Source: Powellomyces hirtus (lineage: Eukaryota; Chytridiomycota; Chytridiomycetes; Spizellomycetales; Powellomycetaceae). Taken from it: a stretch of DNA of 64,000 nt. The notes under the pieces are model-generated. The model saw only the letters and a program-made list of their open reading frames with translations. It did not search any database and was not told the DNA's origin. How positions within the stretch are numbered: position 1 is the first letter of the stretch; every line of letters begins with the position of its first letter. Both the position numbers and the translations under genes were made by a program. The stretch is from assembly GCA_025526995.1 (NCBI GenBank), contig JAHLKG010000008.1:62001-126000 (forward strand), given 5' to 3'. Below, in pieces: positions 1 through 64,000 of this stretch.

Positions 1-39
1 CCATCGAATTCTTTACTTTGAGACTCCAAAAACCACAAG

Positions 40-1456
40 ATGTCTTCTTCTCAGTCTCCCAATCTACCGGCAGTTGATAAACAGCTCCGAGATGCTTTGT
101 ATGCCAAGGTCCAGGTCTTAGAAGGACAAGCGAGAACGGATCAACAGCGCTTGGCCGAGCTTGAACAGAGCCGTGTCGGGGCCGAACAACGCTACGTCCA
201 GAATGAACAACGCTTGAACCATGTCGAGACAGAGAACACTACGCTCAAAGAGCGTCTGTCTCAGGCTGAACAGCGCCTCGTCCAAATCGAAGGAGAGAAC
301 ACTGCGCTTAAAGAGCGTTTGGCTCAAGCTGAACAGCGCTCGGCCCAAATCGAAGCAGAGAACACTGAGCTCAAGAAGCGTGTGCAGCAGCGGGTTGTCG
401 TCCTGACCCGAGACTCTACGGGACAGACTCCAAAGCCATTCGCTCCTGCACTATCATCCAGAAATTCTGAGCAAGACCTGTCAGACACGGACTTGAAGTC
501 TACGACATCTTATGCAACCGCGGAGGCTACGAGTTCCGCTGTGAGCGAATTCTCACCAACCGCTATGCCCTCACAGATGACAGGTATGTTGAATGACATA
601 TGATACACTATCAAAACCGCATCAGACCCATTAATCATTGGTGCCTATCATCGCCGTTGCAGAACAAATGTATCGTCTCTCGCTCGAACCTCAACAGCAC
701 AAGAATGAAAGCTTCGGCTCGCCCACTGCCTCGCCTGAGCATTCAAAGCGCCAAGTTTCGCCTGAAGTGAAAGGATGGTGGCAGTCAGCACCAGACGATC
801 GGTTGACGACGCTCATCGGGGAGGCTGTCGGAAAGTCGGAATCTGGGCTCCGAGCGCTCATCGCTGAGAATTTGAAGAATCTCGGTGAGGCTGAGCTCAA
901 GGAGCTCATTGTCTTTCATCTTGGGCTCAGGAGCGAGACAGAAATCGGGAAGGAACTCCAGCTGGCACGAAAAAAGGCAAACGACCCGAGGGAGTGGTGC
1001 CAAGCGATGGGAAAAGTCTTGCTCGATGAGACGTTTAGCGGGGCACAAGTCGGATCTTACATTGCTCTCGGCATCTTGTGCGAACATAAGAAGTTTACCG
1101 CACACTTGCTCCTTCAGCCGAACCCAGCGGAGCACAAAATGAGATACTTGAGGATCATGGGTCCTACCAAAGTCGATCTCAAAAATCTACCCGAAATCAC
1201 CGTCAGCGACTTCGAGAAGATAGTAAAATGGAGGCCAGGCAACAATCTCATCCTGCGTCTCGAAGATGGCTATTTCCGCTGCTTTCAGATGGGAACCAAC
1301 GAAGAAACTTGGTCCATGTTTGAGCCGCGTTTTGGTCCCGAGTGGATCAGGGAGGCTTTGAGATTGGCGGGTGCAAAGAGGCCGGATGCCTCGGATTCGA
1401 ACGGAGTCAGACCCAAGAGGCGATGCACGCAGGGCGGCAAAGCCTATACTAGGTAG
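40..1456 (+). CDS. Coiled-coil protein of unknown function (2 exons, 445 aa)
   Basis: Two exons, 40..583 and 663..1456, joined across a 79-nt intron with a GTATGT donor and a TTGCAG acceptor; the join keeps the frame. Residues about 20-120 form a charged coiled coil containing three tandem 21-residue units (each three heptads, sharing the core EN-T-LKERL), so this part grew by internal duplication. A Ser/Thr-rich linker follows. The C-terminal 200 residues look globular, with several conserved-looking Trp and Cys positions, and the protein ends in a basic tail. There is no signal peptide or membrane segment. I do not recognise the family and assign no function. A separate gene starting at the second exon is possible but less likely, because the intron signals are good. 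Confidence 0.6.
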
Positions 1457-1629
1457 ATGGTTGTGATTTTGTTTCGTGTTGGGATGGGAAAGTTTTGAAG
1501 AATGTTTGGGAAATGGTGTTGCAACGTCTTTTTTTTTGGTACTTCAGTGAATCCTTATCATCTTGTGATTTGTCCCGGAATCACTGCGTCCCAAACGTAG
1601 TTCGTATTACTGTGTAGTTTAAGTAGTTA

Positions 1630-2043
1630 GTGGCAATGTTGCTTCCACGATGTATCCACGATAGCACCTTTTTGAAAGGTAGTTTGAAAATGATGCAGGC
1701 GTTCAAGGCGTTTGGAAGCCCACCCCATCCCAGACTCATCTTCGCGGAAAAGCGCCAAGATGATTACCCCTCGTCTTTGAAGTTCTCTGCGGCCTACAAG
1801 GCGTTGGGCGTCCAGTTACGTTCTATCACTTCCCCACCGGAGCTCCAGTACATGTGTGACTAGCAAGCGGCGTACTCCACGCTGCGGGAACATTACATCA
1901 AGAATGGTTGTGTCATTCCTAAACGGGGCGAGAAGATGAGCCTTCTTCCACACCACGTGTGCGGCAGAGTGATGGAGCAACAGCCAGAGAGAGGCGAAGA
2001 GGTAGGGAAGAGGAGGATACGCGCGACCCAGCGCCTCTTGTGA
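1630..2043 (+). pseudogene. Possible degenerate coding trace interrupted by one in-frame stop
   Basis: A reading frame opens at 1630, meets TAG at 1861-1863 and continues open in the same frame to TGA at 2041-2043. The combined stretch has protein-like composition (Tyr, Pro, Lys and Cys in a balanced mix) on both sides of the stop. No family was recognised. It could be chance: 414 bases with a single stop is only mildly unusual. Confidence 0.2.
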
Positions 2044-2599
2044 TTGATTTTCATCTGTGTCGATGATGCTTCAGTCTGAAGAAAGTGTCATCGCTTCATG
2101 CGCTAAGCTGAATTGAACATACGAGGCTAAGAAGCGGCCGTGGCGCACAAGCGTGAACCCAAAAGCGCTTTCAGCAGATTAGACAGTCAGCAATCAGTCT
2201 GGTTGCCCAAACGACATGGAGATATGAGTAACATGGGGTAGTTCCTCGCGCCCGCGCCCAATCTGTGCCTAAGTGCATGTGTCTCAATGTGCGTGGCGAG
2301 TATGTCACTGTGCGTATGTGATAGTATACGTGTAGTGTGTGCTACGTCCGTATACATGTTCGGAAAGCCTAATCGAAGTCGGCCGTACCCAGCGGGCACT
2401 TTACAATAACTGGGGTCCCACATTAGATCATTTTCGAGACACTTTATGTCTTTTGGATGTTTGCGCTTATGGCCAGCCTGAGGACTCGGAGCAACGACAG
2501 GACTGTGGTATCCACCATTGTCATGTACATGCAAAGGTTGCTCAAACGGGGGCGGGCTGATCGCAATCGTCTCAGCTCCCAGACTCCTCGTAATCGCTG
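2044..2599. other. Intergenic, no supported gene
   Basis: Short open frames occur on both strands, but none has a recognisable motif, splice pattern or repeat. I see nothing to annotate. Confidence 0.5.
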
Positions 2600-3738
2600 T
2601 TATCGCCGCTTGTTGTAATAGATTGCCAACACTATGCGCACTTCAAGTTGAACGTTATTGTCTATCATGATGTCGATGTCGAAATCGTTAAACACCCATT
2701 TGATCGCATGAAACTGACTATTGAATCCTAGAAATGCGTCTGGGTCTTTGCGGATCAATTTGGCAAGCTCGTTGTGGGGCCACGGTGCAGGTAGCGTACT
2801 GGCAGCACCTTGCGGTCGCCAGTGGCTCTGATACTCAAAAAGTAGATGAGGATGTCCTCGGCGTCGGCGCCCCACAGCTTTATTGATTGCGCAGCTGCAA
2901 ACATGGCACACGAGTCGTTGATATAACCCGTGGACGCAGCGCACTCTAGCAAAAGATCCAGGTCTTCGTGGTCCTTCAGCGAGTGCCCACAAGGGTTTTG
3001 AAGGTAGTCCACCCTATTCAGTGTCCGTACCTTCCAACCCGAATCCTCGAGCGGACTGTCTCGTCTCATCAACAAAGACAAGTATGGATCCTCACCCATG
3101 TGACAATTGAACGTTTTCTGCGGATACCGTATCGTGTCGTAGCGAGACCTGAAACGGCGGCTTCCATGGCCGAGGGGTAAGCCGATAAGTCATCCAGCAG
3201 ATCCTCAAGCACTCATTGTAATAGTGCGGGTCAGCGCCCAGGACTTCTATGATCATCCATCTTCACAGCTTCCACCCTGGACGCAGCCCTCCAAAACAGT
3301 CCCTTGCGCGAACAACTTTCGGGTAAAGTCAGTAAGCCACCAGTAGGAGATCGAGAGAGCACCCTGCGTGCGGCATACTCGAACCTGCTTTGTGGTGATT
3401 GGCCCAAATGTCGGCCCACTGCTGAACGACCAGTTTCCCTCCCGATAGGCCCTCTTGCGGCATCTTCTGGTGTAAGAATTTGAGACTAAAACCGCTTGGC
3501 CTATGCAAGATGAGCCGCTTGAGCTTCGCGGAAAGGAGAGCTTGCAGCCCGACAGCCTTCAAGTTGTGAATGGTTTGTTTGCGCAGATAAGTTCGATTGT
3601 GGTTGCGGCATTGTGCAAATTCGTCAAGCAGTTTTACGGAGATATGGGGTCTGGTGAGCTCGGTTTGTGCTTCCAGTGGTTGGGTGCTTCCGCTCCAAGC
3701 ATCGTGACTCTTCTCGTCGTGTTGGCAATTGTAGAGTC
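2600..3738 (-). pseudogene. Protein-like open frames in several phases, possibly a decayed gene
   Basis: Reading the minus strand from about 3738 to 2600, open stretches follow each other in different frames (3738-3329, 3419-3231, 3099-2755, 2992-2600). Their composition is protein-like, with regular Leu, Trp and charged residues, which would suit a frameshifted relic of a larger minus-strand gene. I cannot name a family; an ankyrin-type or other solenoid protein came to mind, but no repeat consensus is clear. Introns could explain some frame changes. Low confidence throughout. Confidence 0.2.
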
Positions 3739-4091
3739 ACTACGAGGGTAGCGTTCCCATTTCGTCAAATCACGTTTGATTGATGCAGTGGGGAAGTATA
3801 GTACATAGTGAGCTGCTGGGTGAAGTATTTCCTGCGCAAGACAGGGAGAAAAATTGATTTCATACCTGAGTGTGAATGTTGACGGTCTTGCGGACACTGC
3901 TCCTGCTTCCCTCTTCTCACATGATATGCAAAGAACCAGACATTGAACGAGCGGTCAAATTCAGGGTTTGTATTCTGAACGTAACGCTCCCATTATCTGA
4001 ACCTATGTCTACTATCTATGGGATCCTAGATCCGAGTTGATGCGACCGGCACATCTTTCGAAAACATCGGAGGGAAAACCGATGAGTGGAC

Positions 4092-4557
4092 TCAGTTCTC
4101 CTTGCAGCGGAAATCATTCTCCCACAGGCCAGTGAATCGAACACCCTCGCACTTGAGATAGTTTTTGGCAAATCGGCAGATCCTCTTGGACAGCTTAGCA
4201 AACGGCCAGATCTCAACACAAAGGGTGGCCTCCTTGATACAGTGGCCGCAGGAAGCAACTACAGCGCCAAAGTCCTTGTGGATGACGTGGCCAGCGCATT
4301 CGGGGATCTTGCTATTGGGACATTGGCCTCGGGCCTCGAGACCGGCGGCAATGTCGATTTGGGTCTCTTTGAGAATGTCGAGAGCGCCGGCAGCAGCGCT
4401 CGGGAGGTCAGTGGGATCGAGGTTGGCAATGAATTCGTCACAAGGCGGAACGCTCAGCCTGGGTCAGTGTGCAGGGAGCAGCTTGAGGAACAGCTGAAAC
4501 GGTGGAGGTCGCCATGAGGGCGATGGCGGCAAAGGCGAGAGACTTGATAGCAACCAT
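4092..4557 (-). pseudogene. Small secreted cysteine-rich protein, broken by a frameshift
   Basis: From the ATG at 4557 the frame encodes a classic signal peptide: a short basic start, a hydrophobic Ala/Leu core and a likely cleavage after STVSA. After 39 codons it stops at a TGA. The neighbouring frame then stays open to a TGA at 4092-4094 and encodes a cysteine-rich mature domain (motifs PCDEF, SCGHC and further single Cys). The two frames differ by one base around 4438-4446, where a single extra T would explain the break. No intron with usable signals accounts for it. A TATA-like site lies about 110 bases upstream. Known: small secreted Cys-rich proteins are common in fungi. Not decided: natural pseudogene or a base error in the assembly. 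No homologous family was recognised. Confidence 0.6.
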
Positions 4558-4663
4558 TGTTGATCTTCGGGAGTACGGACAGTGGAGAAAGAGGAGAGGA
4601 GAACTTTGTGTTGCTGATGTGATGTTGTGTGAAGAGAATTGGGGGACAGCTGGAAACCGCTCC

Positions 4664-4680
4664 CCCTTTTATAAACGATG
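4664..4680 (-). promoter_or_regulatory. TATA-like element of the secreted-protein gene
   Basis: The minus strand reads CGTTTATAAAAGGGGG here, about 110 bases before the ATG at 4557. Spacing and sequence suit a core promoter TATA box. Confidence 0.45.
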
Positions 4681-5288
4681 CTCCGCCACGACCGTCGTCG
4701 GAGAGCCTCATCTTTTACACAAGACTGGATGGTTAGCCGTCATTAAAAGGGACACAAGGCATTGGGTCCAGAAGCAATTTGCAAGCTGATGTTGTACTTT
4801 GCGTTGGTGATCGTATTTCACCGCAAACCTTGACGCCCATCTCTGCAATCGCAAATACCTGTCACCCCATAGTCTTTTCTCAGGAACAGGAACGTCCACC
4901 ATGCAGTTGCGCGTTCGTGCCGATGTGGCTTGGATGTGGCGCTAATGTGGCGCAAAACTGCTTACGTTACAAGTGGCACAGCCTCTCCTATATCCAGGTA
5001 GGGCAGCGCTTCTGCAAACGGCGAATCTGTGAATAACGTGAGGTTCAGTTGCTGTTTGAGTGGAGCAGCTGCTGGCTGAACAAAGGGAAATCCCCACAAC
5101 TTCCACATCTCATTTCCAACCGGCACGGCATCCCGCAGAGGACAGGGAGAATACATTAGAGAGGCTGCCAGAAGTAAAGTCTCGCACATATCACCTGGCG
5201 GTTGCCTGCTCTTTCACACGCCCACGCACTTTTCGCCTGATCTCGCCCTGCAAACCCTTTCGAGCGACCCAAGATCTCCTGCAACGAC
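4681..5288. other. Intergenic, between the divergent secreted-protein gene and GCN1
   Basis: This stretch separates two divergently transcribed genes and must hold the GCN1 promoter. No clear TATA box or other element was found on the GCN1 side. Confidence 0.5.
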
Positions 5289-8200
5289 ATGGGCAAACCC
5301 GTCGACGACGATGAACTTCCGACAAACCAGCGACTGGGGGGCATGGGTGGCGACGACGAGGATGACCACATGCTGTCCACCCTGACCACCGAACAACTCG
5401 ACCTGCCTTGGAATGAGTTCCTCCCGCACGTGTTTGTTCCCGGAGTAGGAGCATCAAGCACCAACCGACGAACGGCGGTCTTGAGAGGGACTTCCAAGAA
5501 ACTGGGAACAGAAGGTGCGATCTCTGGTCCGGGGTTCTAGATTGTCGAGGAGGAATCGCAAGAGACTGACCGGCGGAATTCCCCTTCATAGAGCTCGCGG
5601 ATGCACAACTCCCGCTGGTGGTGCAACAGCTACTCTTCACGGTACCGCGATACCACGACCTTGCATCGCGCCACGCCGTCCATGCTGTGTTGGAAGCATT
5701 GTACGCGAAAGGCAGCAAGGCTCATGGTCCTGTCGATGCCCCGTTTGTGAAGGGAACCGCCAAGCTCATTGAACGAGAACTGAAAGGAAACATGTTCGTG
5801 AAACCTGGTAGTGCCGCAAATTGCCAAATAAAACAGCCCTTTAACATCTTTACTCTCCTGACCTCATATAGCTACGGATGGTCTCCTGTCACTCTTTTCA
5901 ACTTCTCGAGCTGGACTGCTCTCCTTATTCGATCTTGTCTCTCAGCAAAGTCGACCGCAACGGTGGAGACGTTTACAGCTTCAGCTGCGTGGAAAACACT
6001 CGTTGCGCTTCACACATCTCTGCTCGACGCAATGGGTGCCTCGGATGGATGCAAAAGCGACCTCTTGTTTCGAAGGGCTGAGGCTATGACCAAGCGATCC
6101 GTTGGCATTGCCGGGCCGGAGGGTGTGAGCATTGTCCTCAAAACGCTTCTGACTCCGACATTCATAGAAGGAAACGATGGATACAAGCCTTGTGTGTTTG
6201 TTGGGATCTGTCTCAGTACATTGACCGGAACAGGAGGTGATGCAGTCTTCAAACGATACCAGGTGCGTCGTGCGAGTCTACATTGATCCCAGACATGACC
6301 ATCACTAATCGTGCATTACAGGGCGATGTGATGAATGTTTATCTGAAAGCAGTCATGCCTTCTCGAACCGCGGTCCCAACAGCTCACCTCTCTTCCCTAC
6401 GTCCCTTCTTCCGTAAAGCCATCGATCTGGAGACATTCCGAAAAAGCGTTCTACCGTCAAGCGAGCGGCTTCTATTGCGATCGCCCGAGGTTGTGATTAA
6501 AGTCCTTGATTACACCTTGCGATGTGTAGAATTTGACGTGTCGGAGATTTTCCGCGAGAAATTTGCCGATAATCTACTTAACAACATGCGATCCACCAAT
6601 CAGCTGGTCCGACAAGACGCGTCCAGTCTGTTTGCCACCCTTTGCAGCAAAAGTGAAGATGAGAAAGAATCCACTAAGGTTGCGGAACTTCTCCTCAAGA
6701 CTATCACTGGGAAAGGCCCGTCTGTTGAACAGCGACAGGCCTATTACACTGCCATCAGCCGGCTGGCGTCTCTTCCCCAAGTCTCGAAAAGGATTGTCGA
6801 AGGAGCCGCTCCTCTGGTTACCAAAGAGTCCAACGAGATTGGTCTTCAGATCCTACTGCAGGCTGTTGCTGTACATTTGCGTGCTTACCTTTCCTCGCCA
6901 TCACCAGATGTCAAAGTCGTTGCGGCGGCTGTGGCATTCGTGAAGGCTGGTGTCAACGATAGCAAGTCTGCCACGCGACGCGCTTTTTTGATGCTGGTAG
7001 CCACCGCTATCAAAGGCGACACAGCAAAGGTTCTTGGCGCTGGAATAAACGATATTGACGACGCTGTGAGAAAAGTGGTGGACCGCGTTTCCGCCGCTGG
7101 TGTTGCAATCCTCGATCCCAAGAAGGAGACCCCGGCGCTTGCAGAAGCGTTTACCGCAATGAGATGGATTCAAGAGATTGATATTGATCGAGGTGAGTAT
7201 TCCCCGACCCATTTTCGTCGCATTCCGGAGGCTGACAGTATCTTTGAAGGAATTGACTCGAGCTCCACTGCATTTTTTGGCAAATTGCTTTCGAACAAAT
7301 CGTTCACGCTGAACGGCAAATTCTACGGCAAGCTCTTGCACACGGCAGAAGAGCAAATCTTGTTTGTCCGCGTTGTCTTGGCATTCGTAGAACACGATCT
7401 GTGGTACACCCAAATAGGTGCTACGGACAATGCTTCCGATAAGAAGCCGCTCGCGGCTGCGCTCGTCTGGGGCTTGGTGGAATCAAGGCACTACCAGGTT
7501 CGGCAAGAGGCCTTCGCGGGTGTGTCTCGCATGATGGCCACAGGGAAACCAGAGCTTCTGACGCGGCTAGTAAAATTGGTCCGCATTGGTCTCGGCAACT
7601 TGATCGTCGAGGGAGGTCACAATGCCCGGGATCCCAAAGGCTGGATCGGGAAGCTGTCAAGGAGCTCTGACACCATCGGTCACAAAGTGTATGCAGCTCT
7701 TTGCGCCGTACTGCCAACCATATCGGAGGAGCACGGCGATGCTGCCTGGAAGTCGGCAATCGAAGATGGGTTGATGGAGGTGGCAGTCGTTGCATGCCAT
7801 CCCGTCGTCACTGAGATCATGGGTGACGATGTATGGATCAGGCTGTGTTTCCGTGCCGGCACTGGACCTCAAATTGTCGGGCAGAAAGTTTCTGCTTATG
7901 TTCAGAGATGGCTGATTGAGGGCCAAGGCGAGGACGTCAGCGAAGGTGGAACAAAGGACAGCGTTGCGGAAAGCTTCCGCCAAGCGACGCTGGCCACTGT
8001 CGCTCTCTTTACCGACATTGCGACAGAGGGTGTCATCTCTGAGGCGCTGCCGTGGTGCCTCAAGGCCATGGACAACGAGGCGGTTCAAAATCTGAAACCA
8101 AGTGATGTGGACATCTGGGCGACTCCTGCGGGCACACTCTTCTTTGATCCCGCGGCCAAGAAAGGTGGCAATGTCAACGACCGCCCGAAGACCGCCGAGG

Positions 8201-11200
8201 AGAAATGGGAGCTGGAACTCAAGAAGGAGCTGCAGAAGAAGGGCAAGGCTGCTTCGGGCAAAGCGGACGTGAAACTCACCAAAGCTGAAAAAGACGCGCA
8301 GCAACAACAACTTGCGAAGGAGGCAGAAATTCGTGTGAAGGTCGATGGACTGCGCCAACAGCTGTTGGTCGGCCTGAATGTCCTGCAAGCTATCGTTGAC
8401 GGTGTTCGACGGAGCGTTGGTGAAGATGCTCGCGAGGCTTTCGGCTATTGGGTAGGCCGAATCGTTCGTGTGCTTCTACACGGTGTCATTGCCCGGGAGC
8501 TTGTTGCTGTCAAAAACGGCGTGACCACTTCTGGCGGAGCTGTTTTGGCGGGCAAACAGGCGGTCGACGTGTACTGTCAGTTGGGAGAGATTGCGCAAAC
8601 GCAGTTGCAAGCCCTGACCAGACCTCCTGTTCTTGCCATGGCCACATTGCGCGCAGTTGGCGTTGTGGAGGGAGGTCAAGGCGTTCCCAACCAGTTCTGC
8701 AAAACCGGCGTCACAGGTATGAATTGCAAAGCATTCCCTCTTGAAGCCGGAATCTCACCCCGTGGGTCTTATAGCATACTTGACCTCGGTCCTCGGTGAC
8801 ATTAAGGAGCAGTACACCTCAATGGATCCCCTGGAACCTTCCGCATTCTCATACGTCTTCCCTCTGTTGCGCGCCATTGTATTACGAGAGGGACGAGTCG
8901 GTTCGCTGAAAGACCGTGATGCTGCTGACCTCACTATGGTCGCTTCGGACATTCTCCTTGCCCACTGCGGTTTGGCCAGCTCTCCCGTCGTGCCACGCTG
9001 TGGCATGGTGCAGTCGCTGCTCGAGATGCTTGAAGCTTACCCGCGTCTGCGGGGTGCCGGCCGCGAAGGATTGCTCACGCTGGCATTTGCGATCAGTACT
9101 GCTGAAGACGAGGATGACGAGGATGAAACGGACACCGAGAAAGGTAGATCGACAGCGGATGTCGGAGAAGGTGTCAGTGACGTTGTCAAGGAGCTGCTTG
9201 ACGGCTTGCTCAGTCCTGAGGAAGCTGTGCGGGAAAGCTGCTTGATGGCCTTGTCGCACCTGACGGTGCCCAGCGAGGTGTCTGAGATCTTTGACACGCG
9301 AGTTTGGACTGCCCGCTTTGACGAGCATGAGGCCATCAAAGAACAAGCTAAGACATTGTGGCATGACTGGAACGGCGATGATAGTCTCGACATTGAGCGC
9401 ATCGACAGTGTCATAAGCTTGGTGGTGCACCAAGTCGCGGCCGTGCGAGGCAGCGCTGGCCGCGCCATGTGCGGCGTCCTCACGCACCACGCAGATTCCA
9501 TCGGTGAGAAATTGGAAGATCTGTATGCGATTTACGCCAAGAAGGTCGCAATTCCGGAGCCCGAGTACGATGGCTATGGCATGGTCATCCCCGAATCCTT
9601 GAACAAGCCTGACGAGTGGGAAGCACGTGCAGGTGTCGCTTCCGCGCTGCATTCGTGTGTACCCATCCTTTCAGATCTGAACACCCTGAGGAAATTCTTT
9701 GATTTCCTGATTGAGGGTGAAGCCCTTGGAGACCGTAACGAAGCGGTTCGGAAAGCGATGCTGAACGCTGGATTGTCTGCTGCCAACGAAAGTGGCAAAA
9801 CCTATGTCCGAGAGCTGTTGGACGTCATAGATACTTATCTCTCCAAACCCGCCAATGCGTCGGAGACTCACGATCGTATCCGTGAAGCATGTGTGATCTT
9901 GTTGGGGACGTTTGCTCAACACTTGGAGGCTACGGATCCGATGATCCCTGAAGTTATCGCCAAGCTGATGGACACGCTAAAGACGCCTTCGGAAACCGTG
10001 CAGATGGCCGTGTCCGAATGTCTGCCTGCTCTCGTCAAAGTCAACAAACAAGACGCGCGCCGTCTGGTTGAGGTCCTTCTGCACCAGCTATACACGTCCC
10101 CTAAATACGGAGAACGACGAGGTGCAGCATACGGTCTCGCCGGTGTCGTGAAGGGATGTGGAATTTCAGCGCTGAAGGAATACCAGATTATGAGTAGTCT
10201 CAAAGACGCTGTGGAAGACAAGAAGCGTGTCGAGAAGCGGGAGGGAGCCGTGTTTGCATTCGAGACTCTGTCCCAAACTCTCGGACGACTGTTTGAGCCC
10301 TACGTTATCCAAATTCTGCCCTTGCTGCTCGTGTGCTTTGGAGACAACAGCCGCGAAGTCCGTGAAGCCACTGAAGATGCGTGCCGTGTCATTATGTCCA
10401 AGCTGTCGGCGCACTGTGTCAAGCTCGTTTTGCCGAGTTTGCTGAACGGACTGGAAGACCGCAACTGGAGAACAAAGACGGGAAGCTTGGATGTTTTGTC
10501 CAGCATGGCCTTCTTGGCGCCCAAGCAGCTGTCGGTCAGCTTGCCTACCGTTGTTCCTAGGATTTGCGAAGTCTTGGCAGATTCGCACGCCAAGGTGCAA
10601 GAGTCTGCGAAACAGGCTTTGAATCAGTTTGGAAACGTCATCAAAAACCCGGAAATCCAAGCATTGGTGCCGGTTCTTCTGAGCGCCCTCGTCGATCCGA
10701 ACGGCAAGACCGGTGCGGCTCTGTCTGCTCTCCTCGACACTGCTTTCGTGCATTACATTGATGCGCCGTCTTTGGCGCTCCTGGTGCCTATTTTGCAGCG
10801 TGGTCTGAGAGAACGCAGCACAGACATCAAGAAGAGAGCGGCGCAGATCATGGGCAATATGGCGTCTTTGACTGACCCGAAGGACTTGGTGCCGTACCTG
10901 GACTCTCTCATGCCCGAGTTGAAGGAGGTGCTGGTGGATCCCGTTCCCGAAGCGCGTGCTACTTCGGCAAAGGCGTTCGGTAACATGGTCGCGAAGCTGG
11001 GTGAAGAAAATTTCCCGGGCTTGGTCTCGGAGCTGTTCGGAACGCTCAAGAGCGACACCAGCGGTGTTGACCGCATCGGAGCCGCCCAGGGTCTCAGTGA
11101 AGTTCTCGCAGGTCTGGGTATCGAGCGCCTGGAAGGCCTATTGCCGGAAATTCTTGCCAACGCGGACAGTGCCAAGATCTATGTGCGTGAAGGGTTCATG

Positions 11201-14147
11201 ACGCTCATGATTTACCTGCCCGTTACTTTCGGCGACAAGTTCCAGCCGTACCTGGGTTCCATCATCCCGCCTGTTCTGCGTGGTCTGGCCGACGAAAGCG
11301 AGCCTGTCCGAGACTGCTCGTTGAAGACGGGTAAGATGATTATTCGCAATTACGCGACCACGGCGGTCGATTTACTGTTGCCTGAGCTCGAAAGTGGCCT
11401 GTTCGATGAGAACTGGCGGATCCGGCAGAGTTCCGTGCAGCTCATGGGTGACCTGCTGTACCGTATTGCGGGAGTTTCCGGAAAGGTGGAACTCGAAACT
11501 GGCGAAGACGAAGGACTTGGCACCGAGCACGGACGACAAGCGCTTATTACTACCCTTGGCAAGCAGCGATTCGACAAGGTTCTGGCGAGTTTGTACGTTG
11601 CCCGGGCGGACGCAAGTGCCACTGTCCGACAAACGTCCCTGCATGTCTGGAAGAGCATCGTGTCCAACACGCCCCGCACGCTCAAGGAGATCTTGCCGAT
11701 CATGATGGATATCCTTGTTGCGAGCTTGGCCAGCGAGAGCGTCGACAAGCGTGGTTCTGCTGCTAGGTGTCTTGCTGACCTTGTCCGCAAGTTGGGCGAG
11801 AGCATTCTGGGCGAACTGTTGCCGATCCTTGAAAAGGGTCTAGACAGTGATCGTGATGAGATCAGACAAGGTGTCTGTGTCGCCATGACTGAAATCATGC
11901 ATTCTGCGGGTAAGACGCAGGTGCAAGAGTTTGTGGTTGAGTGTGTTCCGCTGGTCAGGAAGGCGCTGGTCGATGAGGAGGTGGAAGTCAGGGAAGCTGC
12001 TGCTCATGCGTTCGACATGCTTCACCAGCACATGGGACGACAAGCCATTGACGAGGTGCTACCGAGCTTGCTTAACACGCTCAAAGCTGGAAGCAATCAG
12101 TCCGACCGTTCAAGCCAGTACGCCTTGGAAGCTCTCAAGGAAATCATGGCAGTGCGAAGCAACGTGGTGTTCCCTGTGTTGATCCCGACCCTCATTTCCC
12201 GCCCCATGACCGCGTTCAATGCGCAGGCTCTCGCCAGTCTGATCACTGTCGCCGGGCCAGCACTTAACAGACGCCTGGAGGCTATCTTCCCGGCCCTTAT
12301 GGATGCGATCGAGGAAGGCGACCCTGCGGCGGAGGAGATCAACGAGACCATCAAAGTTTTGTTGTTAAATGTCGAAGGCGACGATGGCGTACACACTATC
12401 ATGACGTTATTGACCGACGCGATCGAGAATGGTGGAACGGAGAAGAAGGTGGTAGGATGCCGGTGCTTGCAGGTGTTCTGCGAGAACAACAAGGAAGATC
12501 TCGAGTCAGATTACATCGGCGACTGGATTGAGGTTCTGGTCGGATTGCTCCGTGGACGCGACGCAGAGGTTGTCAAGAGCGCCTGGTTGGCGCTCGATGC
12601 TCTCGTCAAGAGAATCCCCAAGGATGACATGGAGCGGTATGTGCTGACACTTCGCCGAGCGTTGCGGGATACCGAAGAAGGCATGGATGAGTCAGAAACG
12701 CTCGAGGGTCTTTCGATCCCCAAGGGCATCTCGCCCATTCTCCCCATCTTCCTGCAAGGTCTCATGTACGGCAGCGCCGACTGTCGCGAGCAGTCTGCCC
12801 TTGGCCTGGGAGATCTCGTCCGCCGCACCACTCCTGAGGCACTCAAGCCGTACGTGACGCAGATCACGGGACCTTTGATTCGTGTCATTGGCGACCGGTT
12901 CCCTTCGGGCGTCAAATCGTCCATTCTCATGTCCCTCGGCCACTTACTTGACCGCGTCGCGCCGATGCTGAAACCGTTTTTGCCGCAGCTCCAGCGAACG
13001 TTTGTCAAATGTTTGTCGGAACCGAGTGGAATGGTGCGCGACCGGGCGGCCCGCTGTCTGGCGGCCCTGATCCCGTTGCAGACCCGATTGGACCCGCTGA
13101 TTGTGGAACTGGCACAAGGACTCCGCCAAGCAGAGGACAGTGGAGTTCGTGCGGCCATGTGGGAGGCTGTGTATGGGCTTGTCAAAGGTGTGGGTGGACC
13201 GGGACGGGATCTGAACGAAACGAGCAAAAAGGCGATTGAGACGCTGGTCACGGAAGGTCTGAGCGGAAGCGGCGAACACGATGACGGGGTCCGCGCTGGT
13301 GCCGCCAAGGTGTTTGGAGCGTACTGCAAGTACGTCTCGGCGGACCAGTCCCGCCCCATTATTGTGTCGCAGATTCTGGAGGCGAAGGGTTCTCCGGATT
13401 GGTGGCGTCTAGCGGGTGCTATGATGGCACTGCATAACACCATGAATGACGCGCCGACGATCATACATGAACTAGGATTGAGCAAAGAAGTTGCACAGTT
13501 GGTTGCAGATGCGCTGAGACATGAAAAGGTACGTGTGCAAGTCTTGGGGGATTTTTGATTGTGCCAAAAAAAAACTGACAGTTCACTTGATGTTTACTTT
13601 TTAGCCACAAGTAGTAGAAGAAGCAGTGACGGCTGCCGGCCGGCTGTTGGCTCTGCCAGCGTATATTGACGCTGGAGTTGCGGAACAGCTGATACCTGCG
13701 TTGGTGGACGTGTTGCCTGCTGGTACTGCATCGAACGAGGCGCGGCGAGAAGCTGAGGTGGTGATCAAGAGCGTGGCCAAGAACTCGCATTCGGTATGTA
13801 CAAAATGCGACATTTCCTTGCGCCGCCTCAAGTTTGACTGACACTGTTGTTTTTTTCGGGCAAAACAGACACTTGAGCCGCACCTCCCAACAGTGGTCCC
13901 GGCCCTGATGCTCTGCGTACGCGACCGCAACACGCCCGTCAAGCTCGCAGCCGAACGCACGCTTCTGCACGTGTTCCAAATCAACAAACCCAACGCCAGC
14001 GGCGCGCAGGTGCTTCAAACGTACCTCGGCGGACTCAGCGATGCGGCGACTGCGCGAAACATTGGAGATTATGCCCGCCGTGTACTGAGTAAATTGAGTG
14101 CGGAGGATAGTGACAACGAGGATGCGGGGGATGTGGTAGTTTACTGA
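5289..14147 (+). CDS. GCN1: GCN1, ribosome-bound activator of Gcn2 kinase (8 exons, 2792 aa)
   Basis: Exons: 5289..5514, 5592..5793, 5872..6262, 6322..7192, 7250..8716, 8775..13528, 13605..13793, 13869..14147; the sum is 8379 nt, divisible by three. The product is a giant HEAT-repeat protein close to the usual Gcn1 size (about 2670 aa in yeast). The middle part (from about residue 1515) resembles the eEF3-like region. The following segment (from about residue 1815, motif GAAQGLSEVLAGLG, then SNTPRTLKEILP) matches the conserved region that binds the RWD domain of Gcn2. Known role: with Gcn20 it senses stalled or collided ribosomes and activates Gcn2, which phosphorylates eIF2alpha. Intron 7193..7249 is 57 nt and has no stop, so it can be misread as coding. 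For intron 5794..5871 I chose the GTTCGT donor because it alone joins to the conserved frame. Start chosen: first ATG, with an acidic N-terminus. Confidence 0.95.
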
Positions 14148-14935
14148 TTTGTAAAGAGTGACGACAGGAGGGAAGCGTGGTGATGGTGGTTTTTTGATGG
14201 GAGAGCTTTGTTTCCATAGATGCATTACATTTTATCTTTTTAAATACACTTTTGCGGCATGTTAAGAAAGAATAACAGATTGGACTCTTTGTGTGCCGAC
14301 CAGTGTTGACGCTTCTGAAAAATGGGCGGTTAGAGAAGACAGAAAGAAATTTTATATACAACAAGCTCTTTGCAGCAGATACGAGGAGGGCTGGCGGCAG
14401 AAGAACTTGCGTGGCCGCAAGCAAAGAAATCTTGTAGACAAGGTAACGATTCCATGGTCAAACTGCACATGTTGCCCAAATTTACGAGGGAAGCGAGAGT
14501 ATTGGGGTACGCGAACCGAAGTTGAGTTTTCAACAAATAATAGTCGATGTATGGTGTGTATGACTTTGTCTCTGTCAACTTGATACTTTAATGTAACTTC
14601 ATGATCGGGTGTAGCTTGGGCGTTTTATCAAGTTTTTCTGCGATCAAAGTGCGCAAGGTTATGCTCGACGGTCCACAACGTTCGTGACTTTGAGCAAGAA
14701 GCAGACCTTTCGACCCATTGATTCACTTTTTACGAGGTTTCTTTTACTTGGCCGGAAAACGACGATTTGACCCAAATGCACCCCACATTCTGTCTGATCT
14801 AACTCTACCTACCTACCTATCTATCTATACAGCAGATGCCACAACGACGTCGAGTGCTGCAGAAACAGAACGTTCAAGATTGTCCTCAAGCTCAGCCTCC
14901 ATATCATCCCCCATAGAAGGTATTGACTGACTGAG
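14148..14935. other. Intergenic, downstream of GCN1
   Basis: Contains the GCN1 3' region and several short frames without recognisable content. A short CTAC-rich stretch lies near 14806-14826. Nothing else is supported. Confidence 0.5.
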
Positions 14936-15106
14936 ATGCCCAATCCTTCCGCCTCCTCATCATTGAGCGCCATCCACAAACTGTCAGTCCCCCTCAGTGA
15001 ACTGGCATTTCAAGAAGGCCTGCTTGACCAAGCCAAGAAGGCCGCGAAGATTTTGATTCCGTCATGGATGCGTCAACCTCTCATCACGTCACGCGCTTTT
15101 CAATAG
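14936..15106 (+). other. Short open frame, possible truncated gene start (56 codons)
   Basis: An ATG opens a 56-codon frame with an amphipathic stretch containing AKKAAKILIPSW. This faintly recalls the N-terminus of choline/ethanolamine kinases, but no kinase motif follows in any frame before the aquaporin gene. It may be a truncated copy, an exon of an unresolved gene, or chance. Confidence 0.2.
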
Positions 15107-15151
15107 TTGACCGCCAGGGCCAGGACATTGACCTACCATGTAACCTACACT

Positions 15152-15161
15152 GTATATATAT
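15152..15161 (+). promoter_or_regulatory. TATA-like element upstream of the aquaporin gene
   Basis: TGTATATATA lies about 120 bases before the aquaporin ATG. It suits a core promoter, judged by sequence and distance only. Confidence 0.35.
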
Positions 15162-15277
15162 CCCCTTAACCCTGCACATCATGCTCCATACGCTTTTCCG
15201 AGAAAATCCAGTACGACAACGGGCAAAAAGCCGCCCCTCGCATCTCTAGTTCTTTCATTCGCTTCTCAGAAGAGAAC

Positions 15278-16207
15278 ATGTCGGGCCACCACGAAATCAA
15301 CATCCACGATCCAGATCAACGTAACCTACACCCCATGCGCTCTGACCACACGCTGTCACCATCCGGCGGGCGCAGTGGTGGTGGAAGCCAGCGTAGGAAC
15401 GATCATTCTCGCAAGCAGTATTCCCCCATCGTCCGCGATGCGCTGGCAGCCAGCGTCGAGACCCTTGGAACTTTTTTGTTCCTATTTGCAGCGTACGGAG
15501 CCGTCAACGCTGCTTCCGCAGCTGCAATCGCGGAAGGAGGAGCTTCAGGCGTCGTAGGCGTCGCAGGGACTATGATGATTGCTACGTCCTTCGGTCTATC
15601 CCTCCTCGTCGTCGCCTGGGCACTGTATCGCGTTTCCGGAGGTTTACTCAATCCAGCCGTTACCGTTGCCCTCGTCATCTCGAAAGCTATCACCCCACGG
15701 CGTGGCGCCATGTTCGTTATCGGTCAACTTATCGGAGCTTTAGCTGCGGGTGCGGTCGTTGAGGGACTCTTTCCCGGTCCTTTCACGGGCGCCAACACTT
15801 TAAAAAACGGTATCAGCATCACGCAAGCCTTCTTCTTGGAAATCATCCTCACAGCGTTATTCACCATCGTCGTCCTCATGCTCGCCGTGGAAAAGAGCAA
15901 ACACACTTACCTTGCCCCCATCGGGATCGGATTGGCTCTCTTCCTCGTTCATCTTGTCGCTGTGCCGTACACCGGTTGCAGCGTTAACCCTGCGAGGAGC
16001 TTTGGAGCGTCCGTGTTCGAGGGCGAGTGGAACAACCATTGGGTCTTCTGGTTAGCGCCGATTCTTGGCGGTGTGCTTGCTTCCTTGTTCCATATGGCGA
16101 TCAGAAGGATCGATTATGAATCGCTGAATCCTGGTCAAGATGCTGCACATGATGGTGAAAAACAGCAAGAGACGAAGGAGGTGGAAGGAACGAGGGAGAG
16201 AGATTGA
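15278..16207 (+). CDS. Aquaporin, MIP-family water channel (309 aa, no intron)
   Basis: A six-span membrane channel with both half-helix signatures: GGLLNPAVT in the first half and GCSVNPARSFG in the second. The second motif, with Arg after NPA, is the aquaporin selectivity-filter pattern, and the surrounding sequence is closer to orthodox water channels than to glycerol facilitators (inference from sequence feel; the filter residues need alignment). The N-terminal 50 residues are hydrophilic, rich in His, Ser and Gly; the C-terminal 40 are charged. Expected place: plasma membrane or vacuole. In a wall-less zoospore, water balance would be a natural role, but this is inference. The start is the first ATG in frame, just downstream of a TATA-like site. 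Confidence 0.92.
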   Translation: MSGHHEINIHDPDQRNLHPMRSDHTLSPSGGRSGGGSQRRNDHSRKQYSPIVRDALAASVETLGTFLFLFAAYGAVNAASAAAIAEGGASGVVGVAGTMMIATSFGLSLLVVAWALYRVSGGLLNPAVTVALVISKAITPRRGAMFVIGQLIGALAAGAVVEGLFPGPFTGANTLKNGISITQAFFLEIILTALFTIVVLMLAVEKSKHTYLAPIGIGLALFLVHLVAVPYTGCSVNPARSFGASVFEGEWNNHWVFWLAPILGGVLASLFHMAIRRIDYESLNPGQDAAHDGEKQQETKEVEGTRERD

Positions 16208-16843
16208 TACGAGGCTTTCTTATAATTCCTAGCGCTGAGGATTGACTGCTGGACAAACGCGGTGTATTTCCGTTGACCCACACTATAGACTAATTATTTT
16301 TCCGTACACAAAACCTCCCTTTGCTGTTGGTATGCGAGGCTATATTGATGGTGCTGAGAGAACAACAATCATTTAATATTCAATGGAGAGTATTGTGAAA
16401 CCACAGTGGCTGCCTTGAAATGACGGGCTGAAATTCCATTGTATGATCCATTAATCTCTTCGAACACAGCATCCCAAGCAGTGCCAGATGAGAATATGCT
16501 TTGACAAGCCGAAAGCCATGTGAATCTTGCCAGCCACACAGAAGTAACTGGTGGATAAGCTAGCTCATTCATTTCCTGGCCAAAGCTCACAGGTCTGGTC
16601 AGTTGAGCATTATCCCTTTTGGAAGTCTCATCGCCCTGGGCTGTAGAGCTTACAGCCTTTGAAGTTCTTGGAGATATCGGCTAATACGGATGTATTTGCA
16701 GAGGATGGGCGTAACTGAACCAGCCTGTTGGTAGAGTCTTCTTTGGGGGGTTAACTCTTCTACTTCAATGCAGAACAACTCCTCAGTTGTTTGTAAATGG
16801 AAGGAGATTAGATGTGTATGTTTATTTAACAAGTTCTTAAGTC
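16208..16843 (-). other. Unresolved region with two protein-like minus-strand frames
   Basis: On the minus strand, frames at 16650-16850 and about 16369-16670 are open and have protein-like composition (for example TSVWLARFTW). They lie directly downstream of the PP1-inhibitor-like gene and could be its extra exons or a separate decayed gene. The phases differ and I found no convincing splice join. Confidence 0.25.
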
Positions 16844-17128
16844 TTAACAATGAAACCGTTGACGATAAGCTATCTTTCTACCTTTTTCTTCAATCGTCTT
16901 CCCCATCCCCTTAATATCCACCACCCCGTTGTCCCACTGCACGCGGCGGTCGTCCAAATTCCCGCCACGGAGATGGAGTTTGCTGTCGAGAATGAGTGGT
17001 TGTGGCGAGGTGGAGTGGGAGGCAACGGTTTGGGTTTGCGAGCCAGTGGAGAGGGGTTGTGGGGCGAGGGCCGTGGAGATTGAGGATGAAGGACGTAGTG
17101 GGGTTGGAGGTGGGTTTGCGGTGGACAT
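16844..17128 (-). CDS. YPI1: Protein phosphatase 1 inhibitor, YPI1/PPP1R11-like (94 aa)
   Basis: A short, disordered protein. Residues about 50-75 carry the family core LRGG followed by RRVQWD and VVD..GMGK, as in type-1 phosphatase inhibitor 3 (yeast Ypi1, human PPP1R11). RVQW is the RVxF-type PP1 docking motif. Known role: nuclear regulator of PP1. Odd point: right after GMGK the family normally continues into a Lys-rich Cys-Cys-Ile-Tyr/Phe-His segment; here the frame goes TIEEK..., with no Cys pair. Either the tail is lost or a downstream exon was missed: a possible GTAGAA donor lies just after TIEEK, but no exon with the Cys motif was found. It is divergent with the gene at 17319, sharing a 190-base promoter region. 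Confidence 0.65.
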   Translation of the reverse strand: MSTANPPPTPLRPSSSISTALAPQPLSTGSQTQTVASHSTSPQPLILDSKLHLRGGNLDDRRVQWDNGVVDIKGMGKTIEEKGRKIAYRQRFHC

Positions 17129-17318
17129 TTTCTATTGCCGAAAAAAGATAATGGAGCGGACGAGTGACGAGTGTGGCTTTGCAAGGGGAGGCTTAGTTAC
17201 GTGGTCTGTTTCTGCTGACACATTTCACACTTGCCTCCCCTCCGCTTTCCCCTCTCTTTTCCCCTATCACTTTTTACTGTCAATTCATTACTCTTCAGTT
17301 ACCCACAACCCGGCCACC

Positions 17319-18447
17319 ATGCTCTCCCCAACCCATTCTCTCCCGCAACAACAACAACAGCAGTACCACCATGCATTCACTCGACATAATCCCTCCATCC
17401 CCGACGCCCCGCCTTGTGGCCGCTTAGCCCGCATCGGTAACAACTCGCGAAATACGAGTGATAATGTGTTTGCATTCGGCGGTGTTATGGATGGTAGGAG
17501 AAAGCAGAGAGAATAGATAGTTTGTGGTGGGGAGGTGTGGTCGTGAACGTTGATGAAAATTAAAGAAGGGGGTTTTTTTTTTGGTAGATGTCACCCGGTA
17601 TAGAACCGACGCAGCAGCAGCCGAGACAGAACGTCGGCAAGTACAGCGTGACCGGCGGAGCAAGCGGGTCGAAGTGCGGAGGTATAACTTTTCTTTTCTG
17701 ACCCACTATATAGTGTTGCTACCTGTAACACCCTTGCACCAGTGGGAGCATTGACTGACCTCCTCATTTCTCCCCAGAAACTGGCTAGAAAACATCGAGA
17801 CCCGCCGCTGGGACGTCGAATCCGCGACCCACGAGCGCGCTGCCGCCCACCTCGCCATGAAGCAGGGTGCGTCGCGATTAGGAGTTAGTAGGTAAGTTCG
17901 GGGAGGTGGGAGAGTGAGGCGAGATCGTGAGCCGAGGGAGAGCATTAGAGTGGTTGTTCCATGTTGTACATTTGCATGATGTAGCGATCTGTGTTTTCTA
18001 ATTTGTTTTATGTTAGGTCCGGATACAACCCCATCACCAACACCTATGCACCCACAGCCGAAGGCCAGCAGCTCGCCGAACGGGATCAGATCGATATGGT
18101 AATATCTTTATTTCCATTCACTCACCCTACCCTGGACCTCACGCTTACCCTTCTTTTTTTTTCGCCAGCGCAACCTCGCCCACCGCGCCACAACCAACTA
18201 TCTCCGCCTCAACACCTTTGATCCCATCACGGGGAAGGACGTGCACCCCATACCAACACCCAACTCCAATTCCAATTCCAGTGAGAATGTAAATTCGAAA
18301 CGATACCCCCGCCGCACACCCGAAGAAACGATGCGCCATGTCATCCCACCCGAACCGGCTGCGTTCAGAGAGGGATTTCAGAAAGCGTTGAAGGAGGCGG
18401 TGCCGTTGGGCGAAGTGAGAGAACGGGGGAAGAGACGGTGTGGGTGA
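17319..18447 (+). CDS. Conserved-looking hypothetical protein (5 exons, 247 aa)
   Basis: Exons: 17319..17493, 17588..17681, 17778..17891, 18017..18098, 18169..18447; the sum is 744 nt. All introns have good donors (GTAGGA, GTATAA, GTAAGT, GTAATA) and AG acceptors, and the frame holds through five exons, which supports a real gene. The product begins with a Gln-rich stretch and has an Arg/Glu-rich middle, then two similar motifs, GYNPITN and TFDPITGKD, about 40 residues apart. No signal peptide or membrane segment is seen. Such N/D-PIT-G motifs occur in small conserved proteins of ciliated organisms as I recall, so a flagellum-linked role is possible, but this is weak inference. No name is assigned. 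Confidence 0.7.
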
Positions 18448-18640
18448 TGGATAGGCCAGTTGTGATTGGCTTGAACAGTCACGATGAGGACAAATCAGAT
18501 CAATTTGGTTCAAGTATATAAGATTGTGAAGAACATATCTACAGAAATTTCTAAACACAAAATGTGCCACAGTTGCTATCTACCCGTATCTACACTATCT
18601 ACAGTATTTTTTCATTTTTTAGTTGGAGGTTTTCCTTGCC

Positions 18641-20185
18641 TCATGGAGCCTTCGCACCAAACACACACGTCTGGGTCGGTTCCGCAGGCTCATCCGTCGT
18701 CATCGTCACAACAACCGTTCTGGTACGTTGTTGCCGGGGTTCCACAACCTTCGTAACAGCAGGTGGCTGCGCGGGAGATGCTCTGTCCGTTTGCGCCGGC
18801 GGAGGAGGTGCACTCTCCGCGTCAGTCGCCGCTGGGATTGCATCCGTCGGTTCCGCCCCAGCACTCGTCGTAGGATTACTCACTACCGGCACCGGTTGGA
18901 CATCTGCCCACGCGACTTCCTGCGAACACCAGCTCCCCTCACACGTTCCAGTAACCAGCACCCCGACGCCATTCCTCACCACCACGGCGGTAGGCGTATC
19001 AATATTCGTTCGAATGGCGGGTCGTGCTTCTCTCCCATTGCCCAGATTATGCACCGCCAAAAAGTTCTTGTCGGCGACATAGACGAAATTCTGGTCCACG
19101 TCAATCTTCATTCCCTGGGATGACCCCAACACATCTTCCTTTGTGCGGACTCGTCGCACGATACGGGGGTTGGTGAGAGGCGCGGCTTCGTTGGGCATGA
19201 CGTTATAGCGGATCACGATGGCGTGGGAGGCAATGGTGGCGGTGGTGTTGGAGATTCGGCTGCCGCTGTTTTTCGGGTTGGTCGGGTCCGGGGGAATTGG
19301 GATGTTGGAACCTGGTAGTGCCGAGGGTGTGGCTGCAGCTCGTCCTCTGATGTTGGTTCTCCGCCCCTTTCCACCCGTCCCGGCCAATCCTCCATTTACG
19401 GGGTTGGTCGCATTATTGTTATTCCCACTTCGTTGCACGAACCGCAACAACGACACCACGACGCGGTTATCATACTGAGCCACATCTCGTACATACCACC
19501 GTCCATACCCGGCAGCCAGCATCTCGACACTATCGCCGAGGTTGGCTACTCCGGGGCGGTTGGCGGGGACGCGCCAAATTTGGTTGTTGAGCCCGACAAC
19601 GAGGACATCGCCGCGGCCTTCACGGGAGGTGCGGATGATTCCGTTGAGGGAGGTCGCGTCGTTGATTGTGGAGGCGAGCGATTCCCCGTTGCTGTTGTTA
19701 TTGGTGTAGGAATCGCCATTGTTGTTGTTTTTGAAATTGAGCGTCTCCCCACTCCCTGTCGTCCCACTGGTGTTGCCCGCGAACACCTCCAACAAAGCCG
19801 GATCATACAACAACCTCCTCGTGCCCGTCTTCAGATTCGCAGCTTGCACAACATGGTACCGCGTGTCAGCCAAGAACACCGTCTCGCCATCGCCCAGCGC
19901 AGCAACTCCGTAATACGACGCCGTTCTCGCGTCCACCACCATTGGCCACGGGCGTTTCTCTCCCGTCTTGGGAGTCGTGTCGACCATGCCCGCAAATGAG
20001 ACCGGAATACCCGGTTGGAGAGCTGTGAGAATAGTAGGCACGCCGGACCCGTTGACGTAAATGTGTTGGGTGGGTGAGAGGACGGCGAGGTCTTGGATGG
20101 CGGCTGGGAGTGGGGAGGCTGCTGAGCAAGGGTCGGAGAGGTGGAAGAGGACCACAGGGAGGAGAGTTATGAGTGAACGCAGCAT
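18641..20185 (-). CDS. Secreted protein, hypothetical (514 aa)
   Basis: The N-terminus is a signal peptide with a hydrophobic core ending near PCSAAS. The body contains short beta-rich blocks with patterns such as VFLADTRYH, VLVVGLNNQIWRVP and NFVYVADKNFLAVHNLG, which suggest a beta-propeller-like fold with strand repeats. It carries several N-x-S/T sites and Asn-rich inserts (about residues 150-170). The last 90 residues are Pro/Ala/Thr-rich, as in O-glycosylated stalks, with a final Cys. There is no clear GPI signal, since the C-terminus is not hydrophobic. Likely extracellular or wall-associated. No enzyme motif was recognised. It is convergent with the gene ending at 18447. Confidence 0.75.
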   Translation of the reverse strand: MLRSLITLLPVVLFHLSDPCSAASPLPAAIQDLAVLSPTQHIYVNGSGVPTILTALQPGIPVSFAGMVDTTPKTGEKRPWPMVVDARTASYYGVAALGDGETVFLADTRYHVVQAANLKTGTRRLLYDPALLEVFAGNTSGTTGSGETLNFKNNNNGDSYTNNNSNGESLASTINDATSLNGIIRTSREGRGDVLVVGLNNQIWRVPANRPGVANLGDSVEMLAAGYGRWYVRDVAQYDNRVVVSLLRFVQRSGNNNNATNPVNGGLAGTGGKGRRTNIRGRAAATPSALPGSNIPIPPDPTNPKNSGSRISNTTATIASHAIVIRYNVMPNEAAPLTNPRIVRRVRTKEDVLGSSQGMKIDVDQNFVYVADKNFLAVHNLGNGREARPAIRTNIDTPTAVVVRNGVGVLVTGTCEGSWCSQEVAWADVQPVPVVSNPTTSAGAEPTDAIPAATDAESAPPPPAQTDRASPAQPPAVTKVVEPRQQRTRTVVVTMTTDEPAEPTQTCVFGAKAP

Positions 20186-20956
20186 TTCGGTGGTTGTGGT
20201 ATATCAGTTTTTCGAAGGATGCGACGAGGAACCAGTCCACTTGTATATTTGTCTGTTATCGCTGAGAACGTAGGTCGAGCGGGGTGTTCAGTCGAAGGTC
20301 AGTTTTCCGTTTCTCTTTTCTGTATAACACTCTCGTTCTCCCGAATGCTCTATGGTTGCTCAGCAAGCAAAAGCAACACACAAGTCCAGGGAAGTATAAT
20401 AATAAAACTCTCAACAACAAGCCACCCCGACTACAAACCCAGTCATGAAAGCCTAAAGGTTCGGAAGAGAGCTGTATGAACACAAAACGCACAGGCACCC
20501 AGTTTGGTTTCGTCTTTCCTTTCCCTACTTAGTGCGGCCAGCTACCCGTCCCCGTACCGTAAATATATTTGCGGCCAAGTGAGCTAAGCGACTATTGGTG
20601 CAAGGTGTGAGGTTTGTTGATTTTTCTTTGGTTTCAAGTCGCGAGTACTCCGACCAAGAGATCACAAAGAACGCGTCTTGTGTTTGAGTATTACGAGAGT
20701 ATTGGGTCAGCATTTCACACTGCGCCACATGTGCTTTACAATGAGAAGTCACCAACAACAAAGAGGGGCCAATGTCCACCCGCAAACAAGCACATAAAAT
20801 GCTTTCTGATATCATATAACATTTCTACTAAGAAAAAAAATCTACATATCAAGCACATTCTTCATATACAAACACTATACACAAGGGGCAGGCAGGCATG
20901 GATAAACACAACGGGTGAAAATGGGAACCTCATCTTCTTATGAGTCCATCTTTTCT
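20186..20956. other. Intergenic, no supported gene
   Basis: Holds the 5' region of the secreted-protein gene and the 3' region of the low-complexity gene. Only short random frames were seen. Confidence 0.5.
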
Positions 20957-23560
20957 CTATCTCACAACCTGCTGGAACGTCGACTGTTGCTGTTCCACAC
21001 TCACAAACCCGTTCAAGCGTCGCCAGAGGACTTTCCACGTGCCATGGCTGTTGTCATTGTTACTGTTGTTGTTATTGTTGTTGTTGTTGTTGTTGGCAGG
21101 CATCGTAAACGCGTGAATCTTGCGCTGCCCACTCGTTGCTCGTCTCATGCACGCGCCACACATTCCACAGGAACAGGCGGGGCGGCCGCGGAGGCGGTCT
21201 TTGAGGGACATGGAGGAGGAGGATGTGCGTGGGGCGGGTATAGCACCAGCGGCAGAGTTGGTGATGGAGGCACCAGTGGAAGTGGCAACGGGGAATTTTT
21301 TGAGTGAAGTTGTCAAGCGGTTGCTCTTCCATGGCGGGAGGTAGTGGTGATGATGGGGGTATTGTTGTGGGCTAGCGGTGATAGCGCGGCCTTTGTTGGA
21401 AGATGAGGGGACGGGGATGGGTATAGGGCCGCTATTGATGGAGTCAGCGCTGTTGGCCAAGTCCGATTGGTATTTACTGCGAATGCGGGGTTCGGAAAAT
21501 GATCGCCGGAGCTCAAGTTCCACCGTCGTGGTGGTATCAACTTGCAGCGCCGTGCAGACGCTGACGCCCGCGGAACCTTGCTCGCTTGCGTCATTGTCAA
21601 CATCATCTTCCTCCTCTTCATCATCGTCATCGTCGTCGTCGTCTGGCTCGCTGGAGACGTAGATCGTGGACATGGAGATGCGCGAAGACGTTGACACGCG
21701 CACGGTCGTTGTTGCGTTTGCTCCTCCTGCTCGCTCCTTGTCCGACGCAATCAGGCTAGCAAGCACCTGTGCATAGGACGACCCGGGCGCGAGGGCCTCA
21801 GCCGCCGTTTCGGGTGAGACGTCTTTGATAACCATGGAAGATCTCGATTCATATAATTTGCTTCTAGCACGGGCCGAGCGAAGCTGATTCGGTGCTGTCG
21901 ACGACGATCCATTCCTGTAGCTCGTGGTGTTGCCGCCACTGTCCTTGTCATGAGGTCGCAAATGGGTGGTATTGTTACGGAACATGATGCCGAGGGTCGA
22001 GAGACTCCGTCGGATCTTATGCAGGGCTTTGATGACCGGCCGGCCTTTGCTCGCAGATGATGACGGCGGAAGGGGTATAGCGTGGTGGGGGTTTCCGTAT
22101 GAGTCGATTATCATTCGGTGGTCATCGTCGAGGTCGTCGCTGGGTCGGTTAGATCCGCGACGGCTGGAGCGGCGGGACTCGAGGTCGTTCCAGCGGAGAC
22201 CGTTGGTGTAGTTGAGGGTGGATTGCAGGTTTGCAGTCGGGTGGTTGTGTTGAGAGGAAGGGTAGAACATGCTGGGTAGGGGATTCATTTGCGGAAAGAG
22301 GACGGGGATGCTGACCACAGAACCCGTTTCTGCGTCTGCATAGTTGGTGGGCGGTTGCTGTTCGTGTTCTTGGTGATGGTGGGGTGGGAGCAGTGAATCG
22401 CGCGCCGGATGATGTTGTTGTTCCTGTTGTTCATGTGGTTGTTCAAGAACACTGGTTCCATCATGCGAATGCTGTCGACTTTCAATGTCAACATCCTGCA
22501 ACGGGTGGGAAAAAACCGGCGATGTCGGAGGCGACGATGCTAACGGTGACGGTGGCGGCAGCACCGGCGTCGACAGTGGGGGCGGGGGCACAATCTCGTC
22601 CTCTTCCGGTGTGAGTCCATCCAGGGTCACAATTGCCGAAGTCGCCATCTGCAATGACCTCGTCGTGGAGGTCATCGACGTTCTCCTCAGCATGGCCAAT
22701 TCCCTCAACTGGTCTTCCAGCGTCGCCGCCCCATGGTCGTCCATCGCCGCCTGTGCTGATATTGAGGTGGTAGTAGTCGTGGTAGTGGTCGTCGTAACTG
22801 ACACCGCGAGCCCGCCCAGTGGGTCATGCGATGGTGCGTACGCAGAGTCATCATCCGGTGCCGAAGTGGATGGACACATGCTGGGTCGGCGTCGGAATGA
22901 CCTTAGAGAGTGCGGGCTGCGGAGGGAGCCGCGGGAGGTGATAGAGGAGCGATTGTTGCGGTAGGCTGTGGAGGAGGAGCGGGAGGGGGCGAGGCTGGCG
23001 AGGTCGGTGGGGATGCCAAAGGCGGGATGGTGGCCTGAGCTGATGGACGCGGCAGACGATGCGTGATGGAGATGGTGATGGTCTCGACCTGTTACACCGC
23101 CCAGGTAATGACCGTAAGCAGCAGGTGCACTTGCAGCAATAGCAGTGACAATTGCAGTGTCAGTGTCCGTCTGGATATTCGTGTTCTTGTCGTCGTCCGT
23201 CGCTGGCACCACGACCACAAAGGAAATAGCCGACGACCGGTGGCGCACGACACTTTCCCCCCCGTCTCTCAGCATCCCGTCCCCCTGTCGCCGCCTCCGT
23301 TTATTCTTATGTTTCCCACTCTTGCTTTTTCCCGGGAGTGGGGGCGGGCGGCCTAGTGCCTCCGCCTTCCATTCCCTCAACAGGTTCTTGCAGACGTCGA
23401 CAAAGGAGGGGCGGCGGTGGAGGTTGTAGGAGGATGCTGAAGCGGTTTCGGAGTGGATGTATTTGGTCGTGTCGTGGTGGTCGGCGTCGAGACTAGTGCT
23501 GGTTTGCCCCCGGGCGGTGGAGCCTCGGGACCGGCGTTTGAGGTTGAGTTTCGTGGGCAT
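20957..23560 (-). CDS. Low-complexity, probably disordered protein (867 aa)
   Basis: A single long frame. The N-terminus is basic (KLNLKRRSRGS), followed by a short helical segment (FVDVCKNLLREWKAEALG) and another basic cluster that could be a nuclear localisation signal. The rest is rich in Ser, Thr, His, Pro and Gln, with runs of Thr (about 10), Asp (about 8) and Asn (about 10, near the C-terminus). A Cys-rich patch, CSCGMCGACMRR, sits shortly before the poly-Asn run and might bind metal. No known domain was recognised. The lack of introns over 2.6 kb and a consistent frame support a gene. Confidence 0.65.
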   Translation of the reverse strand: MPTKLNLKRRSRGSTARGQTSTSLDADHHDTTKYIHSETASASSYNLHRRPSFVDVCKNLLREWKAEALGRPPPLPGKSKSGKHKNKRRRRQGDGMLRDGGESVVRHRSSAISFVVVVPATDDDKNTNIQTDTDTAIVTAIAASAPAAYGHYLGGVTGRDHHHLHHASSAASISSGHHPAFGIPTDLASLAPSRSSSTAYRNNRSSITSRGSLRSPHSLRSFRRRPSMCPSTSAPDDDSAYAPSHDPLGGLAVSVTTTTTTTTTTSISAQAAMDDHGAATLEDQLRELAMLRRTSMTSTTRSLQMATSAIVTLDGLTPEEDEIVPPPPLSTPVLPPPSPLASSPPTSPVFSHPLQDVDIESRQHSHDGTSVLEQPHEQQEQQHHPARDSLLPPHHHQEHEQQPPTNYADAETGSVVSIPVLFPQMNPLPSMFYPSSQHNHPTANLQSTLNYTNGLRWNDLESRRSSRRGSNRPSDDLDDDHRMIIDSYGNPHHAIPLPPSSSASKGRPVIKALHKIRRSLSTLGIMFRNNTTHLRPHDKDSGGNTTSYRNGSSSTAPNQLRSARARSKLYESRSSMVIKDVSPETAAEALAPGSSYAQVLASLIASDKERAGGANATTTVRVSTSSRISMSTIYVSSEPDDDDDDDDEEEEDDVDNDASEQGSAGVSVCTALQVDTTTTVELELRRSFSEPRIRSKYQSDLANSADSINSGPIPIPVPSSSNKGRAITASPQQYPHHHHYLPPWKSNRLTTSLKKFPVATSTGASITNSAAGAIPAPRTSSSSMSLKDRLRGRPACSCGMCGACMRRATSGQRKIHAFTMPANNNNNNNNNNSNNDNSHGTWKVLWRRLNGFVSVEQQQSTFQQVVR
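21050..21102 (+). repeat. Trinucleotide (TTG/GTT) microsatellite coding poly-Asn
   Basis: A run of imperfect TTG/TTA triplets on the plus strand, read as Asn codons on the minus strand inside the low-complexity gene. Likely variable in length between strains. Confidence 0.7.
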
Positions 23561-24641
23561 GGGGCAGGATGTGAGTGCCTTGCTCTCCCCGCCTCCTTGT
23601 TGTTGCGAGTTGTTGTGTGGGATAGGGATTTACAACCACTGTCGATAATCGTGAATCAACCGAATAGGCAAAAAATCCAAAAGAAGGGGTTGATGAAGGA
23701 GAAGGACTCGGGGGCGATAGGTAGTGGAAGATGATTGTAGAAAAGAATGAAATCTCAAAACCTCCCAGACTAAGGTCCTGCCAGAAGAATTTGAGGGATC
23801 CGCGATGTATCAGTGTCAAAGAATCTCCCGCAATTCTAATTGCCCTTTCGTACGATGGCTCTCTTTCTCTTTGGGAAAAAGCTATCGTTGCTCTTGCCGG
23901 CCCGCAGGAGAGCCCCTAGCTCCGCGGTGATGATCGAGCTCTTTGACCACGGGCGAGACCACGCGGCAAAAGGCTCAGACTCCCCTGGCTCTCACAGCAA
24001 GAAAGAGAGAAAGCCGTACGGTTTACTTACGGCCCGCAGGTGCGTGCCGTTAAGCGGCGACGCGGGAAAAGCCAGTCCAACTCATTGTCATCACCTTCAC
24101 TTTTTTTACGGAGGTTTCACAAGGACACCACACAATGTGCTACAAGTCGCACACATGTTGTTCACTTCGTTGGCACAAAGTGTCGTACAGTGCAGAACAA
24201 TGACGATGGGGGACAAGGTGGGGGGAGGACAAGGGGCAAAGCCTCACCATTGTGTTCTGCAAAGGTGTTCAAATTGGAGAAATTTGGGGTCCGAGTGTCA
24301 CTCTCGCGCGCGTGTTTCCTCTTTCTCGTTCTAGCTCCAACTTTACTATACTCCCCTTTGGGCGTAAATGGAAATATTCACTTGCACGTGTGTTCATGTG
24401 ATTGTGCACTCGTAGCTTCAATTTGTGGGAGGGGCTAAAACCCCGCCAAATGTCTGCAACCAACGAGAATAAAGATATTCAGATTTATGGAGAGAGCGAA
24501 AGAGAGAGGACAGATGTGTAGCTTCTAGCTAATGCATGTGTTTTTGCTAGTGTATATGTGGATGAAACACGCGCGGGGGTTGGGAGATTGTGCGTTGCAG
24601 CTGAGCAAAGTGTGGTGCGGTGCCAAAGGAGACGGGAACAT
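23561..24641. other. Intergenic, no supported gene
   Basis: About 1.1 kb between two minus-strand genes. Purine-rich stretches (for example near 24490-24520) and short frames only. It should contain the promoter of the low-complexity gene. Confidence 0.5.
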
Positions 24642-26566
24642 CTATTTCTCTGGGGCAGCAGTCACGGCCTCCTTGGTAGCGTCAGGGGTCACGGCCTCAG
24701 TTTCCGTGGTCGCAGTGGCAGCGGTGACAGCGTTCGGGTCCTCGCCCCTTCGGAGGGCAGCCACCTTGGCTTCCGCAGCAGCCTTGGCCTTGTTGGTAGC
24801 CTCCTCCTGGTGGTCCTGGTACCATTTCTTCTTTTCCTGGATTTTGGCAATAGCGCCCGGTATGTCGGCAGCCGAAGTGGGGAGCTCAAACTTAAGCTTG
24901 ACAAACTGGTCAATCATTTCAAAGTCCAATTTGAAGGGTTTGGCCGCGGGGGAGGCACCGCCGTTCGCACCACTGGCAGCGGAGCCCTGGCGCTTGCCCT
25001 TCTTGCTCTTCTTGTTGCCGAGAACCATAAAGTCCTCTTCTTCCTTTTTGACGAGAACGGCGCCTTCTGGGAGACCCTCGACCTTGCGAGGGGTGAAGGC
25101 AGGGGTGGCGGAAGCAGCGGGTTTGACGTCTAAGGAGGAGGATGACTTGGAGGATCCGTCAAACGACTCGAGGAAGCGGATGAGAGTGGTGCATTGGTTG
25201 ATTTCGTCCGTGTAGGCAGGGATTTCCGCAGCTTCACGCTCCTTCTCGGCCTGCACGGCGAGACGAGCCTCCTTGTCTTCACGAAGACGGGCCTGGTACT
25301 GTTCGCGCTTCCGGGTCTGTTCTTCGCGCTGCCAGTTGTACCATTCATCGTTGAGCTTCTTGTGCTCCGTCTTGTGGGCACGGAGCTTCTCGTACTCGGC
25401 GTCAAGCTCGGCCTTGACGGCCTTGCGGTCGGTCCACAGATCGTTAAGGGACCCTTGTTTGTCTTTACGTTCGCTGTCGACCTGGGCAATCTGTTCCTTG
25501 ATGGCGTCGATTTTGACTCGGATCTCGTCGCGTTGCGGATTGAGGGCGTCCACCTGGGCGCGAATAGCATCCAGGTTTTTCTTTTCGTCCTCGACCGACG
25601 ATTGCTGACCGGCAAAACCTTCCAGGATCTTCTTGGCTTTTTTCAGATTGGAGATTTCGGCAACGATGCGCTTCTCCTCGTGCAGGGACGCTTCGCCGGA
25701 CTGCTGCTGGCGTTCGAGAACGACAATCTTGGCCTCAACTTCCTCAACGCTCTTGTAACCAAGACGGTCCTTGGAGGACTTTGTGTCATCGCTCTATCAA
25801 TAGAAATGCTGTCATTAATCCCAGATTCATGCTCGAGCCCCTGACAGGGCGGTATGGCACACACCTTCTTCCGCAGGCTGGACTGGATGGCCTTGAGCTG
25901 ATCAATGAGCTTTGTTCGCTTATCGCCCGTCTCGTTGCGCTCCTTGATCAGCTCGTCAAGCTGGGCCCGCAACTCTTTTCGCTTGTCACCGAACGAGTCC
26001 TTGATGTTGTCAGAACCGCTGATCTTGCTCTGCGCGTCGGCCTAATCGACAGAGAGAAATTCGGTTTAGCCAAGATCCAAGGTCCAAGGCCACAAAATCT
26101 AAAGAATAATTCTATGGACAAGTCCGGGCCGAGCCTCGCATCGCCCATGCCCCGCCCGATAGGAATAACAATTTCGCCCAAAACCCTGCTCCTCCCGGAC
26201 CCGGTGCACTCGCTCGTCCCGGTCACCGAATAGCAATCCTATTGCCCCTTCCCCACGAGCTCTCCATGAATAATCCTCTCTTAGCACTTTCGCACTTTCG
26301 CCAAAACTTACAAGCTTCTTCTTCAACACGGCAATGTTGGCGTCGATCTCCTTCAGCTCCTACAATTCCGAAGAGAGATCACAGAATGAGTCGTTTGGAA
26401 ATGCAACCCAAAGAGGACTGGACTATTGAGTTCGGTGGGGGGGAATCGATTGCGGTACCTTTTCGTAGGCAGCCTGATCGGGCTTTACTGGGTTGGTCTT
26501 CTTGCCAGTAGCACTGACGGGGGCAGCGGCAGCGGGAGCCTCGGGGGTGACTTCCTTGACGGACAT
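24642..26566 (-). CDS. BFR1: Bfr1-like mRNP / nuclear segregation protein (4 exons, 494 aa)
   Basis: Exons on the minus strand: 26566..26459, 26359..26312, 26041..25865, 25793..24642; the sum is 1485 nt. The product is a long coiled-coil protein: an Ala/Pro start, then nearly continuous Lys/Glu-rich helices to about residue 270, then a linker and a C-terminal segment with FVKLKFELPTSAADIP. Layout and length match yeast Bfr1 (470 aa), which associates with polysomes and mRNPs at the ER and with Scp160. The first three exons are short (108, 48 and 177 nt) and each codes for whole codons, so all introns are phase 0. It is divergent from HSP104 across 632 bases. Confidence 0.85.
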
Positions 26567-26875
26567 TGTGTGCGATATGCTGTTCGAGGGGCGGGAGAGT
26601 GGGAGTCATGAGAGTGCAGATACATCGTATGAATGTGTATACATGTTCCTTACCTTGTTTGGCCTTTTTGCCCAAGTGTGAAAAGGTAAAAAGAACAGAT
26701 ATCGAGAGGGGGCGGCTCAAACTCAACTTGTTGAACTCAACGCGAATGGGCCCCCAGAACTAACCAAACAAGCCAACTGTATGGCTTCTTCCTGGCTACA
26801 CTTGGCTGCAGCCAGAGCCCACGTGACGCCTCATCCCTTATCTAGGATGCGTCTGGCACTTTCTCAGAAACGCGT

Positions 26876-26890
26876 CGAACATTCGCGAAA
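26876..26890 (+). promoter_or_regulatory. Heat-shock element, three perfect alternating units
   Basis: GAA, TTC and GAA sit at 26877, 26882 and 26887, exactly 5 bases apart, the canonical nGAAnnTTCnnGAAn binding site of heat-shock factor. A further GAA at 26867 keeps the 10-base phase. It lies about 95 bases upstream of the TATA box of HSP104. Confidence 0.85.
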
Positions 26891-26981
26891 TGGAAAAAGA
26901 ACACTTTTAGAAGGCAATGACTCATCACTTTTAGGAGTGTGAGAAACGTGAAGTGTGAAAAGTGACGACGGGAACGACGGA

Positions 26982-26989
26982 TATAAAAG
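26982..26989 (+). promoter_or_regulatory. TATA box of HSP104
   Basis: TATAAAAG about 210 bases before the ATG and about 95 bases after the heat-shock element. This is the arrangement expected of a strongly inducible stress gene. Confidence 0.8.
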
Positions 26990-27198
26990 CGTCCAGGCAC
27001 TCCGCACTCTCTCCCTTTCAGTTACTACAATATATCACAAACCCACAACACATAACCCACAGCACAGCACACTCGCTCAACACTCACCACACAACACACA
27101 GGCGAAAGCCACTTGATACCCCTCACCACACAACACACATACGGACTCTCTCCCCTGCCACTCTCAAACTCACCCACCTCACTGCCTAGTCCGCCACA

Positions 27199-29877
27199 AT
27201 GAATCCCGAAATTTTCACTGACAAAACGAACACTGTTCTCGGGCGCGCCCAAGAACTCGCGCGCGAATTTGGGCACATCCAACTCGCACCCGTGCACCTT
27301 GCCTCGGCCATGTTTGACGACGAAGACGGTTTGATCCGGTCCATTGTCACCAAGGCCGGCGGTGACCCCGCGGTCGCCGAACGGCGCCTCAAATCGCTGC
27401 TCGTCAAACAACCCACGCAAGACCCGGCCCCCGACCAAATCTCGTTCCACCCCAACACGGCGAAAACAATGAGGGCAGCAGACGAGATTAGGAAGAAGCA
27501 GAAGGATTCGCATTTGAGTATCGATCATTTGATACTGGCGCTGGCGGATCAGAAGGATATCATGACAGCGTTCCAGGATGCCGGTGTGACATCGAAAGCC
27601 CTCGAGGAAGCCATTTCGCAAATTCGGGGCACGCGGCGCGTCGATTCCAAAACTGCCGATTCGACCTACGAAGCTCTCTCAAAATACGCGATTGATCTGG
27701 TGGGGATGGCGGAACAGGGTAAACTTGACCCCTGCATTGGGCGGGACGACGAGATCCGCCGGGTGATCCGCGTGCTCGCCCGCCGGACCAAAAACAACCC
27801 TGTGCTCGTCGGTGAGCCCGGGGTCGGCAAAACCGCGATTGTCGAAGGCCTCGCGCAACGCATTGTCCGGAAAGACGTTCCCAAATCCTTGCAATGTCGC
27901 ATCTTCTCTCTCGACATGGGCTCCTTGATCGCAGGAGCAAAGTACCGCGGTGAATTTGAGGAGCGGCTCAAAGCAGTGTTGAAGGAAGTCAAAGACGCCC
28001 AGGGCAACATCATCATGTTTATTGACGAGCTCCACACGGTTCTCGGTGCAGGCAAGACGGAAGGATCCATGGACGCGGCCAATTTGCTCAAACCCATGCT
28101 CGCGCGCGGAGAACTCCGCCTTATTGGTGCCACAACCCTCGCGGAATATCAAAAGTACATTGAAAAAGACGCCGCCTTTGAACGTCGCTTCCAAATGGTG
28201 CAGGTCGGCGAGCCTTCCGTCGAAGCTACGATTTCGATCCTCCGCGGCATCCGCGAGAAATGGGAAACCTTCCACGGCGTCCGCATTCTCGACGCGGCTC
28301 TCGTCAATGCCGCCATGCTCGCCGATCGCTACATCACCAACCGCTTCCTCCCCGACAAAGCCATTGACTTGGTCGACGAAGCCTGCGCCAACATCCGCGT
28401 CCAACTCGACTCCCAACCCGAAATTATCGACATGCTCGAACGCAAACACCTTCAATTGGAAGTCGAGGCAACTGCACTCGAGAAGGAAAACGACACTGCA
28501 TCCCAACAACGCCTCGTCAAAGTCCGCGACGAAATGGCTCGGCTTCGCGAACAGCTCAAGCCGCTTAAACTGCGCTACGAGCAAGAAAAGGGCCGGATTG
28601 ACGAAATCCGCAACCTTAAAGCCAAACTCGACGAACTGAAACATAAGATTGCCGACGCTGAACGCCGCTACGACCTCGCTCTGGCAGCCGACCTCAAATA
28701 CTACGCGGTCCCTGAAGTCGAAAAGAAAATCGCACAACTCGAACAAGACCTCAAAGACGAACGCGAGCGTATGGCTGCTTCAGCAGCCGACTCCTCCGAC
28801 GCCTCCCAACAACTCGTCTCGGAAATCGTGACCCCGGACCAAATCATGGAGGTCGTGGCCCGCTGGACGGGGATCCCCGTCACGAAACTTAACAAGTCCC
28901 AAATTGACCGGCTTCTCAACCTCCGGGACGTTCTCCACAAGCGCGTGGTTGGGCAAGACGAAGCCGTGAAAGCCGTCGCGGAAGCGGTACTCAGGTCCCG
29001 CGCCGGACTAGGTGGCGGCGGCACCATCGGCTCTTTCCTCTTCCTCGGCCCCACAGGTGTCGGTAAAACCGAGCTCGCCAAAACCCTCGCTGGAGAGCTA
29101 TTCGACGACGATAAAAAGGGTCTCATCCGCATCGACATGTCAGAGTACATGGAACAACACACCGTCGCCCGTCTTATCGGCGCACCCCCGGGTTACGTCG
29201 GCTACGACGAAGGCGGCCAACTGACCGAACAAGTCCGCCGGCACCCGTACGCCGTCATCCTATTCGACGAAATCGAAAAAGCTCACCCACAGGTCCTCAA
29301 CGTCCTGCTCCAGGTCCTCGACGACGGCCGGCTGACGGACGGCAAAGGCCGCACGGTCGATTTCAGCAACACGGTCATCATCATGACGTCCAATGTCGGC
29401 TCCCAACTCCTCCAACAGTCCACGTCGGTTTCGTCGGAAATCAAAGACGCGGTCATGGCGCAAGTCCGCCGCACCTTCAAACCCGAACTGCTGAACCGCA
29501 TCACCGACATTGTCGTCTTCCATTCCCTCGCCCCACCCCAACTCCGCGAAATCGTCAAAATCCAACTCGCCGAAATCGCCAAACGCCTCGAATCCAAACA
29601 AATCCTCCTCCGCATGTCGGACGCAGCAGCCGACGTCGTGCTCGAGAAATCCTATGACCCGCTCTATGGCGCTCGTCCGCTCAAACGCTACCTCGAACGC
29701 GCCCTCGTCACCAAACTCTCCAAAATGCTCATCTCGGGTGAGTTGACCGAGCATTGCCTCGCGTATGTCGATGCCGCACCCAAAGGCGCGACCAGTGGGG
29801 ATGATGATGATGATGGGTTGGTATTGAAGGTGCAGAAAGTGCCCGGTGCTGATCCCCATAGCATGGATATGGATTGA
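27199..29877 (+). CDS. HSP104: Hsp104 / ClpB-type disaggregase (892 aa, intronless)
   Basis: A full-length AAA+ disaggregase. Order: N-terminal Clp domain (residues 1-150), first ATPase module with Walker A GEPGVGKT (about 205-212) and Walker B MFIDELH (about 273), coiled-coil middle domain (about 400-540), second ATPase module with Walker A GPTGVGKT (about 617-624) and [10 protein letters not shown], and a C-terminal small domain ending in an acidic tail. No mitochondrial presequence is present, so this is the cytosolic/nuclear form. Role: ATP-driven threading of aggregated proteins with Hsp70/Hsp40. Regulation: heat-shock element plus TATA box upstream. The gene has no intron although most neighbours do, which fits genes that must be expressed while heat blocks splicing. 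Confidence 0.97.
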
Positions 29878-30480
29878 CTCCGCTCGGGCCCCACCGCAAG
29901 CATCTCGACTCCAACCTCTAAATCCGACAAAAAACATCAGCGCAAGAGTGCCCCCTCGGTGGCTCCACACCCACCACCGCCTAAACGACGGAAGGCTTAA
30001 GTCTGAAATTAGGGTGTGACCCACGTTCGGTTTTTCTGTTGAGCAAAATTTCATGTACATAATACCTCAAGCGTATTGAGCCCCCCATTGTATTCTATAT
30101 TTCTCTTGTGCGAAGACAGTTATATACCAAAAAAAAAAACATGTATCATCGTTCATTTCAAAACTTTTTCTAAATGCGAAGATTTTCACTTCCCGCTCTT
30201 TCGTTTGCCAGCATGGTTTACACACAACAGGACGACATCAACCCAACACATTCTCCTTGACGAAATCAATTACGTATATACATTTCAAACAGAACCAATC
30301 CCGCCTCAATCTGCGCATCCTCCATCATCGCGGATTCTAAAGTATAGCGTGTGGGTTCACTGTTTTGCATCAGTGGATGTGGCAAGCGGGGCTTTTGGGC
30401 GGCGTTTAGGAAGGCGCTAGTGGTGGCGATGGGTGGTGATATGTGATATGTTATGGAATGCAGTGCATATTAGTTCATCC
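29878..30480. other. Intergenic between convergent HSP104 and EMC5
   Basis: Two 3' regions facing each other. No gene seen. Confidence 0.55.
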
Positions 30481-31216
30481 TTATTTCGCTCCTCCCTCTC
30501 TCCCACCCAACGCAAACAACGCCGTGCCCCGATGATGCATTGTCCGGAACGACGGGCGGGCGTCAATCGAGTCCATCGACCTAAAAAACAAACAAACACA
30601 CACACATATGAGCTACCCAAATCCCCACACACTCCAGCCGCGATTATAATTTGTCTCTTCATTCACATACAATGTCGCGACTTCATCCACCAATGAAATG
30701 GGTTTCAAGTCCCCGCTGACGAGGGAAATCCCCGCCATGCAGAAGAGGACGGACGTGAGGCATTCGAGGATGATCTGTGTGAAGGGAAACAAAACATAAG
30801 ATTACCACTCCACATGTTCAACTTTAGCCATGCGCCCACAGCAATCAACTGCCAGCCCATCATTGCCCAGCGCGAGAGGGTGCGTTGAATCAAGTCTTAC
30901 TCGCCGCCCATGTCACTTACATCACTTGGCAGAGCTCCCTCCGCCTTACCGACCGTCTTCAGGTACGCGACATCTAAAAAAACACACATACGTGTCAGCT
31001 CCACATGCAATCGTCGGGCCGTTTGGAGTGTATTGTTCATCTGTTCTTTACGTTCAAACGCCGAGTATCCCGAATGCACGAGCAGGAGGGCGCCGATCTA
31101 TGAGGGGAGAAGACAAGAGTTGGAGAATGAAGATGCGTGAGTTGGAGTGGAGGACGTGAGGGGATGGAGTGGGGGTAGCGTACGCTGTAAATGAGTCTGC
31201 CTATCCAGGATGTCAT
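30481..31216 (-). CDS. EMC5: ER membrane protein complex subunit 5 (5 exons, 111 aa)
   Basis: Exons on the minus strand: 31216..31184, 31097..31052, 30973..30921, 30774..30671, 30580..30481; the sum is 336 nt. The pieces assemble into the EMC5/MMGT pattern: a first membrane helix with IGALLLVHSGYSAFE, then YLKTVGK...LPSD, a second helix (IILECLTSVLFCMAGI), GDLKPI and the conserved end RPSFRTMHHRGTALF. The human protein has the matching HPSFYVFNHRG. Known role: subunit of the ER membrane insertase that integrates tail-anchored and multipass proteins; also proposed as a magnesium transporter. No single exon is longer than 35 codons, so ORF scanning misses the gene. Confidence 0.85.
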
Positions 31217-32388
31217 GTTTGCCTTTGTGAGAGTAAATGTGAAATGGGCAACGACGACAGAACAGAAGCATGCGGCGCGTTGGGAAAGCTGCGTGACCTG
31301 GGAATTATCTTCCCAAGCTTGTCGTGGCCAAAAGTCCGCGATCCAAAGCCCTTCCCCGGCACCTCGACGCTTGCTATGTCGGACCCCAAGGTGGAAACGT
31401 GTGGAAATTGCTCCAGACCGAGCGCCAGCTGGCGTCCTTGACTCATCCGTACGGCCACGGAGGCGCGTGGTATATTCCTGGGGCAGAACCTTTGCGTGGC
31501 GGGAATCAAAGTTGAGCATCGGCGCGGAGCGCCACAAAAAATAGTATCCCTATCCATCGACTTGAAGGCGGCTACTCTGAATCGGCTGCCTCTGCCCGTG
31601 CTCTCCGCCAGCGCGGACCACCTGCACGACCTGCGCTCCAAGGATCAGTCCAATATTGCCACCGTCATACTGCCAAGTGAGTCTGCCGTATAGAGTTTCT
31701 TCTTAAAATGTTTAAAACCTACCCGGACCAGGCTGGGACTGGAAGGGTTCGTGGAAAAGTGGGCGAATGGCTGGAGGGATCCTCGATGTGGAACAGCGCC
31801 CCGCGCGTCCGGGGGGAGAGGGGGGGGGGGGGGGGTGAGGCGTCAGGGAAACATTCGTCGGTATGTACGGTATATGAATCTAAGCAACCAATAGACGCAT
31901 GTGCGATTGATTCCTCATCAGCCGCCTGGGTTGGTTGGTTGGGGAGTGATACTAGTCTTTTGGAATCCAATGTCACACTTTTGGAAGGTACAGAGGCTCA
32001 ATAGGCACATTCGCTCTGCACAATGGAGGTCAAAGCGCTCAAAGCCCCTTGCTTCGATAAACGAATCCATAAACCCCTGCACGTCATGTCCGCAATTCTT
32101 TCTGCCTGGTGCAAAAAACCCAAGTTAAAAGCTGCAACGGGACTCTTTCTCCGCTCCTTGAGGTCAATCTGGATACACAAACGTCATCGCGTCCTGTTGC
32201 TCTTGCAGCGCATTTCATGCTGGGATATCTCAACAGAGCATAGGGGCGCGTCAGTAGGCGCTAATGGTGGGTGGCCCCGCAAGACGGCCGGGATCGAAAT
32301 GGAAAGGGTAACAAAATGCGATTATTTATGAGACAAAAAAAGATCATACGATCATGAGCTGAGAGAAAAGTCTGGGCAGTGAAAACAT
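31217..32388. other. Intergenic, about 1.2 kb, no supported gene
   Basis: Overlapping open frames occur on both strands at 31200-31640, but none has recognisable motifs. A poly(G) run sits at 31820-31835. Confidence 0.5.
31820..31835 (+). repeat. Poly(G) run, 16 bases
   Basis: Uninterrupted G tract in intergenic DNA, one of several G/C homopolymers in the window. Confidence 0.9.
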
Positions 32389-33191
32389 TTAAGCGTTCTC
32401 AAAGTCAAAGTCGTCACCTGTGATCACAAAGTGAAAAGAACAAACGTTCAGCAACATGCTCAAAATTCCTCGCTTGCGATCATTTTCCACACATACCAAA
32501 CACGACATCATCATCCGAGTCGTCGGCCGAGGCCTCAGGGAAGCATCCCTTACTACGGAGGTACTCAATTCCCTTAGTCAAGGCCTCGTCACGGACCTTG
32601 AGAGTGAAGATACCCTTGTCGGGGTTGGCGAGGATTTCACCGGACGCGATGAGGTTATCACCGTCCAGGACCTTGCCCTCAAAGTGGCCGACGACAAACG
32701 CCAACCATTCCTTGGCGTTGACGCGGTCCTTCTTGGACTCGGGAACGTGGGCCACAATGGCGACGCGCTCGTCGTTGGTGGAGAAGATCATCTTGCCAAT
32801 GTCACCGGCTCCGCCCTTGCGCTCCTCTTCAGCGTCGTCGCAGGGTGCGTTCATCTATTTTTTGAGTCGACAAAATATAAGATCTCAACGTCATAGTCAA
32901 CGCGCAAATACACCAGAGCAAGCCAATGTCAAATTGGCTGGCATGTACACTTACAGCCTCGACGGACTTGAGCAACATAGCAACATCACCTTCGGGCTCC
33001 TCCACCTTGGTGCAGAAGAACTCGAGACCGCCTAATCACGCAACGCAGCAAACACAACCGTGTCAGATGTGGACGGAGTGTGACTCAATGTGAGTAAAAG
33101 ACCTACCCATAGTGGCGGCACCCTCGATCTCGACACCACGCTTTCCACCCTCCTTGATGACCTTCTTCAGCTTCTTGTCGTCGACAGACAT
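32389..33191 (-). CDS. Conserved-looking hypothetical protein with acidic C-terminus (4 exons, 182 aa)
   Basis: Exons on the minus strand: 33191..33107, 33031..32955, 32854..32497, 32417..32389; the sum is 549 nt. Introns have good donors (GTAGGT, GTAAGT, GTATGT). The product starts with a basic helix, then GGLEFFCTKVEEPEGD, a segment GDIGKMIFS, AIVAHVPE, and ends in an Asp-rich tail with DDDVVFG and a final FDFEN. I recall similar unnamed proteins in protists and zoosporic fungi, but cannot give a family name or function. The last exon codes for only nine full codons. It is divergent with the Thg1-like gene over 236 bases. Confidence 0.75.
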
Positions 33192-33427
33192 CTTTGTGTG
33201 TTACTGTTGTGATGGCAGTTGGGATTAAGATGGGAGGAGGAGAAGAAAGATAAGCAGGACGTTTTTTTTCTAGTACAACTTTGAACGGTGAAAAAGAAAC
33301 ACGCTTTGGTTGCCACCCACCTATATGTAGTCAACTGACAACTACTGTATTTCACACCTGCGCGCTGCACTTTTTCTCGCTGGTTTTTTTTTTGGGGAAT
33401 TTGACAAGGAATCCCGAAAGCAAATGA

Positions 33428-34677
33428 ATGGCATTCCGCTGTCGCCCCTTCCTAACCGCACTCGGTAGTATTAGATCTGTATCTTCGCAAACCATCGTTA
33501 GAACAACCGTCTCAGCACCCACGCGGGCAAACGTCAAAATGGCAACCTCACCCACCGACGAGCAACCCCAGAAGCAGGAACCAGCTGCCGCCGCACAGAA
33601 CGCTCACCCGGCAAAATTGGAGATGCGGATGCCCCAGAGCGCCCATGATGCGCTGTACTCTATGTACGCTACCAATCTGGGAGAAAGGTATACACGACAC
33701 CGCGCAGGCCACTCTCCCTCTCTCCCAAGTTCTCATGCTAACTCCCTTCTTTCCTCCCTGTTTTGTCTAGACTGAAAACAATCGAAAACGGCATCGACCC
33801 ACCCGCCGCACCCGCATGTAAACCATTCGTGATTCGCCTCGACGGCGTCGCCTTCAGCACCTTCACCAAAGGCATCGTCAAACCCTTCGACTCTCGCCTC
33901 ACAGACGCCCTTGTCGAAACCACCAAGGACCTAGTCCAGCGATTCTGCCCCGTGTTGGGATACTCGCAATCCGACGAAATCTCGCTCGTGTTCCCCGCTG
34001 CCATCGAGAGTCCCACTACCACCACGACCACCGCCACTACCCCAACCGCAACCGACGACGACCTGCCCCCAGCAAAGAAAGCTAAATTCCGCCGTGAACC
34101 AACTCACATGTTTGGCGGACGGGTCCAGAAACTCGCGTCAGTAACCGCTTCCTACGCGTCTGCCCGACTCAATTACCACCTCACCCAACACACCTGGTCG
34201 GACCTCGCGCCCCACATCAGCCAGCGCATGTTGTCTTACACGGCGCATTTCGACGCCCGCGTCGTGCCCACCCCGGACCCCGCCACCGTCATGGAATGCA
34301 TCTTCTGGCGGTCCAATTTCGACGGGTTTCGTAACGCTATCTCCCAAATTTCCCACGCCCACTTTACAACAAAACAACTGCATCGAAAGGGACTCAAGGA
34401 ACAGCTCGCGATGCTTGCTGACATCAAAAAGATCGACCCTTTCACGGATTTTAACCCGAGATTCCTCTATGGAACCTGGGTCAAGAAGGAACAGTATGAA
34501 ATGACGGGGGTGGTTAACCCAAGAACTGGCGAGCCTGTACCTGGGCCTGTCCTCCGGCATCGTATACGAACCGGGTCCTTCAATTGGGCGGATTGGACCG
34601 CTGATGATCGGACTGCTTTCGTTATGGCGAAACTGTGGACTGATGATGGACCACCCAAACACCCGCTGCTGTCATAA
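33428..34677 (+). CDS. Thg1-like 3'-5' RNA polymerase, probably mitochondrial (2 exons, 388 aa)
   Basis: Exons 33428..33687 and 33771..34677; the sum is 1167 nt. The body matches the Thg1 / Thg1-like protein (TLP) family: FVIRLDG with the first metal-binding Asp, KPFDSRL, then GYSQSDEISLVF with the second acidic pair, and a later FWR..D..RNAIS segment. The details (FSTFTKG, QSDEISL, RNAIS) are closer to TLPs than to the eukaryotic tRNA-His guanylyltransferase. The first 40 residues are rich in Arg, Ser and Thr with no acidic residue before the later part, like a mitochondrial presequence. Known: in the chytrid Spizellomyces, a TLP-type activity repairs the 5' ends of mitochondrial tRNAs. That role here is inference. 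An Ala/Thr-rich insert follows QSDEISLVF. Confidence 0.85.
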
Positions 34678-35411
34678 CATGCGCCTGATCCCCACGTCCC
34701 CATGTGCCCCACCACCCACCCGTACCATCACTCTCCTCGCACTGTACATTACATCATACAACATGCACATATATTGTACATGTTTTGCTTAACTCTCCGT
34801 AATGAAAAAATTGCTCGGCATGTTCGTCCAGCGTCTTGACGTCCCGCACTGATTCGGCCGCAATCTGCGTAGACTGCCGATTGCGATTTTGGACTTCTCG
34901 GCAAACTGAGAAGAGCTGTGGGCTTGCCAGAGGGACGCAAACAGGATAAATGGACGCCAAGGGTTTTGACTGGGGCCTAAACCAGCCCATGCGCAGATCG
35001 CCAATTGATCTTTTATAGCTCGAGATTAAAATTACTCCCTATCAGCTGCAACCTATCTAAACATCTATCAGACTCCCATGGAAGGGGGAGATCTGATATG
35101 CCAAGAACAGCCCAAAAAGCCGGTCAATGATGCCAAGAGGAAGCCGCAGGTGTTTGGGTTACGTCAGCAACAGCACGCGTAGCGAGTTTAACCTTGGAGC
35201 AAAAGTGTGAGCGTGAGTGAACACACGAAGGAGGATCGATAGATAGGTGTCATCTAATCTGGCTACACCTGCTGACAAGACATCTGCGCATACTTAAGAA
35301 AGCGATTTCTACTCTTGACGCAAAATCTGATCCCAAGCTATTCCCATTCTTGACCCAAAGCGTAATCCCATGTTTTTCCCATGTTGAGCCAACCTTGACT
35401 CAAAGCGTAAG
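34678..35411. other. Intergenic, with a transporter-pseudogene fragment
   Basis: Apart from the fragment listed at 34795-35010, no gene is supported. The repeated phrase GACxCAAAGCGTAA occurs just before the next gene (near 35356 and 35398). Confidence 0.5.
34795..35010 (-). pseudogene. Fragment of an ABCB-type transporter, duplicate of 41880-42110
   Basis: The sequence is clearly similar, in the same orientation, to 41880-42110. Both encode on the minus strand a membrane segment with the shared phrase PFILFAS.WQAHSSSQFA and a following QxAADSV-type helix. Here the frame is broken by small indels and there is no ATPase domain nearby, so this is a displaced copy of the larger pseudogene 7 kb away. 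Confidence 0.75.
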
Positions 35412-37076
35412 ATGGCGGACTCGCTTGTCATTGAATGGGGTGTCGAGTGGACAAGCGCCCGTTTCTCAGAGCTCTCTCACCAAATCTCCTCCAGTTTGAC
35501 AAAGCTGGAAATCCATGTGGAAGGCCGTCAGCCTGGCACACCCACGGAGGCAAACTTCTTGGAATTCGTTGCATCCTTTCCGCATGTAATAGACATTGCC
35601 ATCCGCGGCGCGCAGAAACCCGCGCCAGATGAGACCAAAGACCTCTCGCCAACTCTGCAATCATTCATTGGGCGCGTCGAAGCTCTGTCGCTCTCGAGTG
35701 CCATGTTTCGTCAGCTGCTCGGTTCGCAAAAGGAGTTTGGTGTCCTGAAAGTGCTGAACATTACGGGCAAAGTGGATTTCTTAGGCACCTTTCTCAAGCG
35801 TGCTCCGCGGCTGGAGGAACTGAGCTGTCGTTTGGCGAATCGGCTGGAATCGACCATCGACATGACGCACGGCTCGCTACGGTCCCTCCAGTTGCAGTTT
35901 GCTCACGGCGACAAATCCAAACATCCCACCGTGACCCTCTTTGGCGCGCTACCGTCACTCGAAGCACTGCATTTGAGTAGTCGGCGCGGCGTGTATGTGG
36001 ATGGCCGCGCTCTGCAGGACTTGTTGCTGACAGCTAGAAGGCCATTGAAACAACTTTACATTGATTTAATACATGCATGGTCACTCTCTCGCCTGTTGGC
36101 ACAACAAGTTCCCTCGCCGGAACATGTACTTCTGGATGCCCACTTCTTGGACGAGACCGCCAAATGGCCGGACTGCTTGGAGCTACTGACTCGAGATTGG
36201 AAACTTGATCCCACATGCATCCTCCCCTTGCTTACCGACGGCGCCATGCTGCAGGCAAAAGATGCGCCTCTGGCTTTCAGAGCGCTGCGTACCTTGGAAG
36301 GAGTCCAGTTACACGCCAATGAGTCGGGGGGACTTCCTCATGGATGGTTAGTGCGGTCTCCGGAATCACTCGTCTCCCTGGTTCCTGCGATATCGAAACT
36401 GGACATAATTGGGTGTGACGACCTCACCAGTGAGCGTCTTGCGGTCGTTCTTGACGCGTTGCCGCACATTTCCGAGCTGGACCTCTCCAATAACCATCAT
36501 CCCGGTTTTCGGGTGTTGAAACTGCGATCGCTCTCGCTCAAGACTGTTCGTTTCACCCATTTCCATGCTCTCGAATCGTATGACGTCCACTTACCTGCGC
36601 TCATCTCCCTGGAACTCGATAATTGCGGCGTTTCTCCAGACTCGCCTCGCAGTTACTTGGAGCCAATCACGTACAGCAACTTTCCAGAGCTCTTTTTAGC
36701 AGATCTGCTGCGGCCATCTCATAAACAACGAACCGGTGCCATTCATCTGCCTCGCCTGCAAACCCTGAACCTCTGGCACAACTCAGACGCGATGTGCAAT
36801 ATCCCTGGCGTCATGGACGACCAGCGCGTGAAAGTTGATTGCAGCGCTGGTCATCCGACTCTACGCGAACTGCGCATGTTCAACTGCATGCATTTGTGGA
36901 GCATGACGTTGCGCTCAGTACCGCAACTGAGAGAGGTGTCCATCACTCTGCAGGGATGTGACGCATCGGAGCTGCTTTGGACGTCTCCGTTTGAAGATGT
37001 CGACGACCGGTGTTCCGTGAAACTTGATCCTCGCATTGTCTTTATGAAAGATCCGCGCGAGCAGTTCAAAAAATAA
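35412..37076 (+). CDS. Leucine-rich-repeat-like protein (554 aa, intronless)
   Basis: One long frame with regular leucine-rich strands (for example LEALHLSS, ISELDLSNNHHPG, LISLELDNCGVS, LQTLNLWHNS) spaced through the protein, the look of an irregular LRR solenoid such as F-box/LRR proteins. No F-box is visible at the N-terminus, which begins directly with a short hydrophilic segment. No signal peptide or membrane helix is seen. Function unknown; a role in substrate recognition is only a guess from the fold. It is flanked by two copies of a transporter-pseudogene fragment, so it sits in a rearranged region. It has no intron, unlike most genes around. Confidence 0.7.
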   Translation: MADSLVIEWGVEWTSARFSELSHQISSSLTKLEIHVEGRQPGTPTEANFLEFVASFPHVIDIAIRGAQKPAPDETKDLSPTLQSFIGRVEALSLSSAMFRQLLGSQKEFGVLKVLNITGKVDFLGTFLKRAPRLEELSCRLANRLESTIDMTHGSLRSLQLQFAHGDKSKHPTVTLFGALPSLEALHLSSRRGVYVDGRALQDLLLTARRPLKQLYIDLIHAWSLSRLLAQQVPSPEHVLLDAHFLDETAKWPDCLELLTRDWKLDPTCILPLLTDGAMLQAKDAPLAFRALRTLEGVQLHANESGGLPHGWLVRSPESLVSLVPAISKLDIIGCDDLTSERLAVVLDALPHISELDLSNNHHPGFRVLKLRSLSLKTVRFTHFHALESYDVHLPALISLELDNCGVSPDSPRSYLEPITYSNFPELFLADLLRPSHKQRTGAIHLPRLQTLNLWHNSDAMCNIPGVMDDQRVKVDCSAGHPTLRELRMFNCMHLWSMTLRSVPQLREVSITLQGCDASELLWTSPFEDVDDRCSVKLDPRIVFMKDPREQFKK

Positions 37077-37709
37077 ATCATTTCGATTATCGCCTCACAG
37101 CACTTTGGCACGATCTCCCTCTAGCCATACAGAAATCATTACACTTTCCGGAGCGGGGTAAGAAAGGGGACGCCGCGCTCGTCATACAGCTGCATCATGG
37201 CGATAATCACCGCCCAATCGACTTCTTTGTCGTGGAAATCACGACGTTGTGGACGGCTGGGACGGGCTCGTCGTTGCAGGCCACAACCACGGTCGGTGGG
37301 GAAATCAAAGTAAGAGTTGTACGGGACGCGGACAGATCGACGTTCGGGTGGACAGGGCGTGGCGGTGGCGTCTGGGGTGCGCTGTTCAACTTCGCGGGTG
37401 CTCGCGTGCGATGCTGTGCCAGGGAGCGGGCGGCGGAGAGGCGGGTCTGTGGGGACGGATCAATGTGCGCCCAGGAGCATCCTGCACTTTGCCGGTGCTT
37501 TTGTGCTGTGAATGCGGGATGGGAGTGTGTCGAGTGTGTTGGCATAAATAAGTGTTGCCGCGGAAGGCAGAATGTCCGGGATGGATCGCACGGCTTCCTT
37601 TCCATGATGTACTCACAAAAAGTGTTTACTTGATGACCCATAGGATGAAGGCGACAGGTAATGGCCAGTTGAAACCGGGTTAGAGAGACTCCCTACCTGC
37701 TCTCTAACC
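37077..37709 (-). other. Possible C-terminal coding trace near 37141-37270
   Basis: On the minus strand a short frame ends with a protein-like tail (EVDWAVIIAMMQLYDERGVP, then a stop near 37140). Its upstream part is low-complexity and no exon join was found. It could be the last exon of a lost gene. No other content is supported in this stretch. Confidence 0.2.
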
Positions 37710-37973
37710 CTAATCCCAACCCTTCTCTTTGCTTAATCCTGAGATTTTGTCTTCTTTTCGAAGCCAATAGTGGACTAATATCTCGGTTCCGACTGGAATG
37801 TCTTTGGTAACCTCCAAGTCATACCCTCCCAGGGTATCAAACACGTTCCGTGCCTGCAGTAGTCCGCGATGCGCGATGCGTTTGTCCGATCCACGGAAGG
37901 TCTGTGTTGTGTGTTGGGAGCGAAATGCCCACAGAGATGCAGCCAAGAGAGATGCAGCCAAGAGGGTGCGCAC
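37710..37973 (-). pseudogene. Possible SET-domain-like fragment
   Basis: The minus-strand frame holds DLEVTKDIPVGTEILVHYW, which resembles the end of a SET methyltransferase domain, where a strand is followed by D-I-x-x-G-E-E-I and a Tyr. The catalytic NHS motif is absent and the frame upstream is degenerate. A remnant is the best guess. Confidence 0.25.
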
Positions 37974-37984
37974 GCAGAGTCAGA

Positions 37985-38075
37985 AAGCTGTTGTAAACTA
38001 AAGCCCGTCCACACACACAAGGGAGGTATACACAGTTCCCGACTCTCTCTCCTGTTTCGTTGCCATTAACAGCCA
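37985..38075 (+). repeat. Direct repeat, copy A (partner at 42640-42765)
   Basis: Shares a nearly identical block starting GGTATACACAGTTCCCGACT and ending near CATTAACAG with the sequence at 42690-42751, and has weaker similarity on the 5' side. Both copies lie in the degenerate island in the same orientation. Confidence 0.7.
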
Positions 38076-38410
38076 CGGTGTTTACAACAAAAGCGACGCG
38101 CATAGCGGGCACGTACTGTATAACCTTCGTCCAGAAAATTCCGTAGGGAGTTTCAGAATTTAAGCAGCTTCTTTGCCTCACACCTAAAGAAAAATATGGC
38201 ATTGTGGCGTTGACCGAGTGCGAGATAGTAATTCTCTAAAGAAAAGGATGGCGTTGTGGCGTTGACCGAGTGCCAGATTCTCCATTTTGCCGGTCCAAAC
38301 ACCAGTCCAAAACAGTATTTTCAGACGGCAGTAGTGAATGGTCGGTCACTCACGCTCATCTCACTCCGCGTTTCAACATGCGCACACAGAAAAAGAATCC
38401 TGAGTGCCGA

Positions 38411-38806
38411 ATGGGAACAGCACTTGCGGGAATGGCTGCGGCAAGTGCGCGGTGGAAGTGGCAGCTGGCACGACAGCTACGTCATGACGACATAGTGGCA
38501 GTTATCGATATCACAGGTGCGAAGTGGCATTCGGCAGAACGAGATCATCACTTATCGATATTCACAATGCCCCGAAGAGGAAAAGGACTCAAGCGCAACG
38601 GCATTGATAATGACCTCCGTGCAAGAGTCATCAGAAAGGTGGCCTGACCGGGCTGTCTCTTCCCACGCTGCGCACTGCCGCTGTGCACATGATATCGATA
38701 AGAACGCCCACTACCGGTATGGCCCGCGTGATTGCCACAGCCGTCTTGCTGGCGGCCACTTCCACCGCCCACTTGCCGCAGCCATTCCCGCAAGTGCCGT
38801 TCCCAT
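38411..38806. repeat. Large inverted repeat, diverged (palindrome 1)
   Basis: The left arm (from 38411, about 50 bases closely matching, then weaker to about 38510) is the reverse complement of the right arm ending at 38806. The paired arms share a block coding for GMAAAS-type sequence and an ATCGAT core further in, offset by about 14 bases. The centre is near 38608. Confidence 0.75.
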
Positions 38807-39353
38807 CCGGCGTCCAGGAGTACAAAAGCATGCGCAGTCCACTCACCCCTCTTCAAGCCCGTCTCTTCATTCGAGTGCGCGCAGTGTCCAAGTTTTGCAC
38901 GGAAATGGCATCAGCGATTTCGTCATGCCCCCTGGAGTTGTGCCCAAGGTATGCCGTACCCTGGAAAAGCAGGTAAACCACAGTCAGCACAGCAGCTGTC
39001 AAATATGCGGTTTGGGACGTTTCGATTACCCTTCGCTAACTCTATTCCGTTACCCCACTCAATTTCTTCTCCTCGTCTAATACCTCTGTTGCCCAATGTC
39101 TCTGCGTCTCTCAATCGACACTACGTTGAAAACCGCGCGGCGTAAAACGAAGGCACGCATCAAGGGAACTCCCAGGATAGCCCAACTCCCAACAGGAGGC
39201 GCCAACCAGGTAACCGAGCACACGAGCCCATTGAGTTTCCTTCTCCCAACTTGTCGCTGATGAGATCCCGCACAGACATTGCTTTCTGTGACAAACCTTC
39301 CACCAGGCAATGTGTGGATAGACATCGGCTCGGCTGCCACTCAATAGTGGCCA

Positions 39354-39566
39354 GCAAACGGCAATCCTGCAAATACCGACGTATTGAGAGTGGGAATGCA
39401 GTTGGTAAAGAAAATGTATGATTCCGACAAGATCATCGTAAGCCTAAATCCTTACTGGGACGCAGTGAGGATTTAGGCTTACGATGATCTTGTAGGAATT
39501 ATACATTTTCTTTACCAACTGCATTCCCACTCTCAATACGTCGGTATTTGCAGGATTGCCGTTTGC
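39354..39566. repeat. Near-perfect palindrome, about 104-bp arms and 5-base loop (palindrome 2)
   Basis: 39354..39457 pairs with 39463..39566 around a 5-base loop. Only about three positions do not match as Watson-Crick pairs. A transcript or single strand here would form an extremely stable hairpin. Confidence 0.9.
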
Positions 39567-39696
39567 CAACATCTGCTGAGTGCTTGCTTTTCGACTCAAC
39601 TCCGATATCAGGATTGGTTTCGCGGGGGCGATGCGTACCGCGACTGGGTCAACTACATGGTGAGCATCCGTCCTGGGTTGAAACGATAGGTGTTTC

Positions 39697-40211
39697 AACT
39701 GATACAGATATTCTACTTCCCTTAGGAGACAGACCCATGGGCTTACGTTTGCTTGTGGAGGTAACAGAGAACGCGTGGATATTGTTCCTCTAACTTGGGC
39801 TATCAGCATGGTCACCAACACTTTCTGGGCGGGAGCGCATCCCAATCTTTGCCCAGTACCGAGTCCTTCCCAGACACAAGTGCGGAAGGATTTCGTTACG
39901 GAGAATGAGGAATACGAAGTAGTTGAGCACCCTGAGTTACCTGAAGACAGTCCATTGGCGACTCAGTGGACTGTCTTCAGCTGTGCTCAACAACCTCATA
40001 CTCCTCGTTCTCCGTAACGAAATCCTTCCGCACTTGTGTCTGGGAAGGACTCGGTACTGGGCAAAGATTGGGATGCGCTCCCGCCCAGAAAGTGTTCGTG
40101 ACCATGTTGATGGCCCACGTTAGAGGAACGATATCCTGGCGTTCTATGTTGCCTCCACGAGCAAACGTAAGCCCATGGGTCTCCTAAGGGAAGTAGAATA
40201 TTTGTATCAGT
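39697..40211. repeat. Very long inverted repeat, about 250-bp arms (palindrome 3)
   Basis: The left arm, about 39697..39954, and the right arm, 39967..40211, are reverse complements at roughly 90 percent or better, with a few small indels. The 12-base spacer is flanked by the perfect pair CTGAAGACAGTCCA / TGGACTGTCTTCAG. The arms contain protein-like sequence that I do not recognise. Confidence 0.9.
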
Positions 40212-40653
40212 CAATCTCTCCAGATCCTCCGCCAATAGTTTCCCTTTGTACCCAAAAAAATGAACACGGGGTTTGGGAGACCTGAACCCAATCTACTCCG
40301 AAGGAGCTAACACCACTCTGGTGGACTTTCGTATTCCGGTTCTGGTTTACAGCGGTGATGGTGCTCAGGCCGCAGCGTGAGCTGCACGTATTGAAGCTGC
40401 AAAAGCCACTTGCATTGGACGGTAAAACTTGGGTTGTGTCATACTCTGGAGTGATAATTACAGGTTGTTCTTTCTGTTGGGTGTTTGCCTTCCTCTTGTT
40501 GGCTTTCTCGTTGACTTTCTCGTTCATCTCAAGCAGATATCTGCGTATGACGTCCCGTAACCCCTTTCTGTTACATAATGGTGTACGCAGTCCGTTCTGG
40601 TGTACTGTGCCATGCTCTCTCAGAAACAGAATTCCTCTTGAACCGCCGTGAAA

Positions 40654-40715
40654 TGAATACGAGTGGATTGGCAGTGAAATGAAAACGATTGTTTGCCAAT
40701 CCACGTATCACCGGG
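40654..40715. repeat. Small inverted repeat with about 15-bp arms
   Basis: ATACGAGTGGATTGGCA near 40657 is matched in reverse by TGCCAATCCACGTAT near 40694, separated by about 20 bases. One indel in the arms. Confidence 0.6.
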
Positions 40716-40853
40716 AATGAAGGTCACGACAAGATCAAGTCCCAAAAGGGTAGGTGTTATTCTCAAGTACGCACACACCATGAAAGAACTAACAAACTAT
40801 GTTCTCTACAAGTTCTGCTGCCGACATACATCCGCATATACGCCGTTCAAGGT

Positions 40854-42250
40854 TCATGTCGGCCTGACTCGACCGCGCGTCCTCCACTGAACGACCGCTA
40901 TGTGATCCACATTTTTGATTGTTGATAGACGATGCGCAATAGTAACCGTCGTGCGTCCCCGCGCCGCATTATCGATCGCGCGCTGCACGTCTAGCTCGCT
41001 TGTGCTGTCAAGTGCTGCGGTCGTTTCGTCCAGCAGCAGGAGTCGGGGGTGGCGTATCAGGGCGCGGGCGATGGCAATGCGATGTCTCTGACCGCCTGAG
41101 AGATGCCCGCCGTTGTCGCCCATGCGGGTGTCGTACTCGTCGGGCAGAGCCTGGACAAACGCATGCACGTCCGCGCGTTTGGCGGCGTCGACAATCTGGT
41201 CTATTGGGACGGGTTGTTCACTGCCCCACGCAATGTTGTCTGCAATGCTCATGTCAAACAAGACACGCTCTTGCCCCACCAACACAATGCCCGAGCGCAG
41301 ATGCCCCAAGGCGTAGTCTTTGATGCGCAAGAACCCAGGAGAACGTCGCCGGATGTCGCGTCATACCAATGTTCCAAAAAGCCCAAAGATTGTGGATTTA
41401 CCCGACCCCGAGGCACCGACCAAAGCGAGGGGTTGGCCTTCGTGCCGTTCGAGGTGAAAGTGCCCGGTGAAGGTCACCTCGGTGAAAGTCGGGTACTGAA
41501 CACAAGGTTCGAGAACTTGAACCCGTGGTGCGGCGGGGTGCCGGCTGCACATCCCGGCGAGTCTGAGTCAATAGCCGATGGGCGATCCAGCAATGTAAAT
41601 GCCATCCTTGCTGCGAATTTGCCTTTTGGGAAGGCCTGGGTTACGCCCGGCGGTGGAGGCGAGCGAAATCATAGTTGCCAGCACGCAGATCACGGCCGAA
41701 TGACGTGCTCAATCTGGATCGTCCCATAGTCAATCAGCGTCTGGCCGTACCCGATCCCGATGGCAAGGGTCCACATTGCGTTCGTGCTCTGCGTCGCATA
41801 CACCACAGAGTCACGCACCGCATTGCGCTGGTTCAGTCGGTCCGGTTCGCTCAAAACCGCCGCATATCGCGCCACACTGAATTCTTCCCGGAGCAGCGTC
41901 TTGAGCGTCTTGACCTCCCGCACCGAGTCAGCCGCAACCTGCGTAGACTGCTGAATTGCGATTTTGGACTTCTGGGCAAACTGAGAGGAGCTGTGGGCTT
42001 GCCAGATGGACGCAAACAGGATAAACGGCGCCAAAACCAGCATCATCGACGTCAACGTCTCGACTGGGCCGAACTCTGCCTAAACCGGCCAATGTGCAGA
42101 TCGTCAATCGGAACGTGGTGGTCCACACCTCTGTGACGAGTTTGGGCGCACTGACAACCCGTGCGCGGGGGGGGGGGGGGGAGGGGGGGCAAGGGGATGG
42201 TCCCGTGCCTATTGCCATGACGAACGTGTCAGCAGTTTTGTTGGACATGA
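40854..42250 (-). pseudogene. ABCB/MDR-type ABC transporter pseudogene (second half)
   Basis: The minus strand carries, in order, a transmembrane part (42055-41690, with WQAHSSSQFAQ and SVREVKTLK), the start of a nucleotide-binding domain with Walker A GASGSGKS (41552-41361), and the rest of that domain (41330-40854) with LVGQERVLFD, signature LSGGQ, Walker B LLLLDE and H-loop IAHRLS. These match the C-terminal half of multidrug-type ABC exporters. The three parts lie in different frames: frameshifts occur near 41385 and 41345, another lies between 41690 and 41553, and a poly(G) run interrupts the upstream part. No N-terminal half was found. A fragment is duplicated at 34795-35010. Non-functional as it stands. 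Confidence 0.85.
42167..42189 (+). repeat. Poly(G) run, 15 G, one A, 7 G
   Basis: Homopolymer tract inside the transporter pseudogene region. Confidence 0.9.
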
Positions 42251-42342
42251 CTTTGAAGATCAGGAAACCTAGCAGGCTAAGTCATTCACGAAAGGAGAAG
42301 AAGGTCAATATCCAAGGGCCGTGAATGTGCGATTAATGCAAA

Positions 42343-42744
42343 TTAACGTACCGCTCCAAAGCCCGCACTCACCAAACTCCCAAGGAAAAACCTCATCTTC
42401 ATCCCCTTCATGAGTTTCAAAACTCGCGCTCCAATTTCAATACAGTAGAGACGTACGCGAGCGACATTCTCCGCGTCTGCGCTTCGGCAGACAGTCCCCA
42501 CAAGCTGGGGGAAATGTACGTTGCCACAAAAGACCGCATCCCAACAGACCAAACAGCCCGGCGCCTTGGCCCGCAGGTCCAGAGGTTCTACCCCGGGTCG
42601 GTTCATGAGCGGAGCGGTGAAAGTGATCATAATGTTGCTGTTGTGAACTAAAGTCCAGGCGGCTAGCGCGCCCGTCCTTTCCCTTTCACACAAGGTAGGT
42701 ATACACAGTTCCCGACTCTCTCTCCTGTTTTGTTTCGTTGCCAT
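42343..42744 (-). pseudogene. Open frame next to the ABC pseudogene, probably relic
   Basis: The minus-strand frame includes RVLKLMKGMKMRFFLGSLVSAG at its end, directly upstream of the transporter relic, and may be part of its membrane domain. The rest is unrecognised. Its 5' end overlaps the direct-repeat copy at 42640-42765. Confidence 0.25.
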
Positions 42745-42765
42745 TAACAGTGCAGCACCCTATTG
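42640..42765 (+). repeat. Direct repeat, copy B (partner at 37985-38075)
   Basis: See copy A. This copy has a GTTTT insertion in the CTCCTG-TTTCG part and additional bases on the 5' side. Confidence 0.7.
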
Positions 42766-42910
42766 GTTTACATGGGCACGCACCACAGTGTTTGCAACAG
42801 TCGCCATGTTGCAGCGCTATTGGGGAACAAAAAAAAATGGAAAGCAACCGTGCAAGTTTGCGATGAAGCCCACCCCAACAAACATTGTGCAACTCTCCAT
42901 CTAATAATCT

Positions 42911-42934
42911 CCCCCCCCCCCCCCCCCCCCCCCC
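42911..42934 (+). repeat. Poly(C) run, 24 bases
   Basis: The longest C homopolymer in the window. Confidence 0.92.
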
Positions 42935-43081
42935 AACAACAAAAAAGCAGAAAACAAACAAACGCTTACATATAATCATCCTAATATTCCAAAAATCCGC
43001 AAAACGTCACAACTGCAAAAACGGGAATGTGCCAAGAATAGAATCACGCCACACAAAAATCAAAGGCAAACAAACAAATCA

Positions 43082-43174
43082 GCGGATTTGCAGAACCACC
43101 GGAGATAAATAGCCAGAGCGCATTTGCAGAACCCCGGGAGATGAATAGCAGAGCGCATTTGAAGAACCCCGGCA
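43082..43174 (+). repeat. Minisatellite, about 35-bp unit, 2.6 copies
   Basis: Units begin GCGSATTTGCAGAACC and start at about 43082, 43118 and 43153, with a few substitutions. The array ends 14 bases before the ATG of the small gene at 43188. Confidence 0.8.
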
Positions 43175-43187
43175 GTTTCCAAGCATC

Positions 43188-43472
43188 ATGCCCGCCTCAA
43201 TTGCACCCATCCCCACCGATAATGACACAGCTCTCAACCGGCAGCGAGTGGAGAAGCTCGAACGCGAGCTGGCCAACCTAAAACGCAGTCATGAGAGACT
43301 CTTGAAGCGGCACAAGGTAGAGACTCTCTGTTTGAAATTATGAGATAAGGTATGTCCTTATCTGATACACCATGATGCACAGTTCTACATCTGGCTGGGA
43401 TTCGGTCCATATATTCGAAGAATGACTTTGGCGATGGAGGATTCTGAGGATTCTGATAAGAAATTTCAATAG
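43188..43472 (+). CDS. Possible small coiled-coil protein (2 exons, 72 aa)
   Basis: Exon 43188..43316 encodes a short coiled coil (VEKLERELANLKRSHERLL). A 66-nt intron with a GTAGAG donor and CACAG acceptor leads to exon 43383..43472, which begins FYIWLGFGPYIRRM and ends acidic. Both exons code for whole codons. No family was recognised. It stands alone at the edge of the degenerate island, so it may be a relic or a young gene. Confidence 0.4.
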
Positions 43473-43571
43473 ATCGTTAATAAGAACGTGGCCTTTTTGT
43501 TTCTGGTTGGTCTTCTTTCCGTGGCCGGAAGTTGGGCTGCCTGTTCAGACAGCCCTTACGCCTCCCGTGTG

Positions 43572-43593
43572 CCCCCCCCCCCCCCCCCCCCCC
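43572..43593 (+). repeat. Poly(C) run, 22 bases
   Basis: C homopolymer in intergenic DNA. Confidence 0.92.
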
Positions 43594-43630
43594 GCGCAGC
43601 AAGTGCCACTCTCACTTCTGACACTCTGTA

Positions 43631-43707
43631 ACAGTGCAGCTATCATTCCATCACTGTAGTGGTCTCATCCACATTGGACCATTTGTCCAGAATGATAGCT
43701 GCACTGT
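43631..43707. repeat. Inverted repeat, perfect 17-bp arms
   Basis: ACAGTGCAGCTATCATT at 43631-43647 is exactly complementary to 43691-43707, with a 43-base loop between. Confidence 0.85.
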
Positions 43708-44111
43708 CTCTGTTACAACGAAGTCCACACCTGTATTCCTAAAGAATTGCAATAGACAAGTGGGCATTGAATCCCTTCTGCAGCTGTTGTTATGGGACAG
43801 GCATGTGAATCCTATAGCTGGCAATTACTTTTTTGTGATTTCGAACATTCCGAAGCGAGGCACACGACACACACTGATGCTTTTGTCTGCCGAGTGTGCG
43901 AGCTAACCTGCCACGACACACACTGATCTACTGCCACGACATCTACTCCGGCCAGACATGACGTTCACCTGGGACTCACCTCTGTCTGGCGCTTAAAAAC
44001 AGCTTGCATCACAATGCTCCCTGCCCCCATCCCCAACCAAACAGCACCAAACCCACGCTCCTCCTAACCTTCTGTCTCAACTTTCCCATCCCGCAGTCCT
44101 GCACCCACAAC

Positions 44112-45021
44112 ATGCATTATTATGATGAGAACTCCGGACTCACCTGCTGGGTAAGTATTGGACGCAGACCCCCCGTCTTTGCTCCGGTGCTAACCGACTC
44201 GCGCGTCTCTTCCCTTCTTGTTTTTCTCTCAGCTCATTTCCGCGGTGTGGGTAGCTCTTGCAGGGGGTTTTGCCCTCAAAGGCAAAGTGGACGGCGGCCA
44301 CGCCCGCGTACTCCTCATCGCCTACTGCACCTGCCTCGCAATCGCCCCGTTTCTCTGGGCAATTATTCCCCTTTTGTTTTGGCCCTACGATCATAAAACA
44401 CTCGCGATCTTCGCAATCCTCTTTGAATCGGCCGCCTCAGTCATTTTCTCGATTGCCATGGTCGTTGTCTTCACAACCCTAGACGGGACCAGGACTTCCC
44501 TTCCTCTCAAGTCTCACCCCTGGATTGGCTTCGCCACAATTTCGGCTCTGGCTTTCATCCTGTCGAGCGACGTCCTGGCCATCGTCCGGGCCGCGAGCGC
44601 GACTGTGCTCTTTGCGCGATTCAGCTACGCTGCGGCTGTGATCGGTTACTTCGCCTTGCTGTCCACCGTCACCGCGCTTCAACTTGTTCTAACGAATGGC
44701 ACCGAGACCTCGGTCGCGATCGAAGAAGGCGGATTGGAGCTCGTATCGGCAACGGGCTGGAGGAGCTACCTCCCTATCTACATAGTGGTTGTTGCCAAGA
44801 TCGTCGGTCCGATGCTCCAGCTGATCCTGCAGGACCGTCCCAACAATTGGGGATGGTGGTACGACAACGACGCACCTGTGGCCGTGTTGTCTGCGGTCAT
44901 CGGGTCGATCGAGCTGTTTGGGATGATTGGGTTGGGTCTGCGCGGAGTGCCATTCAAGCACGGCAATTGGGCCGAGCGCTTGTTTTTTGGACGTGCGGAG
45001 GGAGGAGTGAGACTCGCTTGA
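44112..45021 (+). CDS. Seven-span membrane protein of unknown function (2 exons, 275 aa)
   Basis: Exons 44112..44150 and 44233..45021, with a GTAAGT donor and CTCTCAG acceptor; the sum is 276 codons including stop. A short Tyr/Asp-rich N-terminus is followed by seven hydrophobic segments (around residues 14-30, 40-66, 75-100, 115-135, 145-168, 190-210 and 235-260). An Asp/Trp-rich loop, NNWGWWYDND, lies before the last helix. Layout is compatible with a seven-transmembrane receptor or a small transporter, but no family signature is seen, so no function is assigned. Confidence 0.75.
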
Positions 45022-45501
45022 AAAGGAGTGCGTAGGCCCATCAACGTTTTGCAGTGGAGATTACGGACTGGGGAGGGGCCGAGCATTTTGACGACGATGC
45101 AGAAACCACGATCTTTGTGGTACAGTTGTTTCAAAATCACAGCAGCAGCGGCCTGCAGAACCCGTACACTATGTTCAAAGGGACCACATCTTATCGTTAG
45201 TATTACCTGTACAAATGTATGTATTACTACAGACTCCTTGAGTACCAGTGTTGTTGCTTTTGTTATTGCATATGTTGCATTGATTGCATGATAGATTGGT
45301 AAATTAGTGGTAGGAGATCTATTGGCGAACGTGCATTACTTGGTAGGCATCTTATTCCATCTTATTCAACCCAACGGCTTCTGCTAGAGTAGTTGGCCAG
45401 TGACACCCACGAGCCTAGCTACCTACTCAATAAATACAACCACACAGGTCCAATTCCACTCCGACCACATACCCAGAGACCCTTCCGCATTAATCCCTCC
45501 T
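45022..45501. other. Intergenic between convergent genes
   Basis: Only 3' regions; no gene seen. Confidence 0.5.
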
Positions 45502-48500
45502 TCAGCCAGCAGCTTCAGCAGCAAGCGCTTCCTCAACTTCCGCGACTTCCGCCTTCATGATTTTGATTCGCTGGAGGACCTGCAGAGCGAGATCTTTTCG
45601 GTTGTTGTTTTTGAAGATGAGGGCCCAAGTAGTGTGTTGGGTGATGGATTGTTTGACTTCCTTGACGTAATCTAAAAAACGAGAAAACACGTGGCATTGT
45701 GTATGAGAAACCCGCCGGCTTTTCTGCTGTTCTCTTGAGGGAGAGGTTGTTGATTTTTCGTTTCTTACCTTCCATGCTCAACCCGGCTTGGACTCTAAAC
45801 ACCAACGTGTTCATTCTAAGCTGGAGCGCGAATTTGCGGTCCGTGAGATCGTCGGGGATCGGTCTACGTTGGGTTTTGAAGGTGATGAGTTGAGCGTCGA
45901 GTTGTTCGAGTTCCTTTTCGAGGACAGTGTTTGAGACAATCAAGTCGACGCTGTAATATGGAAATTGAGACACGCAAACAATAGGAAGGGGGTTCAGTGA
46001 CACTTGGTTAAAAGGGCAGCGTGTTTGAAAGGGAAGGGTGGTGGAGTGTCACACACACCTCTGGAACTGCATTTCTGCATCCTCGACTTCATCCGACTTG
46101 GATGCCGGCGAGGTGGGGGAAGTTGTCGAAGCCGGTGACGTAGCGGATACGGGTGCGGCTTGGACGGGTGACGGTATGGTCGGCGAGACTGCTTTGGATG
46201 GTACGGGTGCTGATGCTGGTGGAAGTGCCGTTACGGGTTTGGCGGGTGATGACGGCTGTGTAGCTGGTTTGAGTGTCGGTGTCGATGGTGGTTGTGATGG
46301 CGGAATAATAGTGCCACCAGCAGCAGGCGTAGAAGCAGTAGTAGTAGCAGGACCGCCACCGAAATCGACCGCTAGCCAGCGTTCTTCTTTTTTGAGCACG
46401 TCGGGTTTGTTGAGCGGGGCCCGAAGTCTAATTTTGATTTCGATCTTCCCACCTGTCAGGCGACGCGGGTTACTCGGGTCCGCGAGCTATATAAATGAGA
46501 CAAAAAAACCATATGAACACCCTCATTGAGCGACACCAAATGTTTGTGACCAATCGTTTATATGCTCATGTCTCTTACTTACCTCGGCCACCTCATGTAT
46601 CTCGCACTTTGTCAACAAGGCAGTCAAGGGGACGCTTATCTTCCCAAGCGAGACTTTTTTGCCGATAAGGAGGAACCCGCGCTGGTAGTGGAACACTTCG
46701 AAGGTGGCCTTTTTGCGTTCGAGGTAGCGCTGGAAGGGGCGGGTGCGGGTGATTTTGATTTTTTTGGAAAAGCCGTAATCTTTTGAGAAGAAACAAACAT
46801 GATCTTATATTACACAAAGAAAGTTCCTCGTGCGGGGCGCATGCTTTTCACAAACCTGGTGCACCAGACCGTTTGACCACCGGTGTATCCCCTTTGCCCT
46901 CTCCCGCAGCCGCGTTCGCCGCATCCGATTCCTCTGGTGGCCATCCGACATCAAAGCTCACATAACTTTCCACCTCATCTGTCTTGACATCCCTATTTCC
47001 CAAGTCCCATGCTCTGACAATCTGTACTTCCATCTCATCCAGTCCCACTTCGGGTATTACTTGTTCGATTTCATATGCTAGGGTCGAGTATCTGAAATGA
47101 GGTGCGGGCGCGTTGGGCGTGGATTTGAGAACGCGGATGGTGTCAAGGTCGGTTTGAAGCGCCTTCTTCATCTTGTGGAAGACGAGGGCTTCGGCTTTGT
47201 TGGTTTGTTTGAAGTAGTGGGCTGCAACGTTGGTGCAGGTCGCGATCTGGCTTTCGAGGGTGGTTTCAAGGTGTTGCAGGAGGTCGGGTGTGTTGGCTGA
47301 TGATGAATCGCCTGCTGGTGTATCGGCATGTGAAGGGGAGGTGAGATCGATGGTTTCGCGCGCGACTACGCCTAGCGGTGTGCCATCAGTAGAACGAGTT
47401 ATTTTGCTGGGTGTTCGTTGCTGTTGCTTCGACGGGGTGAGTCTTGCAGCAGGAGAGGGTTGAGATGCAAGTGTTGCTGGGTTCGCTTTGGTGGGGGTCC
47501 GCGTCACGCTGTTGTCAGGGGGGAGATCCAGAGTCACAGTTGAAGGGTGGGGTGGCAATTCAAACCCTGGCGGCAGGTCCGCGCCGATAGAGAGGGCATC
47601 GACGTGTTCCTGCATGCGTTTGGAGCGGATAAGATACTCGCGCGCACGGGGGAGGTCGTTGGCCTTCTTTGCGTCGAGGGCGTATTTTTTGTATTCGAGT
47701 TGGCGGCGGGTAAGGGCGTCCAGGCTAATACCTGATGATGAAGATGATGGTGATCGTGGTTCGGACGGTTTCGATGCTGAGACCGATGCTTGGCGAGGAA
47801 GGGAAGGAGGGGTTACGTCGGACGACTTTGCGGGCTCCTTCACAGCGACGGTGGCTTGACGCGGTGATGGCTCAGTCAAGTCCGACAGACTGCAAATCGA
47901 TGCCACCGTCGCTTGAAGTGGTGGCGGCGGAGCAAAGGAATTTTCCAGCAGGGCATCTTCTAAAGAGGTGGAACTAGCTGCGACCGTCGCTCGATGGGGT
48001 GGGGAAGGCGGCCCGACGTTTGCCCTTGCGGGTGGGCGAGTGGGTGGAGCAGATTTCTTCTCCGCCGGAGACGCGTTTTGTTCAGCGTCTTCCACATCAG
48101 AGTCCGATCCTCCTCCTCCTCCGATAGCTCCCAACGCAGCCTAAAAACCCAACTAACGGTTACACACTCTGAACAAAATGCGATGTCTCTTCGTTTCAGT
48201 TCCCCGCACTTACAAGCAGTTCAGGGTCATTCATGTCTGACTCGTCGAAATTGACGTGTACGTCGTCCGACATGTCAATTCCAGCGACGATTGAATCCAC
48301 ATCGACGATGGCGGCGGCGGCGGGCTTCTTGGGGGCGGGTTTGGGCTTTGGTTTCGCTTTGGCGGGCGGGCCTGCCAATCTTTGGAGTTCCGCCTAACAC
48401 GTGTTTGAGGAGAGAAACACAGCAGAGACATAAGTTCCGGGTACGCAAGTCGAATGCTTGCTTTTACAATCCACCCATCGGAGTGGCCCCATACCAACAG

Positions 48501-48674
48501 AGCGGGATCGTCCAAATCCCCATCTGATATGTCACCGACGTCAACATTAAAGTCGTCGAACGCAGGGTCGGCAAAGTCGTCATGCGCGGGTGGCGGACGT
48601 TTCTGGGCGGCCGTACGCTGCTGAGACTGAGACTGAGACTCTAGCTTTTTCTTTGAGCTGCCCCAACCCCACAT
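45502..48674 (-). CDS. CC2D1 / Lgd-like protein with DM14 and C2 domains (7 exons, 873 aa)
   Basis: Exons on the minus strand: 48674..48495, 48393..48214, 48140..46856, 46779..46583, 46486..46059, 45950..45769, 45671..45502; the sum is 2622 nt. The N-terminus has two acidic D-P-x-L-L modules at exon ends. A DM14 domain follows (RRQLEYKKYALDAKK...), ending in GADLPPGFELP, then a second helical DM14-like unit. The C-terminal C2 domain has DYGFSKKIKI, KCEIHEVAE and RLTGGKIEIKIRLR, the signature of human CC2D1A/B and fly Lethal giant discs. Known role: binds the ESCRT-III subunit Shrub/CHMP4 through DM14 and controls endosomal sorting. A Pro/Ala/Thr-rich insert sits after the C2 domain. The protein ends with a helical bundle. 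Confidence 0.88.
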
Positions 48675-49328
48675 TATCTTTACGTTGAAAAAGCTGGAAA
48701 GATTAGTATGGTAGGTCTGATGCTTTTGTGAGATGTATGTATTTGGAAGGGAACATTCAAGGCTAGGGTGTGGCTTGGGATTTCGCTTACGCCATTGTCT
48801 GGATTGAATCTCGGCTCCTCCCGTCAATCGCTGAGAAGGAACGCTACAAAAACTAACAGCAACAGAAAAAGACTAGACTGTAAAAGGAGCTATATAGCAG
48901 ACTCTTCGGGTTGTGCCCCCTCCATGTGTCCCTCAAAGGGGATTTGCTGAAACGTGATATATTAGGCGAATTGACACTCGACATTCTGTGCGAAACAACT
49001 CTAATCGATCAGTTGTTTTTCATGCATGGTTCAATCAATCCGTTGTTTTTCATGCATGGATAGAAGTGTCTCCATCTCCTCAACTCCCCTCTTTATCCCC
49101 TCTACTCTCCGATGTCCCGCCTTGACTGCCAAAGCGTTCATACGTAAATTGTTTAAGATACAAGGGGGTTCGTCTACCACTCCCAGTGCCTTCTTTATCG
49201 GTACGCTACTGCCGCGCTCTCCATCGAGTGTCGCACTCGTAGAAAGACTCGTGCTGACACGTTTTAGTGGTCGCAAAAGATCACATGGTGCTTCAGATTG
49301 CTTTCGCAAAGTAGGTTGTGTGCGGGGC
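48675..49328. other. Intergenic, with a short direct duplication
   Basis: TTGTTTTTCATGCATGG occurs twice, about 28 bases apart (near 49014 and 49042). An open minus-strand frame at 49031-49507 overlaps the 3' end of the next gene in another phase and is not supported. Confidence 0.5.
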
Positions 49329-51355
49329 TTACGGAGACTCTCGCATCTCGCGCTGCGCTCCTGGACGGAGGTTCCGTGTCGACGCGGCTCCGCTGGATCC
49401 TTGTTGGCCGCTGGATCCTTGTTGGGGTTGGGGCAAATCGCGAGCACTGCCGTTAGCAACGTTGGCGACCATGGCTCGGTTTTTCTTGATTGCTCCGGCA
49501 CTATCAAAATAAATCAATGTCAGTCCCCAAACGTGAGAGTGCCACACTAGCCCTTTGTCACTTACAAAGCCTTGACCATGGTTGCAAACACAATCTGAAC
49601 TTTCCGCAGTTCCCATACCCACGACCGTTTATCCAATGCACCCGACGCTTCCAAGTTGCCGAAATTCATTTTGGTCAAATCCTCCATTTGACGTGCGAGT
49701 GTGCCGAGCGGTAGGACGACGAGGATGAAGACAATGGCAACGACGAGACCCATGGCGACAGAGATCCCGATGGTCATTGAGCGACTGCGTTTGCGAGCTG
49801 CGTCGATGACGCCGTAGAGCTTGGAAACGAAGAAAGAATCAGCATGAATGGCAAGTCGCATAGAGGAAGTGGCAGGGGTGGGTGTCGTTTACCTCGGATC
49901 TGGGCAAGGCCGCGACCAGAAGCGCCTTATCGTAATTTCCCATTTCAGCGACATTGATGTTTATGATCTATCGCACCAAATCGAAAAAAAGAGAATTCAT
50001 TAGCATCCCCAATACGTTCTCTTTCTGCGCTGAACATAACGATTAACTCACCCACGGTTCACCTCCAAACCTCAGTTCAAACGACGGCGTTTCTTTCACG
50101 GCCGCAACGGCTCCCTGAAATGTTTTGAACCGATGCACCAACAAATTCCTCAACTCAATCGTCCGCTCATCAACCCTTGCGCGCGCATACTTGATCTGCC
50201 CCGACTCATCCACATTCGAGTCATTCACAATCATGTTGCTGCTCGCATGCACCTCCATTGATGAATTGAAGATGGCGACGACGCTGTTTTCCATGGGTTT
50301 GGCGGCCCGCAACATATCGTTCCAGGTCGCGTCCACCGCGATCCCCGCCGCGCAGGCAAACGTGGGCAAGGCATTCCCCGGTTTCGTAAACTGCTGCTGG
50401 ACCAGCAAGCCGAGTTTGAGGTTGAGGTAAAGAGTGTTGACTTTAAAGAAACTCTTTCGCGGAATCATGGCTGGCGGGACCAGACCGAGCTGCATGGAGC
50501 CCGTGATAGGAACATCCGTAGTCGAGTAATTCGTATAATATGCCTCAAACGTTGTATTCGTCACGCGATAGGTTATCGGGTCCAGATAATATAGCCTGTT
50601 TTGTCCCTCTAAATCCATATCAACTATACTCAGAATCGTGAGATTCGTTTGCACCGGGTCGGAGATGGTCTGGATCCACGCATAGTAGGCATAATCGGTG
50701 GTAGTCGGGTTCCGGCCGGGGTTGGAGGCACTGTAGCCGGGCTTCCAGGATGCTGCGACGCAGATGATCGAGTCGAGGCCGTACTTGACTTTGACTAATG
50801 CCATGGTGGAGATGAAGCGCGCGTTTTGGAACCCGCGCCAGCTGGTGGGTGGGCCGGAAAAGGTCTCGTTAACATCGGGGGAAGCGACGAGCGCTTGGAT
50901 GACGGGTTCCATCGCGCGGACGGGGGCTTCGGTTTTTACGCGGACCTTTGGCGTTATAGAACAGCAATCAGAGAATGCACAGGGGCGAGCGATGCGAGAT
51001 GTGGTCAGCTTTTAAACTTACATCTTCCAACAACAACGTCAAGTACTTCTCCGCCAGGTGCGCAACACTATCCTGTGACGCATTCGTCAACACGACCGTA
51101 TTCTACGAGACACATATATTCAGGACCCAACTTCAAACATTCCTCACGTCTCCATTTACGTACCGGCACAACCACACTAACTAATGCCAGCGCAATCAAA
51201 AGCGGCGCCAAGATGGTGAGCGGCAATCCCTTGAACCACGCAAACGAGCCTTGTTTCTCTTTCCGGGTCGACTCTTTGGCAAGGTCGCTAATGTTGCCTT
51301 CGCCCGCACCCCCAAATTTGTCAATGTTGACAGCGCTGTAGCCCGCGCTGCTCAT
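49329..51355 (-). CDS. Cache-type membrane receptor without output domain (6 exons, 555 aa)
   Basis: Exons on the minus strand: 51355..51164, 51102..51022, 50945..50052, 49967..49893, 49819..49566, 49500..49329; the sum is 1668 nt. Layout: cytoplasmic start, first membrane helix (about residues 44-64), a large extracellular region of about 350 residues with N-glycosylation sites and a Cache-like pattern (YYAWIQTISDP, YYLDPITYRVTNTTFE), second helix (about 430-452), a HAMP-like helix (LARQMEDLTKMNFGNLE) and VFATMVKAFAGAIKKN. This matches the sensor half of receptor cyclases and kinases as seen in many chytrid proteins. The tail then runs Gln/Gly/Ser-rich for 40 residues and stops; no cyclase, kinase or other catalytic domain follows. 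Ligand unknown. Confidence 0.8.
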
Positions 51356-52284
51356 TGTGCGTGCGGTTGGTATGTGGGTGTTTTAAGTGTGCGTATGTGA
51401 GACAGTGTGTGCCTATCCTATTCTGTTCGGGTATTTGACACCGTTGTATGCTTGATTAAAAAATCAAAGAGAAACAAATATCTTTCTAAACGCTGTTTAT
51501 TCTGCGTTACAGCGGAGTATATGCAATCAATCATGGGAGAGGGGGGGCAACCCACCCCGCGAGAGGTGGGAGGGGGGCAACCCACCCAGCGAGAGGAGGG
51601 AGGGGGGGCAAGAGAAGCAGGCCAGATTTCTCCGAATCGTGCTGTCGGTTTGGGTGGGTAAGGCTACTGACAGCTGGTTGGGATGGCGGAGATGCGGGTA
51701 CATTGATGACTCAGCAAACAAGTGTGCGAATTCCGGCGGTACGTTCGGTCCACGGGGGCAAGAACCGGCGGAACCTGGAAAAGAAGAGGCGTTTGGTTCC
51801 CCCCGACTGCCCTCCACGAAGACGGTTAGTGTGATGTAAAGAGTTTAGAATTATTCTTATTGTGGCTGTAGAAGGTCCGGCGAGGGCATGTGGGACTGTA
51901 ATCGGATTAGAGTGCTTCGGAGGAGTCACTTGGATTTGTGTCACTGATAAAATTGAGGCAGGATCTGAGTATGGTTTTCTTTGTGCCGCAAAATTGACGT
52001 CAAGAGTCGACAGTAAAAGAAGGAGGCCGGAGGACGGCTTACCAGAAAGTTTGTAACCCTCAATTGACAAAATTCTGATGGTCTTTCTCCTGACATACAC
52101 AGGCTCGCTATGGACATGTACCACATGGTATAAAATATACAGGCTATGGATGAGGATTCCTCATGAGAAAAATCGAAGCCTCAAAACATCAGTATCTCCA
52201 AAATTATGTGTCAGGAAATTCTTGCTGCACAGATTGGGGTTTGAGGGGAGCAGGGTGCTCAGACAACAGGGATGGCGTGAGTGT
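51356..52284. other. Intergenic, with a G-rich tandem repeat
   Basis: Contains the 30-bp repeat listed separately and the promoter of the receptor gene. Open frames on the minus strand (51711-52124) show no recognisable content. Confidence 0.5.
51535..51611 (+). repeat. Tandem repeat, 30-bp unit, about 2.5 copies, G-rich
   Basis: Each unit starts with a run of six or seven G followed by CAACCCACC; copies begin near 51541, 51572 and 51602. The G runs could form quadruplexes. Confidence 0.8.
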
Positions 52285-53482
52285 TCATGATTTCTTTCCA
52301 AATGCAAACTTGACCACACCCTTCCCTCCCGCAGCCCCACTCGGTTTCTTCCCACCAAACGCAAACGCCATTTTCTTCGGCGGCTCCGTTTGCGGTAGCC
52401 CAACCTCGGCCTTGTGCACCACCTTCTCCCCATCCGCACCACCCGCATCAGCATCAGCGTGCACGGTGCCCCACCCACCCGGATCCGCGTTATCAGTCTC
52501 CGGCTCTGGTTGTAGTGGCAGGGCGGGCGGTGCGGCGATGGATGTGGGGGACGGGGTCGATGGCGTGAAATTCAACGCCATCGCAGCTTCTTGTAACCGC
52601 TTCAATTCTTTCTCCTCTCTCAACCGTTCCTTATCCTCGCGTCTCCGTTTCTGCGCCGCGTCCTTTTCCGTGAATCCTTTCTTGGATTGATCCTGCATAT
52701 CCTTGAATCTCTACAAACCCAGAAAAAAAAAAAACCAAAAACAACACACACACACACATCAATCAATACCAAGCCCCGACATTCTACGTTCCCCGTCCAA
52801 CGCCCCAGAATCCAACCTCACCTGTCGATGATTATGGTCATACGACGACAAATGTGTCTCGTACTCGCTGATCTTGCTATACTGTTTATCACACAGTTTA
52901 CAGTAGAATGCAGCCGTGACTGATTTGATTTCTTTATGAATCGCTTCCGTTTTCTGGATCTTGACCTATGGATATGACATAGAAGGGCATATACGAGAAC
53001 GTAAAAAGAGACTGTTCGCAGGGTTGTTTGCTCAGCGCGAGCGCGAAAAAGAAAACAACAACAACCAGACCACATCTTTTTTGGCGTGATATCCTTACCT
53101 CTCTCAACACCTTTTGACTCTCCGTCTCGTCGGCAATCCGCTCGCTTTCCATCGCCTTTCGTTTCGCCGTGCTCTCCACATGGTATGTATCCAATTCTTC
53201 TCCCTTGCCCAGGCCCAACAAATCCTCTTTAACGATGATCCGCACGGGGTCGACGCGGCCGTGTCCACCCAGACCGAGGCCGTGGCCTTTCCGCCACCCC
53301 ATCTTGAGGAGGAGTTGGTAGCCGACATTGTGTTCGGGGAGATGCGAATCCATGGAGGTTTGGTCCAGGGTCGTGAGGTCGAGGGACGTGGGGTCGGGAT
53401 CGTGGGAGTCGGTGGGGGAGCGAGGGAGGGAGGAGGACGAGGAGGAGGATGCGAATCGGGTGACGTTTTCGTAGTAGCTCAT
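52285..53482 (-). CDS. G-patch and C2H2 zinc-finger protein, GPATCH8-like (3 exons, 317 aa)
   Basis: Exons on the minus strand: 53482..53099, 52965..52822, 52710..52285; the sum is 954 nt. Residues about 50-80 form a G-patch (GYQLLLKMGWRKGHGLG). Exon 2 holds a C2H2 finger (C-x2-C-x12-H-x5-H, FYCKLC...THLSSYDHNH) followed by a Lys/Arg/Glu-rich helix. The C-terminus ends in a basic Gly/Phe/Lys segment. This order matches GPATCH8-type proteins and related fungal factors linked to RNA processing; G-patches activate DEAH helicases such as Prp43 and Prp2. The exact target is unknown. It is divergent with the cardiolipin synthase gene over 157 bases. Confidence 0.85.
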
Positions 53483-53639
53483 GTTTGCTCGAGTAGTTGT
53501 GTTCAATGCGGGATGTCTGTAAATTAGTAGGACAAGTGCGAGGAAACTGTCGGTTGCAAGCCACATCTGTGTGCCCGCGCGCTTCTTCTCCTCTCACTTC
53601 AATTCACAACCACCCAATCCTGCAAATCCCACAAAACGA

Positions 53640-54816
53640 ATGCTCCGACTCCCCACCACCCCCCTCCGGCTACTCTGCAATGCCCGACCACTCCGTCTAC
53701 CCCTAGTCTGCTCCCCGCTCCCACCACCCTCGCATCCTAACCCTCTGACACACCTACGCGGCACCGCGCAGCGATATATGTCCACGGCGGCCATTCGGGA
53801 TATGCGGTTTAGAAATGGAGTCGTGGGGATGTGGGTTCGAAGCAGCAGCACGGGAGCGGGTGGTCAGTCGGTAGGGTCGGCACCCGTGGGGGGATCTCCA
53901 CCACCATCCCAAAAGGTACGCCCCTTCCACTCCCCCTCTCCTTTCCACGCTAACTTATGATATTTCCACCCCGCTCAGCCCACCAAAGAAAACATCTACA
54001 CCCTCCCGAACGCACTAACGACGACGCGGCTGGTTCTATCCCCCGTTATCGGGTACCTCATTGTCTCGAACCAGTATTCGCTCGCGCTCGGGAGTCTCAT
54101 CCTGGCCGGGTTCTCGGATATGCTGGACGGGTGGATTGCGCGTAAATGGAACATGAAGACTGTGCTGGGCAGTGCGCTTGATCCGGCGGCGGATAAGATG
54201 TTGATGACTGTGTTGACCGTCTCGTTGTGTAGTGCGGATCTGTTGCCATGTAAGGCGTGGTTGCCGGTGGCATTGGGTTTTGGAGCGCGGCTTCTGATTT
54301 TTCGCTTTAGTACCCCTCGCAGCCCTAATCCTTGGCCGAGACATTGGCCTCATCGCCGGCACAGCGTGGTACCGGTACAAATCACTGCCGCTACCAGTAA
54401 GCAAGCCATAACCAACCCCTGTCATTCATTCATTCGTGTTCCTAAGCGCGCCGTCTTCCCTTTGACCAGAAAACAACCGCCCGCTACTTTGACCTCTCCC
54501 TCCCCTCCGCCGAAGTCCATCCTCCCTTCATCAGCAAGGTAAAGTAACAGTAAAGAAAAAAACCATCTCCCTCGCTTCCCCTCCCCAACACCAACCCCCG
54601 CCCGTCCCCCTCATCTTTCAGCTCAACACCCTCCTCCAACTCGTCCTCATGTCCCTGTCCCTCGCCGCGCCCGTCTTTGGGTACATCGACCACGCCGCCC
54701 TCGAGGCCTTGCGGTGGATCGTCGGCGGCACCACGGTGTGGTCCGGCGCCGTGTACGCGTTTGATAAAAATGTCATCAAGGTGTTGCCGCAGAGGCGGGA
54801 CGCACGTGAAGAATGA
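53640..54816 (+). CDS. CRD1: Cardiolipin synthase, mitochondrial (5 exons, 298 aa)
   Basis: Exons 53640..53915, 53979..54249, 54311..54396, 54470..54538, 54622..54816; the sum is 897 nt. The CDP-alcohol phosphatidyltransferase motif D-G-x2-A-R-x8-G-x3-D-x3-D is complete (DGWIARKW...GSALDPAAD). The order NIYTLPNALT, GYLIVSN, LGRDIGLIAG, YRYKSLP and PFISKLNT matches eukaryotic cardiolipin synthase. It joins CDP-diacylglycerol and phosphatidylglycerol in the inner mitochondrial membrane. The first 50 residues are rich in Arg, Leu and Pro with no acidic residue, a mitochondrial presequence. The first intron removes a stretch that reads as a different tail if ignored; the family-conserved frame fixes its ends. 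Confidence 0.92.
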
Positions 54817-55204
54817 GGAGTGGAGGCAAATAGCGCCCAACGAAGGATTGGGCCCTCCTCCCCCCTCCTCCTTGTCTGCGATTACCACGAACAGTTTGCG
54901 TACACTAACCCCCCGGCGCAGAGTGTCGACAGTATAAATGTACATTACACTCACGTCCCCAACACACGCATGAGACGCCACACGATTTTTTGAATTTTTT
55001 CCCCACAATGGGGTCCTCAATACAAAATGACTTGGCACCTGAGTTGCTGCACACCATTCCAGTTGAAGTCTCGATTCATCCTCTGTATTGCACATTCGCG
55101 ACATTGGAATTTCATGAAATGACAATGGATATGGTCTGGAATAACCGTACAAGCAAGTCCCAAAATCACCCCTCGTGTACAAAACACCCACCCACCCACT
55201 TGTC
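54817..55204. other. Intergenic between convergent CRD1 and SPT20
   Basis: Two 3' regions; no gene seen. Confidence 0.55.
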
Positions 55205-57426
55205 TCACGTCTTGGCCTTCTTGCCCCTCGGTTTCCCCGTCTTGGAGCCTCCCGCCTTCCCGGCAGGAGCCGCAGCCGCCGACGAGGAGCTCGGTGTGCG
55301 CGTCGCTGGCGCCGGCGACGACGCAGAAGCGGAACCGAGGGGCGTGGCTTGGCGGTTCCCGTGCATGGCGGCTTGTCCGCTATGGGGGGTGGTTGCTTGG
55401 GCGGAACCTCCTAAATGATGCGACAAGAGACAGCAAGGGGGGGAAGGGGGGTTGTGAGTGCGGTGGGAAGGGAATGTTGGGGCGGCGTGTTATTTACGTT
55501 CTCTCAACTCACCTGTCCGTGCCTGATCCATCACCGGCTTATTACTCACCTCCAGATGCGATTTCAGGGATTTGATATAATACAACGCAGCCGCATAATT
55601 CCCCAGCGGAAAGCTAGCACAACACAAACCACACACAGCAAAACCCTGTTAATTTCCCCCACTCCCCGCGCAAAACGCACACCACACAAAGTCATGGAAT
55701 GGGGAAAGTAGTAGGGTTTCAACTCTTACCGTAACGTGCTCCCCGTCAACCGCCCCTCCCCCGCCCCCGTGCCCGGCGCGTTGCCCCACCGCAGGGTACA
55801 GTAACACTGTCCGTCGGCCATTTGGTAGACATTGACTGTCGTGTACATTATAACTGGCCACACACAAACGAAAAAAAAACGAAAGACAGTCGACATTAGG
55901 GTCATGAAAAACCAAACGCGCTGACGGATCACACACACACACTTACTGTCCAAACTCTTGAATTTCTGTTGGTACAACAAGGACCGGATCAGGTTGGCGG
56001 AATCGACATTAAGGTTGCAGTTGGCGTCGGGTTTGGTGCGGGCAGAGCCTTTGGCTTTGATCTTGTCGTCGAGCGTGACGAGCGGTTCGGCGTCGGCCAG
56101 GGCTTTTTTCTTCTTCCAGTCTTCGACGAATGCGAATTTGGCGAATCTGTAGGGGAGTGGGGGGGGGGGGGGGGGACACGGCGGAGCCAGGTCAGAATGT
56201 GGTGACAACACGTGATGGAGAATTGTGGACTTTTTACTTTGGATGAAACTCCTTGATCCTCCGCTACAAACGAGAAACGCCGTCAGCAACGCACCGATTC
56301 CCGCACTCACAAATGCCCACACACACGCTTTTACCTCATCCATAATCAACATCAATTTATCGCTCTCGCGTTTCTTCTCATCGTCTTCTTCCTTGGCGGC
56401 CCAATTGCGGGGCCGTTTGCGGGCGATGCGGTATTTGGTGTCGTTAAAGTGGTTGATGTTGGCGAGACGGCCAATGTGCGGCGAGGGATCGAGGTTAAGT
56501 GTTGCGCGGGTGGCGAGCTATACGCAAAAAAAAAAAAATGTTAAAAAATCTAAAATTTTCGCTCTTGATTTGCACACTGGCATTTTGAGTGAAAACCAGT
56601 CGATGCTTTGTATGTGTCTGCACCCACCAACGTCTTGGCCTCAACCTCCAACGCCGCATCCTGGGTCAACGTCTCACCCGTCCCGCTATTCCGTAACGAA
56701 CATATGTCCGCCCACAGGGTTGCGGGCGACGGGCGGAGGACGAGGTGGCGGATGCACGGATCCGGGCCGCTGGTGAGTGTGGTTGGGTTAGCAGTGGTGG
56801 TGGTCGCGGATGTGGTGTTGGGCGTAGCCGGCGCTCCTCGCCCGCTGTTGTGGAAATTGACTCGATGGTCGCGGACGTGGACGTGGATGCAGCCTTGAGG
56901 GGGGACGTGTGAGCGACACACCATTCGGCCCCCCTGTGAATAAATAGATTTTTACACACCATCATGAAAATCGCTCTCCTTGAACAAATCAACCGCATTC
57001 GCCGGCAATTCCTGTCGATTGACCGCTTCCAAAAACTCCTAACTCCCAAAAGATTCTTCAGCATCCCCGCGCCCCACACCGCTGCCTTTCGCCCAGCAAC
57101 CCACCTTCAACGGCCCATTATACTGATACGTTGCGTCCTACATGGCCCCACCAAGAACCCAAAAGGCATGAGAAAGAAAGAACAGCAGCGTCTTCCGCAC
57201 AGTGACTGTATGTCTCTTTTATGCTTACGCGCTCGTCGAGTGTGAAATGCGTCGGGAAGAGATGGAGGACAAGAGCGGGTGCTTTGCCATCTACAAAAAC
57301 ACAGACCATGAACCTCGACGATCGAGCTATGGGCCTAGGCACACACACACACAAACACACACCTCCAGCGGGTTGGGCCGAGTGTGATGTTGGCTGGGCG
57401 AGCGGGTGAGACATGCATTTCAGCAT
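55205..57426 (-). CDS. SPT20: Spt20-like subunit of the SAGA coactivator (11 exons, 461 aa)
   Basis: Exons on the minus strand: 57426..57363, 57290..57229, 57137..57105, 57038..56958, 56933..56628, 56517..56335, 56263..56238, 56146..55947, 55853..55730, 55613..55513, 55410..55205; the sum is 1386 nt. The pieces recover the Spt20/p38IP core: LVLHLFPTHF, EFLEAVNRQELP, VHVRDHRV, then LRPSPATLWADIC and LATRATLNLDPSPH, all conserved in yeast Spt20 and human SUPT20H. A Lys-rich helix, a segment QMADGQCYCTLRWG and an Ala/Ser-rich basic C-terminus follow. Known role: structural subunit of SAGA, which acetylates histones and recruits TBP. At the end of exon 4 the GTGTAA donor was chosen over GTGTGT because only it keeps the frame. 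The start may be 57426 or the in-frame ATG at 57414. Confidence 0.82.
56159..56175 (+). repeat. Poly(G) run, 17 bases, inside an SPT20 intron
   Basis: On the transcribed strand it is a C run and serves as part of the tract before the 3' splice site at 56147. Confidence 0.9.
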
Positions 57427-57782
57427 TCCATTTTTTCAACATGATGGAACAGAAATGTGGGAAGCCCTACCTACCTGAGCCATGAATGCGGACGCGAACG
57501 AGACCAAGAGGGTGTTTGTGCGGGATGGTGGCAGTGCTCAAACACCCTAAATCAACAGGTGGTATTTGTGAGATTTTGAGGGTGGAATTTCTTATGGAAA
57601 TGCGGGGGTGGAATGTATCGTTTATCACGTAATGGAAATGACAGTATTTCCACCCAACGAGGCGCACACTGTCAAACTCTTGATCGGCTGCGCAGGGAAA
57701 ACCGAACGCGCTTTGGGACCCCGTCAGAAGCAAAAACGGAACACTTGTGCACGGCGTATTCCCACTCATCACATTTTACAAA
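57427..57782. other. Divergent promoter region of SPT20 and VRG4
   Basis: 356 bases between two start codons. No clear TATA box was seen. Confidence 0.55.
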
Positions 57783-59148
57783 ATGGCCGCCTCGCCGCCC
57801 AACCCGGCGTTATCCGCAATCCTCTGCTACTGCCTCTCCTCGATCCTCATGACGGTGACCAACAAGCTGGTGCTGTCATCCTACGCATTCAAGCTCAATT
57901 TCATCTTGCTGGCGGTCCAGTCATGCGTGTGTGTGGGGATGCTGCAGGTCTTTGTTGCGGCGGGGCTGGTGTCGAGACGCGCGTTTAGGGCCGAGGATGC
58001 GCGGAGATGTAAGATGGAGTGGTGTGGTTGGGTAACGGGTCTTGGTTGGGTTCTGATTTTGTGTGCTTTTTTTTTTTTTCGAATGTCGCATTCATTCAGG
58101 GTTCATCGTCTCCCTCTCCCTCGTGGCGATGATCTACACGGGTGCGCGTGCGCTGTCCCTCCTCTCGATCCCGCTCTTCACGATCTTTAAAAACATCACC
58201 ATCATCCTAATCGCCTATTCGGAACGGATAGTGCTGCACGGCAGCCGCGTGACGCCGTTGATGCTCGCTGCGTTCGGGATGATGGTCGCGTCCTCGCTCA
58301 TTGCCGGTTGGTCCGACCTCGCATCCGGGGGGGCACTCAAACCATCCCCCACTTCGTCTTCTTCTTCTTCTCCTTCATCGACATCGCCCCTAGTGGCGTA
58401 CGCATGGATGTCCCTCAACTGCCTCACGACGGCCACATTCGCCCTGCTCATGAAACGCAAGATCCGGAGTGTCGGGTTCAAGGAATTCGACACGGTCTTT
58501 TACAACAACCTCCTCTCGATCCCGATCCTCCTGCTCGCCTCCCTGCTGACCGAACGCGACGCCACGGCGGCAACGTGGCGCCAATACACGCGGGATCCCG
58601 CGCATCAAGGCGAGGCGTGGGGATTGCTGGTCGGGATTGTTGTGAGTGGAGTGAGCAGTTTTGGAATCAGTTATTCGACCGCGTGGTGTATGCGCGTTAC
58701 GAGCTCAACAACGTATAGGTATGGGGAAAAAAAAAATCATGCATTTCCTGCACATCCCCGTGAATGGCAACACTCATCTCCCCCTATTTGTTCAAGTATG
58801 GTCGGCGCACTCAACAAACTTCCCATCGCCGTCGCCGGCATGCTCTTTTTCGACGACAAGGTCACGTTCGGCGGCGTATGCGGCGTCCTCATCGGTAAGT
58901 ACAGTACAAACATCTCCCCCCCCCCCCCCCCCCCCCTCTGTTCTCATCCACCCCTCGTTTCGTGGCTTGCTACAGCTTTCCTCGCAGGCATAGTCTACAG
59001 CCACGCCAAAAACATGCAAAACTCCTCCTCTCCCTCCACTGGAACCACGCATGTGAAAGACAGCAGTCTGCTACCCATGCCCGTCATGACGCACACGGAA
59101 CGCGTACGCACGGGCGTCAGTGCGTATGATAAGGTGGCGGATGCGTGA
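57783..59148 (+). CDS. VRG4: GDP-mannose transporter, Golgi (4 exons, 371 aa)
   Basis: Exons 57783..58008, 58100..58718, 58797..58894, 58976..59148; the sum is 1116 nt. A multispan protein of the nucleotide-sugar/triose-phosphate translocator superfamily with both Vrg4 nucleotide-binding signatures: FYNN in the middle and GALNK (SMVGALNKLP) near the C-terminus. Also conserved is NKLVLSSY in the first helix. It imports GDP-mannose into the Golgi lumen in exchange for GMP, feeding mannosylation of wall proteins and glycolipids. A Ser/Thr/Pro-rich insert (about residue 145) interrupts a loop. The third intron contains a 21-base poly(C) run directly after the donor. Confidence 0.92.
58916..58936 (+). 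repeat. Poly(C) run, 21 bases, in the third VRG4 intron
   Basis: C homopolymer starting 21 bases after the splice donor at 58895. Confidence 0.92.
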
Positions 59149-59638
59149 GTGGGGTGATTGGGTGAGAGGAGAGAGTGTGGGGGTTAAGATTTGTGCTTTC
59201 AGCACACGTCCACTGTATGTCTTCCACCTTTCTCTATTTCACCTCGGTCGGGCGGCCGTCGCGCGGGTTGACACCCACCCATGCATACGCCGGCGCGCAA
59301 CACCCGCGCCGCCACATGTACATACATGATACCCGTCGCTCCGTTTGCGGATATGAGTGTTTCCTCCTCCCCGCATATTGAAAATGTCGGGGGGGGGGGG
59401 GGGGGTTTTGGGAATAATAGAACAGACAACACCCACATGGCGGCATAGAATCTATCCACCTGCGAGCGCAATATGAAAGCCTTTGATTTTAGGATTTTAG
59501 GGGTCACAACTATTATATTCTTTTCAAACGGAATTAAAACTGAGGTCAGACAGATGAAAGCGAGAGGGGCGGGGGGATCACGAGGGTGGGAACGTTGAGA
59601 TGGGTGTGGTGTAACGGGGAAGCGGCTGTATATCTCCT
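59149..59638. other. Intergenic between convergent VRG4 and MFE-2, with poly(G)
   Basis: A 17-base G run lies at 59389-59405. No gene seen. Confidence 0.55.
59389..59405 (+). repeat. Poly(G) run, 17 bases
   Basis: G homopolymer in the 3' intergenic region. Confidence 0.9.
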
Positions 59639-62600
59639 CTACAGCTTGGCTTTGGGAGTCGCGAGCTTGAGCACAGCGTCAATCTTACTGTAATGTGAGG
59701 AGAGGAAAAGTCAGAATCAAGATGTGGAACGCTACATTCCACCGCATTGTTGCCGCCGAACTTACGTGGACAGAGCCATGTTGCCCTTGATCTTGATCTT
59801 GCCAGCCATAAAGGCTTTTTGTGGCTGGAGCTTGCCGGCAGCGAGCTGAAGGAAATCCTTGTCGCCGACGAGGACGGTCATGTCGGCCTTGCCGCTGGGG
59901 GGTGCGCCGGCACCGACGGATCCGTCGCCATTCTTCAGGTCAACGTACCAGCTCTGCTTCTTGCCATCCGCGTTGGTAATCTCGAATCCGAAAACGGACT
60001 TGATCTGATAACAAGCAAGGATAAATTTTGTTAGTTACACGTGGTGGAGTTGACCGTCGGTGTATGGTACAAACCTTCTTGACCTGCGCCGCCTTGGAAG
60101 AGGCCGGGGCAGCAGCCCAACCAGCCTGGATCTGCTCAAAGATCTTGGAGGAGGCAAAGCCAGGAACGGCAACATCGCCGCCCTTGGCCGACTCGGCGGC
60201 AGGGGCGGGGGCACCAGCAGCCTTGGGCTTGGCAGCGGGGGCAACATCGCTGGCGACATTGTCAAAGTTGGCCTGCACGGCAGAGAAAGAGTCCTGGGTG
60301 CTGGTAGGGTAGGTGGCACGACCGTCGTCAAAGTTGATGATGTCAGCCCATTTGGCAGCAATGTGTTCGGGAAGAAGAGGCTTGTTGACGGGGAAGCCAA
60401 CGCCACCGGTGCGTTGCCATCGGACCTTGGCAGTCCACCCGGAACCGACCTCAAAGACACCACCGGTTTCGGCGTTGCTCTCGTGTCCGAGGAAGGCAAC
60501 CAACGGAGCAACGTAGTCGGGCTTGAGAGCCTCAACCATCTCTGGTGGCATGACGGTGGCAGTCATACGAGTACCAGCATTAGGGGCGATGGTGTTGACA
60601 ACAATGTTTGCGCGAGCGCCTTCCAGGGCCAGAGTGTTGCTGAAGGCAACAATACCAGCCTTGGCAGCACTGTAGTTGGCCTGGCCAAAGTTTCCGTAAA
60701 GACCGACAGCAGACGTGGTGTTGATGATACGTCCGTACTTTTGCTTGAGCATGTGGGGCCACGCAGCTCTGGCTACCTTGTAGGTACCACGGAGGTGGAC
60801 TCGCTGAACGAGATCCCTAAAAAGAAACAATGATTAGGACCCAACGCTATACCAAAGCATGCAACTCGGGCGGCATTACCAGTCGTTGTCAGTCATGCGG
60901 GTGAAGGATTTGTCGCGCAGGATACCGGCATTGTTGACAATGATGTCAACGCGGCCGAATGCGTCAAGGGCAGTCTGAACAACCTTGTCGCCATCCTCAA
61001 CAGAGTCGTGGCTAGCGACGGCCTTACCACCGGCAGCCTTAATCTCCTCGACGACCTTGTCGGCGGGCGAAGCCTCGCCTCCCTCGCCCTTGGTTCCAGT
61101 GCCAAGATCGTTGACAACTACGGAAGCACCAAGCTACATAATAGGAACTGTAAGCGCTCACTCAATGTCACAAACGCATCCAGGTGTAGTCGTCTGCTGC
61201 CGAATTACCTTGCCGAAAAGCAAAGCGTGCGCTCGGCCGAGACCGTTGCCGGCGCCAGTGACGATAGCCACTTTTCCGTCAAATCGAAGTTCAGTGGGGT
61301 TGGGGTTGGAGTCCAAAGACTTTGCCTCGTCCAAAAGGCCGACCCAGTCAGTGTCCATGATGGACTCTGGGTATTGCGGCTTGTCAAAGTTGGTGATCTC
61401 GCCCCACTTTGCTTGCACAGAGGCAGGGGTGAAGCTGGAATCGGCCTTGAAGACCGCTCCCTTGGATCTCTCCCAGCGGAGTTTCGCAACGAAACCGGCA
61501 CCGACTTCAAAGATGGAGCCAGTCTCCTCGGTGGATTCGTGAACCAGGTAGGCAACGAGGGGAACGACAAACTCGGGCTTCAGGGCAGCCAACATTTCCG
61601 GGGGCATCACGGTCTCGGTCATGCGCGAGGCGGCGAGAGGGGCAATGGTGTTGACGCGAATGTTCTTCTTGGCACCCTCACGGGCAAGAGTGTTGGAGAA
61701 TCCAAACAGAGCCAACTTGGCTGTAATCGGACAACGTTCAATTAGACACACGCTGGAAATGTGCCTACATCCATAAGGAACTTACCAGCGGCGTAGTTGG
61801 CCTGGCCAAAGTTTCCGTAGATACCAGCAGCAGAGGCAGTGTTGATAATGCTGAAGGCCAGGAAACATTTAAGGTGAAGGACGAAAGGCGAATAGTCTAC
61901 TATGAATGAGCCTACCGTCCGTAACCCTGCTTCTGCATGTGGGGCCAAGCCGCCTTGGCGACCTTGTAGGATCCACGAACGTGGACGGCTTGGATGAGGT
62001 CCCAGTCGGCATCGGTCATACGAGCGAAAGATTTGTCGCGTAGGATTCTGCCAAACGACGACAAACAAAGTGTCAGCACACGGGGATTCTAGAGAGAGAT
62101 GGATCCGCGCTGAAACACCATGCCGCCTCCTCTATTTCAAAGAGACATTCCCAAGAACCGGGTCGTCCAGAGGACACATGGTTGGTCGCTCCTCGCACGT
62201 CCCCCCACGTCCTCTCCATTGAATCATTTGAAGGGGAGATGTGAAGAAATCGAGACGTACCCGGCATTGTTGATGACAATGTCGACCTTTCCGAAAGCGT
62301 TGATGGCAGTTTCGACAATCTTGTCACCGTCTTCCACCGAGTCGTAGTTGGCAACGGCTTTACCGCCAGCCTTCTTGATCTCGTCCACAACAACATCGGC
62401 AGCCTATCCGCATGATATTGTCAATGACATGTGTGAAATGCTGTGAATTGAGTTTTTGTCGCGTGCTTACCCTGTGGTTGCCGCCTTCATCGCCTGTTCG
62501 GCTGGCACCAAGATCGTTCACAACGACGGATGCACCTGAAATCAACGCAGAATGGTCAATTTTACGATTCTGTGTAGTGACATTTGGAGACAGGACAGAT

Positions 62601-62902
62601 CGGCAGACTTACCTCGAGAGCCGAAGAAAGTAGCGTATGCCTTTCGTGATTGAACGGGGGAAAAGGACGGGTGGTGAGTCATTCAGCGACACACACAAGC
62701 CTCAACGCATTGAGGGGGGCAGGGAGTCCACGCAATGTTAGATACCTTTCCGAGACCTGCCAACAGTAAGAAAAGGAAGAAATATAATCAGTCTCTGCTG
62801 CATGGGTGGGAACCTGGACATGAGGGTGGGTGGGTGGAGATACCGACCTCCTCCGGCGCCGGTGACGATGACGACGCGGTTGTCAAATCGCAGTTCAGAC
62901 AT
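59639..62902 (-). CDS. FOX2: Peroxisomal multifunctional protein (MFE-2/Fox2-like), two SDR domains plus SCP2 (12 exons, 764 aa)
   Basis: Exons on the minus strand: 62902..62848, 62756..62746, 62640..62613, 62535..62471, 62403..62261, 62047..61916, 61850..61786, 61720..61209, 61133..60880, 60816..60075, 60004..59766, 59687..59639; the sum is 2295 nt. Two (3R)-hydroxyacyl-CoA dehydrogenase domains (starting near residues 5 and 312) each have TGxGxGxG, NNAG and the catalytic Y-x3-K (YAAAK, YSAAK). The C-terminal 120 residues are an SCP2 sterol/acyl-CoA-binding domain ([14 protein letters not shown]...[16 protein letters not shown]). The final AKL is a peroxisomal PTS1 signal. Known Fox2-type proteins also carry a 2-enoyl-CoA hydratase-2 (hot-dog) domain between dehydrogenases and SCP2; here only an Ala/Pro linker is present. 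Exon 2 is 11 nt. The symbol reflects the family only. Confidence 0.93.
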
Positions 62903-63012
62903 GTTTTGTGTGGGCGGAAGAGTGTACGTGGGTGAGGGTGAGGGTGAGGGTGTAGGTGAGGAGGGTTGTTAGAGTGATGGGCTCTCCAAACACAGTGCAG
63001 GAGGAATTTAAC

Positions 63013-63026
63013 GGGGGGGGGGGGGG
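63013..63026 (+). repeat. Poly(G) run, 14 bases
   Basis: G homopolymer upstream of the MFE-2 gene. Confidence 0.9.
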
Positions 63027-63152
63027 ATGGCAGTTAGTCGCAAATCAGTAGTTGGGTTGACATGTGAGTCACACGGGCCGGCCGACATGTGCGCCTCATC
63101 TCGACCATTTTGATTCATTCCATCGGCTATTTCCTGCAACCGACTGACCAGC

Positions 63153-63198
63153 GACTGACTGACTGACTGACTGACTGACTGACTGACTGACTGACTGA
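63153..63198 (+). repeat. (GACT)n microsatellite, 11.5 copies
   Basis: A perfect tetranucleotide array of 46 bases, followed by degenerate GATT/GAGT units to about 63230. Confidence 0.92.
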
Positions 63199-63461
63199 TT
63201 GATGATTGAGTGAGTGCGTGACTAAAGTGAGTGAGTGATAGAAGTAGGATGTAAACTCACACGGGATGTTCCGTCAATTCAATCAATCACACGCGTGACC
63301 ATTTCGACTCCTTGAGAGCATCTTTAACGGCAGGCATTTAATTGTGGCACAGCAGTCACGTGTGAACCACCGAATTTTTAAAGTTCCCACTTGCCAACCT
63401 ACACGTTGACGCTATTTCTTGCTTTACTTTCTTATGTAATGCCCAAATAGACCGGTCGAGA

Positions 63462-63960
63462 ATGCTTGACAAATTCTGGGCCAAGTACGATACAAGGCAG
63501 TGGGGTAGGCGCATTTTACAATGGAGACTGGAACAAAAAGAAGATGTGGAAAGAAAAACAGCAAGAAAGCGCCTCCGCAATCATGACCGCCTTAGGGCAC
63601 TCGGACAAGAGCGTCTAATTCGAGACTATTTCAGCGCTGATTGCATCTACAGTGAAAAGGATTTCAGGCGCCGCTTCCAAATGTCACGTCAGCTTTTCCT
63701 GCGTATTCAAGCAGATCTGTGCAAAAGTGACCGCTACTTTAAACCAGTAAGTACGCTACTAAGTATCCGTTGGCCACGCAGTACGTGGCCACGCAGTATG
63801 TTTGTATTAATCACAAATTCTGCAATAGCGTCGTGACTGTACAGGACTTACTGGTCTTTCATCCGAACAAAAGCTTACTGCCGCACTATGCATGCTCGCC
63901 TACGGTGTTGCAGCAGATGCTGTGGACGAGTACGTTGTTGAGATTGGACTTTTGAGATAA
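63462..63960 (+). mobile_element. PIF/Harbinger-type transposase, N-terminal part (cut by window end)
   Basis: Exon 63462..63746 and, after an 82-nt intron (GTAAGT...ATAG), 63829 onward. The product carries the N-terminal pattern of Harbinger/HARBI1-like nucleases: IRDYFSADCIYSEKDFRRRF, MSRQLFLRI, then RRDCTGLTGLSSEQKLTAAL and LAYGVAADAVDEY. The usual continuation (a helix before the DDE nuclease core) would follow. Here the frame meets TAA at 63958, and sequence to the window end suggests another intron or a frameshift. The DDE residues and the right end of the element are outside the window. A 15-base near-duplication (GTACGTGGCCACGCAG type) lies in the intron. Whether it is active cannot be judged. 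Confidence 0.8.
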
Positions 63961-64000
63961 ACCTGTCAAATCGACAGTGCTCCAAGACTCCACATGACCC

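Follow-up and report, generated by a model that had tools for sequence, protein, structure and literature searches.

Fold-back inverted duplication is a described mechanism, with a short spacer, inverted microhomology and an adjoining deletion (PMC3907307). Among RNA-producing loci, the hpRNAs of Drosophila are gene-derived hairpin RNAs (PMC10292708), and an inverted duplication model exists for plant miRNAs (PMC3237417). Arm-to-arm gene conversion is known from the palindromes of sex chromosomes. A further point of comparison is provided by non-autonomous Tc1/mariner (IS630-Tc1-mariner) and MITE-like elements.

Powellomyces hirtus is a soil chytrid and an early-branching fungus. The stretch of DNA analysed here (64,000 nucleotides, C8:62001-126000; hereafter, the window) was searched against the 29.26-Mb, 60-contig P. 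hirtus assembly. Our reading is that a cluster of palindromes in this window is probably composite, consisting of (i) a shortened transposon relic, I3, and (ii) next to it, a decayed gene, two of whose exons run on into mirror-image copies of themselves, giving palindromes I2 and I1. Literature searches on chytrid Tc1/MITE elements and on Powellomyces gave, among the matches listed, no title on the family or the cluster locus, and the words chytrid and Powellomyces are absent from the accessible portion of PMC9757828.

The inverted repeats of the window

A repeat finder, applied to positions 36000-44000, returned three large inverted repeats; its other pairs are distant G and C runs, or one weak 27-nt pair. 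The comparison of the whole 64 kb with itself (E<=1e-4) recovered the same three as the sole inverted repeats. Their identities in this self-comparison are 86% for I3, 96% over 213 columns for I2, and 87% over 526 columns, with gaps, for I1. The initial annotation placed the three large centres correctly, give or take a few bases, and, as it claimed, the arms have diverged to different degrees. The repeats are as follows.

38398..38819, no strand: I3, a non-autonomous Tc1/mariner-type (DDE_3) transposon relic of 422 bp (terminal repeats, 11 loci, DDE_3 match)
39338..39588, no strand: I2, palindrome of exon E2, with a 5-nt loop; the core, 39354-39566, is 96% identical
39698..40211, no strand: I1, palindrome of exon E4 and a little of the preceding intron (repeat finder, self-comparison)
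40663..40704, no strand: small inverted repeat with 11-bp perfect arms (40663-40673/40694-40704)

The repeat finder places the I3 arms at 38398-38478/38739-38819 (81 nt, 86% complementary, 260 nt between), those of I2 at 39338-39457/39463-39582 (120 nt, 92%, 5 nt between), and those of I1 at 39731-39930/39983-40182 (200 nt, 93%), with additional 33-nt outer arms. The I1 spacer is nearly zero once an inner insertion is allowed for.

The small repeat at 40663-40704, listed in the initial annotation as a fourth member of the series, does exist but is one of seven separate centres that the window contains when perfect arms must reach 11 bp or more and the loop may not exceed 60 nt (five outside 39300-40300, two inside). 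Twenty random windows generated under a first-order Markov model contained a mean of 0.7 such centres and a maximum of 3. Small inverted repeats in general exceed this null, and the one at 40663-40704 is a minor feature that is not special to its spot.

For comparison with other parts of the genome, inverted pairs (E<=1e-8) were sought in 34 of 78 genome loci, a non-random sample of 121,852 bases in which many loci had been picked for transposons. Twelve pairs were found, in 11 loci. Eleven of these lie in I3-family, DDE_3 or other-repeat loci and are read as transposon ends; the twelfth is a 49-bp palindrome whose loop is very short (L032:2344-2392).

Several other features surround the cluster. 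Two copies of another dispersed repeat occupy 37985-38095 and 42637-42802 (91% over a 64-bp core); their ends resemble short inverted repeats, CTGTTGTAAAC...GTTTACAAC, and further matches lie on C2, C33, C16, and C26. A direct repeat joins 34830-34960 and 41904-42034 (132 columns, 91% identical), the latter copy sitting in a minus-strand frame that, judged by eye from the open frames, is apparently part of an ABC transporter. Three long G or C runs fall within 1.5 kb (42167-42189, 42911-42934, and 43572-43593). Further away, 60439-61055 and 61495-62391 form a diverged direct duplication of four blocks (69-86% identical), perhaps two related genes. The window also holds a tRNA-His guanylyltransferase frame with 99% identity to a P. 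hirtus protein; a tRNA scan found none.

I3 and its relatives

Searching the genome with I3 returned 11 loci, including the window. The ends of the 10 other copies (L034-L043) were surveyed, and 11 element ends are visible among them. TA stands directly outside a TCCTG- or TCCAG-type end in 10 of the 11; the exceptions in the survey are L038, whose right end lacks TA, and L043, which has no end at all. The inverted termini of L034 measure 83 bp (93%). This copy, at L034:2081-2487, is inserted at the TA of AGAGGAAGTA and splits what we take to be the 3' end of an 18S rRNA gene. Rfam, at gathering scores, made no call for this apparent 18S rRNA end, and gave no match in the window or in L034. 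The window copy of I3 is flanked by AA on the left and GT on the right and so shows no target duplication, which counts against the present reading. Because these dinucleotides stand where other copies have TA, we conclude that the duplication once carried by the window copy has decayed.

Two further loci, L057 and L058, each contain an open 399-residue frame matching DDE_3 (PF13358; 79 and 73 bits, respectively), and carry terminal inverted repeats, 99 and 88 bp long, starting with TATCCTG. The interior of I3 aligns with the transposase start of these elements over 40 bp (75%, E 4e-4).

38567..38647, plus strand: transposase-start remnant in I3, 26 codons and then a stop, MPRRGKGLKRNGIDNDLRARVIRKVA

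Here the window copy has MPRRGKGLKRNGIDNDLRARVIRKVA followed by a stop, where L057 and L058 read MPKGAIHHRRNCIDNDLRQRIIKSVM. Elsewhere in the family, L036 reads like the window copy, and L034 and L035 are frameshifted. The match to the transposase start indicates that I3 is an internally deleted relative of a DDE_3 element like L057 and L058; internal deletion of such a Tc1/mariner element would have produced the non-autonomous form.

Alignment with the other copies reveals four 6-base inserts in the window I3, in which TA has become TATCGATA three times and TACCGGTA once.

38503..38510, no strand: putative excision footprint 1, TATCGATA; insert absent in 2 of 2 pattern-matching copies
38553..38560, no strand: putative excision footprint 2, TATCGATA; insert absent in 3 of 3 pattern-matching copies
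38693..38700, no strand: putative excision footprint 3, TATCGATA; insert absent in 4 of 4 pattern-matching copies
38712..38719, no strand: putative excision footprint 4, TACCGGTA, element ends CC...GG; insert absent in 4 of 4 pattern-matching copies

At site 3, L035 is one base off the search pattern and likewise lacks the insert; site 1 requires one further base change. All three occurrences of TATCGATA in the window are inside I3, as is one of the two occurrences of TACCGGTA. Across a set of other genome loci (120,652 bases), TATCGATA was found four times and TACCGGTA once. Two of these four outside occurrences of TATCGATA sit in another repeat (in L041 and L043) with flanks resembling footprint site 3, and footprint 3 may therefore have been inherited along with a repeat. 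The repeat in question is a further small one, present in L041, L042, and L043; it has 39-bp inverted repeats in L042 and L043, and carries a shorter form of TATCGATA in L042.

We infer excision as the cause of the four inserts. Related elements would later have jumped into I3 at TA sites and then left, leaving TA-TC-GA-TA and TA-CC-GG-TA footprints behind. Four such inserts in a 422-bp relic would record repeated jumping in and out of a single element.

I2, I1 and the gene family of C4 and C20

A protein search of the genome pointed to a gene at C4:35.0-36.2 kb, which in turn yielded a relative with a 339-residue open frame at C20:590.8-591.5 kb. The matching parts of the window are listed below.

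39276..39460, plus strand: decayed gene, exons E1 and E2 (E2 is the I2 left arm); C4 gene matches; in-frame TAG at the outer end
39463..39588, minus strand: I2 right arm, inverted E2 copy; C4 match E 2e-6; reads ...SLNPHCVPV through the loop
39600..39659, plus strand: possible exon E3, LRYQDWFRGGDAYRDWVNYM then GTGAGC; placed by eye only
39736..39930, plus strand: E4, I1 left arm; 195 bp compared; C4 match E 1e-6
39983..40177, minus strand: inverted E4 copy, I1 right arm; C4 match E 2e-5

E1 matches the C4 gene over 29 aa (52%, E 2e-7) and E2 matches it from both I2 arms (left, E 7e-5; right, E 2e-6). The order E1, E2, E4 is the same in the window as in the C4 gene, a likeness that is directly observed. 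The C20 gene matches window E1-E2 (E 4e-4) and also aligns with C4 over a middle part that the window lacks after E2. E3 has no tblastn match in the comparisons with C4 or C20. The nearest relative of the decayed gene is ~40% identical as protein. At E<=0.1, no inverted repeat turns up in either the C4 or the C20 stretch. Within the contig, a short telomere-like array of TAACCC-like units (L078) lies downstream of the C20 gene. Of the weak matches in the genome protein search, which also included C28 and C19, the one on C4 was taken further and that on C1 was judged unconvincing by eye.

These matches indicate that the I2 and I1 arms consist of exon fragments, from a gene that has decayed and belonged to a small family. 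When I2 and I1 were compared as protein no alignment was obtained, which points to their derivation from different exons and not from each other. Neither strand of the region holds an intact gene, because (i) the I2 left arm has TAG where the right arm has CAG, (ii) four extra bases in the I1 left arm put E4 out of step with E3, and (iii) E4 of the I1 right arm, which would be in step with E3, stops soon past the turn (all by eye). The description of the locus as a gene-poor island is hence partly right, the decayed gene occupying 39276-40178.

Searching a protein database with the C4 query (E<=0.01) returned only its own annotated protein (P. hirtus, DFJ77DRAFT). The C20 relative was not returned either, so this result is no proof that the gene family is confined to Powellomyces. 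A protein search with the I1 frame gave no candidate, and a PDB search with the same frame gave none. Two PDB matches of the I2 frame (E 0.09 and 0.59) are read as chance, and the one Pfam match among eight frames of the region (E 0.14) is far below its cut-off.

At the nucleotide level, I2 and I1 are each without another match in the genome, and 39264-40211 as DNA matched nothing elsewhere in the assembly at E<=10, in a search whose first look skips common words. A single family for all three repeats is rejected on this ground. A related possibility is that the cluster unites foldback elements or MITEs from three separate families, with I2 and I1 as last surviving copies: I3 is such an element, and other dispersed repeats lie in the neighbourhood. 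We consider this very improbable, given that I2 and I1 lack a second genomic match, that no target duplication was seen by eye at their ends, and that their arms match a gene family. The search of the arms against the rest of the genome, suggested in the initial annotation, has thus located a family for I3 (11 loci, window included) and no second DNA match for I2 or I1; the decayed foldback element offered there as one explanation is right in kind for I3 only, with its relatives at 10 other loci. The separate origins it proposed are supported, I3 being a transposon relic and I2 and I1 exon palindromes.

The differences between the arms are not evenly placed. In I2, the outer 16 bp differ at 7 sites and the next 66 positions are identical; the motif AATCCT[TC]AC and its near-complement flank the loop and may reflect inverted microhomology at the turn, where the arms hide the prior sequence. 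In I1, one frame gives near-identical peptides from the two arms: there are 15 differences in 195 bp, affecting 14 codons, of which 10 keep their amino acid. When the differences were placed at random, a mean of 3.4 synonymous codons resulted in that frame (P = 0.00025 for at least 10); the frame was picked after looking, and multiplying by six, once for each frame, raises P to about 0.0015. One antisense frame also has 8 of 14 synonymous. The longest identical run between the I1 arms is 89 nt (P = 0.00085). Since the differences fall mainly at synonymous sites, it is most likely that the I1 arms diverged while still coding, or that one arm came from a living relative.

These patterns speak against an artefact of assembly or library, in which reads fold back on themselves. 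Short-loop palindromes are a known product of hairpin-adapter libraries. The arms of such artefacts would be nearly identical, however, and those seen here are 4-14% apart and carry indels, the I1 differences falling mostly at synonymous sites, which makes this the least probable of all the readings considered.

The best mechanism, we infer, begins with the inverted duplication of two exons in one decayed gene, each passing through a short loop into its mirror copy. Breaks, followed either by fold-back synthesis or by joining across short inverted homologies, would have given rise to I2 and I1; later gene conversion from arm to arm would have partly evened out the arms and would explain the clustering of their differences. 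The same anatomy makes a breakage-prone site, as put forward in the initial annotation, possible for I2 and I1. Three observations sit uneasily with the plainest form of this mechanism. Firstly, identical arms in a dead gene would diverge without coding bias, so the synonymous bias in I1 is evidence against simple copying in place; it would be accounted for if a living relative had been copied or joined. Secondly, the outer 16 bp of I2 differ at 7 sites, next to 66 identical positions. Thirdly, of the two readings through the I2 loop, the one on the minus strand follows the C4 gene further (HCVPV/HCIPV), which plain fold-back of a plus-strand gene does not predict.

All three count in favour of convergent paralogues, i.e., related genes lying tail to tail in which deletions at short matches brought exons near contact, so that the arms were never in-place copies. 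The minus-strand copies, however, run E4 then E2, against gene order, and this would call for at least two inverted gene copies as well as several deletions; moreover, it would be a coincidence for each of two exons to end up with a loop of almost no length. Convergent paralogues are in our judgement rather unlikely, and we prefer fold-back or microhomology joining with later conversion, in that order of events. The exon palindromes make it possible to distinguish coding constraint from conversion and from decay within a single small locus of an early-branching fungus equipped with RNAi genes.

A role in silencing must also be weighed. Transcripts of I2 and I1 could form long dsRNA from which Dicer would cut small RNAs that silence members of the gene family. 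Both palindromes are predicted to form the long, strongly paired inverted repeat expected of an hpRNA (z -30.7 for I2 and -50.2 for I1, no shuffle folding as well), and the genome contains matches to Piwi at 7 places, to RdRP at 3 places, and to RNase III on C6, C17, C3, and C27 (two of them in one 1826-residue frame on C6). Set against this are the lack of a DNA match for 39264-40211 elsewhere (E<=10, common words skipped in the first look), the distance of the nearest relative (~40% as protein), and the I1 mismatches, which favour neither strand clearly (8 G.U vs 4 A.C). The hairpin RNA source raised in the initial annotation therefore stands as to folding and the presence of RNAi genes, and falls short for want of a close target; we regard it as improbable. 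Slightly less probable again is a version in which I2 and I1, made from exons of a fast-evolving gene family (here only in Powellomyces), were kept to silence family members, perhaps selfish ones, that have since been lost, have diverged or are absent from the assembly; the differences at synonymous sites would then record co-evolution with the target. As a whole, most of the cluster is ordinary debris of the genome, and the likelihood that it yields or once yielded silencing RNA is small. If I2 and I1 do make small RNAs, they would offer a natural test of how gene-derived hairpins begin.

Comparison with described systems

I3 shares with non-autonomous Tc1/mariner elements its terminal inverted repeats and a remnant of DDE_3 transposase; the TA target duplication is common to the other I3 copies and lost in the window copy. 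Its footprint-like inserts keep two terminal nucleotides from each element end. Typical MITE families have far more copies than the 11 loci found here, and in this the I3 family differs from them.

Like the gene-derived hairpin RNAs of the accessible accounts (PMC10292708, PMC3237417), I2 and I1 are inverted coding copies in a genome with RNAi genes; they differ in that no close target was found. The likeness to sex-chromosome palindromes lies in clustered arm differences and long identical runs. Those palindromes measure kilobases and more, whereas I2 and I1 measure hundreds of bases and show no sign of a sex chromosome.

With the fold-back inverted duplications of PMC3907307, as far as its accessible portion describes them, I2 and I1 share a mirrored copy after a short loop; the part of the gene missing next to I2 may correspond to the adjoining deletion. 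The differences are of two kinds: (i) those duplications are of megabase scale, whereas these are of exon scale and occur twice in one gene, and (ii) the I1 arms differ from each other, having diverged under coding constraint. No named element is known to have the layout of the whole cluster, as the initial annotation stated, because the cluster would be a composite of kinds already described. A transposon relic and exon-scale inverted duplications can between them make up a striking series of palindromes.
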